Shown: in pieces, positions 1-44,872 of the stretch
Numbering within the stretch: position 1 is the stretch's first letter
Layout: each line of letters opens with the position of its first letter
Virus record (IMG/VR): IMGVR_UViG_3300009085_000007
Coordinates: 1 to 44,872 of that record
Strand: one strand, 5' to 3'
DNA from: a virus
DNA: 44,872 nt
Program-made: the position numbers and the translations under genes
Notes under the pieces: model-generated
Told to the model about the DNA's origin: nothing
Databases searched by the model: none
What the model saw: only the letters and a program-made list of their open reading frames with translations

Positions 1-123
1 AAGGTCGGGTAGTCTTGTGGTGGAATCGTGTAGCTTGAGCTTGCGCCGATTGATACGCCCGTATCAAGAAGGTCAACGGAATTTATGAGGTCATCATTTC
101 TTAAGATTTTGCTCATATATCCG
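1..123. repeat. 123-bp exact terminal redundancy, left copy (circular overlap)
   Basis: Bases 1-123 are identical to 44750-44872. The leftward gene beginning at 44865 has its first 116 nt duplicated here (positions 116 to 1), and its ATG overlaps the stop of the next leftward gene at 113. This gives a seamless junction if the ends are joined. The short length and perfect identity fit a k-mer overlap left by assembling a circular or circularly permuted genome better than a physical direct terminal repeat, but the sequence alone cannot separate the two. Confidence 0.95.
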
Positions 124-856
124 ACCCCTTTAGAACCAAAGACGCTTTCAAGTTTCTAGTGTTGCCTGAAAGAAGCCTAACGGCAAGTTGGACGTTGTTT
201 GAAGTGTATTGCACCGGAAGGTTCACAATCTGCCGCTTGGGCCCGCCTATTGTGAATGCGACCTGTCCAAGCTCAATCAATCCCACGCTATTACCCTCGT
301 GCTGATAAATGCCTATTGTGTAATTCGCCTCGGTCTCGGTTCCGACTGCGACCTGAACTATTCGGCCATCACCAAACAAAACTGGAACACCAACGACGTT
401 TGAAGGAATGCCTTCGCTTGTTAGCCAAAAGCCCACGGTCTTGTCGCCAACCGCGCCGTAAACAAAGCCTGGACTTGCAGGCCCTACAATGTCCCCAGGC
501 GCAACAAAAGGTAAAGACTTTGCCGTTAGCTTGTTTCTAATTTGATCTTTGAGCTTCCCGGCTAAAAACCGGATTCGAACCGCGCCCTCGGCGTGGATAT
601 ACATATTTTCGGTATCAAAATCTTTGTACTTAAAATAAAAATTATAATTTCCCTCAACCGCAAGTGGAATAATATCGGCGGGGATAAACGTGAGACCATG
701 CCGCACTTTGAAACTGTCGTATTCGCCTGGAATCGTCACGTCGTAAAGTTGAAAGTCCCCCTCAAACCACACTTGGCGGTTTATGAACTGACTCAACCTG
801 AAAAAGTTTTCCCGAACGTGCGGGTCCTCAATGTCCTTGAGGATAAGCTCTATCAC
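113..856 (-). CDS. Virion-associated protein of unknown function (247 aa), downstream of capsid
   Basis: This is a 247-aa protein starting with GTG at 856, preceded by a GGGGGT ribosome-binding site. It lies directly after the major capsid gene in the late operon. Its stop overlaps the ATG of the next gene (116, equal to 44865) in an ATGA, which shows operon continuity across the circular join. The sequence is rich in beta-formers, glycine and valine, with no signal peptide or membrane segment. The position suggests a decoration, head-fibre or tail-attachment protein. I do not recognise a family, so the structural role is inferred from context only. Confidence 0.75.
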   Translation of the reverse strand: MIELILKDIEDPHVRENFFRLSQFINRQVWFEGDFQLYDVTIPGEYDSFKVRHGLTFIPADIIPLAVEGNYNFYFKYKDFDTENMYIHAEGAVRIRFLAGKLKDQIRNKLTAKSLPFVAPGDIVGPASPGFVYGAVGDKTVGFWLTSEGIPSNVVGVPVLFGDGRIVQVAVGTETEANYTIGIYQHEGNSVGLIELGQVAFTIGGPKRQIVNLPVQYTSNNVQLAVRLLSGNTRNLKASLVLKGSDI

Positions 857-872
857 CTAACCCCCAACAATA

Positions 873-900
873 ATACACGACCCCTCACTTCTGAGGGGCC
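873..900 (-). terminator. Hairpin after capsid gene (possible terminator or attenuator)
   Basis: A 7-bp perfect stem, CCCCTCA (881-887) with TGAGGGG (892-898), closes a 4-nt loop between the capsid stop and the next GTG. In the leftward transcript the stem is followed by a moderately U-rich stretch without a clean U-run, so partial termination or mRNA 3'-end protection is more likely than a full stop. On the other strand a T6 run follows six bases later. Confidence 0.5.
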
Positions 901-917
901 ATGTTTTTTCGGAAAAC

Positions 918-2162
918 TTAGTAGTTCGGAATGCCTCTGATAACCATTTGCTTCCAAGGGGCAGTACAAACCAAATCACCAAAAAGACAATGATCTAAAA
1001 TGTAGCTGTACCCTGTGGTCTCACGCACTTCGTAATACTCTTTGCCGTCCGGCGCTTTACGACGCTTGAACAAACCGTTCGAGTAAAACTTAACGCTCGA
1101 CCAATCAAGAAGATAAATGAGGTCGTCATCCATTTCCTGGATTGCAACAATTTTCAAAGTTTGACCTGACACGGAACCTATTTCTACTGTGTCCCAACCG
1201 TACACGTTTACTTTACGTGAGTTAGGAACAACATTGAATGGGCCCTTTTGTGTTTCGATCAACTTCAAAATGCTTCCGAAGTGCTTAAAGCTCAAAAGAA
1301 CTTCAGGCGCTTTTCCACCTTTTGCAAGCTGCATACGTTTTGTGTATGCGTCGAAAATTTTCGAAAGGATATTTGAGGCACTAATGCCTGTCCCGTCGAA
1401 TTGTGGACACATTAAGAAATCATGATCAACTTTGTTCTGACCAAACAATGTTGCAGAACCGCCGTTAGCGGGTGACAACAATTGGCTAGACAAAGCGGTC
1501 ATGCCCGCACTCTGAGCGCCGGGGTGATAGACCTTAACTTCTTGGGCCAATGTATAGGCCGAAATATCAAGGGCCGCACCGCCGCGTGTTGCGGAAACCG
1601 TGATCGACTCGTCATACACAGACACGTTTGTTACATATGCTGTAACAGGCGCCGAGTTGTTATCGTCGATAACGATTTTTTGGTCTTTTGTGAAGCGGTC
1701 AATACGGTTGACTGGCAAAACGCCCAGAGCCGTACCGTCGCCTGTACCCTTCGCAAAATGTGGTCCACCCAACAAGTGAGTAGAAACAACCATTTTGAAG
1801 TACATCATCATGGCGTCAATCTGATCGGGCAGAATCTTCAAAAATGTAGATTCTGGAATCCGACCATCATGTTCCATAAGGTCCCGGTGGTTAAACAATA
1901 ATGTTCCCCACACCTCTGGTTGAGTTGTGATTGAACCGCGAATGTATTTGTATTTCGAAATATCATTCTGTGCGGCCAAGCTGCCAAACTCAACTGAGCT
2001 TGCGTGTTGTCCTTGGAATGGGACGATTAAATCCCCACCCTTCCAATCCTCAATTTGGTCACACTGTTGCATCAAATAGTCCCGCTTGATGAATTCCTGC
2101 TTTAACAGGTCGAGCGGAAGATACTGATTCAACATGGACTGAAAATCTCTCGTAGTAGCCAT
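918..2162 (-). CDS. Major capsid protein
   Basis: This 414-aa protein has no signal peptide or membrane segment. It directly follows the scaffold-like gene in the order terminase, portal, scaffold, capsid that is standard in tailed phages. Length and composition fit an HK97-fold coat protein of the podovirus type. The N-terminal segment (about 1-60) is helical and polar and precedes a VPFQGQ/EFGSL stretch. A hydrophobic helix near 110-130 (LPDQIDAMMMYFKM) resembles the long spine helix of coat proteins. The start is supported by AGGGGGATAAC just before ATG. A hairpin follows the stop. The assignment rests on synteny and general features rather than a diagnostic motif. Confidence 0.88.
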   Translation of the reverse strand: MATTRDFQSMLNQYLPLDLLKQEFIKRDYLMQQCDQIEDWKGGDLIVPFQGQHASSVEFGSLAAQNDISKYKYIRGSITTQPEVWGTLLFNHRDLMEHDGRIPESTFLKILPDQIDAMMMYFKMVVSTHLLGGPHFAKGTGDGTALGVLPVNRIDRFTKDQKIVIDDNNSAPVTAYVTNVSVYDESITVSATRGGAALDISAYTLAQEVKVYHPGAQSAGMTALSSQLLSPANGGSATLFGQNKVDHDFLMCPQFDGTGISASNILSKIFDAYTKRMQLAKGGKAPEVLLSFKHFGSILKLIETQKGPFNVVPNSRKVNVYGWDTVEIGSVSGQTLKIVAIQEMDDDLIYLLDWSSVKFYSNGLFKRRKAPDGKEYYEVRETTGYSYILDHCLFGDLVCTAPWKQMVIRGIPNY

Positions 2163-2183
2163 GTTATCCCCCTAATAAGATGC

Positions 2184-3206
2184 TTAAGTTCCTAGCTCTC
2201 TGGCCATTTGCCTTAAGTCATCAATTGATTTTGGCGACTTCTTAATGGGCGAAGTGCCTCGGCCCTGTACAGCAGGAATTACGGGTTTTGGATTCGCTTG
2301 CGGCGAATTGCCCTGAGCTAGGTTCGCTTGCGGCGGGGGCGCTTGCGACGCCACAACACCTTGCCCAACGAGCTTCCCATACTTGGTCATGACAATTTGA
2401 GCGGCTTGTTCAGCCGATAAATCTTGTCCCTGCGTAAACCAAGCTTTTTGCGCTTCCTCGATAATTAAATCGCGAAACGCGCCAATGGTTCCCATCCGTG
2501 AATCCCACTCGCTTGCGGCTTGTGAGACTTCCGGTCGTGACAATACCATTTCAAGCTGCATAGTCCGAGCTTGGACCGCCTGAGTTTGGTATTGTTCCTG
2601 TAGGGATGTTTTTTCCATTTCTAAATCATAAAGACGCTGCCGTTCTTGAGCTTGCGCCTGCAAAGCTTTCTTTTGCTCAGGCGGAAGATTTTCTTGGTCA
2701 AGCTTGTCAGCTACCCACTTGAAAATCTTTTGCTCGTCTAAACCAATTGACGTAAAGAAATTGTCTAAATCGCCTTTGTTCAAGAACGACGTGACTTTTC
2801 TAACGTCAGCATCTAGTTCCATGTACTCATTATAAACTTTGCTAAATTCACCTTGAGTACCTTCAAATCTCTCTTTCAAATCGTTGAACGCCTCGGCGCG
2901 TGTAAAAAGGTCTTTTACCTTTTTCTCACTGTCAGCGTCTTTAATAAGCGGACGCCAAAATTCTTCAAGCTCCGCTTCTTTGCCAAATGCCTTGAACTTA
3001 AAGTTTGGGGTGTACGCATTTTGTGGTGGGGTTGTCCCATCGGCCACGGGCGTTGGTGTAAATGTAGCGGTGTCTGTTTTAGGCGCTTGTGTCGACGTTG
3101 CCGTCGATGCCGCTTGTGTAGTTTCTGGCGCCGTACTTGTTTGACTTTGGCTTGCGGCCTCAGTGCCCGTAGTACCTACGTTTTCGGAACCTGTACTCTC
3201 TGTCAT
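2184..3206 (-). CDS. Scaffolding / head assembly protein
   Basis: This 340-aa protein sits between portal and capsid genes, the canonical place for a scaffold. Residues 1-65 are a Thr/Ser/Ala/Pro-rich disordered leader. Residues 75-270 are charged and helical with coiled-coil character and many Glu, Gln and Lys. The C-terminus is a Pro/Gln linker followed by a basic tail with KKSPKS, as expected for a scaffold that docks on coat protein through a basic C-terminal helix. Its ATG overlaps the portal stop (ATGA at 3203-3206), implying translational coupling. Function is inferred from position and composition. Confidence 0.82.
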   Translation of the reverse strand: MTESTGSENVGTTGTEAASQSQTSTAPETTQAASTATSTQAPKTDTATFTPTPVADGTTPPQNAYTPNFKFKAFGKEAELEEFWRPLIKDADSEKKVKDLFTRAEAFNDLKERFEGTQGEFSKVYNEYMELDADVRKVTSFLNKGDLDNFFTSIGLDEQKIFKWVADKLDQENLPPEQKKALQAQAQERQRLYDLEMEKTSLQEQYQTQAVQARTMQLEMVLSRPEVSQAASEWDSRMGTIGAFRDLIIEEAQKAWFTQGQDLSAEQAAQIVMTKYGKLVGQGVVASQAPPPQANLAQGNSPQANPKPVIPAVQGRGTSPIKKSPKSIDDLRQMARELGT

Positions 3207-5329
3207 TGTAACATCCCCCCTTGGGCGTCTTGTTGCGGACCCATCGCATCTTGCGGTTGACCTGCGTTTTGTTTGTTCATAAGCATCCGTGCAATGTCAG
3301 ACTGCACTTGAGTCGATTGTGTTGCAAGTTGTTCTTGTGAAGAACCTTGCTCGGAAAGGCGCTTAATAAGCCAGTCCAAGGCTTCCGCAGGAACCGTCGC
3401 CCGTATTGAGCGGTTCGGTTGGTTGGGGTCGGGAATGTAATAGTCGCATTTAATAGAAGCTCCGCTTGCGGGAATGAACTCATTCTGCGCCTGCTTAATA
3501 GCTTCCGCCTTATCAGCCTCAATTTGCTCGTACACCTTAATAGTTTGGTCATACCTTGCCTGAATTTCAGGCGCTAACATTCGGTAGTCAGATTGCTTTT
3601 GTCTTGACGACAAACGCTTCAAAATATATGCGCCCTCGTCGTTCTTAGAAATAAATGGTTCCTGACCACGGTCTAACGCCAAAATAATGTTCGTTGCGGC
3701 GTCAGCGTCCAAGGTTAAGTCATCAAACGCAGCTTCTTTATTGGCAAAAGGCAATTGCTTAATAATTTGACCTATCGAATCCGGCGGCAAGTTTGTTCCC
3801 ACATATTGAAGAACGTGATTCATGGCCAAGTGTCGGCCCATCATTGTTGTCACGTCCTCACTCATTGGTTCGATCTTTACTTGATAACTAAGCGGCTCGG
3901 CAGACTTAAATTCCGCGATATTTATGTACTCTGAACGACCAATGGCCGGAATCAACATTTCCTCGTCAAAGTATTCTTTCGCTAACTGCAAATATGTTTT
4001 ACAAAGCTGAACTAAGAAGTCCTCAAACTTATCGGCGTACAACGAAAACTTTTTCTTTTCGCGCATCGACCGATATAGGTTCGCAAAAGCGTCGCCGCCT
4101 TCTTTTTCCTCAGAATCTTCCGCCACGTTGGCGACTTGATACATTTCAGAAATTTGTGAATTAACATAGTCAAGAAACTGCGCACCTGCGCGGCCTTCCA
4201 AAATTGTTGGCGCTTGTCCGCTAACAAATAGCGAACGTATGCCGGGAAGGTTCGGTCCTGACGTAATTTTCGCACCATTTTGCAAAATCACTTTGTCGTC
4301 GCCCAAGGTAACTTGGTGTTCGGCAATTTTAGACCCCGCTCTATTGATTTCGTATTGGTACGGGCGCAATTGCTTAATAATTGAACGATGCCTTGGTGTC
4401 GTTTGTATCTCGTCAAATCCTTCATAAACTATAGGGAACACTCCAAACGGCAAAGGCCCGCTTGCAAGTTCCACGTCGCCTGTTTGAATTACAAACCAAC
4501 CTTCGGGATAGTCATAGCACGGGCGGAAGTACCATTCCTTAACGAGCGCCTGTTTATCAGATTTTGTGTAGTTTGACTTAGCCCCGTCGAACACAAAAAA
4601 CGTGTCGTCTTGCGTGGCTTGGATTTTTTTCTTCTTTTCCTCGTCGTCGCCAATCAAGGCTTTCAAATCACCAATGTTGACCATTTTTCTTGAGCATAAC
4701 CACTTCGCCTCGGACATTGTTTTAGCTTCGGCGGGACGCACAAGATTGAATCCATGAATTCGTTCAAAAACTAAGTCGCCAGTAAATACAGCTTTACCGC
4801 TTGATACAAGCTGCCCGTTTTCATCGACTTGAGGCTGCCCATCGTCACCAACGGCTTGTTCAAAACCGCGAAAGCGGCCCGCCATTGGGTCCCAATAAAC
4901 CTTGGCTATGCATTCGCCAATTTCAATAAAGTCCTTGCACCATGAATGCGTTTTCATGCGCAAGCCCTGGGAAGCTTTCGCGTACTCCCAAACGGCTTTA
5001 TTCAACTCGGCGGATTTTTGATCTTGAAGTTCTTTGGGGTTGTTCGGAATAGGTGTCACGCCGGGCGCTTGAGACAAAATGTTGTTCTCATACGTGCGCG
5101 TGATCTTATGTATATGGTTCTTAGTTAAGCGAAGTTTTTGGTCGTTGTAAAGTTCTTTCGACTCGCGAATCCGATTCCACCACTTCGAATTTTTCTTCGA
5201 ATAGTGATCACCACTCGCAAGCAACACGTTACTTCTTTGTTCACTATACAGGTCAGAATCAGCCGATTCGCCCTCAGAGAACATCCTATTTAATTCATCA
5301 ATGCTCGGCGACTTCGGTTGGTTTTCCAC
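3203..5329 (-). CDS. Portal protein (P22 gp1-like)
   Basis: This 708-aa protein is close to the 725 aa of the P22 portal and lies between the terminase cluster and the scaffold. The N-terminal part carries the RSNVLLASGDHYSKKN and WNRIRESKELYNDQKLRLTKNHI segments typical of large podovirus portals, followed by a mixed alpha/beta clip and wing region. The C-terminal 60 residues are Gln-rich and helical, like the barrel of P22-type portals. A dodecamer would form the DNA channel at one capsid vertex and bind terminase and the tail adaptor. The start overlaps the upstream small gene by 32 nt. Confidence 0.9.
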   Translation of the reverse strand: MENQPKSPSIDELNRMFSEGESADSDLYSEQRSNVLLASGDHYSKKNSKWWNRIRESKELYNDQKLRLTKNHIHKITRTYENNILSQAPGVTPIPNNPKELQDQKSAELNKAVWEYAKASQGLRMKTHSWCKDFIEIGECIAKVYWDPMAGRFRGFEQAVGDDGQPQVDENGQLVSSGKAVFTGDLVFERIHGFNLVRPAEAKTMSEAKWLCSRKMVNIGDLKALIGDDEEKKKKIQATQDDTFFVFDGAKSNYTKSDKQALVKEWYFRPCYDYPEGWFVIQTGDVELASGPLPFGVFPIVYEGFDEIQTTPRHRSIIKQLRPYQYEINRAGSKIAEHQVTLGDDKVILQNGAKITSGPNLPGIRSLFVSGQAPTILEGRAGAQFLDYVNSQISEMYQVANVAEDSEEKEGGDAFANLYRSMREKKKFSLYADKFEDFLVQLCKTYLQLAKEYFDEEMLIPAIGRSEYINIAEFKSAEPLSYQVKIEPMSEDVTTMMGRHLAMNHVLQYVGTNLPPDSIGQIIKQLPFANKEAAFDDLTLDADAATNIILALDRGQEPFISKNDEGAYILKRLSSRQKQSDYRMLAPEIQARYDQTIKVYEQIEADKAEAIKQAQNEFIPASGASIKCDYYIPDPNQPNRSIRATVPAEALDWLIKRLSEQGSSQEQLATQSTQVQSDIARMLMNKQNAGQPQDAMGPQQDAQGGMLQ

Positions 5330-5636
5330 GATCTTCTAACTCCCTTTCGAGTACGAGCCGTTCGTACAAACTGGGGTCCTCAATCTGCAATAGATCAAGA
5401 CGGTCCTCGGCTTCAACAAGGTTTTCGGCCTCGTTCACTTCAATTTGGGCGTTTTCTAGCTCGTGTTCTGTCACGACGGGGGTTTCACTTCCCTTCGCTT
5501 TACGTTTGGTCGTATCACCGTCTCCAAACTTCACTTCCATATCACCGATCTTCAACTCGGTAACATGAGCCGCTTTACAAGCCTTTATCACGCGAATAAA
5601 TTCGTCCGCGCTAAAACTCACTATTTGATGCTCCAC
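5298..5636 (-). CDS. Small conserved-type protein between terminase and portal
   Basis: This 112-aa acidic protein overlaps the large terminase by 26 nt and the portal by 32 nt, so it is tightly embedded in the packaging operon. The N-terminal half contains a compact beta-like segment (FSADEFIRVIKACKAAHVTELKIGD, positions about 8-32, then MEVKFGD). The C-terminal half is a Glu-rich helix. Small proteins of this layout occur between terminase and portal in other podoviruses, but I know of no defined function. A role as packaging accessory or head-assembly factor is only inferred from position. Confidence 0.75.
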   Translation of the reverse strand: MEHQIVSFSADEFIRVIKACKAAHVTELKIGDMEVKFGDGDTTKRKAKGSETPVVTEHELENAQIEVNEAENLVEAEDRLDLLQIEDPSLYERLVLERELEDRGKPTEVAEH

Positions 5637-7167
5637 TCAATTCGTTCCAAAAGTCAAATTCTTCCGCTATCTCGTCGGCAGGTTTCTTCCCGCCCATAAA
5701 CCAATCGCGCCTTTTCTGGGCCTCGGTCAATTCAACCTTGGGCTTTCTTTCGGTTGCAAGCTCTCCCTCGACGTTTGTCTCAAATTCTTCGGGGAATCGC
5801 CAACTGACCGCCATTACTGCGTACCTTAAAGCATCCACCAAGTCATCTTGTGTTGACAATGATTTCTTGTCAGCATCAATGCCCAAGGTCGAGATTTCGT
5901 AAACAAGTTTATCAAGCTCCGGGTCCCCGCGCTGAACTTTAAGCATTCCACGTTTGAACAAAGTGTTTAGAAGTACGAACCCAGCGTCGCGACCCTTTTC
6001 AGCCGGGATAAAACTTTCCCCCTGCCTAGACGCAATCGTGAAAAAATCTTTCGATGCCCAATCATATACTTGTTGAGTCATGTTCAATCCGGACTTTAAT
6101 TTTCGGTATTCATCTAAAATGTCCGACGCCGCAGTCGGTACACCGTCCATTCTTCGCGCCCGAACAACCCGCCCTTGCGAATACTCAGAATCCACGGCCA
6201 AAATAACCATTGCCGCCGGATGCCCTGACTGCCCACCACTTCCGGGGTCCACGGCCCCATAGTAGGCCCATGACTTCGGTATTGGATGCGATTCACTTCG
6301 GTTTCTGTCGTGATCAAAGCTTTCAAGCCGCAACCCGCTTGACCGAACAAACCTGCCCATAACACGACGCTGAACTTCCGCCTCAGTCGGGCAATTATCA
6401 ATCGCCGCTTTGATTTTTGCTTTGGACCAACCGCTCGGCGTACCGTCCTCGTAAAACTGCGAATCGTAAAGCGACGCCTGAATCTTCAAAGCATCCCTGT
6501 GGCGTTCATCTTCCTTGGTTGGCGGTTCCATTGTCATGAGCCAATGGTGTTGGCCTAACGTACTGGTAAAAACCATTAACAGGTGTCCCTCAGTCGCATT
6601 TCTTCGCGCAGATAATTCGGGAAGTAAATCCGACGGCATTTCCTCGTCGGCTGTAATATGATACAAGCTTGACGCCTGTAAATCGCGGGCTTTCATCGAG
6701 TACGACTTAAACTCAAGCTTCACGCCAGTATTAAACCGGATACATTTAATGTAGCCCTTGTCGTATTCCTCGTCCCACCCAAACTGTGGATGCTTCTTAA
6801 ATTCACCTTGCGGCAAAAGCGGAAGCCATTGAGCTTCAAACTGCGTTTGAGCCAAAGGCATCGTCGGATAAAAATACCAAAATAAATTCGGCGCCGCACC
6901 CTTTCGAAGATTCGGCCAATACTTCGGCCATAGCGTCGGGTCAGTACAAAGTCTTATGTTTTTGCGTATGGCGACTGTCGATTTCCCAACTTGGTTCGCT
7001 GAACACACAAATATCTCACGGTTGTTGGAATCCCAAACTTTTTTTTGCCACGGATAAAACTTAAACGCGAACAAATGGGGAAGCCCGTCGTGATACTTTT
7101 GCAGTTCCTCAAGTTCCTTGAGTTCCAAAATCTTCTTTTGAAGATCGGCCTGCGACAAATTACTCAT
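5611..7167 (-). CDS. terL: Terminase large subunit
   Basis: This 518-aa DNA-packaging motor has both expected domains. The ATPase shows a Walker A-type SANQVGKS at residues 56-63 (VGKST) and a Walker B ITADEE at 171-176. The RNase H-like nuclease domain begins near residue 300 with GAVDPGSGG (catalytic Asp about 307), followed by a late acidic site in DDLVDALRY near the C-terminus. It drives ATP-dependent translocation of DNA through the portal and cuts concatemers. The gene overlaps the candidate small terminase by 8 nt and the small protein downstream by 26 nt, consistent with a packaging operon. Confidence 0.95.
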   Translation of the reverse strand: MSNLSQADLQKKILELKELEELQKYHDGLPHLFAFKFYPWQKKVWDSNNREIFVCSANQVGKSTVAIRKNIRLCTDPTLWPKYWPNLRKGAAPNLFWYFYPTMPLAQTQFEAQWLPLLPQGEFKKHPQFGWDEEYDKGYIKCIRFNTGVKLEFKSYSMKARDLQASSLYHITADEEMPSDLLPELSARRNATEGHLLMVFTSTLGQHHWLMTMEPPTKEDERHRDALKIQASLYDSQFYEDGTPSGWSKAKIKAAIDNCPTEAEVQRRVMGRFVRSSGLRLESFDHDRNRSESHPIPKSWAYYGAVDPGSGGQSGHPAAMVILAVDSEYSQGRVVRARRMDGVPTAASDILDEYRKLKSGLNMTQQVYDWASKDFFTIASRQGESFIPAEKGRDAGFVLLNTLFKRGMLKVQRGDPELDKLVYEISTLGIDADKKSLSTQDDLVDALRYAVMAVSWRFPEEFETNVEGELATERKPKVELTEAQKRRDWFMGGKKPADEIAEEFDFWNELSGASNSEF

Positions 7168-7795
7168 CTTTAGGTGTTACATCCTTGGAAGGTAGTAGTT
7201 TAGCCCTTATTTCGCGCAGTTTTTCTTCGATTTCATAGGGGTCAACGGAACCTTGATTCATCTTGCCCCCGTCCACTTCTATGTTCATATTCTTCGTTTC
7301 AAGTCGCTGAACCATAGGACCTAAGTGCCTATCTGCGAAGTATTGAAACGCTTTCAGGATAATTGGGGCCGATTTTTCCGTGATCGGCATATTTAAGATA
7401 CCGTCCCTGACCTTTTCGAACGAAAACCTAAAGGCTTCCTCAATAAGTGAATCGGTATCAATGGGCGGAACAATAAGCCACGCAACCCGAGCCGGATTCT
7501 TGGTCAACTCATTATAGAAATACTGATTCGAGCAAATACCGCCGTAAATATCTACCATTTTGAGACGCATGGTCCCCAGTTTTTCAACTTCGTAGAACTT
7601 ATTCCACAATTGTTTCTTTAGGGCGTAGTCCATTGGTGTCACACGGAATATCTTCCCCAGTTCCGCCTCAGACATAAGCTGCAATTCCGGCGGTATAGTG
7701 GAAATGGACTGCATAAGGCTCGAATCTTCCTTAAAACAACTTAATAGTTGATCACGACGGCTTGTGTTTTCCTCGTCTAGGACTAGTTCACCCAC
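7160..7795 (-). CDS. Probable terminase small subunit
   Basis: This 211-aa protein begins with GTG at 7795, about ten bases after an AGGGG site, and is the first gene of the leftward packaging block directly before the large terminase. It is mostly helical and charged, with no membrane segment. The segment DYALKKQLWNKFYEVEK (about 55-71) begins a helical domain, and a short basic/acidic tail ends the protein. Small terminases recognise the packaging site and assemble as rings. Here the identity rests on gene order and size, not on a visible helix-turn-helix signature. Another packaging or regulatory role is possible. Confidence 0.65.
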   Translation of the reverse strand: MGELVLDEENTSRRDQLLSCFKEDSSLMQSISTIPPELQLMSEAELGKIFRVTPMDYALKKQLWNKFYEVEKLGTMRLKMVDIYGGICSNQYFYNELTKNPARVAWLIVPPIDTDSLIEEAFRFSFEKVRDGILNMPITEKSAPIILKAFQYFADRHLGPMVQRLETKNMNIEVDGGKMNQGSVDPYEIEEKLREIRAKLLPSKDVTPKDE

Positions 7796-7818
7796 AATAT
7801 ATGTACCCCTAAATTAAA

Positions 7819-7846
7819 TTTATACATTTTACTTGGCATATTGCAA
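7819..7846 (-). promoter_or_regulatory. Candidate leftward sigma70-type promoter for the packaging block
   Basis: Reading leftward there is TTGCAA (7846-7841), a 16-nt spacer and TATAAA (7824-7819), 24 bases before the GTG of the first packaging gene. The interval separates divergent operons. A matching strong rightward promoter was not obvious in the same interval. Confidence 0.45.
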
Positions 7847-7909
7847 TCCGACTGGACTTTAGATAAGAAGTCAATGACTAAAGGTAAACAATTAAACAAA
7901 GGACATAAT

Positions 7910-8167
7910 ATGAACGACAAAGTTCAACACGTCATATCTGACTATAAACAAAAGCTCGGCTCAATTCGAGACCTCTGTGAAAAACACGGAATCTCTCAAG
8001 CCAACTTCTACCGACTTCGCCCAAGAAATGCAAAGTTTAGAAAGCCCGCCACAAAGCGTAAATATAAAAAAACTCCAACTGTCTTAGACATTCCACTTCA
8101 AGCAAAAACGGAATTCGTAATTATCTGCCGCGCTGAAGATGCCGCCAAAGTCATGGGGTCTTTATGA
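7910..8167 (+). CDS. HTH DNA-binding protein resembling IS66 TnpA
   Basis: This 85-aa protein starts at the ATG preceded by AAAGGACATAAT; an upstream in-frame ATG lacks a site. Residues 5-33 form a helix-turn-helix (VISDYKQKLGSIRDLCEKHG then ISQANFYRLRPRN) of the Tnp/HTH type. A basic linker rich in Lys and Arg follows. The C-terminal stretch IPLQAKTEFVIICRAEDAAKVMGSL has the shape of the C-terminal element of IS66-family TnpA proteins (short beta strand, then a small helix). The stop overlaps the next ATG (ATGA), the same coupling seen between tnpA and tnpB in IS66 elements. It could act as an early regulator. The family link is my pattern judgement. Confidence 0.75.
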   Translation: MNDKVQHVISDYKQKLGSIRDLCEKHGISQANFYRLRPRNAKFRKPATKRKYKKTPTVLDIPLQAKTEFVIICRAEDAAKVMGSL

Positions 8168-8463
8168 AGATCGCCCGCGTATTTCAAGAATCAGATATGC
8201 GACAAGGTTTTCAAGGACTACACCGACAACTTCGCAAAGTTTCCGTGGACCCGAGTAACCTTGACCCAGACCACTATTATATTTTTATGAACCGAGCTTG
8301 CACAAAATTCAAACTGATTTCTGGCCCGTACCTAGTTTACTTTAACAATGGAAGCCGACGCATCCCGCTTGATGCGATTCAATACTTGCCAAAGAACTTC
8401 GGCGGAACTGAAACTCAAATGAATGAAGCAATCAGAAAATCCCTCATTAAAAGACTTAAATAG
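8164..8463 (+). CDS. IS66 Orf2 (TnpB)-like protein
   Basis: This 99-aa protein is translationally coupled to the upstream HTH gene. Near the N-terminus it carries ESDMRQGFQGL, closely matching the DMRKGFDGL signature of IS66 Orf2/TnpB proteins. The following DPDHYYIFMNRACTKFKLI segment matches the family's FVFRNRRRDRLKLL stretch, and LVYF occupies the place of the later hydrophobic block. IS66 TnpB is an accessory protein of unknown biochemistry needed for transposition. No TnpC transposase and no IS66 terminal repeats are present here, so the pair appears domesticated by the phage. Confidence 0.75.
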   Translation: MKIARVFQESDMRQGFQGLHRQLRKVSVDPSNLDPDHYYIFMNRACTKFKLISGPYLVYFNNGSRRIPLDAIQYLPKNFGGTETQMNEAIRKSLIKRLK

Positions 8464-8632
8464 TGACGTTTGGATATGCGCCGACTGTAGCCTTGAGCGG
8501 GGCTATAGGTGGCCTGACAATGGTGGGGTTATTGAAAAGATTGCTTGTTGCGACTTATGCTCAAAGCGCGGGGTCGTATTCAAGCGCGACGACTTAGTTC
8601 CAGCATGGAAGAACTTAGGGGAAAATAAATGA
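8423..8632 (+). CDS. Small zinc-finger-like early protein
   Basis: This 69-aa protein overlaps the previous gene by 41 nt. It has two Cys pairs, CADC at about 19-22 and CCDLC at about 42-46, in a treble-clef or ribbon-like arrangement (ICADCSLERG then IACCDLCSKRG), suggesting one structural zinc. Small single-zinc proteins are common in early phage operons, where they may bind DNA, RNA or host proteins. No specific family was recognised. Confidence 0.65.
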   Translation: MKQSENPSLKDLNSDVWICADCSLERGYRWPDNGGVIEKIACCDLCSKRGVVFKRDDLVPAWKNLGENK

Positions 8633-8709
8633 TGACTTTAATTGTTTGGCTTTGTTCCCTCGCCATATGCGTGGGGTTCTGGGTACTTGTTATTGGGTGG
8701 GTTTGGTGA
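8629..8709 (+). CDS. 26-aa single-span membrane peptide
   Basis: ATGATG at 8629-8634 overlaps the previous stop and is preceded by TAGGGG at a good distance. The 26-residue product (MMTLIVWLCSLA then ICVGFWVLVIGWVW) is hydrophobic throughout and would form one transmembrane helix. Its place in a chain of overlapping genes with a proper ribosome site supports translation. Function unknown; possibilities include membrane modulation or superinfection exclusion. Confidence 0.5.
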   Translation: MMTLIVWLCSLAICVGFWVLVIGWVW

Positions 8710-8722
8710 AGGACGGTGAGTG

Positions 8723-8926
8723 ATGAGTGAACGAGACACATGTGGGAAATGTAAAAAACCTGTAGGTCCATACGAGGCAAGGCCTTTAGATGTTGAGGGC
8801 TTTGCAAACCACAAGCAGGTTACCTGTGACCACTGCGGAAATACAATGTCAACGACTGAAATTTTAGACGAAAACTTGATTGAGTCCATAGACAATCTTG
8901 CTAAAAAATTAGAGGCCAGTGAGTGA
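8723..8926 (+). CDS. Small zinc-ribbon-like early protein
   Basis: This 67-aa protein starts at the ATG after an AAGGACGGTGAG site. Two CxxC knuckles, CGKC (about 7-10) and CDHC (about 36-39), are separated by 25 residues as in a zinc ribbon. An acidic helical tail (about 46-67) follows. It shares the TGATG-style coupling of its neighbours. It could be a transcription- or host-modifying factor, but nothing in the sequence defines the target. Confidence 0.65.
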   Translation: MSERDTCGKCKKPVGPYEARPLDVEGFANHKQVTCDHCGNTMSTTEILDENLIESIDNLAKKLEASE

Positions 8927-9045
8927 TGAGTGAATCAAAATTACAACTAACAGTAGTTACAATTCTAACCCTTGCAACATTATATTGGGTAACGATTTGG
9001 TCGGGGCCGAACACACTACTCTATGACTTGGTGATGAAGCCATGA
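8926..9045 (+). CDS. 39-aa membrane protein
   Basis: The ATG at 8926 overlaps the previous stop (TGATG), and the stop at 9043-9045 overlaps the ATG of the next gene at 9042. The product has a short polar N-terminus, one hydrophobic helix (TVVTILTLATLYWVTIW) and a short polar C-terminus. Tight coupling on both sides supports a real small gene. Function unknown. Confidence 0.55.
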   Translation: MSESKLQLTVVTILTLATLYWVTIWSGPNTLLYDLVMKP

Positions 9046-9347
9046 CCAACGAAAATGAAAGTAAGGCGAGGGAGTTTACTCTGAAAAGATGGCACGTTTT
9101 AATTAAAGACCTTAGATATAGCGCATCGAACGATGTGCATTGCCCATCTCGTGAAATTGTTTTTGCGGATGTCTACGACGCGCTTCAGAAAGAGAACGAG
9201 GAGTTGAAGGCTAATTGTGACGCGCTGTTTGATAAAATTAAAAAACACTACTACTGCTACGGTTACGAGAAACAAAACTATCTAAAGGAAATGCTGGAAG
9301 AGCATTTTAAGTGCAAGTTTCCTGTTGGGGGAATAGACAATGAGTGA
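9042..9347 (+). CDS. Hypothetical early protein with coiled-coil segment
   Basis: This 101-aa charged protein is coupled to the membrane peptide upstream (ATGA) and overlaps the next gene by 8 nt. A helical, coiled-coil-like segment lies near residues 45-65 (VYDALQKENEELKANCD). The rest has several Tyr and Cys residues (HYYCYGYEKQ). No family was recognised. The next two genes have similar size and Glu/Lys-rich helices, so the three may have arisen by duplication of small early-gene types, though I see no clear alignment. Confidence 0.65.
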   Translation: MTNENESKAREFTLKRWHVLIKDLRYSASNDVHCPSREIVFADVYDALQKENEELKANCDALFDKIKKHYYCYGYEKQNYLKEMLEEHFKCKFPVGGIDNE

Positions 9348-9645
9348 ACAAAAACCCATAGACATAGAAGAGCAATATGAGCGCGGATATTTTTACGACG
9401 TTTACACTGAGGCGTTGAGGCTCAAGAAAGAGCGCGACATGATGTACGACTTGCTAACTGGCGATAACCAAAAGCTGGCAAAAGAAAACGCCGCACTCCG
9501 TGAGTCATTGAAAGAGTCAATTGAGGCTTTAAGTCATATCAGATCTATCTTTAACAACGACGAGGATGATTATGCTACGAGAATGGACGACCACGCAGAG
9601 CAATCCCTCGCCAAAATTACCGCCAATCATGGGGAGTTGAAATGA
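9340..9645 (+). CDS. Hypothetical early protein, helical
   Basis: This 101-aa acidic protein has long helices and a coiled-coil-like stretch (LKKERDMMYDLLTGDNQKLA and following residues). The start is preceded by GGGGGAATAGACA. It overlaps neighbours by 8 nt upstream and 4 nt downstream, so it belongs to the same early transcript. No catalytic motif or membrane segment is visible. Function unknown. Confidence 0.65.
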   Translation: MSEQKPIDIEEQYERGYFYDVYTEALRLKKERDMMYDLLTGDNQKLAKENAALRESLKESIEALSHIRSIFNNDEDDYATRMDDHAEQSLAKITANHGELK

Positions 9646-9950
9646 AATCCTACGAGCGCGACGCCCAAAGAGCCGCTTATAAATTATATGACTACGGTAG
9701 ACCGCACGAAAGGGCTGCATTTTTTGGCGGCGCAGACTGGTGTCGGGCTTACATGGAAGATGAAATCAAAGACCGAGACAAAACCATTGCGGAGTTGGCT
9801 GGGGCGCTGGAGTTCCTTCATAAGAATGTCGGCTCAAAGGCTTACAGTGATACAGACTTATGGGGTGACGTAATGGAGCGAGTTTACAGAACTACAAGAG
9901 ACGCCCTCACCACTCACGCCGAGGCTATAAAACGGGCGAGGGGAATATGA
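9642..9950 (+). CDS. Hypothetical early protein
   Basis: This 102-aa protein lies between coupled genes (ATGA overlaps at both ends). The N-terminal part (YERDAQRAAYKLYDYGRPHE) and the FFGGADWCRAYM segment give a compact helical look, followed by a helix that includes DKTIAELAGALEFLHK. It resembles small helical proteins of unknown role in phage early regions. No motif suggests a function. Confidence 0.65.
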   Translation: MKSYERDAQRAAYKLYDYGRPHERAAFFGGADWCRAYMEDEIKDRDKTIAELAGALEFLHKNVGSKAYSDTDLWGDVMERVYRTTRDALTTHAEAIKRARGI

Positions 9951-10549
9951 AAATTCTTGTCGCCTGTGAGTTTTCCGGAACCGTGCGGGATGCGTTTAAG
10001 GCCAAGGGCCACGACGCTTGGTCTTGTGACTTGCTACCCACGGAAAAGAAGGGCCAACATATCCAAGGCGACGTTCTGAGCATAATAAATGAAGGGTGGG
10101 ATATGATGATCGCGCACCCACCATGCACTTATTTAACAAACGCCGGAGTCACTTGGCTATACAACAAAGATAAAACAAAAAACCTACCGCGCTGGGATTC
10201 CATGCGCGAAGGTGCTGAGTTTTTTAAGAAACTGTTAAACGCCCCAATTGCAAAAATAGCGGTAGAAAATCCAATCATGCACAAATACGCAAAAGAAATT
10301 ATCGGGGTTAATCAAAATCAAGTCGTACAGCCATATATGTTCGGACACCAAGAACGAAAAGCAACCTGCCTGTGGCTTAAAAATCTGCCGGAGCTAAAAG
10401 AAACAAATAACGTAAAAGAAAAAATGAAATCGCTTCCAAAGAACCAACAACAACGACTGCATTATCTACCGCCGTCCGAGGACCGTTGGAAGCTCAGATC
10501 ATTAACTTATCAGGGCATTGCTAACGCAATGGCCGCACAGTGGGGTTAA
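9947..10549 (+). CDS. Minimal DNA cytosine-methyltransferase-like protein
   Basis: This 200-aa protein has a Rossmann methyltransferase start (MKILVACEFSGTVRDAF, SAM-binding motif I), an acidic residue after the second strand (SCDLLPT) and IAHPPCTYLTNAG near residues 56-68. The PPC there corresponds to the catalytic Pro-Cys of cytosine-5 methyltransferases. The target-recognition domain of normal C5 enzymes (over 300 aa in total) is missing, and the C-terminus is short. Proteins of this type are common in phages. They may modify phage DNA against restriction or may have lost activity. Coupled to the gene upstream. Confidence 0.75.
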   Translation: MKILVACEFSGTVRDAFKAKGHDAWSCDLLPTEKKGQHIQGDVLSIINEGWDMMIAHPPCTYLTNAGVTWLYNKDKTKNLPRWDSMREGAEFFKKLLNAPIAKIAVENPIMHKYAKEIIGVNQNQVVQPYMFGHQERKATCLWLKNLPELKETNNVKEKMKSLPKNQQQRLHYLPPSEDRWKLRSLTYQGIANAMAAQWG

Positions 10550-10550
10550 C

Positions 10551-10853
10551 ATGACAGACGACGAAATGTACGACAAACTAAGCGAAAAGCTTCAAAAAGT
10601 TCCACTCGAACACGCACTCGCCTGCGAAATAATGGAACGAATACAAGACACGGGGAAACTTCACGGCGAAATAAAAAAACTTTGGGGCGCACTCATGGTC
10701 TTGGGGATTTTAATTGCCCTGCTAGCTGCCATCGGTTGCGCTAGCCCAGAAGTCAACAAATGCACCTACATTTGTCCCAAGGGAAATCCGCCAAACGATT
10801 GCTACTGCCTTGAAGATGAAATAAAGCGGGAAGCAAGTTCTATACACCACTAG
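10551..10853 (+). CDS. Small membrane protein with cytoplasmic helical domain and Cys-rich tail
   Basis: This 100-aa protein has a charged helical N-terminus (1-42), one transmembrane helix (about 46-63, ALMVLGILIALLAAIGC) and a tail with five further Cys residues, several in a CTYICPKG...CYC pattern that could form disulfides outside the membrane. The LAAIGC at the end of the helix looks like a lipobox, but it follows a long cytoplasmic segment, so a plain membrane anchor is more likely. GGGGTTAAC precedes the ATG. It ends 4 nt into the convergent recombinase gene. Possible roles in lysis or exclusion are speculative. Confidence 0.65.
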   Translation: MTDDEMYDKLSEKLQKVPLEHALACEIMERIQDTGKLHGEIKKLWGALMVLGILIALLAAIGCASPEVNKCTYICPKGNPPNDCYCLEDEIKREASSIHH

Positions 10854-11377
10854 CGGCGAAGCTTCTTGCGAAGCTCGTCTTGTGAATAAACAAAATCCAC
10901 GTAGATCATCGTGTTCCTAAGATCACGGTGTCCAAGAATCGTTTGAACAAGCTTAACGTCTTTTGTCTCGCGATAAAGTTTCACGGCGCACGTGTGGCGC
11001 AGACAGTGAAACGTCTTGACCTTCTTGCCGCCCGCTTTTCTGGGCGCAAAATCTTCCCATATTTGGTGAAGTCGGTGATATGAAATATCAAACATCGACT
11101 CCCCAGGTAACTCTTTAAGCGCCTTAAATAACTTCGGCGTGAGCGGAATCTCCCGGTCACTCGAACCTTTCAGCCCATGCACTTTCACCGAACCCTTGCC
11201 CTTCCTAACAACTAAATCTTTTTTCTTGATGTTAAGAAGCTCTGAAGCTCGGGCCCCAGTTTCAAGGGCTAATTGAATCAGGATTTTATTTCTACTTATT
11301 GGTTCCGAGCGCACTTCTTTTTCAAGCGCATCAAACTCGTCCTCATCTAAAAATTTATCAAAACTTAATGGATTCAT
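10850..11377 (-). CDS. Tyrosine recombinase catalytic domain (short integrase-like)
   Basis: This 175-aa protein contains the complete catalytic set of tyrosine recombinases: Arg43 (TGARASEL), Lys70 in the beta-hairpin (HGLKGSSDREIPL), His124-x-x-Arg127 (HCLRHTC), His150 (LGHRDL) and nucleophile Tyr159 (MIYVDF). The N-terminal SAM-like core-binding domain of typical 300-400-aa integrases is almost absent; only about 30 residues precede the domain. It could resolve multimers or concatemers, or act at an unknown att site. No att site or excisionase was identified. It is the last gene of a short leftward operon and overlaps the preceding gene by 4 nt. Confidence 0.85.
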   Translation of the reverse strand: MNPLSFDKFLDEDEFDALEKEVRSEPISRNKILIQLALETGARASELLNIKKKDLVVRKGKGSVKVHGLKGSSDREIPLTPKLFKALKELPGESMFDISYHRLHQIWEDFAPRKAGGKKVKTFHCLRHTCAVKLYRETKDVKLVQTILGHRDLRNTMIYVDFVYSQDELRKKLRR

Positions 11378-11712
11378 TGTGTCCAGTCCTCATCTATATA
11401 AGTCGGAAATTCATACCCCAGCGGGATTTTTTTACTTTTACTATCACCTACCACACGTCTTATCACGGTTTCAACCTCTGGGTTTATCATTATCGCAATG
11501 TCCACCCGAATCTTCTGAAATAAATCCCGTATCGTTTCACGCTGCCGAACATAATGCTTATGCGCCCCACTCGGCGGATAAAACACTTCAATGAAATCAC
11601 ACTCCCAAGACGTATGCCAACTAATCTCGACAATAATTTCGTTCTGGAACTTATACCGCTTCCTTAAATCAGTAAACTGACGCGGGTGCCTAGTGGGATA
11701 CAGCTTGCTCAT
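11374..11712 (-). CDS. Hypothetical protein upstream of recombinase
   Basis: This 112-aa protein starts at the internal ATG at 11712, with GAGG six bases upstream, rather than four codons further upstream. It is coupled to the recombinase gene (4-nt overlap) and overlaps the upstream gene by 23 nt. It combines a basic N-terminus, a beta-rich middle (EIIVEISWHTSWECDFIEV) and a helical segment (RETIRDLFQKIRVDIAIM). No recognisable family. Context suggests early leftward expression together with the recombinase. Confidence 0.65.
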   Translation of the reverse strand: MSKLYPTRHPRQFTDLRKRYKFQNEIIVEISWHTSWECDFIEVFYPPSGAHKHYVRQRETIRDLFQKIRVDIAIMINPEVETVIRRVVGDSKSKKIPLGYEFPTYIDEDWTQ

Positions 11713-11926
11713 GCAATTCCTCAACCGTTAAACCCTCTCGGCGGGCTTCCATAATTATCGTGTCCACGTGTTTCCTTTTAATCATAGTGAAATCCCTAAA
11801 TGTCCAATCGGTGTTGTAAAATTCAAAATACACCCAGTCCTCAATCGAATCCGTTATTGTCCAGTAACCAACCGAATTATCTTTCGGGTGCGTAACTTTA
11901 TATTTTGTTTTGTATTTTGTTTTCAT
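11690..11926 (-). CDS. Hypothetical small protein
   Basis: This 78-aa protein begins with a basic MKTKYKTKYKV segment and has a beta-like aromatic core (VYFEFYNTDWTFRDF) and a C-terminal acidic helix (EARREGLTVEELHEQA). It overlaps the upstream gene by 4 nt. The ATG follows GGGGGAAAA at a good distance. No family recognised. It may be a regulator or anti-host protein, but there is no direct evidence. Confidence 0.65.
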   Translation of the reverse strand: MKTKYKTKYKVTHPKDNSVGYWTITDSIEDWVYFEFYNTDWTFRDFTMIKRKHVDTIIMEARREGLTVEELHEQAVSH

Positions 11927-12132
11927 TTTTCCCCCTTTAGTATTTGTTCAACTTCCGCGATACACGCATTCAACGTGTCCGCCTTCGCTTGGTCCTCGTA
12001 AACTGAATATATTGTCGCATCTTCCTGACGTAGTTCCCCAGACTTCAACTTGTTCCATGTTGTAGTCGACCGCTTTTCGAGGAACTTGGCGGTTTTCTTC
12101 CAAAGCTCTAATGTTTCTGTGAATCCGTGCAT
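11923..12132 (-). CDS. Hypothetical helical protein, first gene of leftward operon
   Basis: The likely start is the ATG at 12132 with AAGGGAG upstream, giving 69 aa. A longer frame to 12201 would run through the operator-like inverted repeat. The protein is helical and basic in its first half (LWKKTAKFLEKRSTTTWNKL), then has a helix ending CIAEVEQILKGEK. Being first after the control region it could be a regulator, but no helix-turn-helix signature is visible. Confidence 0.6.
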   Translation of the reverse strand: MHGFTETLELWKKTAKFLEKRSTTTWNKLKSGELRQEDATIYSVYEDQAKADTLNACIAEVEQILKGEK

Positions 12133-12142
12133 CCGGGGCTCC

Positions 12143-12172
12143 CTTAAGGTTACAACTAAAGAGTACCTTAAG
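12143..12172. promoter_or_regulatory. Inverted-repeat operator candidate CTTAAGGT-N14-ACCTTAAG
   Basis: Perfect 8-bp arms (12143-12150 and 12165-12172) lie just upstream of the leftward operon start. A promoter-like leftward TTGTGT-N17-TACTCT overlaps the repeat, so a bound repressor would block transcription. The same CTTAAG core recurs at four further sites up to 12544. Confidence 0.5.
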
Positions 12173-12253
12173 TTTACACCAAACACAATACTGTGCGTCA
12201 TTTTGGTACTTTATTCAAAAGTCGCAAGCGGGCGGGTAGACAGTAAAATATAA

Positions 12254-12633
12254 AGTCCCGTTGGCCCCCTACCCCCCATCAAATAAAAAGTGAATTTTTA
12301 GGAAAACTTTTCAGGAATTCGCAGGAATTTAAGCCCTGAATTCGCAATGCTTCGCCATTCCCTTGACCAAGGCCTTGAATTGTCTAATGAATGGCCTTAA
12401 GGATTCACGCGAAAACTTAAGCCCGCCAAGGTGGGCAGGGCGCGGGCGCGTGGGTGGGCGCGGGCGCGTGGGGCCCCACGCCTGCGCGTCGACGCTCGGG
12501 GCGCCAAGGAAAATAAATGCTTAAGTTTTCACCCAAGGCTTAAGTTTTCCAGTGATTCCACCGAATAGATAAATGGCTAGGGAATTCACCCAAGCCAAGC
12601 GCCAAGTCAAGGCCTGGTATTGACGGGGGAATT
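12254..12633. promoter_or_regulatory. Divergent control region with CTTAAG sites and GC-rich repeats; no gene seen
   Basis: There is no convincing coding frame in this 380-bp stretch between the leftward recombinase operon and the rightward MoxR operon. It contains GCTTAAGTTTTC twice in direct orientation (12519-12530 and 12538-12549) and once inverted (12411-12422), a further CTTAAG at 12396-12401, two copies of CGCGGGCGCGTGGG at an 18-bp period (12441 and 12459) and the 14-bp palindrome CGTGGGGCCCCACG (12467-12480). It may hold the promoters and operators of both operons or a replication element. Confidence 0.55.
12441..12480. repeat. GC-rich tandem repeat plus 14-bp palindrome
   Basis: CGCGGGCGCGTGGG occurs at 12441-12454 and 12459-12472. 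The second copy runs into the perfect palindrome CGTGGGGCCCCACG (12467-12480). The rest of the genome is near 46% GC by eye, so this block stands out. It has no U-run on either side and is not a typical terminator. Confidence 0.7.
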
Positions 12634-13638
12634 ATGAGACCAAGCGAATTAAAGGCAGTGATCACAGCACGATTCAAGGCGGGAATTAAGCGCCCACTCC
12701 ACGTAGAGTCAAGTCCGGGCGTGGGGAAAACCCAAATTGCCGCCCAAGTTGCCAAGGAATTGGGCGTGGAATTCTTGGCTATTCACGCGCCGCTTTTACA
12801 GCCCGAGGATTATGGGTTCCCAGTGATCACTAGCGACCGGGCGTCGGTCGATTTTGTGGTATCAAAATCAAAATTTCCAATTGAATCAGCGTCATGCGGG
12901 GAATTCGGGATTTTCTTAATCGACGAATTGTCCCAAGCTGATAATTCAGCACAAAAGATTCTAGCGAATCTGATTCAAGAAAGGGAAATCCATGGGCAGA
13001 AATTAAAACCAGGGTGGCTTGTGATCACCACGGGGAATAGACTAACCGACCGAGCGGGGGCCAATAGGCTTTTGAGTCATCTTAAGGATAGACTAACCAC
13101 GGTAGAGCTTGACGCATCTATAGATGATTGGTCGACGTGGGCGCTCGGAAATGGCGTCAAGTCTGAAGTCATTGCATTCCTGCGTTTCCGCCCCGATCTA
13201 TTGAATGCTTTTGACGCCCAAAATGACGTGAATGCTACGCCCCGCTCGTGGGTTGAGGGCGTTTCCGCGTCGCTTGGCGCAGTCGATTCCCACCTTGAAT
13301 CAGAAATTTTCAAGGGTGACGTGGGGGAGGGGGCAGCAGCAGAATTCAATGGATTTCTGAAAATCTATAGAAAACTCCCTAACCCGGACGCCATTCTATT
13401 GAATCCAAGCGGCGCCGAAATTCCAAGTGACCCTGCAACACTATATGCATTATGCGGGGCCCTAGCCCACAAAACGACCGGGCAGAATTTCGGTCGAGTC
13501 ATGACCTACGTGGGCAGAATGGCGCCGGAATTTTGTGTTTTATATGTCCGGGACGCAATAAAAAGAAAACCAGAAATTCAGTCGACCAAGGAGTTTATTG
13601 AGTGGGCGTCGGGTCCAGGCGCTAAATTGTTGTCTTAA
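12634..13638 (+). CDS. MoxR-type AAA+ ATPase
   Basis: This 334-aa protein has Walker A SSPGVGKT at residues 26-33, Walker B FLIDE at 94-98, sensor 1 Asn in ITTGNRLTDRAGANR (Asn135), and an Arg in LKDRLTTVEL (about 153) where the arginine finger is expected. This is the signature of MoxR/RavA-like AAA+ chaperones, which work with VWA-domain partners in metal insertion or complex remodelling. The partner is encoded two genes downstream. The start follows GGGGGAATTATGAG, a start motif shared with three other genes of the module. Asn codons are 11 AAT to 1 AAC, unlike late genes such as the capsid gene. Confidence 0.93.
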   Translation: MRPSELKAVITARFKAGIKRPLHVESSPGVGKTQIAAQVAKELGVEFLAIHAPLLQPEDYGFPVITSDRASVDFVVSKSKFPIESASCGEFGIFLIDELSQADNSAQKILANLIQEREIHGQKLKPGWLVITTGNRLTDRAGANRLLSHLKDRLTTVELDASIDDWSTWALGNGVKSEVIAFLRFRPDLLNAFDAQNDVNATPRSWVEGVSASLGAVDSHLESEIFKGDVGEGAAAEFNGFLKIYRKLPNPDAILLNPSGAEIPSDPATLYALCGALAHKTTGQNFGRVMTYVGRMAPEFCVLYVRDAIKRKPEIQSTKEFIEWASGPGAKLLS

Positions 13639-13665
13639 TTTGAAACATTAACTTTAGGGGGAATT

Positions 13666-14520
13666 ATGAGTTTAAAAGAAAATTCGCTATTGATCACATT
13701 AAATATCAGTCAATGGGTGGGCAGAAAACTTGACCGACGTGCGACTGCAACCGTGGAAAACGCCCACCGGACCGATGCCAAGGTGGGGAATTACAATAAG
13801 CGCCTATTGCCGGGCGCTCATGAGCTAGAGGAAATTCAAGCCCACGCGTCAAGCTTAAGGAAGTTTTATTATGAAAATACGCTGCCTTGGGCCCACGACG
13901 GGGCGCGTATCATTTCGAGTCAAAATTATGTGAATTTCACGTCTGAATTCAGGGCTAGAAAACAGGCTTTTGATTCAAGCGTCGGGAAATTCTTGGCAGA
14001 ATACCCACGCCTGCGCGACCAAGCTAAAATCAAGCTAGGGGACCTGTTTTCCGATTCGGAATACCCAAATGACGATAGACTTCTAAGAAAATTTTCCTGT
14101 GAAATTTCGGTTTTCCCGATTCCGGACGTGAATGATTTTCGGGTTGAATTGGGTGACGCTGAAAAAAAGCTATTCCTTGAATCAATGGCGCGGGTGGAAT
14201 CCGACGCCCTTAAGGAATGCTATTCCCGCTTGTTTGAAGTGGTGAAAACCGCGTCCGATAGACTTCAAAAGCCTGACGCCATTTTTCGGGATTCCCTAAT
14301 CGGAAACATCACTGAATTGGTCGACCTATTGCCGCGCCTGAATCCAATTCACGACCCTAAACTTGAGGCACTGCGCCTGGAAGTGAATTCAATTGTTGGG
14401 AGGGTTTCCGCCGAATCTATTCGGGGAAATGAGGCAACCCGGGAAATGACTGCCCGACAACTTGGGGAAATTGCGGACCGAATGGGCGCATTTATGGGGG
14501 TGGAAAATGAAAACGCTTAA
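13666..14520 (+). CDS. DUF3150-like protein of the MoxR-VWA module
   Basis: This 284-aa cytoplasmic protein has no membrane segment. Its N-terminus (LLITLNISQWVGRKLDRRATATVENAH) resembles the ISxWxGRKLD start of DUF3150 proteins, which recur beside MoxR ATPases and VWA proteins in phages. That identification is from memory of the family's look. The middle is helical, followed by a beta-rich IPDVNDFRVELG segment and a helical C-terminus ending before the overlapping ATG of the next gene. It may be an adaptor between the ATPase and the VWA protein, or their substrate. Start at the GGGGGAATTATGAG motif. Confidence 0.75.
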   Translation: MSLKENSLLITLNISQWVGRKLDRRATATVENAHRTDAKVGNYNKRLLPGAHELEEIQAHASSLRKFYYENTLPWAHDGARIISSQNYVNFTSEFRARKQAFDSSVGKFLAEYPRLRDQAKIKLGDLFSDSEYPNDDRLLRKFSCEISVFPIPDVNDFRVELGDAEKKLFLESMARVESDALKECYSRLFEVVKTASDRLQKPDAIFRDSLIGNITELVDLLPRLNPIHDPKLEALRLEVNSIVGRVSAESIRGNEATREMTARQLGEIADRMGAFMGVENENA

Positions 14521-15634
14521 GCCAACCAAAATGGCCAAGGCCAAGGCAACGCTCGTTTTAGATCATCCATTTTTTGCGTCGCTATTGTTAGGGATGCCAA
14601 TGACTGAGGATTCTAGTATCCCAACTTTTGCGACCGACGGGAATTCAATTCGATTCAACCCAGACTGCGCCGATAAATTGGAATTGAATGAGTTGGTCTT
14701 TGTCTTGGCCCATGAGGTCATGCATTGCGTTTTCCAACACATGACCCGACGGGGCGCCCGGAATCCGAATAAATGGAATATCGCAGGCGATTATGTAATC
14801 AATGACGTTTTAATTAAAGAGCGCGTGGGCAGAATGCCATCGGGCGAATTGCAGGGCTTGAATGATCCCAAGTTAGTCGCGCAGGGGAATGGCACGACGG
14901 AGGGTGTTTACAATTTACTTCCACCCGATTCCGAAAATAAGGGCGCAGGCCAAGCGGGTGGGGCGCTTGACTCGGTTTCCGACGCTGCCCCAGACCAAGC
15001 GGGTCAAGCTGCCAAGGAATCCGAAATGAGGGTGAAAATAGTCCAGGCCCGGAATGCTGCGAAAATGGCGGGGAAATTGAGTCAAGGCATGGCCCGACTC
15101 GTTTCCGACTTGGTCAAGCCACGCGTCGACTGGAAGTCGGTCCTGCGCCGATTTCTCACGACACGAGCGAAAACAGACTTAAGCTATTCGCGACCCAAGC
15201 GCCGATTCTTGGCCGATGATCTATTCCTGCCAAGCTTGACGGGTGAAAAAATGGGAAAAATAGCCATTGGGGTCGATTGCTCGGGGTCAATCAATGACCA
15301 AGCCTTGGCGCTATTCAGCGCCGAAATTCAAGCCATTTCCGAAGATATTCGCCCGGAATCAATTGAGGTCATTTATTTTGATTCGGAAGTCATTTCCAAG
15401 GAAGTTTTCACGTCGGAAGATTCAATTGTGCTTAAGCCCTTGGGTGGTGGTGGGACTGCATTCAGTCCGGTTTTCGAGTGTCTTAAGGATTCGGAAATTG
15501 TGGCTTGTGTGATTCTAACCGACCTGGAATGTCATGATTTCGGGCCTGCGCCAAGTTTTCCGGTTTTGTGGGCGTCGACCAATTCAGACCAAGCGCCATT
15601 CGGGGAAGTCACTCTAATCAAGGGGGAATTATGA
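14507..15634 (+). CDS. Putative metallopeptidase with C-terminal VWA-like domain (DUF2201 type)
   Basis: This 375-aa protein starts at the ATG at 14507, overlapping the previous gene by 14 nt; an upstream frame start is less likely. The N-terminal domain has the zinc-binding HEVMH (residues 69-73) followed by WNIAGDYVIND as in DUF2201_N putative metallopeptidases. A Gly/Ala/Gln-rich linker (about 140-180) follows, then a VWA-like domain with MIDAS residues DCSGS (257-261), Thr317 in GGGGTAFSP and Asp339 in LTDLE. Partner of the MoxR ATPase by family precedent (MoxR-VWA pairs). The substrate is unknown. Confidence 0.9.
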   Translation: MKTLKPTKMAKAKATLVLDHPFFASLLLGMPMTEDSSIPTFATDGNSIRFNPDCADKLELNELVFVLAHEVMHCVFQHMTRRGARNPNKWNIAGDYVINDVLIKERVGRMPSGELQGLNDPKLVAQGNGTTEGVYNLLPPDSENKGAGQAGGALDSVSDAAPDQAGQAAKESEMRVKIVQARNAAKMAGKLSQGMARLVSDLVKPRVDWKSVLRRFLTTRAKTDLSYSRPKRRFLADDLFLPSLTGEKMGKIAIGVDCSGSINDQALALFSAEIQAISEDIRPESIEVIYFDSEVISKEVFTSEDSIVLKPLGGGGTAFSPVFECLKDSEIVACVILTDLECHDFGPAPSFPVLWASTNSDQAPFGEVTLIKGEL

Positions 15635-16251
15635 GCTATTTCTATGCATTCAATTCGGTGGGCAACAATTTGAAATGGCGCCCACGCTTGAAAATTTTCA
15701 AAAGTGGGGCCCTAACATACGACCCGAAAACGGGGGAAGCCTATTCTTATGACTGGTGTTTTCTTAAGCGAATCAATGGGAAGTTGGTTTTCAATGCCTA
15801 TTGCTATTCAAACACCACGACCCGCCATCAATGGGAAGTCCGGGCATTCCTTAAACAAAAGCGAATCAAGATAGACGTGGAAGTGAAAATCATTAAATCA
15901 TTGAATTCTGATGACGCGGGGCCAATGGCCTTGGCGCAGGAAATTGAAACGGCCCTAGCCGATGACCAAGGCAGGGCGCCCGACCTAGACTGCGCCCGGA
16001 AAATAGCCAAGGCATTCAAGCTGAAAATCAATTCTGCCATGGTTTCCGAAATCGCGACCAAAATGGAAATCAAGGCCTGCGAAGTATTCCTGCGCCGCTC
16101 GGTTTTGAGACAAGAAGAAAAAATGAGGGAATTCCTCGAGCGCCTTGGCGCCCCAGTCTATTCCGGTCCTGCCATTGAATCCGAATCGACCGATTCCACT
16201 CAACCCGATGACTCGAATCCTTTTGCGGGGGTGTTCCCATGCGCCGCTTAA
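15631..16251 (+). CDS. Unknown protein of the MoxR-VWA module
   Basis: This 206-aa protein starts at the ATG within AGGGGGAATTATGAG and overlaps the previous stop. The first 110 residues are beta-rich and aromatic (SYFYAFNSVGNNLKWRPRL, then SYDWCFLKRINGKLVF), the next 70 are helical (DLDCARKIAKAFKLKINSAM and following), and the end is acidic and Ser/Asp-rich. No family was recognised. Its tight coupling and shared codon bias place it with the MoxR, DUF3150-like and VWA genes, perhaps as substrate or specificity factor. Confidence 0.75.
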   Translation: MSYFYAFNSVGNNLKWRPRLKIFKSGALTYDPKTGEAYSYDWCFLKRINGKLVFNAYCYSNTTTRHQWEVRAFLKQKRIKIDVEVKIIKSLNSDDAGPMALAQEIETALADDQGRAPDLDCARKIAKAFKLKINSAMVSEIATKMEIKACEVFLRRSVLRQEEKMREFLERLGAPVYSGPAIESESTDSTQPDDSNPFAGVFPCAA

Positions 16252-16445
16252 GAATCATAATTCTAGCCGTTTTCGGGGCCCTAGCCTTGGGGTCCTGCGT
16301 AACACCACCCGACCCGATTCCAGTCATTGACGCTATTCGCCCGACCAAATATCGGGAATCCGATGGGACTGAATGGCACTGCTATTCCTACCCGATTCGG
16401 GCCCTTGACGGGTCGGTGGTTAGGGTTGAGGAATTCTGCCAATGA
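16239..16445 (+). CDS. Small lipoprotein
   Basis: This 68-aa protein has a basic start (MRRLR), a hydrophobic core (IIILAVFGALA) and the lipobox LGSC with Cys20, followed by a Pro-rich stretch (VTPPDPIPVID). It would be lipidated and probably sorted to the periplasmic face of a Gram-negative envelope. It overlaps the previous gene by 13 nt. It may connect the cytoplasmic MoxR-VWA machinery to the envelope, or be an Rz1-like or exclusion lipoprotein. The tail has two further Cys residues (WHCYSY, EEFCQ). Confidence 0.7.
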   Translation: MRRLRIIILAVFGALALGSCVTPPDPIPVIDAIRPTKYRESDGTEWHCYSYPIRALDGSVVRVEEFCQ

Positions 16446-16776
16446 ATCACAAGCCCCCCAATTTTCAGCGCGGGGCCCTTGACCGGGGCCCTGCATTTCC
16501 CGCTTTACTGCCCACGAGCGGCGCGTCAAGCCCTGCGGGGGCGCCTTGGGTGGGGGTCGGGGGTCGGGATTCAATGGCGGGGCGCCTAGCGCGTTTTAAG
16601 GGGTCGACGGGTCCAGGGTCGATTTTATACGTTTTAAGGGTCCAGACAGGTCTAGGTGGGGTGGACGGTGGACGGGTATTTGTAGGCCCGAGCGTTTCCA
16701 TGCGAATCCCACGCGTAGATTCCCTTTCCTTTTCTTTAGCCAGCTTTTTTCAACTTTCAATCCTTGGGGGAATTTT
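16446..16776. other. GC-rich stretch without a convincing gene
   Basis: These 331 bases are rich in GGGTCG, GGGCCC and GGGGGTCGG strings and contain two copies of CGTTTTAAGGG (16591 and 16632 area). A 112-codon frame (16442-16780) overlaps the lipoprotein stop, but its Gly/Pro/Ser/Arg-rich product looks non-genic, and a competing antisense frame is equally open, as expected from high GC. It mirrors the GC-rich block at 12441-12480 on the other side of the module. Confidence 0.5.
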
Positions 16777-17034
16777 ATGAGAACTTTCAAACTAACAGAC
16801 CTTTGGTTCAAAACGGTTCAAGGTACTGAATTAGAAACATACAACTGGGATGAGATAGCGCAAGTCTTGTTAGAGCAAGGCATGATCACGCTCGTTGCGC
16901 CTGCGGGGTCGGATTCATTCACACGTTACAAGTTGAAACACGATAACCCGAGTTATTTTGAATACGAAACAAGAGATGCTATACTTAAGGTATTGGCGAA
17001 ACATTTACCCGCTAAGTATGGAGTACGCGCATAA
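16777..17034 (+). CDS. Hypothetical small protein
   Basis: This 85-aa protein follows the start motif GGGGGAATTTTATGAG, a variant of the module's shared motif. It has a compact mixed fold by eye: a beta segment (TFKLTDLWFKTV), helix (NWDEIAQVLLEQG), beta (MITLVAPAG) and a C-terminal helix (RDAILKVLAKHLP). Codon use (AAC present, no GAATTC) is more like the rest of the phage than the preceding module. No family recognised. Confidence 0.65.
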   Translation: MRTFKLTDLWFKTVQGTELETYNWDEIAQVLLEQGMITLVAPAGSDSFTRYKLKHDNPSYFEYETRDAILKVLAKHLPAKYGVRA

Positions 17035-17055
17035 GCATCCCATACGCATTAACCC

Positions 17056-17075
17056 CTTCCCTTTTTTTAGGGAAG
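17056..17075 (+). other. Short hairpin before 17094 gene
   Basis: CTTCCCT (17056-17062) pairs with AGGGAAG (17069-17075) across a T6 loop, between the stop at 17034 and the AAAGGA site of the next gene. It lacks a U-run after the stem, so it may be a weak terminator or mRNA structure. Confidence 0.4.
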
Positions 17076-17093
17076 ATTTAGAAAGGATTTTTT

Positions 17094-17639
17094 ATGAGAA
17101 AACTTATTTACCAACGGGGCGGTTTTGCCAGGATAGAAGAAAGCTCGACTCATCAGCAGTCAACGGTCTCGAAGGGTCAGGGTTATACTTCCGGTGTAAA
17201 ATGTCCGCCGCCTTCTGGGCAGCATTCTGATAGGCAGACCCAGAAACCATGTTCCCCGTTAAAGTCATATCAGGAAGCGGTTCCTCAATCGGGCGATAAA
17301 CGGCTTGATTCCGGTCGGCACGGTCAGACCACCCTTCGAACGGTTCCTTCACGGCACGAGACGCCCGTTGCCCAGGGGTCATCGCGACCCAAGCGTTATA
17401 CGGTATCGAAGCATTCGGATTCTTTTTCTTCCCAGACATGGAAGTATCTTCGGAACTTTGCTTTGGGTTGTCTAGCTTTTTTCTTGGCCATTAACATCCT
17501 GTACGTTGGTGCGGTACTTGTTGCGGGCAATCCCGCTAAACTCGGATTCGCCTATTCCGAACTCTTTGGGTCGGTCTACCAAGGCTTTGTCCATGGGTGG
17601 GATTCAAAGTGCTATGACTGGTACACTTGCGAAAAGTGA
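17094..17639 (+). CDS. Putative membrane protein with low-complexity N-terminus
   Basis: This 181-aa frame starts with ATG after AAAGGATTTTTT. The first 110 residues are Ser/Gln/Pro/His-rich and look unstructured. A hydrophobic helix follows (about 118-142, FALGCLAFFLAINILYVGAVLVAG), then a short aromatic tail with two Cys residues. The N-terminal part lies antisense to a 111-codon frame (17439-17104) whose product looks more protein-like. Either this gene carries an antisense insertion or two genes overlap on opposite strands. The C-terminal third, with its membrane helix, looks genuine. Confidence 0.5.
   Translation: MRKLIYQRGGFARIEESSTHQQSTVSKGQGYTSGVKCPPPSGQHSDRQTQKPCSPLKSYQEAVPQSGDKRLDSGRHGQTTLRTVPSRHETPVAQGSSRPKRYTVSKHSDSFSSQTWKYLRNFALGCLAFFLAINILYVGAVLVAGNPAKLGFAYSELFGSVYQGFVHGWDSKCYDWYTCEK
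17104..17439 (-). CDS. Antisense overlapping ORF, hypothetical 111-aa protein
   Basis: The frame has a balanced, soluble-protein composition (SGKKKNPNASIPYNAWVAMT and later SAYQNAAQKAADILHRKYNP) and phage-like codons such as GCC, GAC and CTT. Only a weak site (GAAG) precedes its ATG, and no leftward promoter or operon partner is evident. It is wholly contained in the complementary strand of the rightward 17094 gene. No family recognised. Confidence 0.4.
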   Translation of the reverse strand: MSGKKKNPNASIPYNAWVAMTPGQRASRAVKEPFEGWSDRADRNQAVYRPIEEPLPDMTLTGNMVSGSAYQNAAQKAADILHRKYNPDPSRPLTADESSFLLSWQNRPVGK

Positions 17640-17664
17640 CAATTTACGCGCGGGGGGAACAAAA

Positions 17665-17685
17665 GGGGGAATTCCCCCCAAAACT
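17665..17685 (-). terminator. Possible terminator of the primase gene (palindrome GGGGGAATTCCCCC)
   Basis: A 14-bp perfect palindrome at 17665-17678 can form a 5-bp GC stem with an AATT loop. Read leftward it is followed by TTTTGTT, a short U-rich tract, so it could end transcription from the primase gene that stops at 17790. It also contains the GGGGGAATT string used as a start-site motif in the upstream module. Confidence 0.4.
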
Positions 17686-17789
17686 CTATTACATATAAAT
17701 ACACGTAGACGTACACGTATGATTTTCTATTTTCCGTATATGCGTATAATATATATATATTATTCCCCTATTCCCCCTATAGTTCCCCC

Positions 17790-20333
17790 TTAATAAGAAG
17801 AACTAGAATTATCAAGTAGTTGCCGCCCAGCATCAACGGGGGGATTTTCCCGAACCTCGGCTTCTAAGGGGGATTTCATTTCGCCCCCTTTTTCGACGCG
17901 CGTCAGCACAGGTGTAGATTTTGACGCAACACCTTTGAAAATCCAGTGACCTTGGTACTTTGCTTTGCCCCCCAAATTCCCCTCGACCTTTTCGTAAAAA
18001 GCCATTTTTGGTATACGCGGCTTCGCGTTATAGGCATCTTGATACCATGCAACAAAGCATTCCCAGAAAACATTTGTGTAACATTTTCCTGCTGGGTCCA
18101 TGGTTAGATCGGTGAATTCTTCCGTTTTAATAGCCTCAAAAAAGCTTTGAATTGGGTCATTTTTGACCTGCCATTTGCGCATTTTTTCGACCCCAGATTC
18201 TGGTACAAAGAAGTGTCCTTGGGTTGAAAGTAGGTCCTTAAGTCCACCGATTGCGAAGTTAATTATGCCCTGCATCCCGGCTTCTAGGATTTTGTCGATG
18301 CGGTGTTTGTCGTATTCGGCTTGGTCTTTGTGAAAATAATTGCACGTGATAAAGGTCCAACGTCTTGTGTGGGCCATGGAACCGCGCTCTAAAGTGGGCG
18401 GTAGATCATTGGCACCGAACACGTGGACGGCGGGGAACGGGGCGCGTATGGCTAGCTTATTTTTGCGGTTGATCATAATGGGAACGCGGTCCTCTATTTG
18501 TTTGATCACGGCGTCGGAGATGGGCTTCACGAAATCAATATCAGTGACCAAGTTCACGAGTTTTCCGACCATAGTTTCCATGAGAAAGCCTTGGAAGTCG
18601 GCGGGCTGAACGCCTGCTAGGTTATTTTCAGACACGAGCTTAGACGCCAACAATATAAGAGTAGATTTTCCTGAGCCCGTTTTGCCTACCAAAAGAAATA
18701 ACCTCGGGTACACGGGTGCAAGGCAGCTTGCGAACAACTGCGCAACGGCTCTACGTTTGGCCGGATACTCGGCATCGCCTAGGATATTCAATAAAGTTTC
18801 TTCGAACATCGGGTTCAAGGCTTCATTGGTGGGGTCGTATTCGTGGGGAATTATATTTATACAATAGTCTGTTTTAGAGTGATCGCGGAAATTGAGTTCC
18901 CATTTGCCCGCAATAAAATCAACACACAACGTCCCATTATTAAACGTGATTCGGTACGGGTTTGGTGCGTACATATTTCTGTGGGTGAATGGAATCATTG
19001 TTAAGAAATTCTTGTAGATAGATTGAAAGCGTGGGTACGTGCCGTAGCCCGCGTGAAGGACCATAATTTGTTGCAAGAAAGTTTGTTCCTCGGGCTTATT
19101 GCAGGCGACCCAGACTTTACCACTCCAATAAAAAAGATCACCCTCATTTGATTTAACGAGTTTACCTTCCCAGTAGTCATATAATTTTCTAGCAACGTCG
19201 ACTTCCTCTGGCAGAATTGGTTTTCCGTTCTTCCCTACTTTAATTTCCAAAGGCTCAAGGCCGTTTATCCATTTTGAAATAGACAAGCCCGCTGGGGTCT
19301 TTGATTGCTTCGAGGTGGTTTGGGTCGGTGGGGCGTCCTGCGCCTCGGCTTCTTTGGGAAATAAAATGTCCGACAAGACCGAGACATTGGCAGGTGTGTG
19401 AAAGAATGCGCGAACCGCATCGACGCCGCTCTCTAAATATATGTCGGCGAAGTCTCTGTTTTCCTGACAGTCATAATTCACAACTGGAAAATATAGTGCC
19501 AGCGTCAGTTCATTTGCGAGTCGCACGGCTTCTCTGGCGCCTGGGTTATGTGGGTCTTTGTTTCCTGATTCACGCATTTTACGTTCAGTGCCGCCGTCCC
19601 AGTCGCCTGCGATTTTTGCGTCGGGGAATTTTTCGATCACGCGCTTTAGGTTTGAGAGTGAGAACGCGACAATAACTTGCGCTCCGGTTGCGAGATGAAT
19701 CGCGGCGCCAGTCGCAAAACCTTCGCATATATAAGTGTCACCATTAGCGCGGCCCTCGGAATCAGTGACTCGATCAAATGTGAAAAACAATCCCTCAGTG
19801 CGGCCATAATTGAAAAACTGTTTGTCGCCCGAATCGAATATGCTTTGGAAGTTCCAGATTTCGCCATGCTCGTCGCGGAGTGGGATGACCAACACGTGTC
19901 CCCCAACCTCAGTAGGTTTGACAATTGTGCCGGGCAGTCGTTCTGGTAGCCCTTTGGCAATAAGATATTTTGAAATTCCGGTTGAACCAACTCGGTCCCA
20001 TCGGGCAAAAATATCTTGCGCGAGTTTTCTGGCTTGTTCTTGTCGTGTGTTTTTTTCTGACTTGAATTTTTCTTGAGTGGTTGCGTATTCATTTTGTTCC
20101 TCGGGCGTTAGTGTTTCACTTGATAAATAGGAATAAGTTTTACTTGGATTTCGCCAGTCGCCGAACGTCAGTGTGACTTTTCCAGTCGACAATTGGCTTC
20201 CGATATACCAACCCTTATTATTTTTTGAATCTAAGAATTCTTTGAACGTGCCGTCGAGTTCGTTGGCGGTGAAATCATACCCGTGTGATGAAATAAATTC
20301 CTGAAGCGTCAATTGGTCCCCCTTTAGTTCCAT
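17790..20333 (-). CDS. TOPRIM primase / D5-type superfamily 3 helicase
   Basis: This protein is 847 aa from the ATG at 20333. A TTG at 20312 with an AAAGGGGG site just upstream is an alternative start; the longer open frame to 20483 has no site. Residues 200-255 carry a TOPRIM domain (YICEGFATGAAI with catalytic Glu, later AGDWDGG with acidic metal ligands). The C-terminal half is a D5/poxvirus-type helicase with Walker A LVGKTGSGKST near residue 548 and Walker B NLVTDIDF about 30 residues later. It synthesises primers and unwinds the fork. It is transcribed alone and leftward, away from the replication operon. Confidence 0.92.
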   Translation of the reverse strand: MELKGDQLTLQEFISSHGYDFTANELDGTFKEFLDSKNNKGWYIGSQLSTGKVTLTFGDWRNPSKTYSYLSSETLTPEEQNEYATTQEKFKSEKNTRQEQARKLAQDIFARWDRVGSTGISKYLIAKGLPERLPGTIVKPTEVGGHVLVIPLRDEHGEIWNFQSIFDSGDKQFFNYGRTEGLFFTFDRVTDSEGRANGDTYICEGFATGAAIHLATGAQVIVAFSLSNLKRVIEKFPDAKIAGDWDGGTERKMRESGNKDPHNPGAREAVRLANELTLALYFPVVNYDCQENRDFADIYLESGVDAVRAFFHTPANVSVLSDILFPKEAEAQDAPPTQTTSKQSKTPAGLSISKWINGLEPLEIKVGKNGKPILPEEVDVARKLYDYWEGKLVKSNEGDLFYWSGKVWVACNKPEEQTFLQQIMVLHAGYGTYPRFQSIYKNFLTMIPFTHRNMYAPNPYRITFNNGTLCVDFIAGKWELNFRDHSKTDYCINIIPHEYDPTNEALNPMFEETLLNILGDAEYPAKRRAVAQLFASCLAPVYPRLFLLVGKTGSGKSTLILLASKLVSENNLAGVQPADFQGFLMETMVGKLVNLVTDIDFVKPISDAVIKQIEDRVPIMINRKNKLAIRAPFPAVHVFGANDLPPTLERGSMAHTRRWTFITCNYFHKDQAEYDKHRIDKILEAGMQGIINFAIGGLKDLLSTQGHFFVPESGVEKMRKWQVKNDPIQSFFEAIKTEEFTDLTMDPAGKCYTNVFWECFVAWYQDAYNAKPRIPKMAFYEKVEGNLGGKAKYQGHWIFKGVASKSTPVLTRVEKGGEMKSPLEAEVRENPPVDAGRQLLDNSSSSY

Positions 20334-20413
20334 ATAAATACGCGAACACCAAGGATACACCGAAAGGACTAGGGTCCGGTCAACACGAGAAAAAAGTTCT
20401 GCGGCGTGGCGAC

Positions 20414-20434
20414 TGTGGAAAAGTATGTGGATAG
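20414..20434. promoter_or_regulatory. Pair of DnaA-box-like 9-mers; possible origin element
   Basis: TGTGGAAAA (20414-20422) and TGTGGATAG (20426-20434) each differ by one base from the inverted DnaA-box consensus TGTGGATAA and are spaced 12 bp apart. They lie between the divergent primase gene and the replication operon, a plausible place for an origin or a DnaA-controlled promoter. Confidence 0.4.
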
Positions 20435-20539
20435 TATGTTGAAAACTTGACCCTCGGATTCTTAATTTCATTTGTGAAATCATAGTCTGGGTGATAGTTT
20501 TCTAATTACCTTTAGTACACAAACAACGTCCTTTGTTGG

Positions 20540-20568
20540 GCCCCCGAAATTCGGGGGCTTTCTTTTTT
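20540..20568 (+). terminator. Strong rho-independent terminator or attenuator in leader of replication operon
   Basis: GCCCCCGAA (20540-20548) pairs with TTCGGGGGC (20550-20558), immediately followed by TTTCTTTTTT. This is the clearest intrinsic terminator in the window. It acts rightward, yet no rightward gene lies upstream within 2.9 kb, so it may insulate the operon or attenuate a promoter located over the primase start. Confidence 0.85.
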
Positions 20569-20570
20569 GG

Positions 20571-20600
20571 TTGTCAAACACCTTGCTTCTTTTGTATGGC
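20571..20600 (+). promoter_or_regulatory. Weak candidate rightward promoter for replication operon
   Basis: TTGTCA just after the terminator is followed 16 nt later by TGTATG, a poor -10 match, about 30 bases before the first ATG with its AAGGGGAAAA site. Position is good but the sequence match is weak. Confidence 0.3.
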
Positions 20601-20628
20601 TGAAAGGGTACTAAGGGGAAAACAAAAA

Positions 20629-20853
20629 ATGATAAGAGAAAAAAGCGACCCAGTGTGGTCGGCAACCGTGCGTTGGGTGTTTGGCTTCATAAAATTCCAA
20701 TTAAGGTGTGGCCAAACTCTTGAGGAAATAGAAGTCGCCTTGACCCGCGCCGTAGATAGCGGTGAACTGTATTCATTTGTTAGAACCTTTGATGAATTGA
20801 AGGCAGCGCACCTTAGAAAATTAAATGAGGCGCAAAATGTTGCACGTCTATAA
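20629..20853 (+). CDS. Hypothetical small protein, first gene of replication operon
   Basis: This 74-aa protein starts at the ATG after AAGGGGAAAACAAAAA; an earlier in-frame ATG lies within the terminator. Helical throughout (DPVWSATVRWVFGFIKFQLR, then TLEEIEVALTRAVDSGE), slightly basic, no membrane anchor. No family recognised. As the first gene of the operon it may be a regulator or replication accessory factor. Confidence 0.65.
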   Translation: MIREKSDPVWSATVRWVFGFIKFQLRCGQTLEEIEVALTRAVDSGELYSFVRTFDELKAAHLRKLNEAQNVARL

Positions 20854-20863
20854 GGGGTTAAAA

Positions 20864-21148
20864 ATGCTCGGTATACTTTTGGTTTTTGTGGGCATTATAT
20901 TTATAGTCATTGGTGAAATTAGAAACACGAAGAAAACAAACGCTGAGATAAATGCGATACTTGAATCGCAGGGCGCGACGCTGGGCGCAGGGTTAAGAAC
21001 ACTTTCCACCGAGTTATCAACATTGAAGGAAGAATGTATTGTTAAGATTCAGGATTTATCTGACTTGCAGCTTGATCACGACAATATGATCAAGGCGCAT
21101 GACGTAGAAATTATGCGCTTGAAGGAAAAGACCCGAGCCCCAAAGTGA
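20864..21148 (+). CDS. Small membrane-anchored coiled-coil protein
   Basis: The protein is 94 aa from the ATG at 20864, with AAGGGG eight bases upstream. A transmembrane helix occupies residues 2-18 (LGILLVFVGIIFIVIGE), followed by a long amphipathic helical domain with coiled-coil character. Such N-in, coiled-coil-out proteins include spanin-like and exclusion proteins, but its place in the replication operon suggests a membrane tether. The stop lies inside the loop of a large inverted repeat. Confidence 0.6.
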   Translation: MLGILLVFVGIIFIVIGEIRNTKKTNAEINAILESQGATLGAGLRTLSTELSTLKEECIVKIQDLSDLQLDHDNMIKAHDVEIMRLKEKTRAPK

Positions 21149-21179
21149 CTGTGGTTAATACGTTGGTATGGGGCTCGGG
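21132..21179. repeat. Large inverted repeat: 11-bp perfect arms, 26-nt loop
   Basis: CCCGAGCCCCA (21132-21142) and TGGGGCTCGGG (21169-21179) are perfect reverse complements. The element spans the stop codon at 21146-21148 and lies upstream of the SNF2 helicase gene. No U-run follows, so it is not a simple terminator. It may be an RNA processing or translation-control structure, or a DNA cruciform. Confidence 0.75.
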
Positions 21180-21232
21180 GAGTAGGAATGCTCAACTATA
21201 AACATATTCGGTATTTGTTTTGGGGGACTTGA

Positions 21233-22642
21233 GTGGAAACGGGTTTATGGGAACACCAAAAAGATGGGATTCAAAAGGCACTGGCCCACGGTTCCTACGG
21301 CTTCTTTTTTGAGGCGGGAACTGGGAAAACGCGTACTTGTATAGAGGTTCTTCGCCACGTTTACACCAACCACGGACAGGTTATTAAGACTTTGATCTTG
21401 GCCCCGCAGGTCGTGTGTCCCAATTGGAAAGCGGAGTTCGCGAAGTTTTCGAAAATTCCAGAAAGTACAATTGAGATATTGGACGGCACTGGGGCCGAGC
21501 GGCTTGATACTGTGAAAACGTCGACGGCCAAGATTTTTATTACGAACTACCAGACACTTCTTATGGAACCTGTTTTCATGGCGCTGAAAGCTTGGGGTCC
21601 CGAAGTTTTAATTGCCGATGAATCGCATCGAATTAAGAACTACCGAGCCATGACTACGAAACGCGCAGTCGCCTTGGCCGACCAAGCAACGTATAAATAT
21701 ATTTTGTCTGGTACGCCGATACTGCAAAACGCCAAGGACGTGTTTCCGCAGTTTTTGTTTTTGGACGGCGGTCAAACTTTTGGTCGGAACTTTTTCACAT
21801 TTCAGAAAAGATATTTCGTAGACAAGAACGCCACACTTCGGCGCATAAATGCAAAAGTAAAATGGCCCGACTGGGTGCCCATAAAAACGCGTGAGCCGGA
21901 GCTTTTGACCAAGATTTCCAGTCGGTCGTTGAGCGTGAAAAAATCTGAATGCCTTGATTTACCGCCATATGTTCGAACAAAGATCGCGGCCCCATTGTCA
22001 AAAGAACAATTGAAAGCCTACGAGGAAATGCGTAAATACATGATCACATTTATCAAGAGTGAAGCGTGTACGGCGCAAATGGCCTTGCACAAGGCCCTTC
22101 GCTTGCAACAAATTGTGAGCGGATTTTTAGGGAGTGATGATGGACAAGAACATACATTCAAAAACGTACCGCGCCTTGATTCCCTCAGAGAACTTGTCGA
22201 GGACTTATCGCCTTCGAACAAGCTTATCATATGGGCTTGTTGGCGAAACAATCAAAAGGCCATCCGGGGAATTCTCGATGACATTGGAGTCGGATACAGG
22301 GAAATTATTGGTGATACAGGGGCAGACGCTAGACAATCAGCCATGGACGATTTCCGCACGCGGGATGATGTTCGGGTCATCGTGGGTTCACAGGGAGCGG
22401 GCGGAATCGGAATCAATCTTGTTGAAGCTAGTCACGCAATATATTACTCGCGAAGCTTTTCCCTTGAACACGATGTTCAAAGTGAAGCCCGAAACTATAG
22501 AGGGGGCTCGGGAATTCACGATAAAATCACTAGAATTGATCTTGTCACCCCAGGAAGTATCGACGACGATGTTCTTGAAGCTTTGCAAAACAAACAAGAA
22601 ATAAGTGAGCGGGTGATATTCAAATGTCTGAACCAACCGTAG
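21233..22642 (+). CDS. SNF2-family DNA helicase/translocase
   Basis: This 469-aa protein starts with GTG at 21233 after GGGGGACTTGA. It has the Q-like LWEHQKDGI start, Walker A FEAGTGKT (27-33), the motif II box DESH (129-132), motif III LSGTPI (about 160), and a C-terminal RecA-like lobe with ASHAIYYSRSFSLEHDVQSEARNYRGG (motifs V-VI). It would translocate on double-stranded DNA in replication or recombination, or displace bound proteins. Phage SNF2 helicases of 450-500 aa commonly sit with DNA polymerase genes as here. It overlaps the next gene by 19 nt. Confidence 0.93.
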   Translation: METGLWEHQKDGIQKALAHGSYGFFFEAGTGKTRTCIEVLRHVYTNHGQVIKTLILAPQVVCPNWKAEFAKFSKIPESTIEILDGTGAERLDTVKTSTAKIFITNYQTLLMEPVFMALKAWGPEVLIADESHRIKNYRAMTTKRAVALADQATYKYILSGTPILQNAKDVFPQFLFLDGGQTFGRNFFTFQKRYFVDKNATLRRINAKVKWPDWVPIKTREPELLTKISSRSLSVKKSECLDLPPYVRTKIAAPLSKEQLKAYEEMRKYMITFIKSEACTAQMALHKALRLQQIVSGFLGSDDGQEHTFKNVPRLDSLRELVEDLSPSNKLIIWACWRNNQKAIRGILDDIGVGYREIIGDTGADARQSAMDDFRTRDDVRVIVGSQGAGGIGINLVEASHAIYYSRSFSLEHDVQSEARNYRGGSGIHDKITRIDLVTPGSIDDDVLEALQNKQEISERVIFKCLNQP

Positions 22643-22869
22643 ACGATACGACGCATTTAACAATCAACGACCACGTGATCGAGGTTAAAACTATAGTCGC
22701 GGCAGGTATGAAACACGTCTCATATTCGCTTAAGTGCGACAAGGAAATGGACCCGCCAACGGTTGCGGTCGCCTTGTATTTAATGTGTCATGATATTTGT
22801 GGGAAAATGCAAATGCAAGTTGACGAGTTGGTGGAAGGTTTAGTTGAATCAGACGATTCATGGCACTAA
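22624..22869 (+). CDS. Hypothetical small protein
   Basis: This 81-aa acidic protein begins within the end of the helicase gene, so it is probably translationally coupled. A beta-like N-terminal half (THLTINDHVIEVKTIVAAG, then HVSYSLKC) precedes a helical C-terminal half (VAVALYLMCHDICGKMQMQV). Four of its residues are Met in the last 60 and three are Cys, but no metal motif is clear. Function unknown; replication context. Confidence 0.65.
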   Translation: MSEPTVDDTTHLTINDHVIEVKTIVAAGMKHVSYSLKCDKEMDPPTVAVALYLMCHDICGKMQMQVDELVEGLVESDDSWH

Positions 22870-22878
22870 GGGGAAAAT

Positions 22879-23301
22879 ATGAGTGAACAAGTAGACGACA
22901 TAACTGTCGGCGCATTCCAAGACGTGATTGACGAGTGGATTAAAACCCGCGACGAGATTGATCGCATCGAGGATACTGTAAAACCTTTATCAGACAAACG
23001 CCGCCAATTAGAATCTCAGATTGCAAAATACTTTGAAGCAACGGGTCTTGAAAAATTTGAGGGTCGTTTAGGTGGAGTAGAAAAAAGAACGGTACAATAC
23101 GTTAATCAACCGAGCGAGGAAGGACGCCAACAATTTATTGATCATTTAATTGCAACAAACGAACTCGCGGACGTGATAACTTTTCATCAACAAAAGCTAA
23201 CGTCATGGTTCAAACACAAAAAAGAAGAATTAGGTTTTGAATTTAAGCCACCAGGCTTGGAAGAAATGAAAGAACGAATCGAACTAAGAAGAAAAAAATA
23301 A
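22879..23301 (+). CDS. Phage DNA-metabolism-associated helical protein
   Basis: This 140-aa protein follows AAGGGGAAAAT. An N-terminal coiled coil (DEWIKTRDEIDRIEDTV and on) leads into LEKFEGRLGGVEKRTVQYV and then FIDHLIATNELADVITFHQ, QKLTSWFKHKKEE. This layout (coiled coil, KFxGxLGxV, then a WFK-type helix) recurs in small proteins encoded beside ssDNA-binding and polymerase genes in many phages, some annotated Gam-like. No enzymatic motif. It probably works with the adjacent SSB-like protein, which is inferred from context. Confidence 0.7.
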   Translation: MSEQVDDITVGAFQDVIDEWIKTRDEIDRIEDTVKPLSDKRRQLESQIAKYFEATGLEKFEGRLGGVEKRTVQYVNQPSEEGRQQFIDHLIATNELADVITFHQQKLTSWFKHKKEELGFEFKPPGLEEMKERIELRRKK

Positions 23302-23315
23302 CAAAAGGAAAATAT

Positions 23316-24107
23316 ATGTCTAAGCAAATACAAAAAAAAGAAACTACTGCGCTCGTAACAAACGAAGAATACGCTGGGATGTTAGCGGACCTACCAAGCG
23401 CGGACGCATCGGACTATCGAATCCCGAATCTAGTTGTCGTACAACCAACGAGCAAATTAGCTGCGAACCCTGGCGAGGTTGTGGACTTAAACACAAAACA
23501 AGTTGTTGGTACGGCGGGCAAGCCTCTGAATTTCGTACCCCTTTGGTTTTGGAAGTCTTGGGAAATTTTCAGTGAAGATAAACAGAACAACCGCGAATAC
23601 ATGGGTAAAGAAATTTTCTCGCCCAAGAATGCAATGTGGAAGTGGGAAGAACTTCACGCCGACGGCAGTCGCACACGTCGATACTTAAATACGAACGTGT
23701 TTATGATTTTAGAAAAAGATTTAGATTCACCTATGCCACAACTTTATATGTTCCGTTTCCGTGGCAAGTCGACTAACGAGGGAAAAAAGCTTTTGACGTT
23801 CTGGACAAACGCCAAGAACTACAAGCAAATTCCATTCAGTTATTTATTTTCTATTACACCCACCATGGTCACAGACCAAAAGGGTAAATACTTTGTTTCT
23901 ACTTTGGCCAACGTCATGGAAGGCGACAAGTATAAAACCATTTCTGGGGAAGCCTTGAAGATTGCGGCAGGTTGGGTCGATATGATTGCGAAGAACTTGG
24001 CGCAAATGACTTCCGCACAATTGACGGTTGACGACCCAGAAATTGAGGATGTTTCTTCGGTGCCAATGGCAGCGGCGCCGTCGTCCGAAAACACGTTGGC
24101 GTTTTAG
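23316..24107 (+). CDS. Probable phage single-stranded DNA-binding protein
   Basis: This 263-aa protein lies directly before the DNA polymerase. Residues 30-210 are beta-rich with aromatic and basic residues (NFVPLWFWKSWEIFSE, FRFRGKSTNEGKKL). The C-terminal tail from about 230 is acidic and disordered and ends with phenylalanine (VDDPEIEDVSSV, terminal NTLAF). An acidic tail with a terminal aromatic is a hallmark of SSB proteins such as T7 gp2.5. The OB fold cannot be proven by eye. The expected high expression fits the AAAGGAAAATAT site before its ATG. Confidence 0.65.
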   Translation: MSKQIQKKETTALVTNEEYAGMLADLPSADASDYRIPNLVVVQPTSKLAANPGEVVDLNTKQVVGTAGKPLNFVPLWFWKSWEIFSEDKQNNREYMGKEIFSPKNAMWKWEELHADGSRTRRYLNTNVFMILEKDLDSPMPQLYMFRFRGKSTNEGKKLLTFWTNAKNYKQIPFSYLFSITPTMVTDQKGKYFVSTLANVMEGDKYKTISGEALKIAAGWVDMIAKNLAQMTSAQLTVDDPEIEDVSSVPMAAAPSSENTLAF

Positions 24108-24118
24108 TAGGCGCCCTC

Positions 24119-25990
24119 ATGGAAAAAATTAACGAGGCCGTTAAGCGGGCCGATATGGGTAGGTGTATAGGCCTACTCTTGGACGAGCCAATACTTGCGG
24201 TCGATACTGAGACGACGGGACTAGAGCCATTCAAGGGTTGTAAATTATTTTCGATCATTGTGGCTTCACGGACGCACAGTTTCTATTTCAACTTTAATTG
24301 GTTAGGCGAGGCGGAACTAGAGGAATACATTCTAGGTGAGCCCGAAAAAGATATGCTTCGTACTTTGTTTAACAGGTCCCGCAAATGGGTCTTGCAGAAC
24401 GCGAAGTTTGATCTTCATTTTTTAGCTAAGGAAGCTATGTTTCCCGTCGGCGAATACTACGACACTCAAGTCGCAGGTCGGGTTCTTTATAACATTCACG
24501 ATGCGTACTCGCTTGATACACTTGCCGAAATTTATTTGAACGAGCGTAAAGACGATGCGGTCATGAAATGGCTAGAGGAAAACAAGTGTTATCAAATGGT
24601 GCCTCTCGAAGGTCGCAAGAAAATGCTGAAGAATTATTTTTTCGATCAAGTTCCCTTTAACATCATATCCACCTACGCCCTGAAAGATGCACGTCTCACG
24701 TATGATCTTTATTTGAAACAACAAGAATTACTTCCGCCCACTGACGCACCCGTGATCAAAAGTGAAATGCGGCTCATAGAAACTTTGTACGATATGGAAA
24801 ACCTTGGCGTTAAGGCCGACCGCCCGTACACGCTCAATGCGGCGGCGGATAGCAAGATGAAACGTGACGTAGAAATATCTAAATGGTTTGAGCTTGTTGG
24901 CACTGAGCTTATAGATTCAGGCGAATACTTAAAGCCTATTTTTGAGGGTCTCGGCTTCACGGTTCCATACACGCCAAAAATGGAACCAAACGTAGATTCT
25001 GACGTGATTGCAAGCTTTGATAATGAGACGGCTAGAATCTTGGAACGCTATCGTGACGCTGAAAAAAGGTACACCACGCTCATGGGAATCTTGTCTGGTA
25101 TGGACGAGTTCGACGTTGTTCATACGAACTTCAAACAATCCGGTACAGTCACGGGTCGAATGAGTTCCTTCAACCCTAACCTGCAAAACTTAAGCTCCGA
25201 GGATGATACGGCCTACCCGATTCGTAGGTGTTTTATCCCTCGCGAAGGCTATCTTTTTGTGGCTATCGACTATCAACAAATGGAATTTCGATTGCTTCTT
25301 GAATATGCCAAGGAACTAGGTCTCATTGAGAAAATCAAGCAAGGCCACGACCCGCATGATTCGACCGCCGAAATGACAGGGCTTAGTCGTAAAGCGGCCA
25401 AGACTTTGAACTTCGGGCTTGTGTACGGGATGGGCCTTAAGAAATTGGGCAAAGCTATAGGCGTATCAGAAAAAGAAGCACGGGAGTTCAAGCAAAAGTA
25501 TTTCGATGCTTTGCCTGGTGTGCGTGAGTTTTTATGGAATGCGGCCAAGGCGCAGGAAAGTAGGCGCTACACGTGGAATTGGTTGGGACGTAGGTTTCAG
25601 CTTAAAGAACGTCGCGTGAGTTATCGGGCACCAAACTCTATTATTCAGGGTGGGTGCGCGGACGTATGTAAAATAGCAATGAATAGCCTGCATGAATACC
25701 TGCGGGACAAACGCACAAAGATGCTTTTGCAAGTGCATGACGAGATTTTGTTTGAGGTCCCGCTTAACAGTTTGTCGGACATTGGGTCGCTTAAAGACAT
25801 TATGGAAAGCGCATATCCCCATAAACATATACCCTTGACGTGTTCGGTATCTTATAGCCTAAAATCTTTCCACGACATGATTGAGGTCGAAAAGGTGGGG
25901 GATATTGGGGACACCATTAGAGCGGGTATTTCAAGCGAAGGTTCGAAAGTATCTGAAGGCCATACCGAACGTGTGGTTCTTCAAAGCTAG
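24119..25990 (+). CDS. Family A DNA polymerase with 3'-5' exonuclease
   Basis: This 623-aa replicase shows all expected motifs. The exonuclease has VDTETTG (Asp29, Glu31), NAKFDLHFL and YALKDARLTYD. The polymerase has motif A AIDYQQMEFR (Asp384), motif B RKAAKTLNFGLVYG (424-437) and motif C VHDE (539-542). No 5'-3' exonuclease domain is present, as usual for phage replicases. In motif A the usual SQIE reads QQME, and the steric-gate Glu is kept. The gene follows the SSB-like gene by 11 nt and overlaps the nuclease gene downstream. Confidence 0.96.
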   Translation: MEKINEAVKRADMGRCIGLLLDEPILAVDTETTGLEPFKGCKLFSIIVASRTHSFYFNFNWLGEAELEEYILGEPEKDMLRTLFNRSRKWVLQNAKFDLHFLAKEAMFPVGEYYDTQVAGRVLYNIHDAYSLDTLAEIYLNERKDDAVMKWLEENKCYQMVPLEGRKKMLKNYFFDQVPFNIISTYALKDARLTYDLYLKQQELLPPTDAPVIKSEMRLIETLYDMENLGVKADRPYTLNAAADSKMKRDVEISKWFELVGTELIDSGEYLKPIFEGLGFTVPYTPKMEPNVDSDVIASFDNETARILERYRDAEKRYTTLMGILSGMDEFDVVHTNFKQSGTVTGRMSSFNPNLQNLSSEDDTAYPIRRCFIPREGYLFVAIDYQQMEFRLLLEYAKELGLIEKIKQGHDPHDSTAEMTGLSRKAAKTLNFGLVYGMGLKKLGKAIGVSEKEAREFKQKYFDALPGVREFLWNAAKAQESRRYTWNWLGRRFQLKERRVSYRAPNSIIQGGCADVCKIAMNSLHEYLRDKRTKMLLQVHDEILFEVPLNSLSDIGSLKDIMESAYPHKHIPLTCSVSYSLKSFHDMIEVEKVGDIGDTIRAGISSEGSKVSEGHTERVVLQS

Positions 25991-26237
25991 CGAACGGTCG
26001 CTTGCCGGAATACCGGATATGATTTTGTGTGTGAATGGGATTTTTGTTGCGCTAGAACTTAAGCGTGATTCGAAATCAAAGGCTTCACGGCTTCAAGAAC
26101 ATACGCTAGAAATGATAAATAAAAGTGGTGGGCTTGGCATTGTTGTTAGGCCCGACAATTTTGAAAAGGTAATAACAGTCATTAAAACACTATCCGAAGG
26201 GGGAAAATATGATCGAAATGACTTGGGGACAAATTAG
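25905..26237 (+). CDS. VRR-NUC domain nuclease
   Basis: The best start is TTG at 25905 with AGGTGGGGG just upstream, giving 110 aa; the frame is open from another TTG at 25881. The protein carries the PD-(D/E)xK signature of VRR-NUC nucleases: GIPDMIL with catalytic Asp, then ALELKRD, then a Gln in KASRLQEHTLEMI and the closing GLGIVVRP. Phage VRR-NUC proteins are usually stand-alone as here and may process recombination or replication intermediates. It overlaps the polymerase by 86 nt in another frame. Confidence 0.88.
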   Translation: MGTPLERVFQAKVRKYLKAIPNVWFFKASERSLAGIPDMILCVNGIFVALELKRDSKSKASRLQEHTLEMINKSGGLGIVVRPDNFEKVITVIKTLSEGGKYDRNDLGTN

Positions 26238-26631
26238 AGATATGGAACTTAGCGAAGCTTTGAATGGACTAGCTAGACAACGTGTTCCATACGCAACGAC
26301 CTTGAAGATTTTAACAATATCAAAAGCCATCGAGGCGGAACAAAAGAAGGCCGATGAAATGGCCGCAATCATTCGCGACAAGTACATGAAAAAATCTGAT
26401 GACGGTAAAACTTGGGAACTTAAAGACGTGGCCCTTGAGGAAGAACTGAAAACTGCGGAAAAAGATTTCGTTACAACGAAGTTCAAAATACGTTCGAACA
26501 AACTAAAGTCGGTTGATCTTTCAGGAACGGAATTGACTGCGGTTGAATTATTTAAGATTGAGAACTTGGTTGAGTTTGAAAGCGACGTTAAGCCCGAATC
26601 ACACTTAAAGCCCGTCGAGGGGAATGCATAA
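26209..26631 (+). CDS. DUF1617-like small protein, last gene of replication operon
   Basis: This 140-aa protein starts at ATG after GAAGGGGGAAAAT and overlaps the nuclease gene by 29 nt. The layout, a helical N-terminus (LSEALNGLARQRVPYATTLK), a long charged helix, GKTWELKD and a C-terminal TAVELFKIENLVEF, resembles the DUF1617-type proteins of phages, whose role is unknown. I judge this by general pattern, not a unique motif. It closes the rightward operon at a convergent junction. Confidence 0.65.
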   Translation: MIEMTWGQIRDMELSEALNGLARQRVPYATTLKILTISKAIEAEQKKADEMAAIIRDKYMKKSDDGKTWELKDVALEEELKTAEKDFVTTKFKIRSNKLKSVDLSGTELTAVELFKIENLVEFESDVKPESHLKPVEGNA

Positions 26632-26667
26632 TTATGCATAAAGCAAGGGGGTCCGTGAAGGTCCCCC
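26624..26667. terminator. 16-bp palindrome and GC hairpin at convergent operon junction
   Basis: ATGCATAATTATGCAT (26624-26639) is a perfect 16-bp palindrome overlapping the stop of the last rightward gene. Eight bases later GGGGGTCC pairs with GGTCCCCC (26647-26667, one T-T mismatch). Neither is followed by a good U-run, so termination of the converging operons is likely by position but not by sequence. Confidence 0.4.
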
Positions 26668-26695
26668 GCGCCCACAATCCTAAGACGGTGGGGTT

Positions 26696-26935
26696 TTAAG
26701 ATTTCTTATACGCAAGTTTTTTCAAATCATCCAAAGAAGATATTGCGGAACTGTACGCTTCGCCTTTTGACTTTAAGCACTCGCCCACATACTTCATTTT
26801 TTCTTTATCTTTTTTGATTTCTTCGGCGTCGATAATTGTGCGGGCAGCGGATTCAATTTCCCAGTCGTCGTACTTGCCATACTTCTTTTCTTTTTCTTCG
26901 CCTTTGCCGCCCTCGACTTCAACTTCTACTTTCAT
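26696..26935 (-). CDS. Hypothetical highly charged protein
   Basis: This 79-aa, Lys/Glu-rich protein (VEVEVEGGKGEEKEKKYGKY) ends the leftward late operon. A GGGGGCGAAAAA site precedes its ATG, which overlaps the stop of a 40-aa gene upstream in ATGA. Helical with a C-terminal basic end (LDDLKKLAYKKS). Such small charged proteins at the end of an internal-virion-protein block can be packaged with DNA, but there is no direct evidence. Confidence 0.65.
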   Translation of the reverse strand: MKVEVEVEGGKGEEKEKKYGKYDDWEIESAARTIIDAEEIKKDKEKMKYVGECLKSKGEAYSSAISSLDDLKKLAYKKS

Positions 26936-27054
26936 TTTTTCGCCCCCAGTTTAGACCACGCCGAGAACTTGCCTTTCGGTTTCTTCTTTGGCGGTGATTC
27001 GGTTTTCACATATTTTTGCTTCAGCATATTGCCGTAGTCTTGCTTTGTTCCCAT
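26932..27054 (-). CDS. 40-aa very basic protein
   Basis: Start ATG at 27054 overlaps the upstream stop by one base, with GGGAGAATAAATA before it. The stop at 26932-26934 overlaps the next ATG. The product (MGTKQDYGNMLKQKY, then SPPKKKPKGKFSAWSKLG) has about a third Lys residues and may bind nucleic acid. Coupling on both sides and the good ribosome site support expression despite the small size. Confidence 0.65.
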   Translation of the reverse strand: MGTKQDYGNMLKQKYVKTESPPKKKPKGKFSAWSKLGAKK

Positions 27055-28787
27055 TATTTATTCTCCCGCATTAGCATCCAAGGCGCGAATACCGACTGAC
27101 CGGGTATTGCTTCAATTCCACGTCCTACTTGGCCGAGCCCTTTTTCTGACGCCCGCATCGCAGAGTATGTCATGCCTGGGCCATATTTTCTGGCCTGCCT
27201 TAGAGCAAGTCCGCCGACTAAACCTTTTGTTAAAGCTTCGCCTGGGCTTTGTCCTTGAGCAATTTGTGAACCCGCGATTCCCGTTCCGGCGATTGTTTCA
27301 AGTAAACCTAAATTCACTTTCGATTCTTCGCCCGCAACACGGTCCTTTGAAATACGCTGCAATGTTTTCGCTTGGCCGTATCTCTCTTTGAGCGGCTTCA
27401 ATTCTTTTGCACGTTTTGTTCCTGCGTACTTGTCGAGTGTTGCGATACGCTTATCGAGCATATCGTCCACTGTTTTTCGCGCAATCTTGAGCGCCTTTTC
27501 GTTGCCCGTAGATTCGCTGAATTTCTTCTGATAATTGATATTATCGTCCAAGCTTTGTCGATACCGTAGAAGCTTATCAAACGGGGTTTCTTGTGTGAAA
27601 CGAGTGACATTTGCCATTTCGATCACGTCGCCTGCCGCTTGGCCTGCGGGTGGTATTTGCCCAGGGACGCCGGGAACCCGGCTAACAGGGACGGGAAGTC
27701 CGCCCGTAGTTTGTGGCTTAGACATACCAACCATTTCAAAACCCGACTTGATTTTAGTTTTATCAATATCGGCCAAGTTGTTAATTTCTTTTCGTAGGAA
27801 CCGAATCGCATCTTGTCCGCCCGAAGTACCCTTGAGTTCTTTTTTGGCGTTTCGTAAAATGTTCGCAGCTACACGTCTTGCGTTTAGACGTGTATCGTCC
27901 AACACTTTCGCAGCTTGTGGGTTTTCCTTTGCAACCTTCGCAATATCGTCAGTTACACCCTTATAAAGATCGCCTAGTTTTTTACCCGTGGCGTCCGCTA
28001 TTTCGGTCGACTTCTCAAGAACCTTTTCATAGCTTGAGCCCGGCTTGGTCATGCCTTCTTTTTCCATGAATCCAACAAGCTTTTCGCGTTGTGGTGTTCC
28101 CGCAGGAATTTCTTTCATGTGAGCTTTACGTCCGCCCGCAAGCTTCATAGCCAAGGCTTCACGGCCCTTTTTGAATGTACCTGCGGCCTTTGTTAAACCC
28201 TGCCCGACGGCGCCCATTCCGCCCGATACCACGCCGCCCAAGGCAGCTTGTTCTAGGCGGGCCTTGAATTGGTCCTCGGTTTCACCGGGATTCATGACAA
28301 GGCCCATGCCTGCGCCGCCCAAGGCAGCTTTTCCTACGCGGGCTAAAGCGGTTCCGCCTTTGGCTAGCGCAACCCCCGGCATAGGTATTGTGAGCGCCCC
28401 ACCGACGGCCCCAGCCCCATAGGCCAAAGGGTCCTCGGCTTGAATAGCCTTCTCACGTTCGCGCCATTGGCGCAGGTTATCCATATACGAAGTTCTACGA
28501 CCGCCGCCCATAAACTGTGGCAGCACTCGATCAAGCGCCCATTCAGTGCCCGCCTGAAGCTCTGGAACATAACCGAAGCCCGCGCCTTGGCCGAAGCCTT
28601 GAAGCGCGGATTCTGCGCTTGAAAAGTTATCAGTCTGCGCAGGTGTTGGCGGCAAGGCTTGTTGTTGACCAACTTCCCAAGGTGCCTGTCCGGCCTTAAA
28701 GGAACTAGGAACCGCCGCATCTTGTGGCGCCGGAGCTTGTTGTTCTAATTCCCATGGGGCTTCGCCCACCTTGAAATTCTTAGCCAT
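27054..28787 (-). CDS. Internal virion (DNA-ejection) protein, large
   Basis: This 577-aa protein has two near-identical N-terminal units (FKVGEAPWELEQQ at 5-17 and FKAGQAPWEVGQQ at about 30-42). A Gly/Ala-rich hydrophobic region (about 120-210, AYGAGAVGGALTIPMPGVAL and later) follows, then a long helical, basic central domain and another Gly/Ala-rich C-terminal part. This pattern is typical of large ejection proteins of podoviruses that form a trans-envelope channel. It sits with two other helical, Gln-rich internal-type proteins. No peptidase or lysozyme motif was seen. Confidence 0.75.
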   Translation of the reverse strand: MAKNFKVGEAPWELEQQAPAPQDAAVPSSFKAGQAPWEVGQQQALPPTPAQTDNFSSAESALQGFGQGAGFGYVPELQAGTEWALDRVLPQFMGGGRRTSYMDNLRQWREREKAIQAEDPLAYGAGAVGGALTIPMPGVALAKGGTALARVGKAALGGAGMGLVMNPGETEDQFKARLEQAALGGVVSGGMGAVGQGLTKAAGTFKKGREALAMKLAGGRKAHMKEIPAGTPQREKLVGFMEKEGMTKPGSSYEKVLEKSTEIADATGKKLGDLYKGVTDDIAKVAKENPQAAKVLDDTRLNARRVAANILRNAKKELKGTSGGQDAIRFLRKEINNLADIDKTKIKSGFEMVGMSKPQTTGGLPVPVSRVPGVPGQIPPAGQAAGDVIEMANVTRFTQETPFDKLLRYRQSLDDNINYQKKFSESTGNEKALKIARKTVDDMLDKRIATLDKYAGTKRAKELKPLKERYGQAKTLQRISKDRVAGEESKVNLGLLETIAGTGIAGSQIAQGQSPGEALTKGLVGGLALRQARKYGPGMTYSAMRASEKGLGQVGRGIEAIPGQSVFAPWMLMRENK

Positions 28788-30043
28788 TATTGAGTCACCT
28801 CAACCCACGTATCGCCCTGTTTTTCATAGACCTTCCCCTGATATTCTTTACGTTCTGGGGTCGGAGGCGGAGCTTCCATTCCGAGTAGGTCCTCGGTTAG
28901 TTCGCCGCCCTGGTCTCGAAATCGCTCAATCGCCTCTGGCCTGTATGATTTTTCAGATTGTTGCATGGATTTTCGTAGAGCCTTCTTGAATCTGTGCAAA
29001 GCCCCGATCATTTCTTCCTCGGTGTTGAATGCGCCTGACGCGAACTCTGTGCGTAAACGTGCAAGTTCTTGGTTGGTAACTGCCGCACCCGATCTTTGCT
29101 TCAATAACGAGTTAAAGATACCTTTGAAGGCGACTTCAAATTCTTCGCCCGCTGAGCCAGGGATATACATTCTTCCCATGAGCGGAACATTTTTTCCTGG
29201 GGCATCTACTTTCATACCATTGAAGGTTTTAGTTTTCGGGTCGTATGCCTCTAAGTTGTGACCAAGTAAACCTTCAATAGTTTTCACGCTCCCAGCTAAA
29301 GCCGGAAGTTCCCCACCTAAATCTTTACCAAGCTTCACAACCTGATCGGCAATGATCTTGTCATTTTTTTGATCAAGGCCCGCCCTTTGTCTTTCGTCGG
29401 CACGAGCCTGTGAATCATTTTTTGCGGCCTTCGCAGCATTCATTTGCATTTGTGCAATTTCTTTTCGCATAAGACCTTGTTCACGATACGCTTCCGTTCG
29501 AAGCCGTTCTTGTTCAAGTTTATCTGCGGCAAGTTGCCGTTGTTGTTCGAACTTATCTTTTGCAAGCTGCATAGCTTGAGCTTGTTGCGCAGCTTTTTGT
29601 TCTTGAGTTAATTGCGCTTGGAGTAAACCCATTTGAGTTTTAGTCATGCCCTGTCGACGGCTTTGAATCATATCTTGTAGACGCACGATTTTTTCTTGTC
29701 GTGCATCTTCTGATTCCGGCGCCATTTGCTCGGCTAGTCTTTGTGTCGCGTTTCCGCCTCTAGGACTTAGTTGGTCGACAAGTGTAGCAAGGGGTCTAAA
29801 ATCTGTTTCACGAGGCTTTTGTTGATACTCAGTCAAATAGTTTTGTAGTTGACTTAAGCCGCCTTGTTCTTGTGAAGCGGCCTGTCCGGCAAGCTGTAGA
29901 TACTTTTGAAGTGCGGGACTGTTAGGCGCACCTTGCGCGGCCACGGCTTCATAGGAACTAACATCGAGGGGAACTGGATTCAATTCCTCGTCGTATTCCT
30001 GCGCAAGATTTTGTTGTGTCAAATAGTCTTGTAGTCCCGCCAT
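28787..30043 (-). CDS. Internal virion protein, Gln-rich coiled coil
   Basis: The protein is 418 aa from the ATG at 30043 with GAGGTG upstream; a longer frame to 30091 has no site. It is Gln/Ala-rich with a long coiled coil in the middle (about 120-250, e.g. AQQAQAMQLAKDKFEQQRQL), followed by a more globular C-terminal region. It lacks membrane segments. Composition and place between other virion proteins fit an ejection or internal core protein. The stop overlaps the start of the next gene by one base. Confidence 0.75.
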   Translation of the reverse strand: MAGLQDYLTQQNLAQEYDEELNPVPLDVSSYEAVAAQGAPNSPALQKYLQLAGQAASQEQGGLSQLQNYLTEYQQKPRETDFRPLATLVDQLSPRGGNATQRLAEQMAPESEDARQEKIVRLQDMIQSRRQGMTKTQMGLLQAQLTQEQKAAQQAQAMQLAKDKFEQQRQLAADKLEQERLRTEAYREQGLMRKEIAQMQMNAAKAAKNDSQARADERQRAGLDQKNDKIIADQVVKLGKDLGGELPALAGSVKTIEGLLGHNLEAYDPKTKTFNGMKVDAPGKNVPLMGRMYIPGSAGEEFEVAFKGIFNSLLKQRSGAAVTNQELARLRTEFASGAFNTEEEMIGALHRFKKALRKSMQQSEKSYRPEAIERFRDQGGELTEDLLGMEAPPPTPERKEYQGKVYEKQGDTWVEVTQ

Positions 30044-30050
30044 AAACACC

Positions 30051-30410
30051 TCACGCGATTGAAGATGGGTCAAAGCTTTGTGTTCTTCCACCCGTGTACG
30101 ATGAATCTATTCCAGAATAGAGTGTTGGCTTCTTTTCAGGGACTTTTTTTTTATCCCCAAACTGTTTACCAAACATATATCCCTGTAAACCCGATTGAGC
30201 TGCGGCACCCATAACATCGGCGCTTCCGCCAACCGCTTTCGGGCCCATCATATCGGCTTTCATTCCGGTCCACGGCGAGTATTCCATTTGTGCGGCGTTG
30301 GCCATCATTTGAGCCTTGTTCGCCTCGCCTTGTTGCTTTTGCGCTTGCCCTTGTTGGTGTGCGCCTAGTGCGGCAGAACCGACTGCGACCCCTGTAGCAA
30401 TCCATGACAT
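30051..30410 (-). CDS. Small internal-core-type virion protein
   Basis: This 119-aa protein begins with a hydrophobic Gly/Ala segment (SWIATGVAVGSAALGAHQQG), followed by Gln/Ala/Met-rich helices, as in the small inner-core proteins of T7-like and related podoviruses (gp14 type). It lies just before the coiled-coil ejection protein. The assignment is from composition and order. It has a single weak membrane-like helix at the N-terminus, which would suit insertion into the host envelope during infection. Confidence 0.7.
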   Translation of the reverse strand: MSWIATGVAVGSAALGAHQQGQAQKQQGEANKAQMMANAAQMEYSPWTGMKADMMGPKAVGGSADVMGAAAQSGLQGYMFGKQFGDKKKVPEKKPTLYSGIDSSYTGGRTQSFDPSSIA

Positions 30411-30411
30411 A

Positions 30412-30921
30412 TTATTCCCCCTCGTTCAATTTTACTATATCGGCCATTGGTTTGTCCGTGTAGTCTTTTGCGATTAACATTTCCTCTAAAACGTCAAGGT
30501 CCCGAATGTTATCGGGATTTTTATGGACTGTGGTCCAGACCATATCCTCGTGAATAAATAGTGCCCGCTTAACATAGGGGCGAGACATAAACACCATGGG
30601 GGCCTGAATCAACTGTGAGCCGAATTCCTCGGACACGACCGATGCCGACCCTTGGCCGATAACAACAATATGATCAAGCTTGTGAATTTTACCCGTGATC
30701 AATGAGCCCGCCTTCATAAACACCGTCCGAGTATAAACACCATCGGCGAAAGTGTGCATGGTCTCAAGTGCGACTCTATCCTTTTCAGGTGCGGCTAACA
30801 TTTTTTGCTCAAGGCTATGAATTGAATTACGAATCATTTCAGGCGTTAGGTTATTAAATCCGCCCTCAATTGTTAGAAAAGAACTCCCGTCATGGTTTTC
30901 TTGAATCATTAAGTTATTCAC
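30412..30921 (-). CDS. Cupin-like (RmlC-type) protein
   Basis: This 169-aa protein has a beta-barrel-like stretch from about residue 60 to 140 (YTRTVFMKAGSLITGKIHKL, DHIVVIGQGSASVVSE, MVFMSRPYVKRALFIHED), a cupin pattern of short strands with His residues (KIHKLDH and FIHED). The first metal-binding HxH is only partly kept. Similar cupin-like proteins are found in virion-gene regions of other podoviruses. Ligand and role unknown. It overlaps the GNAT-like gene upstream by 4 nt. Confidence 0.65.
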   Translation of the reverse strand: MNNLMIQENHDGSSFLTIEGGFNNLTPEMIRNSIHSLEQKMLAAPEKDRVALETMHTFADGVYTRTVFMKAGSLITGKIHKLDHIVVIGQGSASVVSEEFGSQLIQAPMVFMSRPYVKRALFIHEDMVWTTVHKNPDNIRDLDVLEEMLIAKDYTDKPMADIVKLNEGE

Positions 30922-31346
30922 TGAACCACCCCACGAGTTTCAAGTACAAGGTATAAATCACCATAGGTATCAAGCTGCGTACCCGTCACAAGAAAACCGC
31001 CCGCAAAAGCAAGCTTAAGCATGGGGATGTTTTTGTTACACACGCGGGTTGAAATAAACTTATAATTTTCCTTCAAATAGTCAACCATTGATAAATACGT
31101 TTTTAACGTGAGTGAAGTTCCCCGTATTGTAGGGAAGTTACCACCGTGCTGCATATAAACAGATTCAGAATCAAATTCCACCATGGTTGAATATCCCATT
31201 GGTTCCAAGGTTTCTTTGTTTCTAACAAGTAGTGCAAAGGCAATGCGGTTTTTATCTCGCGGGAAATCGAAGTCAAACGAAAACCTCAGAGTGTTTTCTG
31301 AGATTTCGGACCATTGTTCTGAGCTAAGACGCATAACCTCTAGCAT
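30918..31346 (-). CDS. GNAT-like acetyltransferase-fold protein
   Basis: This 142-aa protein has the beta/alpha order of a GNAT fold: RIAFALLVRNKETLEPMGYS (beta 2-3), SLTLKTYLSMVDYLKE (place of the CoA-binding helix), ISTRVCNKNIPMLKLAFAGG (beta 5-alpha 4) and LVTGTQLDTYGDLYLVLE at the end. The N-x-x-M-x-K-L-A-x-x-x-G-F pattern is typical. The RxxGxG/A CoA motif is weak (RGTSLT), so activity is uncertain. It is tightly coupled to the Hint gene (1-nt overlap) and the cupin gene. Confidence 0.7.
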   Translation of the reverse strand: MLEVMRLSSEQWSEISENTLRFSFDFDFPRDKNRIAFALLVRNKETLEPMGYSTMVEFDSESVYMQHGGNFPTIRGTSLTLKTYLSMVDYLKENYKFISTRVCNKNIPMLKLAFAGGFLVTGTQLDTYGDLYLVLETRGVVQ

Positions 31347-32473
31347 TAAAACTGAACCCCGTTCAATGCCGCAAGGGACATTCGTTCGTTTTTATAATTT
31401 TCAAAAGTTTCTTCGTTGTCTGAAAATACTGCGTCCTTAGAAACAATTACGTGCTTTTCAGTCACAAGATTAAACAAAACACGGGTACTTATAAAAGTAG
31501 TTTTTGCCAAAAGGGATTCGTTTACCCGCACCCATCGACCATCTTCTTTTACTGCATGGCTTCCCGTTACACGAGCGCCCGCGTAGTCGTATAGATCAAC
31601 GGGCGTTTCCTCGTTGTGTTGCAATACCTCTAAAACTTTTCCGCCCTGCAAAACCTCGTCACCAACTTGTATATCCTGAATTTGCTTTGTACTCCCGTCG
31701 GCCATTGAAATAAGCGTTTCACGACTAAAACACTTTCCTGTTTTCTGAGAGGCAGCGGCGGCACGTTGAGCGTCAGCGGTTTGTTTCGCACCCCACGCAG
31801 ACATTTGTTGATTGTATCTATTGGAATCAAACATTGCCGTTGCACCAAGATCGGCTTGACGAGTTTGAATGTTTTGAAGCTGCGCTTGTTTTTCTAAGTC
31901 TGCAAAGCTTCCAAGTAGTTCGCCCTGTCTACCAAGACGAGCCTGTGTTCCCTCTCGGGTGATTCCTTGTTTTGCCAACATTAAATCTTTAGCCCCACCA
32001 CGGGCCATTCGTTCACGCGCCCCAGAACTTAAACCGCCAGTCATTGCAAGCCCAGCCTGAGCTTGGCTCATTCCTTGTAGGCTTTGTTTTGCGGCGGAAT
32101 CCATTCCTTGCATTTCACGTTCGCGTTGAAGCTTCAGCCATGGTGATTCTTTTGAGGTTCCAAATGCCTCGCCCTTCAAAGCTTGAACGGCTTCACCGGA
32201 ATATGGGTCAAAAGTGTAGTCTTTAAGTAGTTCGCCAGTGTTTACGTCACGCATTCCCTCGAATGACGGCGCAACAACACCTGCCTTTTTTTCTTGGCCA
32301 GTTTGGCGCGACAAGCGAACGCCTGCCCGTTGCTCGGACTGAAGTTTATTAAACGCATCGTCCTCAGATTTAGCTTTTACCGCTTTTGCGTCGTTCGCAG
32401 CTTGTTTTTTAGCTGCCTCGTTGGCTTTACTTTTAGCTACTGCCGCCTTAAAACCACTACTATTAAATCCCAT
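31346..32473 (-). CDS. Virion-region protein with C-terminal Hint (hedgehog/intein) domain
   Basis: This 375-aa protein is helical and Ala/Gln-rich to about residue 245 (AKSKANEAAKKQAANDAKAV and later), like internal virion proteins. From Cys248 to the end it is a Hint domain: CFSRETLISMADGSTKQI (block A, nucleophile Cys), VGDEVLQGG, then VTGSHAV with the block B His (306) and WVRVNES, and a block F-like FNLVTEKHVIVSK ending FSDNEE. The His-Asn of inteins and any C-extein are absent. It may therefore cleave at Lys-Cys247/248 without splicing. Coupled to the GNAT-like gene. Confidence 0.85.
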   Translation of the reverse strand: MGFNSSGFKAAVAKSKANEAAKKQAANDAKAVKAKSEDDAFNKLQSEQRAGVRLSRQTGQEKKAGVVAPSFEGMRDVNTGELLKDYTFDPYSGEAVQALKGEAFGTSKESPWLKLQREREMQGMDSAAKQSLQGMSQAQAGLAMTGGLSSGARERMARGGAKDLMLAKQGITREGTQARLGRQGELLGSFADLEKQAQLQNIQTRQADLGATAMFDSNRYNQQMSAWGAKQTADAQRAAAASQKTGKCFSRETLISMADGSTKQIQDIQVGDEVLQGGKVLEVLQHNEETPVDLYDYAGARVTGSHAVKEDGRWVRVNESLLAKTTFISTRVLFNLVTEKHVIVSKDAVFSDNEETFENYKNERMSLAALNGVQF

Positions 32474-33172
32474 CTAAGAACTCTCCCCGTAATGACTCAA
32501 GTCTTGGTCAATCAAATCCATATCTGGGTCTGCGACCTGTCCTTGTAATGTTTCGCGCATTAGCCCTAACAATTCGTTAAGTGCGCCCTTTTCGCCCTCG
32601 GTATTCACGTGCGTCTCTTTGGCATAACATCGGTAGCGCACGTATGACAGAATATATTCGTAACAAATTTCTGGTACGTCACACTCATCTAGGTCGTCAG
32701 TGTAACGATTCAAGTCTTTGAAGTAAATAATTCTAATACCGTTGGTGACACTCTTTGAAGCTTTTGGAACGAGCCGAAGCTTGTAGTCGCTTCCGACTTT
32801 ATAAATCATGTAATAGTAGTATTCCGATGACGTGTAGAGGTTCATGATTTCTTCGGCTTCAAAAGAATCTTCGCCCTTTAATGGCTTAAGCGTATAAATT
32901 GTGTTGTTGTCTCGATACACAAGTTTTCTTATTTTTGTGTCCACAATATCTGCGGGCAAGTCGTAGTCTTGTTGCCCAGCTACGACGTTAATGTAGTCCT
33001 CGACGATAAGGTACTTATCTCGAAGTCCCATTTTAACGATTTCAGATTCAACCATGCGGATGGCCGAATTGAAATACTCGATCAATTCTTGAGGCTGTAT
33101 AAATTCCTCGTCCTCAATATCGAGTTCGCGTGAAACTTGTGTGCGTAAATCGCCAAATGTTTTATATGCCAA
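32474..33172 (-). CDS. Head-tail adaptor (tail tubular A / gp4-like)
   Basis: This 232-aa protein sits between the stabilisation protein and internal virion genes. It has the usual layout of podovirus head-tail adaptors: helical N-terminal DLRTQVSRELDIED, IQPQELIEYFNSAIRMVESE, then GQQDYDLPADIVDTKIRKLV (the QxxYxLPxD... pattern), and a C-terminal helix pair (CYEYILSYVRYRCYAKE). Twelve copies would bind under the portal and receive the tail. It is separated from the stabilisation gene by 49 nt that include the short palindrome TGGGGCCCCA. Confidence 0.8.
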   Translation of the reverse strand: MAYKTFGDLRTQVSRELDIEDEEFIQPQELIEYFNSAIRMVESEIVKMGLRDKYLIVEDYINVVAGQQDYDLPADIVDTKIRKLVYRDNNTIYTLKPLKGEDSFEAEEIMNLYTSSEYYYYMIYKVGSDYKLRLVPKASKSVTNGIRIIYFKDLNRYTDDLDECDVPEICYEYILSYVRYRCYAKETHVNTEGEKGALNELLGLMRETLQGQVADPDMDLIDQDLSHYGESS

Positions 33173-33221
33173 TTTGAAGCTCCCTTTTTATCGTTGCTCA
33201 AATGGGGCCCCAAGACAAGGC

Positions 33222-35489
33222 TTAAGCGTTGTTTCCGCCCTGCCCAGATTCATAGGTATTTTGAGATTGCGATACATTGTTCCAATGGACGTTGTACCCT
33301 AACAAGCTCAAAGGTTCCCCCTTCTTAAATCCCCACAATTCCCAGTCATAAACCCCTGTCGGCAGTATACTTTCAGAATCAATGACTTTTATAGTCCAGT
33401 CATCAATACGCTCAGAAATCTCGTACTCTTTAACGTACCCGTCCTGTGCGGTCTTAATACTATACCCAACTATATCTACAGGCCACGTGTTGTTCACCTG
33501 ATCATTCAAGACAATGGTATTGGTCGCGCCGTTAAATGTGGCATCCCCGTCCGTGTCCGAATTGGTCACGACCCCATAGCCGTTAGTGATCACAAGCTGT
33601 AAATACGAAAGCCGTAAAGACCTAGCTGGGAACCGTCGCCATTGTTCAAGTAGGCCCGTGGCCCCCCAGATACAATCGGGATTTCCCCATACAAACTCGG
33701 GGTCGCCCCATACGAAATTGCGGCGCCAACGAATCGGCGTTAGGTCACGGGTAACGCGCCCATCGTCCGAAATGGCTGTAATTTGAATCGTGGTGTTGGC
33801 CACGTTTTCGGCTTGCAGTAAAATGCGGGTCGGAACTTTACGGTAGAACATAGACCCGAAATTGATATGAACCGACTTGTAGGTCCAGATAATTGTTTCA
33901 ATCGACCAATTATCAACGGTCGTTGAAATGTCCACACGTGGGTCTGTGGTGTATTCGGCGTCATGCTTAAACACGTACCCGCGTGTATCTCCCCGATACA
34001 ATAGACCATTATAAAACGCCAGTGACGACGGTCTAAAGCTTTTTCCCGACCATGTTGTAAACGTACTTTTTGCTTGTACGCCCCAACGTAAATCAAGAAC
34101 CGCAAGTGAGTCGTTATCTAGGTTGGCCGAGTTTCTTTGGCAGGCCCAGTACACACGTCGGTCTTTTTCGTTAAACGTGCCGTAAATGTGAGCGTCGTTT
34201 TCTTGGTTTTCTAAAATGTCTCGATACCGTTTGTTGTTGGAATCTGAAATCTTAAACACCTGATAGCCGTCGGTTGCGTAAACGCCGTCCGTTCCCCACC
34301 ATAGGGCAAAGTTTTCAGCTTGCACAATACTTGCGTTTGAAACGCACCCAGCAGTATCAGAAATTCGAACGACGCGAATCTCGCCCCGCCCGAACCGATC
34401 AAAACCGCCGTCAATTCTGTAAACATATTTTTTGCAAAATATAAGTGGAATACTTTTTGTCGAGCTAACACCCACGATTTCATCTTCCACGTCTTTGAAG
34501 AAATCACTCGGAACACCGCCCGGAATGGTTGGAACACTTTGATAAATTCGGTATGGCCGAATCTCGGTTCCTTCTTTTGTGTGGGCATAATAAGCCGTGT
34601 TGTTGACCACGTGAACGAACTTCGAGAGGGGCGGCGGCTCTAGGTCCACGGTCCCATCGTCAGTGTATAGGACAAGCCCATTTTCCACTGCAAAGTCATC
34701 ACTCACGTTGTCCACAAAACTTGTGGTACCAAGATTCACTTCGCCAATTTTATAAAATGTTTCCCCGCCCGCAACGGTTCGGTAAATGAAAACCTTGATA
34801 TTCGCAATATCGTAGTTTCCGCCTGCGGGATTCGCTAGAGCCGGAATGTTTGTGATATTCACATTCGCAATATCTGGCGACTCTGAATCTAAAATCTGAA
34901 CGAATGAAGTCGGGCCAAAATCTTGAAACTCTTGGTTCCCCACCATGTAGGTATAATGCAAGTGAAACGCATAGGAATATGCCTTATCCCCTACCGCGCC
35001 CGCTGTAGCAGTCGGCTCGTCTAAAAATGGCAGACCGTTATTTCGTACCTGTAGAGCATTCGAGGCGTCTTTATAAATTTTAACTGGAAGTGAATACGAA
35101 TCGTTCGCAACAAACAAGTGCGAGTTCCATTGCGTAAACGAAAGCGCACTGTCTTGAACACCCTCGCTTAGAACCTCATTGTTGTCTGGCCCACGAAGAA
35201 TTGAATACGCCGATGGGTTTCTGAAAAATATCTGTCGGCCTGAGTTAACTAGAAGCTTTTCATTGTTATTGTAATTGATCAAAGCGCCAAGACGAGCAAC
35301 ACCCGACGGCGCTTGCCCATTAACCAGATCATCAACTACCGAGCCGTCACGCGAATCTATGCCGCCGTCGGAAGTGATAACAAAGTTATCTATTTCTTCC
35401 GCCGCTTCATATTCTTGCGCGAACGCGTCGTCAGTTATGCCCTTTGAAAAACTCGTTACTTCAAAGGGTTCTTGGTTGCTAGCCGCCAT
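33222..35489 (-). CDS. Tail stabilisation / tail tubular B-like protein
   Basis: This 755-aa beta-rich protein has the typical start of P22 gp10/T7 gp12-type proteins (EVTSFSKGITDDAFAQEYEA, DNFVITSDGGIDSRDGS), then repeated beta-propeller-like blades (LGALINYNNNEKLLVNSGRQ, NSHLFVANDSYSLPVKIYKD, LWWGTDGVYATDGYQVFKIS). A Trp/Asp-rich loop with three WG repeats occurs near residues 590-610. It closes the portal channel and forms the short tail nozzle. It overlaps the upstream small gene by 11 nt. Confidence 0.88.
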   Translation of the reverse strand: MAASNQEPFEVTSFSKGITDDAFAQEYEAAEEIDNFVITSDGGIDSRDGSVVDDLVNGQAPSGVARLGALINYNNNEKLLVNSGRQIFFRNPSAYSILRGPDNNEVLSEGVQDSALSFTQWNSHLFVANDSYSLPVKIYKDASNALQVRNNGLPFLDEPTATAGAVGDKAYSYAFHLHYTYMVGNQEFQDFGPTSFVQILDSESPDIANVNITNIPALANPAGGNYDIANIKVFIYRTVAGGETFYKIGEVNLGTTSFVDNVSDDFAVENGLVLYTDDGTVDLEPPPLSKFVHVVNNTAYYAHTKEGTEIRPYRIYQSVPTIPGGVPSDFFKDVEDEIVGVSSTKSIPLIFCKKYVYRIDGGFDRFGRGEIRVVRISDTAGCVSNASIVQAENFALWWGTDGVYATDGYQVFKISDSNNKRYRDILENQENDAHIYGTFNEKDRRVYWACQRNSANLDNDSLAVLDLRWGVQAKSTFTTWSGKSFRPSSLAFYNGLLYRGDTRGYVFKHDAEYTTDPRVDISTTVDNWSIETIIWTYKSVHINFGSMFYRKVPTRILLQAENVANTTIQITAISDDGRVTRDLTPIRWRRNFVWGDPEFVWGNPDCIWGATGLLEQWRRFPARSLRLSYLQLVITNGYGVVTNSDTDGDATFNGATNTIVLNDQVNNTWPVDIVGYSIKTAQDGYVKEYEISERIDDWTIKVIDSESILPTGVYDWELWGFKKGEPLSLLGYNVHWNNVSQSQNTYESGQGGNNA

Positions 35490-35859
35490 AAGTTACAACA
35501 AAGTCCTTTGTGTTGTCCGTGGTGTAAATATAAAACTGCGTAGCCGAAAACTTTTCGACTGTCGGAGTCACATATTCCCCCGTTGATAAACGACACGATA
35601 TAAAACACGTGTCATAGTTAAATCCCGCAACCATTGTCACAAGTTGACGATAATGGCCAACAGGTCCAAATGCTACCCAGTTCGCGGCCAAAATTGTAGC
35701 TTGTACGCCCTGTAAACTCTGCGCCGTGAGCGGCGGGGAGTTTACACCGTCATGGTTATGATCATTGACCCGCTGAATATCATCAGCCAATGCATCGAAC
35801 AAGGGTTGTCCCTTGTCACCGTTTTGCGGCTTTTTATAGCCATAGGATAATGTCAGCAT
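35479..35859 (-). CDS. Small tail-associated protein
   Basis: This 126-aa protein has an N-terminal ADDIQRVNDHNHDGVNS motif. HNHDGxxS is a recurring string in phage tail or fibre proteins, where His/Asp residues often form metal-binding or trimer contacts. A beta-rich second half follows. The stop overlaps the stabilisation gene. Probably a tail component, possibly an adaptor of fibre to tail; no known family was identified. Confidence 0.7.
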   Translation of the reverse strand: MLTLSYGYKKPQNGDKGQPLFDALADDIQRVNDHNHDGVNSPPLTAQSLQGVQATILAANWVAFGPVGHYRQLVTMVAGFNYDTCFISCRLSTGEYVTPTVEKFSATQFYIYTTDNTKDFVVTYGG

Positions 35860-35860
35860 A

Positions 35861-36079
35861 CTATTTTTTCACTTCCGGCACAGGTGCGGGAAGCGCAGGT
35901 GCGACTTCAATTTTTGGAAGCTCAACCGCAGGCGCCGCACAGAAAGCATCTTTAAGATCGGTGTTTGATATACCCATCACAAGTGCAACAACCGCTGCCA
36001 AAACCCCAACAATCCACGCACCAATTCTTTTCGTAGGTAGAATCGTCTTTAGGATTCCCCAAATTTTTAAGCCTGTCAT
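35861..36079 (-). CDS. Small membrane protein, lysis cassette candidate
   Basis: This 72-aa protein has one transmembrane helix (about 20-41, IGAWIVGVLAAVVALVMGIS) after a basic N-terminus, then a Pro/Ala-rich acidic tail (ELPKIEVAPALPAPVPEVKK). Located beside the NlpC/P60 lysin and another membrane protein, it is a candidate holin or spanin-like component. One span is less than most holins. It could also be a tail-tip accessory. Abuts the upstream gene. Confidence 0.6.
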   Translation of the reverse strand: MTGLKIWGILKTILPTKRIGAWIVGVLAAVVALVMGISNTDLKDAFCAAPAVELPKIEVAPALPAPVPEVKK

Positions 36080-36313
36080 TTATTCCCCCTCTGTTACATT
36101 TATATCGGTTTTTTCTTCAACTTCATCAATACGCTTATGCGCCCTAACTGCCGTATCTTTGGCGTCTTTTATTCCGCCCTTTGTTTCCGCTACAAACATT
36201 CCGCTTTTGAAAATGAAAGTCAAAAGCGTTAGAATGACTGTCAGATTCCCAAGAACTAAAACCCCAACCGAAACATAAACGCTCGTTGGAATTGTTGCTA
36301 CCGTTTCACCCAT
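36080..36313 (-). CDS. Small membrane protein, holin/XhlA-like candidate
   Basis: This 77-aa protein has one strong membrane helix (about 12-36, YVSVGVLVLGNLTVILTLLTFIF) followed by a charged helical tail (AKDTAVRAHKRIDEVEEKTD). This N-out/C-in layout with a charged coiled tail resembles small holins or haemolysin XhlA-type proteins. It overlaps the lysin gene by 8 nt, supporting a lysis role. Function not proven. Confidence 0.6.
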   Translation of the reverse strand: MGETVATIPTSVYVSVGVLVLGNLTVILTLLTFIFKSGMFVAETKGGIKDAKDTAVRAHKRIDEVEEKTDINVTEGE

Positions 36314-36740
36314 TTATCACCCAAGTTGGATAGTTTGGCATTACATACGTGATCAAGTCTTTTCGGCGGTCCACTGGTCGAACTCGAACACAAGCGTCGC
36401 GTTTGGCAGCTTCCACGACTGAAGTCGTAGAAGAATCCCCACCGCCCGCTTCAATAATTTGATATTGATTCAGACAAAGTGAAACATGAGTTAAGGCTTT
36501 TGGCGCCTTCCCATAAAAACATAAAGCCCCAGCTTTTGGTGTCGGCAGAGTAATACCACCACTCATTAGAAGCAAATCGTGAAGTGACTGACAAGTTTGG
36601 TCGCCCTTTGGGTCTGCGCCAACACTCTCAAGTACGAATTGCACAAAACCGGAACAATCAAATCCCCTCATAGGGTTTGAACCACCCCACACGTATGGCA
36701 CTCCGATAAACTGCATTGCGTACTCAGTGACTAGCTTCAC
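36306..36740 (-). CDS. NlpC/P60-family cell-wall hydrolase (endolysin candidate)
   Basis: This 144-aa protein consists of a single NlpC/P60 domain: YVWGGSNPMRGFDCSGF with nucleophile Cys29, then KAGALCFYGK, THVSLCL with catalytic His85, and a third polar residue expected near IIEAGGG (about 95-100). Such gamma-D-glutamyl-diamino-acid endopeptidases cut peptidoglycan stems. In phages they act either as endolysins or as tail-tip hydrolases. The adjacent small membrane genes favour lysis; the absence of a signal peptide means export through a holin is needed. It overlaps the glycosyltransferase gene by 17 nt. Confidence 0.9.
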   Translation of the reverse strand: MKLVTEYAMQFIGVPYVWGGSNPMRGFDCSGFVQFVLESVGADPKGDQTCQSLHDLLLMSGGITLPTPKAGALCFYGKAPKALTHVSLCLNQYQIIEAGGGDSSTTSVVEAAKRDACVRVRPVDRRKDLITYVMPNYPTWVING

Positions 36741-37710
36741 GCTTTTCCTTTTCTAGTTCTTGTAAACTTATTGCGGCCCACTCAGCTAAATCCATTGGTT
36801 CAGGTAGCCAACTTGCCAATTGCGCAGGCGTACACTTATCCACCGTTACCTCGTCGGTTCGGTTAGGAAGATGATCAAGGTGTTCCCAAATACCGCCACG
36901 GCCAAAGTTTTTCATTCGCCACGACCACTGGCCACGACGCCAATGAGCAATATAATCAGGACGCTTGCAAGTAGCGACGTATCCGATGAATGCGTTTCCG
37001 GATGCGCCAATGTGAATAGGACTTGAGTCATTTGTTAAAATCACCCCGCAATTTTGTAGCAGATAAGTCATACCGTTTAAGTCGAGTTTATTTCGAAGGT
37101 CTATACAACCCTCTGTTTTTACATCAACTGTACCACGGTTATCGTCCATATCTTTACCAATAATTATTGGCGTGAATTGAAGCCCGACCAAATACGTGAT
37201 CAACTCATCCCACCAATCTTTTGGAAAGGTCTTTGTCTGCCAATGTTTCCCTGGATGCAAAACGATTCGCGTATCTTCGGGAAGATCAATAGGCTCAGAG
37301 TAAAGTTTTATTTCTTTTGAAGCAATCGGAAGTGTACAACGAAACGCCGATAAAGCCGGATAGTCGACCGCGTTTACAATGCAATGATTGAGAAACTGCC
37401 AAGCAAGGTCTGTTTGTTGGTGAATCGTGTGAAACGTCAAATAATTTTCTTCAATTGGCTTTACCTTGTTAAGGTCGAAAACTTCTTTGAACTTCAAATG
37501 TCTAAACACTTCTGGAATATGAGTCGCCAAAGAAATCTCAGCCTTGTCGCCAAATTGCTCAAGCGCATAGCGAAGCGTTGGCTCAGCACACACTTGGTCG
37601 CCAATCCCGCCCCAAGTAGTGAGCAAAAGATTTTCATGGACACCACGCTCGATTGCTTTCATCGTTCGGAACCCAGGCATCATATGAGCGGGAATTAAAA
37701 CTTGATCCAT
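36724..37710 (-). CDS. Glycosyltransferase family 9-like (heptosyltransferase-like) protein
   Basis: The protein is 328 aa from ATG at 37710 with GGAAGG just upstream; a GTG four codons earlier is open but lies in the preceding gene. It has the GT9 pattern: TTWGGIGDQVCAEPTLRYAL (GGxGD), IVLHPGKHWQTKTFPKDWW in the linker and second domain, and LTNDSSPIHIGASGN (the NDSGPMH-like donor-binding motif). It may modify host LPS or a phage protein during infection. Its location between lysin and tail genes is unusual for a metabolic enzyme. Confidence 0.85.
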   Translation of the reverse strand: MDQVLIPAHMMPGFRTMKAIERGVHENLLLTTWGGIGDQVCAEPTLRYALEQFGDKAEISLATHIPEVFRHLKFKEVFDLNKVKPIEENYLTFHTIHQQTDLAWQFLNHCIVNAVDYPALSAFRCTLPIASKEIKLYSEPIDLPEDTRIVLHPGKHWQTKTFPKDWWDELITYLVGLQFTPIIIGKDMDDNRGTVDVKTEGCIDLRNKLDLNGMTYLLQNCGVILTNDSSPIHIGASGNAFIGYVATCKRPDYIAHWRRGQWSWRMKNFGRGGIWEHLDHLPNRTDEVTVDKCTPAQLASWLPEPMDLAEWAAISLQELEKEKREASH

Positions 37711-39272
37711 TATCCTTCCCACTCAATATCAACTTGCTCACAAAAAACAGAACTCAAAAGTCCAAGCTCTGGAACTGCGAACGCGCCCGTTTGGTGTGCG
37801 ACCGTTATTGTTTGTCCAGGGGTAACGTCTGCCGTGTGAGTTTCAACTTTAATGCTGGGTCGCTTATGCCAAATGTTGCCAGTAATTTGTGGTTGTCCCA
37901 ATGCTCCGAACGCTGGGCCTGTAACAAACTGAGCCGTGTTGTATGTTCCCCCAGCTAAGTTCGCACCGAAATTTCCTTGAGCGCCGCCGTTTGAACCCCA
38001 GGCATATCGCGTGTTGTATTTCGTAATTACCGCAACGAAGCTTCCGTTTAATGGCTCAATAATATCTTCAACAATACCGTATGAGCCAATCGGATTCACA
38101 ATCGTTGGCGTTGATTTATCTACGTTGTCACCTGAACCAAGAACGGGAGTTAAAACTTCCTGATTTCCCCAAGCGTAGATTCTGTTTGAATCGTCGATCA
38201 CATAGTTCGCGGACTGCGCAACCGCGATTCGTTTACAACCACTTGTTAGGCCTGTTACTGTGACTGGCGAAGATTTAGGAAATATATTTCCTTGACCAAG
38301 TTGGCCTTGGCCGTTATTGCCCCAAGCGTATACAACACCGTCACGAGTTAATCCCAGACCGTGTTCCGTACCTGCCGCAATGTCAGCGAATAAATATCCG
38401 CCGATCACAAGTGAAGGCGAAGATTTTGTGACGATTGTGTTGTCGCCAAGTTGTCCTGCGCCATTGTATCCCCAAGAATATATTGCTCCGGCTTCTGTTA
38501 AACCTAAAGTAAACCCACCGAGACCGCCTTGGGTCTGCGTAGATATTTTTGTAAAATTCAAACTACCGACAACGAGTGTTGGCGTACTGAGTGAACCAAA
38601 TGTTCCAGTACCAAGCTGCCCGACACTATTGTTGTCTCGGCCCCACGCGTATGTTTCAGTCGTAGAAGCTTTTGCAAAAATTGTGTTCGGTTGACTAACG
38701 CTATCTATGTCAAAATAATTTCCCTCGTCAGTCCAAAAATCCGTGAAGGTTGTTCCTGGCATAACTTGAACTGGCGTTGATTTATCAACAATAGTCCCGT
38801 CGCCAATTTGGCCGTGTTGATTTCTTCCCCAAACATAAAGATTTCCGTTTTCTGCGAGACCAACACAAGTCGAGCCGCGAACTACTTTCTTAAAACGAAT
38901 TCCACCAACAACAAGTGTTGGTGTGCTTTTTGGGACAGTCGTGTTGTCACCAATCTGGCCGTACTGATTTTGCCCCATGTTTACCATTTGGCCGTCAGCG
39001 CGAACAAATGGCGCTTTCCAGTTTTGACCAAGTAGAGCAACGGGCGAAGTTCTGTTTGTAACTGAGCCATCACCAACTTGTCCGTTGGCATTTGCGCCCC
39101 ACGTCCACACGCGACCGTATTCATCTAAACTTTTTGTTGGATGAAACGCGCCATTTTTTACAGTGTGGCGCTCTGTGAATGAAACCTTAAGTGTTTTAAC
39201 ACCTGCGGGAACAATAAATGGTGTGCTTAAAGTGCCGTCACGGCGAATTGTTTTTTTAGAGTAATTCTTCAT
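37710..39272 (-). CDS. RCC1-repeat beta-propeller tail protein
   Basis: This 520-aa protein has a short N-terminal part (1-50) and then at least six RCC1 repeats of about 45-55 residues, each with a W/AWG-x-N-x-x-GQxGDGT core (VWTWGANANGQVGDGS, YVWGRNQHGQIGDGT, YSWGYNGAGQLGDNT, YAWGNNGQGQLGQGN and others). A beta-rich C-terminal domain ends DIEWEG. These repeats form a seven-bladed propeller. In phages RCC1-like proteins occur in tail or receptor-binding regions. It lies between the fibre genes and the glycosyltransferase. Presumed receptor- or host-surface-binding. Confidence 0.88.
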   Translation of the reverse strand: MKNYSKKTIRRDGTLSTPFIVPAGVKTLKVSFTERHTVKNGAFHPTKSLDEYGRVWTWGANANGQVGDGSVTNRTSPVALLGQNWKAPFVRADGQMVNMGQNQYGQIGDNTTVPKSTPTLVVGGIRFKKVVRGSTCVGLAENGNLYVWGRNQHGQIGDGTIVDKSTPVQVMPGTTFTDFWTDEGNYFDIDSVSQPNTIFAKASTTETYAWGRDNNSVGQLGTGTFGSLSTPTLVVGSLNFTKISTQTQGGLGGFTLGLTEAGAIYSWGYNGAGQLGDNTIVTKSSPSLVIGGYLFADIAAGTEHGLGLTRDGVVYAWGNNGQGQLGQGNIFPKSSPVTVTGLTSGCKRIAVAQSANYVIDDSNRIYAWGNQEVLTPVLGSGDNVDKSTPTIVNPIGSYGIVEDIIEPLNGSFVAVITKYNTRYAWGSNGGAQGNFGANLAGGTYNTAQFVTGPAFGALGQPQITGNIWHKRPSIKVETHTADVTPGQTITVAHQTGAFAVPELGLLSSVFCEQVDIEWEG

Positions 39273-39279
39273 TTGTCAC

Positions 39280-40020
39280 CTATCCTAAATAATAGTCAGT
39301 GCCGTCACACAAGATATTCCATGAGCCGTAATTTGCGCGAAGAACATAGTCCGACGCAAGCCCCTCGATTTTTGTGGCGGGACTAGGACGAGTCAACGTC
39401 ACTGAGTTGGTTCCGAATTGGCCGAACTGATCTTTGATTGTGATAAGGAAATTCGCCGACGCGGCAGGAAGCTCTACTGTGAACGCGGCAAGCGTTGTAT
39501 CGCAAAGTAAAATTCGTTTTGCGTCGCCGCTCGTGAGAACTGTGTTGGCCGAAATGTTTGTAATACCTAAAGCGCCCCAACCACCTGAACCTGTACCTGC
39601 AACGGACAACCATGTTGCGCCATTGTCGTACTGAACTTCGAGAAGATCGGTCACGTAAATAAGCCGCCCAGGATTACCTGGGGCAGGCTTTGAGGCGTCG
39701 GGATAGTTTTCAAGCCTAGAAGATAATTGCGCAAGGTTAGCCGCCGAAAGTGTACCCTCGGGCGTGACATTGCTTCCCAATAAAAACTGAAGAACACTAG
39801 CTGCCGCCCGGTTTAGGCGGACGTTTTCTGCTGCCGTTCCGGAGTTTCCGATATGTAGTTTGTCGTCGTTGCGAAGGAATGCTCGTTTGTTCGTTCCGGA
39901 GTCGAGCTTTACACGGCCCTCGGTTGTGTTGTTCCAAATACGACCTTGCGTATTGGCTACGGGGTCCGCTGCTAGGTTTTCGAGTGACGCTTCTTTGATT
40001 TCGCCAAAGAATTTTGGCAT
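39280..40020 (-). CDS. Tail fibre/spike-associated protein
   Basis: This 246-aa protein starts after AAAGGGGGTTCAAA. The N-terminal half has short phage-tail strings (EASLENLAADPVANTQGRIW, NNTTEGRVKLDSG, a pattern often seen where fibres meet the tail). The second half, around VLTSGDAKRILLCDTTLAAFT, resembles a beta-sandwich-like domain common at fibre ends (LPAASANFLITIKDQFGQFG). It likely adapts or ends the tail fibre. Assignment from motif style and position. Confidence 0.75.
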   Translation of the reverse strand: MPKFFGEIKEASLENLAADPVANTQGRIWNNTTEGRVKLDSGTNKRAFLRNDDKLHIGNSGTAAENVRLNRAAASVLQFLLGSNVTPEGTLSAANLAQLSSRLENYPDASKPAPGNPGRLIYVTDLLEVQYDNGATWLSVAGTGSGGWGALGITNISANTVLTSGDAKRILLCDTTLAAFTVELPAASANFLITIKDQFGQFGTNSVTLTRPSPATKIEGLASDYVLRANYGSWNILCDGTDYYLG

Positions 40021-40127
40021 TTTGAACCCCCTTTTTCACGGGCGTTGGGCCCCCGCAATTCGATTGTTGTTCGAGCCGCCTAACAAGTCAAGCGGCCCAT
40101 CCATGGGCCTAGACGCCCATCCTTGGC
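40021..40127 (-). promoter_or_regulatory. Structured intergenic leader between fibre genes
   Basis: Between the 615-aa fibre stop and the next ATG lie several stems: GGCCCAT-ATGGGCC (near 40094-40109), GCCGC-GCGGC (near 40076-40095, alternative pairing) and GGGGGCCC-related pairs. A U-run is lacking. It could be an RNA leader, attenuator or weak promoter (leftward TTGACT with a poor -10) separating expression of the two fibre proteins. Confidence 0.4.
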
Positions 40128-41975
40128 CTATATTAAATTAACCCACGCACCATTTTCATAGCCTCGGAATTTGTTGCTTGTCGTGTTGTAGTAAATTGCC
40201 CCATTTTGGGCGCCCCCAGTAGGGTCAGCCGCCCTAACTGGAACACGAGCAAAAAGACCTTGAAGCTCAATAAATCCAGAACTTGCGTCATCTACCCCAG
40301 AACCCGCATTTAGCGAAATGTAACCGCCAATACCGCTAGAGGAACTTGCAGTGATAAGTTCTATGTTTCCGCTATCGCCCGCCGTAGGTGAGCCCGTATA
40401 AATAGCAATATCGCCAGTTCTGTTACCAGACGTAGCGGTATCACCCGTTTGTAGATTGATACTCCCGGAGTTATTTATACTGGAATTTCCAGTGCGAATA
40501 TCAATCAACCCCGAAGCCTCGCCTAGCGAAGTTCCCGTTCGAATGTCTATTCTTCCAGACAGTCCAGTTCCCGCAGTTTTGTTACCGGATTCAATTAAAA
40601 TTCGTCCCGTTGCCGTGGCATTTGCGCCTGCATTGTTGGACGTAATTAAACCCAATGCTCGGTCGGACTGTGTGGTTCCAGTGTTACCTGTACGCAGTAC
40701 CGAAGCGGTAACGCCACTCGGAGTTGTACTCGACTGCATGATTTCCATGTATGTATTTGCGCCGGAATCGTACCAACGAATTATACCGACTGTGGCACTT
40801 GCGAAAAATATATTTCGGCGAACATAAATCTCTTGCCAGTTAAAACTACCAGTACCCAAGGTATACGTGTCTGTGACCGAGGGATTCAGGTTGCCAACGA
40901 TGTTAACGGTGGGGGCGTTTAGGGTAATGTTCCCTCTAGTACCACCCGCAGAAGTTCCGGTTCTTAAAGTAATAGCCCCAGAATTCCCAGTCCCCGCAGT
41001 TTTATTGCCAGTTTCAATTGAAACTGGACGAGTCTGAGCGGCGTTAGCTGTCGCATTGCTTATTGTATAAACGGTTAAATCGCCGACCAAAGATGCGCCA
41101 CTTATTAGACCAAGGGAACTAGCGGCTCCCGAGGGTGTAGTTAGTGCGCCCCTAATTTCACCATACGTGTTACCCGCAGAATCAAATAGACCGTAGTTAG
41201 CACTTCCACCCGCGCCTACTGCGCCGAAGCCATTGCCATGAACTGCGGCCCATGCGACGGCAGTAGAACCTAAAATATAAGTGTTGTTCGCCGACGGGTT
41301 AAGGTTTGTACTTGCAATAGAGTTTGTCGAGCCAATCGAAAACCTGGAAGTCCCGCCCGTGGAAAAATTTAACGTATCTGCGCCAGAACTAAAAAGTCCT
41401 GTATTGTCGTCACCCGTAAATGAATAACTTGGCGCCCCCGCAGTTCCTAATGGGGCTAGAAGTGGGAAGCTTGCGCCGCCGCTTGGAGTGACCCAGCTTA
41501 AAATTCCGTTTCCGGCAACATCCGTTAAAACCTGTCCGGCGGAAGCTACCGCCCCAGGTAGTGTAATTGTATAACTTGATGAAACTGAATTCGGAACTTT
41601 TAGTCCTACAAAATTAGTTCCGCCAATATCCACAAACTTAAACGTAGGGGATGCCGCACCACCATAAGTGGTAAAAATAACTTCCTCACAATATAACTCA
41701 AATAAATCTTCACAAAAAATTCCGGCGTATTGGCTAGTGCCGTCGAGGTAAAATTCTGACGTTCCGTTGGTCAGTATTGTTTCATTACCGCTGCCTAATT
41801 TAAGTATATCTATATCAAGCGTGTCTAAGGAATTTCTTGCCCGCAAAGCTTGGTTGTTATCTAGGCGAATTTCTACGCCTGTAACTGAATCAGGTGCCAG
41901 TGGTCCGCCCCCGCCAGAGGGGCCGCCTAAAGGGGAACCTAAAATTGTACGCATTGTTCTGTCTAAAATTCCCAT
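40128..41975 (-). CDS. Tail fibre protein
   Basis: This 615-aa protein has a Gly/Pro-rich N-terminus (GSPLGGPSGGGGPLAPDSVT), then a beta-rich body with many T-G-x and S-G-x repeats. Fibre-type modules such as SFTGDDNTGLFSSGADTLNF and NPSVTDTYTLGTGSFNWQEI occur repeatedly. The C-terminal third contains the GRILIESGNKTAGTGLSGRI-like repeats typical of beta-helix fibre shafts. The very end (GGAQNGAIYYNTTSNKFRGY) is a common fibre tip motif. It would bind the host receptor. No chaperone-type peptidase motif was seen. Confidence 0.88.
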   Translation of the reverse strand: MGILDRTMRTILGSPLGGPSGGGGPLAPDSVTGVEIRLDNNQALRARNSLDTLDIDILKLGSGNETILTNGTSEFYLDGTSQYAGIFCEDLFELYCEEVIFTTYGGAASPTFKFVDIGGTNFVGLKVPNSVSSSYTITLPGAVASAGQVLTDVAGNGILSWVTPSGGASFPLLAPLGTAGAPSYSFTGDDNTGLFSSGADTLNFSTGGTSRFSIGSTNSIASTNLNPSANNTYILGSTAVAWAAVHGNGFGAVGAGGSANYGLFDSAGNTYGEIRGALTTPSGAASSLGLISGASLVGDLTVYTISNATANAAQTRPVSIETGNKTAGTGNSGAITLRTGTSAGGTRGNITLNAPTVNIVGNLNPSVTDTYTLGTGSFNWQEIYVRRNIFFASATVGIIRWYDSGANTYMEIMQSSTTPSGVTASVLRTGNTGTTQSDRALGLITSNNAGANATATGRILIESGNKTAGTGLSGRIDIRTGTSLGEASGLIDIRTGNSSINNSGSINLQTGDTATSGNRTGDIAIYTGSPTAGDSGNIELITASSSSGIGGYISLNAGSGVDDASSGFIELQGLFARVPVRAADPTGGAQNGAIYYNTTSNKFRGYENGAWVNLI

Positions 41976-41996
41976 AGTTTCCCCCTAATTAAAAAA

Positions 41997-42230
41997 TTAA
42001 ATGTCCCAGGCCGAATCCCACGTCGCCAAAGATTCTTGCATCTTTTCAACGTCTGTGGTTGCGCCGACATAAACATATTCCGTTTTCAAGCAAGGACCGC
42101 CGTGAACCGTGTTCGCAAGCGCCTCATATTGCTCAGTCACACGGGGTACGCCGTCATATACACGTCGAACCTTTATGACTTCTTTACCCAGTGCCTTTAA
42201 TAGCTCGTCCGCATTTGTATCTGAACTCAT
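41997..42230 (-). CDS. Hypothetical small protein near tail genes
   Basis: This 77-aa protein (SDTNADELLKALGKEVIKVRR at the start, then TVHGGPCLKTEYVYVGATTD) is mixed helix and strand and ends with Trp-rich SLATWDSAWDI. It overlaps the membrane gene upstream by 4 nt and precedes the tail fibre gene. Similar small proteins next to fibres may be assembly factors. No family recognised. Confidence 0.65.
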   Translation of the reverse strand: MSSDTNADELLKALGKEVIKVRRVYDGVPRVTEQYEALANTVHGGPCLKTEYVYVGATTDVEKMQESLATWDSAWDI

Positions 42231-42502
42231 GGTTTATCCCCCGTCTTATTAGAATTTTCACTAGAATCATGAACAAAGTCACTTATCTTCTTTGTCGCAC
42301 GGCTATCGCCCATGCGCCAAAACAAATGTCCCATCACTACACCCATTAAAAACGTAAAAATCGGGTATTTATAGGACCACTCGATCATTACGTGGCTTAT
42401 CGAAGTCTCAAAGCCTGCGGTTGAAATCACATAAACATCCCAGACCGCAATCACGATGACTGTCACTAAAATGAAAATCTTGGTCATTGCGGCTTTGTTC
42501 AT
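42227..42502 (-). CDS. Two-span membrane protein, holin candidate
   Basis: This 91-aa protein has two membrane helices (about 8-29, IFILVTVIVIAVWDVYVIST, and about 44-64, SYKYPIFTFLMGVVMGHLFW) and a polar tail with several Ser/Asp/Lys. This is a class II holin topology. It is 6 kb from the lysin by gene order but within the same late operon. Holin is a candidate, not proven. Overlaps neighbours by 4 nt on both sides. Confidence 0.65.
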   Translation of the reverse strand: MNKAAMTKIFILVTVIVIAVWDVYVISTAGFETSISHVMIEWSYKYPIFTFLMGVVMGHLFWRMGDSRATKKISDFVHDSSENSNKTGDKP

Positions 42503-42906
42503 ATGAGAACCTTATCCTTGTCTAAGTTAATGCAGACCCAAACGTCGTTGGCCCCAACTGAAGTGTACGCAATTCGCAAGGTTAAACCTGCAAAAACTTT
42601 CGCGGGGAAATTGGCCTTTGGGAGCGGTTGGTTCAAAGTTGTGAAATCCACTCGCCAGCCCGTGACACCTTGAAACACCACGCCAGCAATCGGGTGAATG
42701 ACTTGCATCGCCCAATGGTCACCCTTAACTGCGCCGTCGATTAAAATACAGCTAGTCATCACAAGCGCGTCGTCAGTAATTGCAATGTCTAAGTTTTGCG
42801 TGGTGCCAGCCGTAACAGTAAACTCATGCCCCTCGGCGGCTTTATTGAGTTTTATTTTTTCAAATAAATTTGTATTTTGTGGGTCGAAGGTTGTATTGCT
42901 TGGCAT
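42499..42906 (-). CDS. Virion-region protein, beta-rich
   Basis: The protein is 135 aa from the internal ATG at 42906, which has GAGG six bases upstream; an earlier in-frame start overlaps the preceding gene. It contains beta-rich segments (GHEFTVTAGTTQNLDIAITD, GVVFQGVTGWRVDFTTLNQP) with no membrane anchor. It lies between small virion-type genes and may be a decoration or fibre-associated protein. No family identified. Confidence 0.65.
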   Translation of the reverse strand: MPSNTTFDPQNTNLFEKIKLNKAAEGHEFTVTAGTTQNLDIAITDDALVMTSCILIDGAVKGDHWAMQVIHPIAGVVFQGVTGWRVDFTTLNQPLPKANFPAKVFAGLTLRIAYTSVGANDVWVCINLDKDKVLI

Positions 42907-42907
42907 A

Positions 42908-43570
42908 TTATTCCTCAGTCCATTCAATAGTTATCGACAAGTCCGAACCCGCCATAGTCACGCCAGCTAAGTTGATCGCCAAGTATTCGTTGTCGTTATT
43001 TAATGTAATTGTTTTTTGAGGCGAGTCAGTTAGCGAAAATAATTCCGCATACGACGAAACAATTGAGTTTTTACCGGAAATCATTTTTGACACACTTACA
43101 AGTGTCCCGACCGCAGCCCCAAGCGCCGACGGGTTAGCTGTATATGAAAACACACTAGCCGTTGCCGCCGCATCGTTAGAGTCATACGGAACCGCAGTTA
43201 AACTTGCGCGTGTTCCGCCAGTATTATCAGCCGATCTTTTAATTAACAAAATATCTTGATAGGAGGCGTTGTTCTGAAAACCCGTAAAATAAATTCTGCG
43301 AATTTTTACTTTCTTTGTGGCCGAGCCTTTTATTAAAAACACGTCAGTAGGGTTCGCGGCCACGGTCAAACTATTTATACTTGCCGCGTAGGTCGGAATG
43401 TTTTCGGCTGTGGAAACTTTAATCGCGTCACCGACGTTTCCAATTAACGTGCCGTCAGTGTCGCCCTTAATCTTTGATTGCTGATTGCCATTTGTTTGAT
43501 TAGCACTCGTCGCCAGTGTCGGCGACGAGTCATCTTGAATTTCTATCGAGACTTGCGGGTTATCCGCCAT
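42908..43570 (-). CDS. Virion-region protein, beta-rich (220 aa)
   Basis: This 220-aa protein begins ADNPQVSIEIQDDSSPTLAT, passes through a Gln/Asn-rich linker (TNGNQQSKIKGDTDGTLIGN) and then a beta-sandwich-like domain (VFLIKGSATKKVKIRRIYFT, where VFxIxGSATKxVKIRRI recurs in many phage virion proteins). It ends with LAINLAGVTMAGSDLSITIEW. Likely a head-decoration or tail protein. Three genes in this block share this style. Confidence 0.7.
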   Translation of the reverse strand: MADNPQVSIEIQDDSSPTLATSANQTNGNQQSKIKGDTDGTLIGNVGDAIKVSTAENIPTYAASINSLTVAANPTDVFLIKGSATKKVKIRRIYFTGFQNNASYQDILLIKRSADNTGGTRASLTAVPYDSNDAAATASVFSYTANPSALGAAVGTLVSVSKMISGKNSIVSSYAELFSLTDSPQKTITLNNDNEYLAINLAGVTMAGSDLSITIEWTEE

Positions 43571-43583
43571 TCAAAACCCCTAC

Positions 43584-44264
43584 TTATGCAATCTTAACTG
43601 AACAAGACGCATAAAAATCTGAAAGCGCATTTAAGTTTAGCGCCTTGATAATTATGGACTGAGTACCGCTTGCGCCTGTAGCAAATTCACCTTCCGACAT
43701 TTGACCATGAAAAGAAAATTGACCGGGGCCGCAAATTGCATCGGCAATAATTGTTTCCGCGCCGTTGTCGTTTAAGATAACTTGAAAACGTGCATCACGA
43801 AAGCAAGAAACCATAAAATCTAGGTTTTCATAAATTTCTGAAACTGCAAGCGTCAATGTTGCAACAGTCACCAAAGTTAGTGAGCCGCCAACTGTACCAC
43901 GCGCACGACGACCGTCGCCAGTGACAGTGCCGAAAGTTACGGGCACTGGAGTCGCGCGAAGTTCCGCGTCAGTCAACGGGCCAAGTACGTCAACAGGTGT
44001 TGCACGTAGCTCGGCGTCTGTTAATGGGCCAAGAACGTCAACAGGCGTTGCGCGTAACTCAGTGTCTGTTAATGGACCAACAACACCAAGTTCATTTGAT
44101 GCGTTTAGTGGTGCCGCAATTGCGTTACCAGAGTTGTCCTTAAACGCAAAAGCAAGCGAACCATTTTTAGCTGTGACTGCCTGACCTTCTTGAACCGCTC
44201 GAAGGGCTAAACCTTCCTGCGATGCGCCTTCTAACGTGGTGAAACTCTCTCGTAAATCTGCCAT
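43584..44264 (-). CDS. Virion-region protein with three tandem 16-residue repeats
   Basis: This 226-aa protein contains three consecutive copies of a 16-residue unit (GPLTDTELRATPVDVL, then two GPLTDAELRATP units) between about residues 62 and 110. LTDxxLRATPVPV is a widespread phage motif at the junction of a conserved N-terminal part and a variable C-terminal domain. The rest is beta-rich (LTLVTVATLTLAVSEIYENL and so on). Probably a fibre- or decoration-type protein. Separated from its neighbours by 13 to 16 nt. Confidence 0.75.
   Translation of the reverse strand: MADLRESFTTLEGASQEGLALRAVQEGQAVTAKNGSLAFAFKDNSGNAIAAPLNASNELGVVGPLTDTELRATPVDVLGPLTDAELRATPVDVLGPLTDAELRATPVPVTFGTVTGDGRRARGTVGGSLTLVTVATLTLAVSEIYENLDFMVSCFRDARFQVILNDNGAETIIADAICGPGQFSFHGQMSEGEFATGASGTQSIIIKALNLNALSDFYASCSVKIA
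43945..44090 (-). repeat. Three tandem 48-nt coding repeats
   Basis: Three near-identical 48-nt units encode the 16-residue LTDAELRATPV repeats of the 226-aa protein. Differences are mainly at third positions, so they were duplicated some time ago and kept under protein selection. Unit number may vary between relatives through slippage or recombination. Confidence 0.85.
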
Positions 44265-44280
44265 TATTTTCCCCTTTAGT

Positions 44281-44865
44281 TTATGCCGTTAATGTCTTTG
44301 TGATGCCCTGTAAATTCAGGCCCACTGATACATCGGGCGCCCCAGACCTTTTCTCAAATATAATTTCAATTAAATCCCCAATTTCCAATTCCCGGTATGG
44401 ATACCAAATAAAACTATCCGTTGGTTTAGCCGGGCCAGTGCGTAGATCGGCAATAACAATTCCATTCTTTAGAACTTGAAACATTGACTCGAAGCGACAA
44501 CTAACAGTCAATCTGCCAATCTCTAAAACGTCCGGAAATGTGACGGTGTAACTAAATAAAGTATGTGGACCCACGCCCACGGGAACATCAAAATAGTCAA
44601 AAAAAAAGTCGTCGACTGCCGCCGCCTGCCCTGGAAACCAACCCTTAATAATGTCGATTGCGTTCGACAAGTTGGTTATGTCGTTTCCGCCGTCATTCAG
44701 GGTCAATAGGCCATTTGATAGCGCCCGAATAACGTCGCTAGAAGCTGCAAAGGTCGGGTAGTCTTGTGGTGGAATCGTGTAGCTTGAGCTTGCGCCGATT
44801 GATACGCCCGTATCAAGAAGGTCAACGGAATTTATGAGGTCATCATTTCTTAAGATTTTGCTCAT
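44281..44865 (-). CDS. Virion-region protein (194 aa) crossing the terminal redundancy
   Basis: This 194-aa protein starts at 44865, inside the terminal 123-bp repeat, so its first 116 nt are duplicated at 116-1. It has an N-terminal region with VSIGASSSYTIPPQDYPTFA, a helical middle (DITNLSNAIDIIKGWFPGQA) and a beta-rich C-terminal half (HTLFSYTVTFPDVLEIGRLT). The last 80 residues resemble those of the 226-aa neighbour in style (beta-rich, RFESMFQVLKNG and RDARFQVILNDNG), suggesting related folds. Probably a decoration or fibre protein. Confidence 0.75.
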   Translation of the reverse strand: MSKILRNDDLINSVDLLDTGVSIGASSSYTIPPQDYPTFAASSDVIRALSNGLLTLNDGGNDITNLSNAIDIIKGWFPGQAAAVDDFFFDYFDVPVGVGPHTLFSYTVTFPDVLEIGRLTVSCRFESMFQVLKNGIVIADLRTGPAKPTDSFIWYPYRELEIGDLIEIIFEKRSGAPDVSVGLNLQGITKTLTA

Positions 44866-44872
44866 ATATCCG
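44750..44872. repeat. 123-bp exact terminal redundancy, right copy
   Basis: Identical to bases 1-123. Joining the ends at this overlap gives a 44749-bp circle in which the 194-aa gene and the 247-aa gene are coupled through an ATGA overlap. Confidence 0.95.

Follow-up and report, generated by a model that had tools for sequence, protein, structure and literature searches.

A co-inherited MoxR-type ATPase, DUF3150 and DUF2201 metallopeptidase/VWA gene module in phages and plasmids

Results

A tightly packed gene cluster in a small phage genome

The window analyzed here, i.e., the whole stretch of 44,872 nucleotides that makes up IMG/VR virus record IMGVR_UViG_3300009085_000007, carries a direct terminal repeat of 123 bp at positions 1-123 and 44750-44872; a complete genome of about 44.7 kb is hence the most likely reading of the record. 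Its terminase and virion-type genes are on the minus strand, and its helicase and DNA polymerase genes on the plus strand. Five plus-strand ORFs, overlapping or 27 bp apart, make up a tightly packed cluster: a MoxR-type AAA+ ATPase of 334 aa (12634..13638); a mostly helical DUF3150-family protein of 284 aa (13666..14520); a DUF2201 protein of 375 aa, counted from its ATG (14507..15634); a 206-aa protein, hereinafter ORF4 (15631..16251); and a lipobox (LGSC) lipoprotein of 68 aa (16239..16445). The DUF2201 gene overlaps the preceding DUF3150 gene by 14 bp, ORF4 overlaps the DUF2201 gene by 4 bp (ATGA) and the lipoprotein gene overlaps ORF4 by 13 bp. All five closely spaced or overlapping genes described in an earlier note on this DNA are thus present on one strand.

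Near-identical starts of the form GGGGGAATT(TT)ATGAG, otherwise rare in the window, occur at 12634, 13666, 15631 and 16777, three of the four being in the module. The GGGGGAATTATGAG start, which is identical at three module genes, was considered as a common control signal and rejected, as it is not kept in the relatives checked. Our loose regular-expression motif survey misses variants and truncated ORFs, and the conservation claims made below rest on other analyses. Upstream of the cluster, a minus-strand ORF of 175 aa (10850-11377) matches the Pfam Phage_integrase catalytic domain over most of its length (E 9.5e-26), and is possibly a truncated integrase.

The ATPase and the DUF2201 metallopeptidase/VWA protein

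The first gene product matches the Pfam AAA (E 2.8e-7) and AAA_5 (E 2.7e-6) models and phrog_1297 (E 1.2e-70), the family of N4 gp24, in agreement with its prior identification as a MoxR AAA+ ATPase. It displays a Walker A motif (PGVGKT), a Walker B motif (D97E98) and a sensor asparagine (N135). In an alignment of 36 ATPases, G29 and K32 of Walker A, D97 of Walker B, N135 and the arginines R153 and R204 are invariant, and the Walker B glutamate varies.

The DUF2201 protein combines an N-terminal zincin-like metallopeptidase domain with a C-terminal VWA domain. It matches DUF2201_N (E 5.7e-53), the VWA-like DUF2201 model (E 3.4e-26) and phrog_1314 (E 3.9e-93), the family of N4 gp25; its structural model has a pLDDT of 86.7, and the PDB fold matches of this model are VWA domains. 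The metal-site motif HExxHxxxxH is represented by HEVMHCVFQH at residues 69-78 (14711..14740, plus strand) and the MIDAS motif by DCSGS at residues 257-261 (15275..15289, plus strand), the latter together with T317 and D339. The HExxHxxxxH motif and the MIDAS residues D257, S259, S261, T317 and D339 are invariant across 37 aligned DUF2201 proteins, such that the combination of a HEVMH site and an intact MIDAS VWA domain in one polypeptide, which had been noted from the window alone, holds in these homologues. Likewise, the loss of ATPase or MIDAS residues in relatives, raised earlier as an observation that would count against a functional module, is not what we found, the key residues being kept in the 36 ATPases and 37 DUF2201 proteins. 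We reject the label 'HNH endonuclease' attached to phrog_1314, as the protein is by its Pfam matches a DUF2201 metallopeptidase/VWA protein. The name has been carried into RefSeq phage annotations (e.g., NC_055784.1).

The DUF3150 protein

The window's DUF3150 protein has no match to the Pfam model PF11348 at E<=1, and its assignment comes through its homologues: that in locus L054 matches PF11348 above the gathering score (E 1.3e-7); those in L075 (E 6e-5) and L002 (E 0.0013) match it below that score; and two homologues carry a DUF3150 annotation in public records. In a tblastn search, the window protein recovers the DUF3150 protein of MinM2 (E 1e-22), and its homology to annotated DUF3150 proteins spans nearly its whole length. 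What had been called DUF3150-like is, hence, homologous to annotated DUF3150 proteins.

Its AF2 model is confident (mean pLDDT 92.2). A fold search of the PDB with this model returned nothing at E <= 0.001, and in a viral library Foldseek matched it to A0A6J7WV52, which is itself named DUF3150 (E 4.5e-18), the other matches being further phage proteins. As judged from the model, the fold is apparently new. One weak fold match, from Mycobacterium phage Dylan, is to a protein of 275 aa, which from its length we take to be gene 94. This gene (275 aa) adjoins gene 95, coding for an AAA-ATPase, and lies near ParB and Ku genes (L098:27933-30525). The term 'DUF3150' was not found in a literature search limited to open-licence papers, a result that is no proof of novelty.

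Three of the genes are inherited together

A DUF3150 profile search of IMG/VR yielded 78 loci, which, together with reference phage and the first plasmid loci, were grouped at 85% identity into 37 non-redundant groups. The ATPase, DUF3150 and DUF2201 genes are all present in 33 of the 37, a figure that describes DUF3150 carriers, since it was through this gene that the loci were collected. The order is ATPase-DUF3150-DUF2201 in 26 of the 33 full-triad groups and ATPase-DUF2201-DUF3150 in the remaining seven. Two of the four incomplete groups (L060 and L067) are contigs that begin inside the module; a third contig (L074) stops shortly past DUF3150 and showed no ATPase on its upstream side; and a Manganitrophus plasmid (L088), where DUF3150 stands beside a different AAA protein, is a real exception. 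Seven further close loci, found via the ATPase or DUF2201, all carry the triad (7/7). The reverse dependence, however, fails: in phage S6, which is N4-like, and in several other phages, the ATPase and DUF2201 genes occur and no DUF3150 is recognisable.

The distance matrices of the three genes correlate with r of 0.81-0.92 across 46 loci, as against a largest value of 0.23 in 1000 permutations; given a neighbouring DNA polymerase, the partial r is 0.92-0.96 (12 phages). In conclusion, the ATPase, DUF3150 and DUF2201 genes are a real co-inherited module with conserved catalytic residues. The five-gene set proposed in the earlier note thus stands for its three-gene core, and extends to ORF4 and the lipoprotein in the nearest relative, L106; elsewhere the lipoprotein does not follow.

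ORF4 and the lipoprotein

ORF4 is a real ORF, but no longer one of unknown family or an orphan, as homologues are found in L106 (E 3e-56), in the same position directly downstream of the triad, and in L108 (E 3e-9), upstream of the ATPase. Further, its SY...YSNTTTRH domain contains a SY...YSxTTxxH stretch that aligns with small YSxTTxRH proteins whose genes adjoin the triad in a number of other phages. Pairwise comparison of ORF4 with this small-protein family by hhalign gave E 0.0018 with a single sequence and E 0.00026 with a three-sequence profile; in a plain HMM search with the family, ORF4 was the top scorer outside it, but at E 1.4. BLAST gave no match between ORF4 and the protein encoded downstream in L002; the two have only the motif and a weak profile match in common. 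Taken together, these sequence comparisons suggest that ORF4 belongs to an SY…YSxTTxxH family that is loose in its conservation and is frequently encoded next to the triad. Two other downstream families, present in 11 and 6 groups, were ruled out as ORF4 homologues by profile comparison.

Directly downstream of the triad we also observed two uncharacterised families, each in 11 non-redundant groups (L009:10978-12608, L020:11564-13000 and relatives): one of about 210 aa ('MATVRFS...') and one of up to about 310 aa ('...GKPIR.W.RL.K...'). The ORF just downstream of the triad in L108 (11465-12112) codes for a protein of 215 aa with numerous repeats rich in Ala, Tyr and Asn (AAYAASNATYAANA...).

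The lipoprotein has a homologue in L106 (E 3e-12), and a homology search returned nothing beyond it. A lipobox scan of the 37 groups found a convincing downstream, same-strand lipoprotein in the window only. L108 and L109 carry other small lipoproteins downstream; a nearby lipoprotein is, therefore, not unique to the window, and is still no module-wide feature. We accordingly reject the lipoprotein as a module member beyond the closest relative, L106: it is an accessory, lineage-specific gene outside the deep module.

Genomic settings of the triad

The ATPase and DUF2201 families are matched in 735 and 547 phage records, respectively, with N4-like phages prominent among the matches listed, and DUF3150 in only three. 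On phage contigs, a scan of 115 of the same-strand neighbours within 6 kb of the triad recovered matches to the families of DNA polymerase, exonuclease, helicase and dCMP deaminase; on the opposite strand, the neighbours include matches to terminase and portal.

Among plasmids, 44 records have a DUF3150 match, of which 16 are typed as conjugative and 8 as mobilizable. The ordered triad is present on all eight proteobacterial plasmid loci examined and is contiguous on seven, the Simplicispira plasmid having several genes between the ATPase and DUF3150. Type IV secretion genes lie just downstream in four of the eight, and three of those four have, in addition, upstream PRTRC genes in the stretch of sequence examined. 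On the Burkholderiales plasmids L099, L102 and L103, the triad has PRTRC genes on one side and a type IV secretion system on the other. In bacterial genome contigs, searched with a four-sequence DUF3150 alignment, the triad lies near genes for RecT, Rad52, SSB, RadC, Toprim and partition proteins.

Other neighbors merit mention in their own right. Three same-strand neighbors in IMG/VR loci match the HslV-family peptidase PHROG phrog_1040, which may be relevant to a module that would remodel proteins. In nine groups, the region upstream of the triad encodes small proteins resembling zinc ribbons, with paired cysteines and a conserved HKSNY-like motif (L009:7312-7548, L020:7601-7804, L035:6952-7167 and six more). 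In a PADLOC search, none of the five proteins of the window had a match better than E 0.03, and we reject the reading of the cluster as a defence system, which has no support from that search.

Discussion

A proposed remodelling machine of mobile elements

That the triad also occurs on plasmids suggests that it serves mobile elements in the handling of their DNA, and not only in the building of virus particles. Tentatively, and with a confidence that comes close to an even balance, we propose that it is an ATP-driven, possibly proteolytic, remodelling machine that mobile elements use in their replication/recombination phase. Briefly, we infer a physical complex, client capture by its VWA domain, proteolysis, a client and a phase of action along the following lines. 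The MoxR-type ATPase presumably forms an AAA+ ring. The DUF2201 protein would serve as its VWA co-chaperone, gripping the client via the MIDAS and bringing the zincin-like metallopeptidase domain to it, and DUF3150 might be a dedicated third subunit or client adaptor. Acting inside the cell in the replication/recombination phase, the machine would remodel, and perhaps clip, either a nucleoprotein complex or a protein of host DNA metabolism, thereby letting the incoming or replicating element be processed. ORF4 would then often accompany the machine as an accessory, and the lipoprotein would be a passenger in one lineage.

The middle-phase transcription of N4 gp24 and gp25, which are core genes of N4-like phages without known function (PMC4193335), and a virion mass-spectrometry table of phage LIT1 in which their homologues do not figure (PMC3715699), suggest action in the replication phase, as do the DNA-metabolism neighbours in phages and bacterial contigs; co-occurrence, co-inheritance and conserved catalytic residues speak for the three genes as one machine. 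Against this, gene neighbourhoods are indirect evidence, and genes for host takeover and counter-defence are also found in replication arms; a chaperone of assembly could well be missing from the mature virion; and four virion proteins of phage RPP1 are encoded near its gp24/gp25 homologues (PMC4193335). The pair without recognisable DUF3150 in S6 and several other phages likewise speaks against DUF3150 being a universal third part.

A more specific version of this proposal, of which we are less confident and which we consider less likely than not, is that the MoxR-DUF3150-(zincin/VWA) triad constitutes a previously unrecognised three-subunit remodelling protease, with DUF3150 as an adaptor of new fold, common to phages and conjugative plasmids and directed at replication/recombination complexes or a host factor at establishment; N4 gp24/gp25 would then be the version lacking a recognisable DUF3150.

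Alternative readings

The proximity of the RPP1 virion genes is also among the observations that favor a chaperone of virion assembly that would also process structural proteins by proteolysis, a role proposed for the MoxR/metallopeptidase-vWA pair described in group 2.2 jumbo phages (Iyer et al. 2021, PMC7824862) and paralleled by the archaeal virus ATV, where the MoxR protein p618 acts with the VWA protein p892 in tail development (PMC4124505). However, the presence of the triad on plasmids and plasmid-like chromosomal elements and its replication-side location in phages argue against a purely virion-assembly role, which, if the plasmid copies are functional, cannot be the sole one; further, N4 expresses the pair in the middle rather than the late phase (PMC4193335). 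We hence regard this reading as unlikely.

About as unlikely, in our estimate, is a role in host takeover or counter-defence, wherein the machine would remodel or cleave a host defence or DNA-metabolism protein during phage or plasmid entry. It is compatible with much of the triad's distribution: phages and conjugative plasmids both carry the triad and both meet host defence at entry, and three of the eight plasmids checked have the triad flanked by PRTRC genes on one side and transfer genes on the other. The PADLOC result for the five proteins tells against it, as does the status of the pair as core across N4-like phages (PMC4193335), whereas anti-defence genes are usually variable.

MoxR-VWA pairs elsewhere insert metals, NorQ/NorD being described in this role (PMC9976466), and a weak match to phrog_249 'porphyrin biosynthesis' (E 6e-5) along with two triad neighbors matching ribonucleotide reductase might be taken to point to a metal or cofactor insertion chaperone in the style of CobS-CobT or NorQ-NorD. 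Such a function is highly improbable here: the VWA partner is DUF2201, neither CobT nor NorD, and no conserved metalloenzyme client or CobN-sized family was recognised in the clustered neighbourhood.

The weakest candidate is the envelope link suggested in the earlier note, by which the lipoprotein would mediate superinfection exclusion or control entry or lysis; the overlap of its gene with ORF4 in the window, its own conservation in L106 and the other small lipoproteins downstream in L108 and L109 speak for it, but with nearly all other triad loci lacking the lipoprotein, and the triad sitting in DNA-metabolism or transfer surroundings, we give it hardly any credence.

Of the proposed functions, virion assembly is the only published one that we found for this type of pair. 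A triad with a conserved third subunit on plasmids, which have no virion, changes which experiments make sense, and offers a tractable system for testing a machine of the N4 gp24/gp25 type; DUF3150, in turn, would for the first time be placed in a functional context, with a confidently predicted structure whose fold is apparently new.

Relationship to known systems

The closest known counterpart is the phage pair represented by N4 gp24/gp25, the jumbo-phage proteins and PHROG 1297/1314: the two families, the fusion to a VWA domain and the adjacent or near-adjacent placement of the genes are the same. The window likewise has a PHROG 1297 ATPase with intact Walker motifs next to a HExxH and VWA/MIDAS partner on one strand. 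Here, in contrast, DUF3150 is a regular third gene, between or after the pair, the genome is of 44.7 kb and the same triad is also found on plasmids. The earlier statement that no role is established for these genes in phages is fair; that said, the pair is hardly obscure, given its several hundred phage records and the published assembly proposal (PMC7824862).

The p618/p892 proteins of Acidianus two-tailed virus are likewise a viral MoxR ATPase with a VWA partner, but have no peptidase domain (PMC7824862) and are tied to extracellular tail development. The ternary MoxR-vWA conflict systems (VMAP, iSTAND; PMC7159879) also combine MoxR and vWA proteins with a third protein; here, however, that protein is DUF3150, and the vWA protein is without fused variable effector domains. 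No Pfam or PADLOC match related to VMAP-C, iSTAND or a similar third component was found in the module.

RavA-ViaA, NorQ-NorD and CobS-CobT present the same general arrangement of an AAA+ ring and a MIDAS co-chaperone acting on a client complex. They use other VWA partner families and other clients, and to our knowledge have neither a DUF2201 metallopeptidase domain nor a DUF3150 protein; membership in the CobS-CobT group specifically fails on the VWA partner, which is DUF2201 and not CobT. Thus, the ATPase/DUF2201 pair was already known in phages, and what is new is (i) DUF3150 as its regular third partner; (ii) the same ordered triad on plasmids, many of them conjugative, and on other elements; and (iii) the location of the phage triad, which shares its strand with DNA polymerase, exonuclease and helicase genes and has terminase and portal genes on the other strand.
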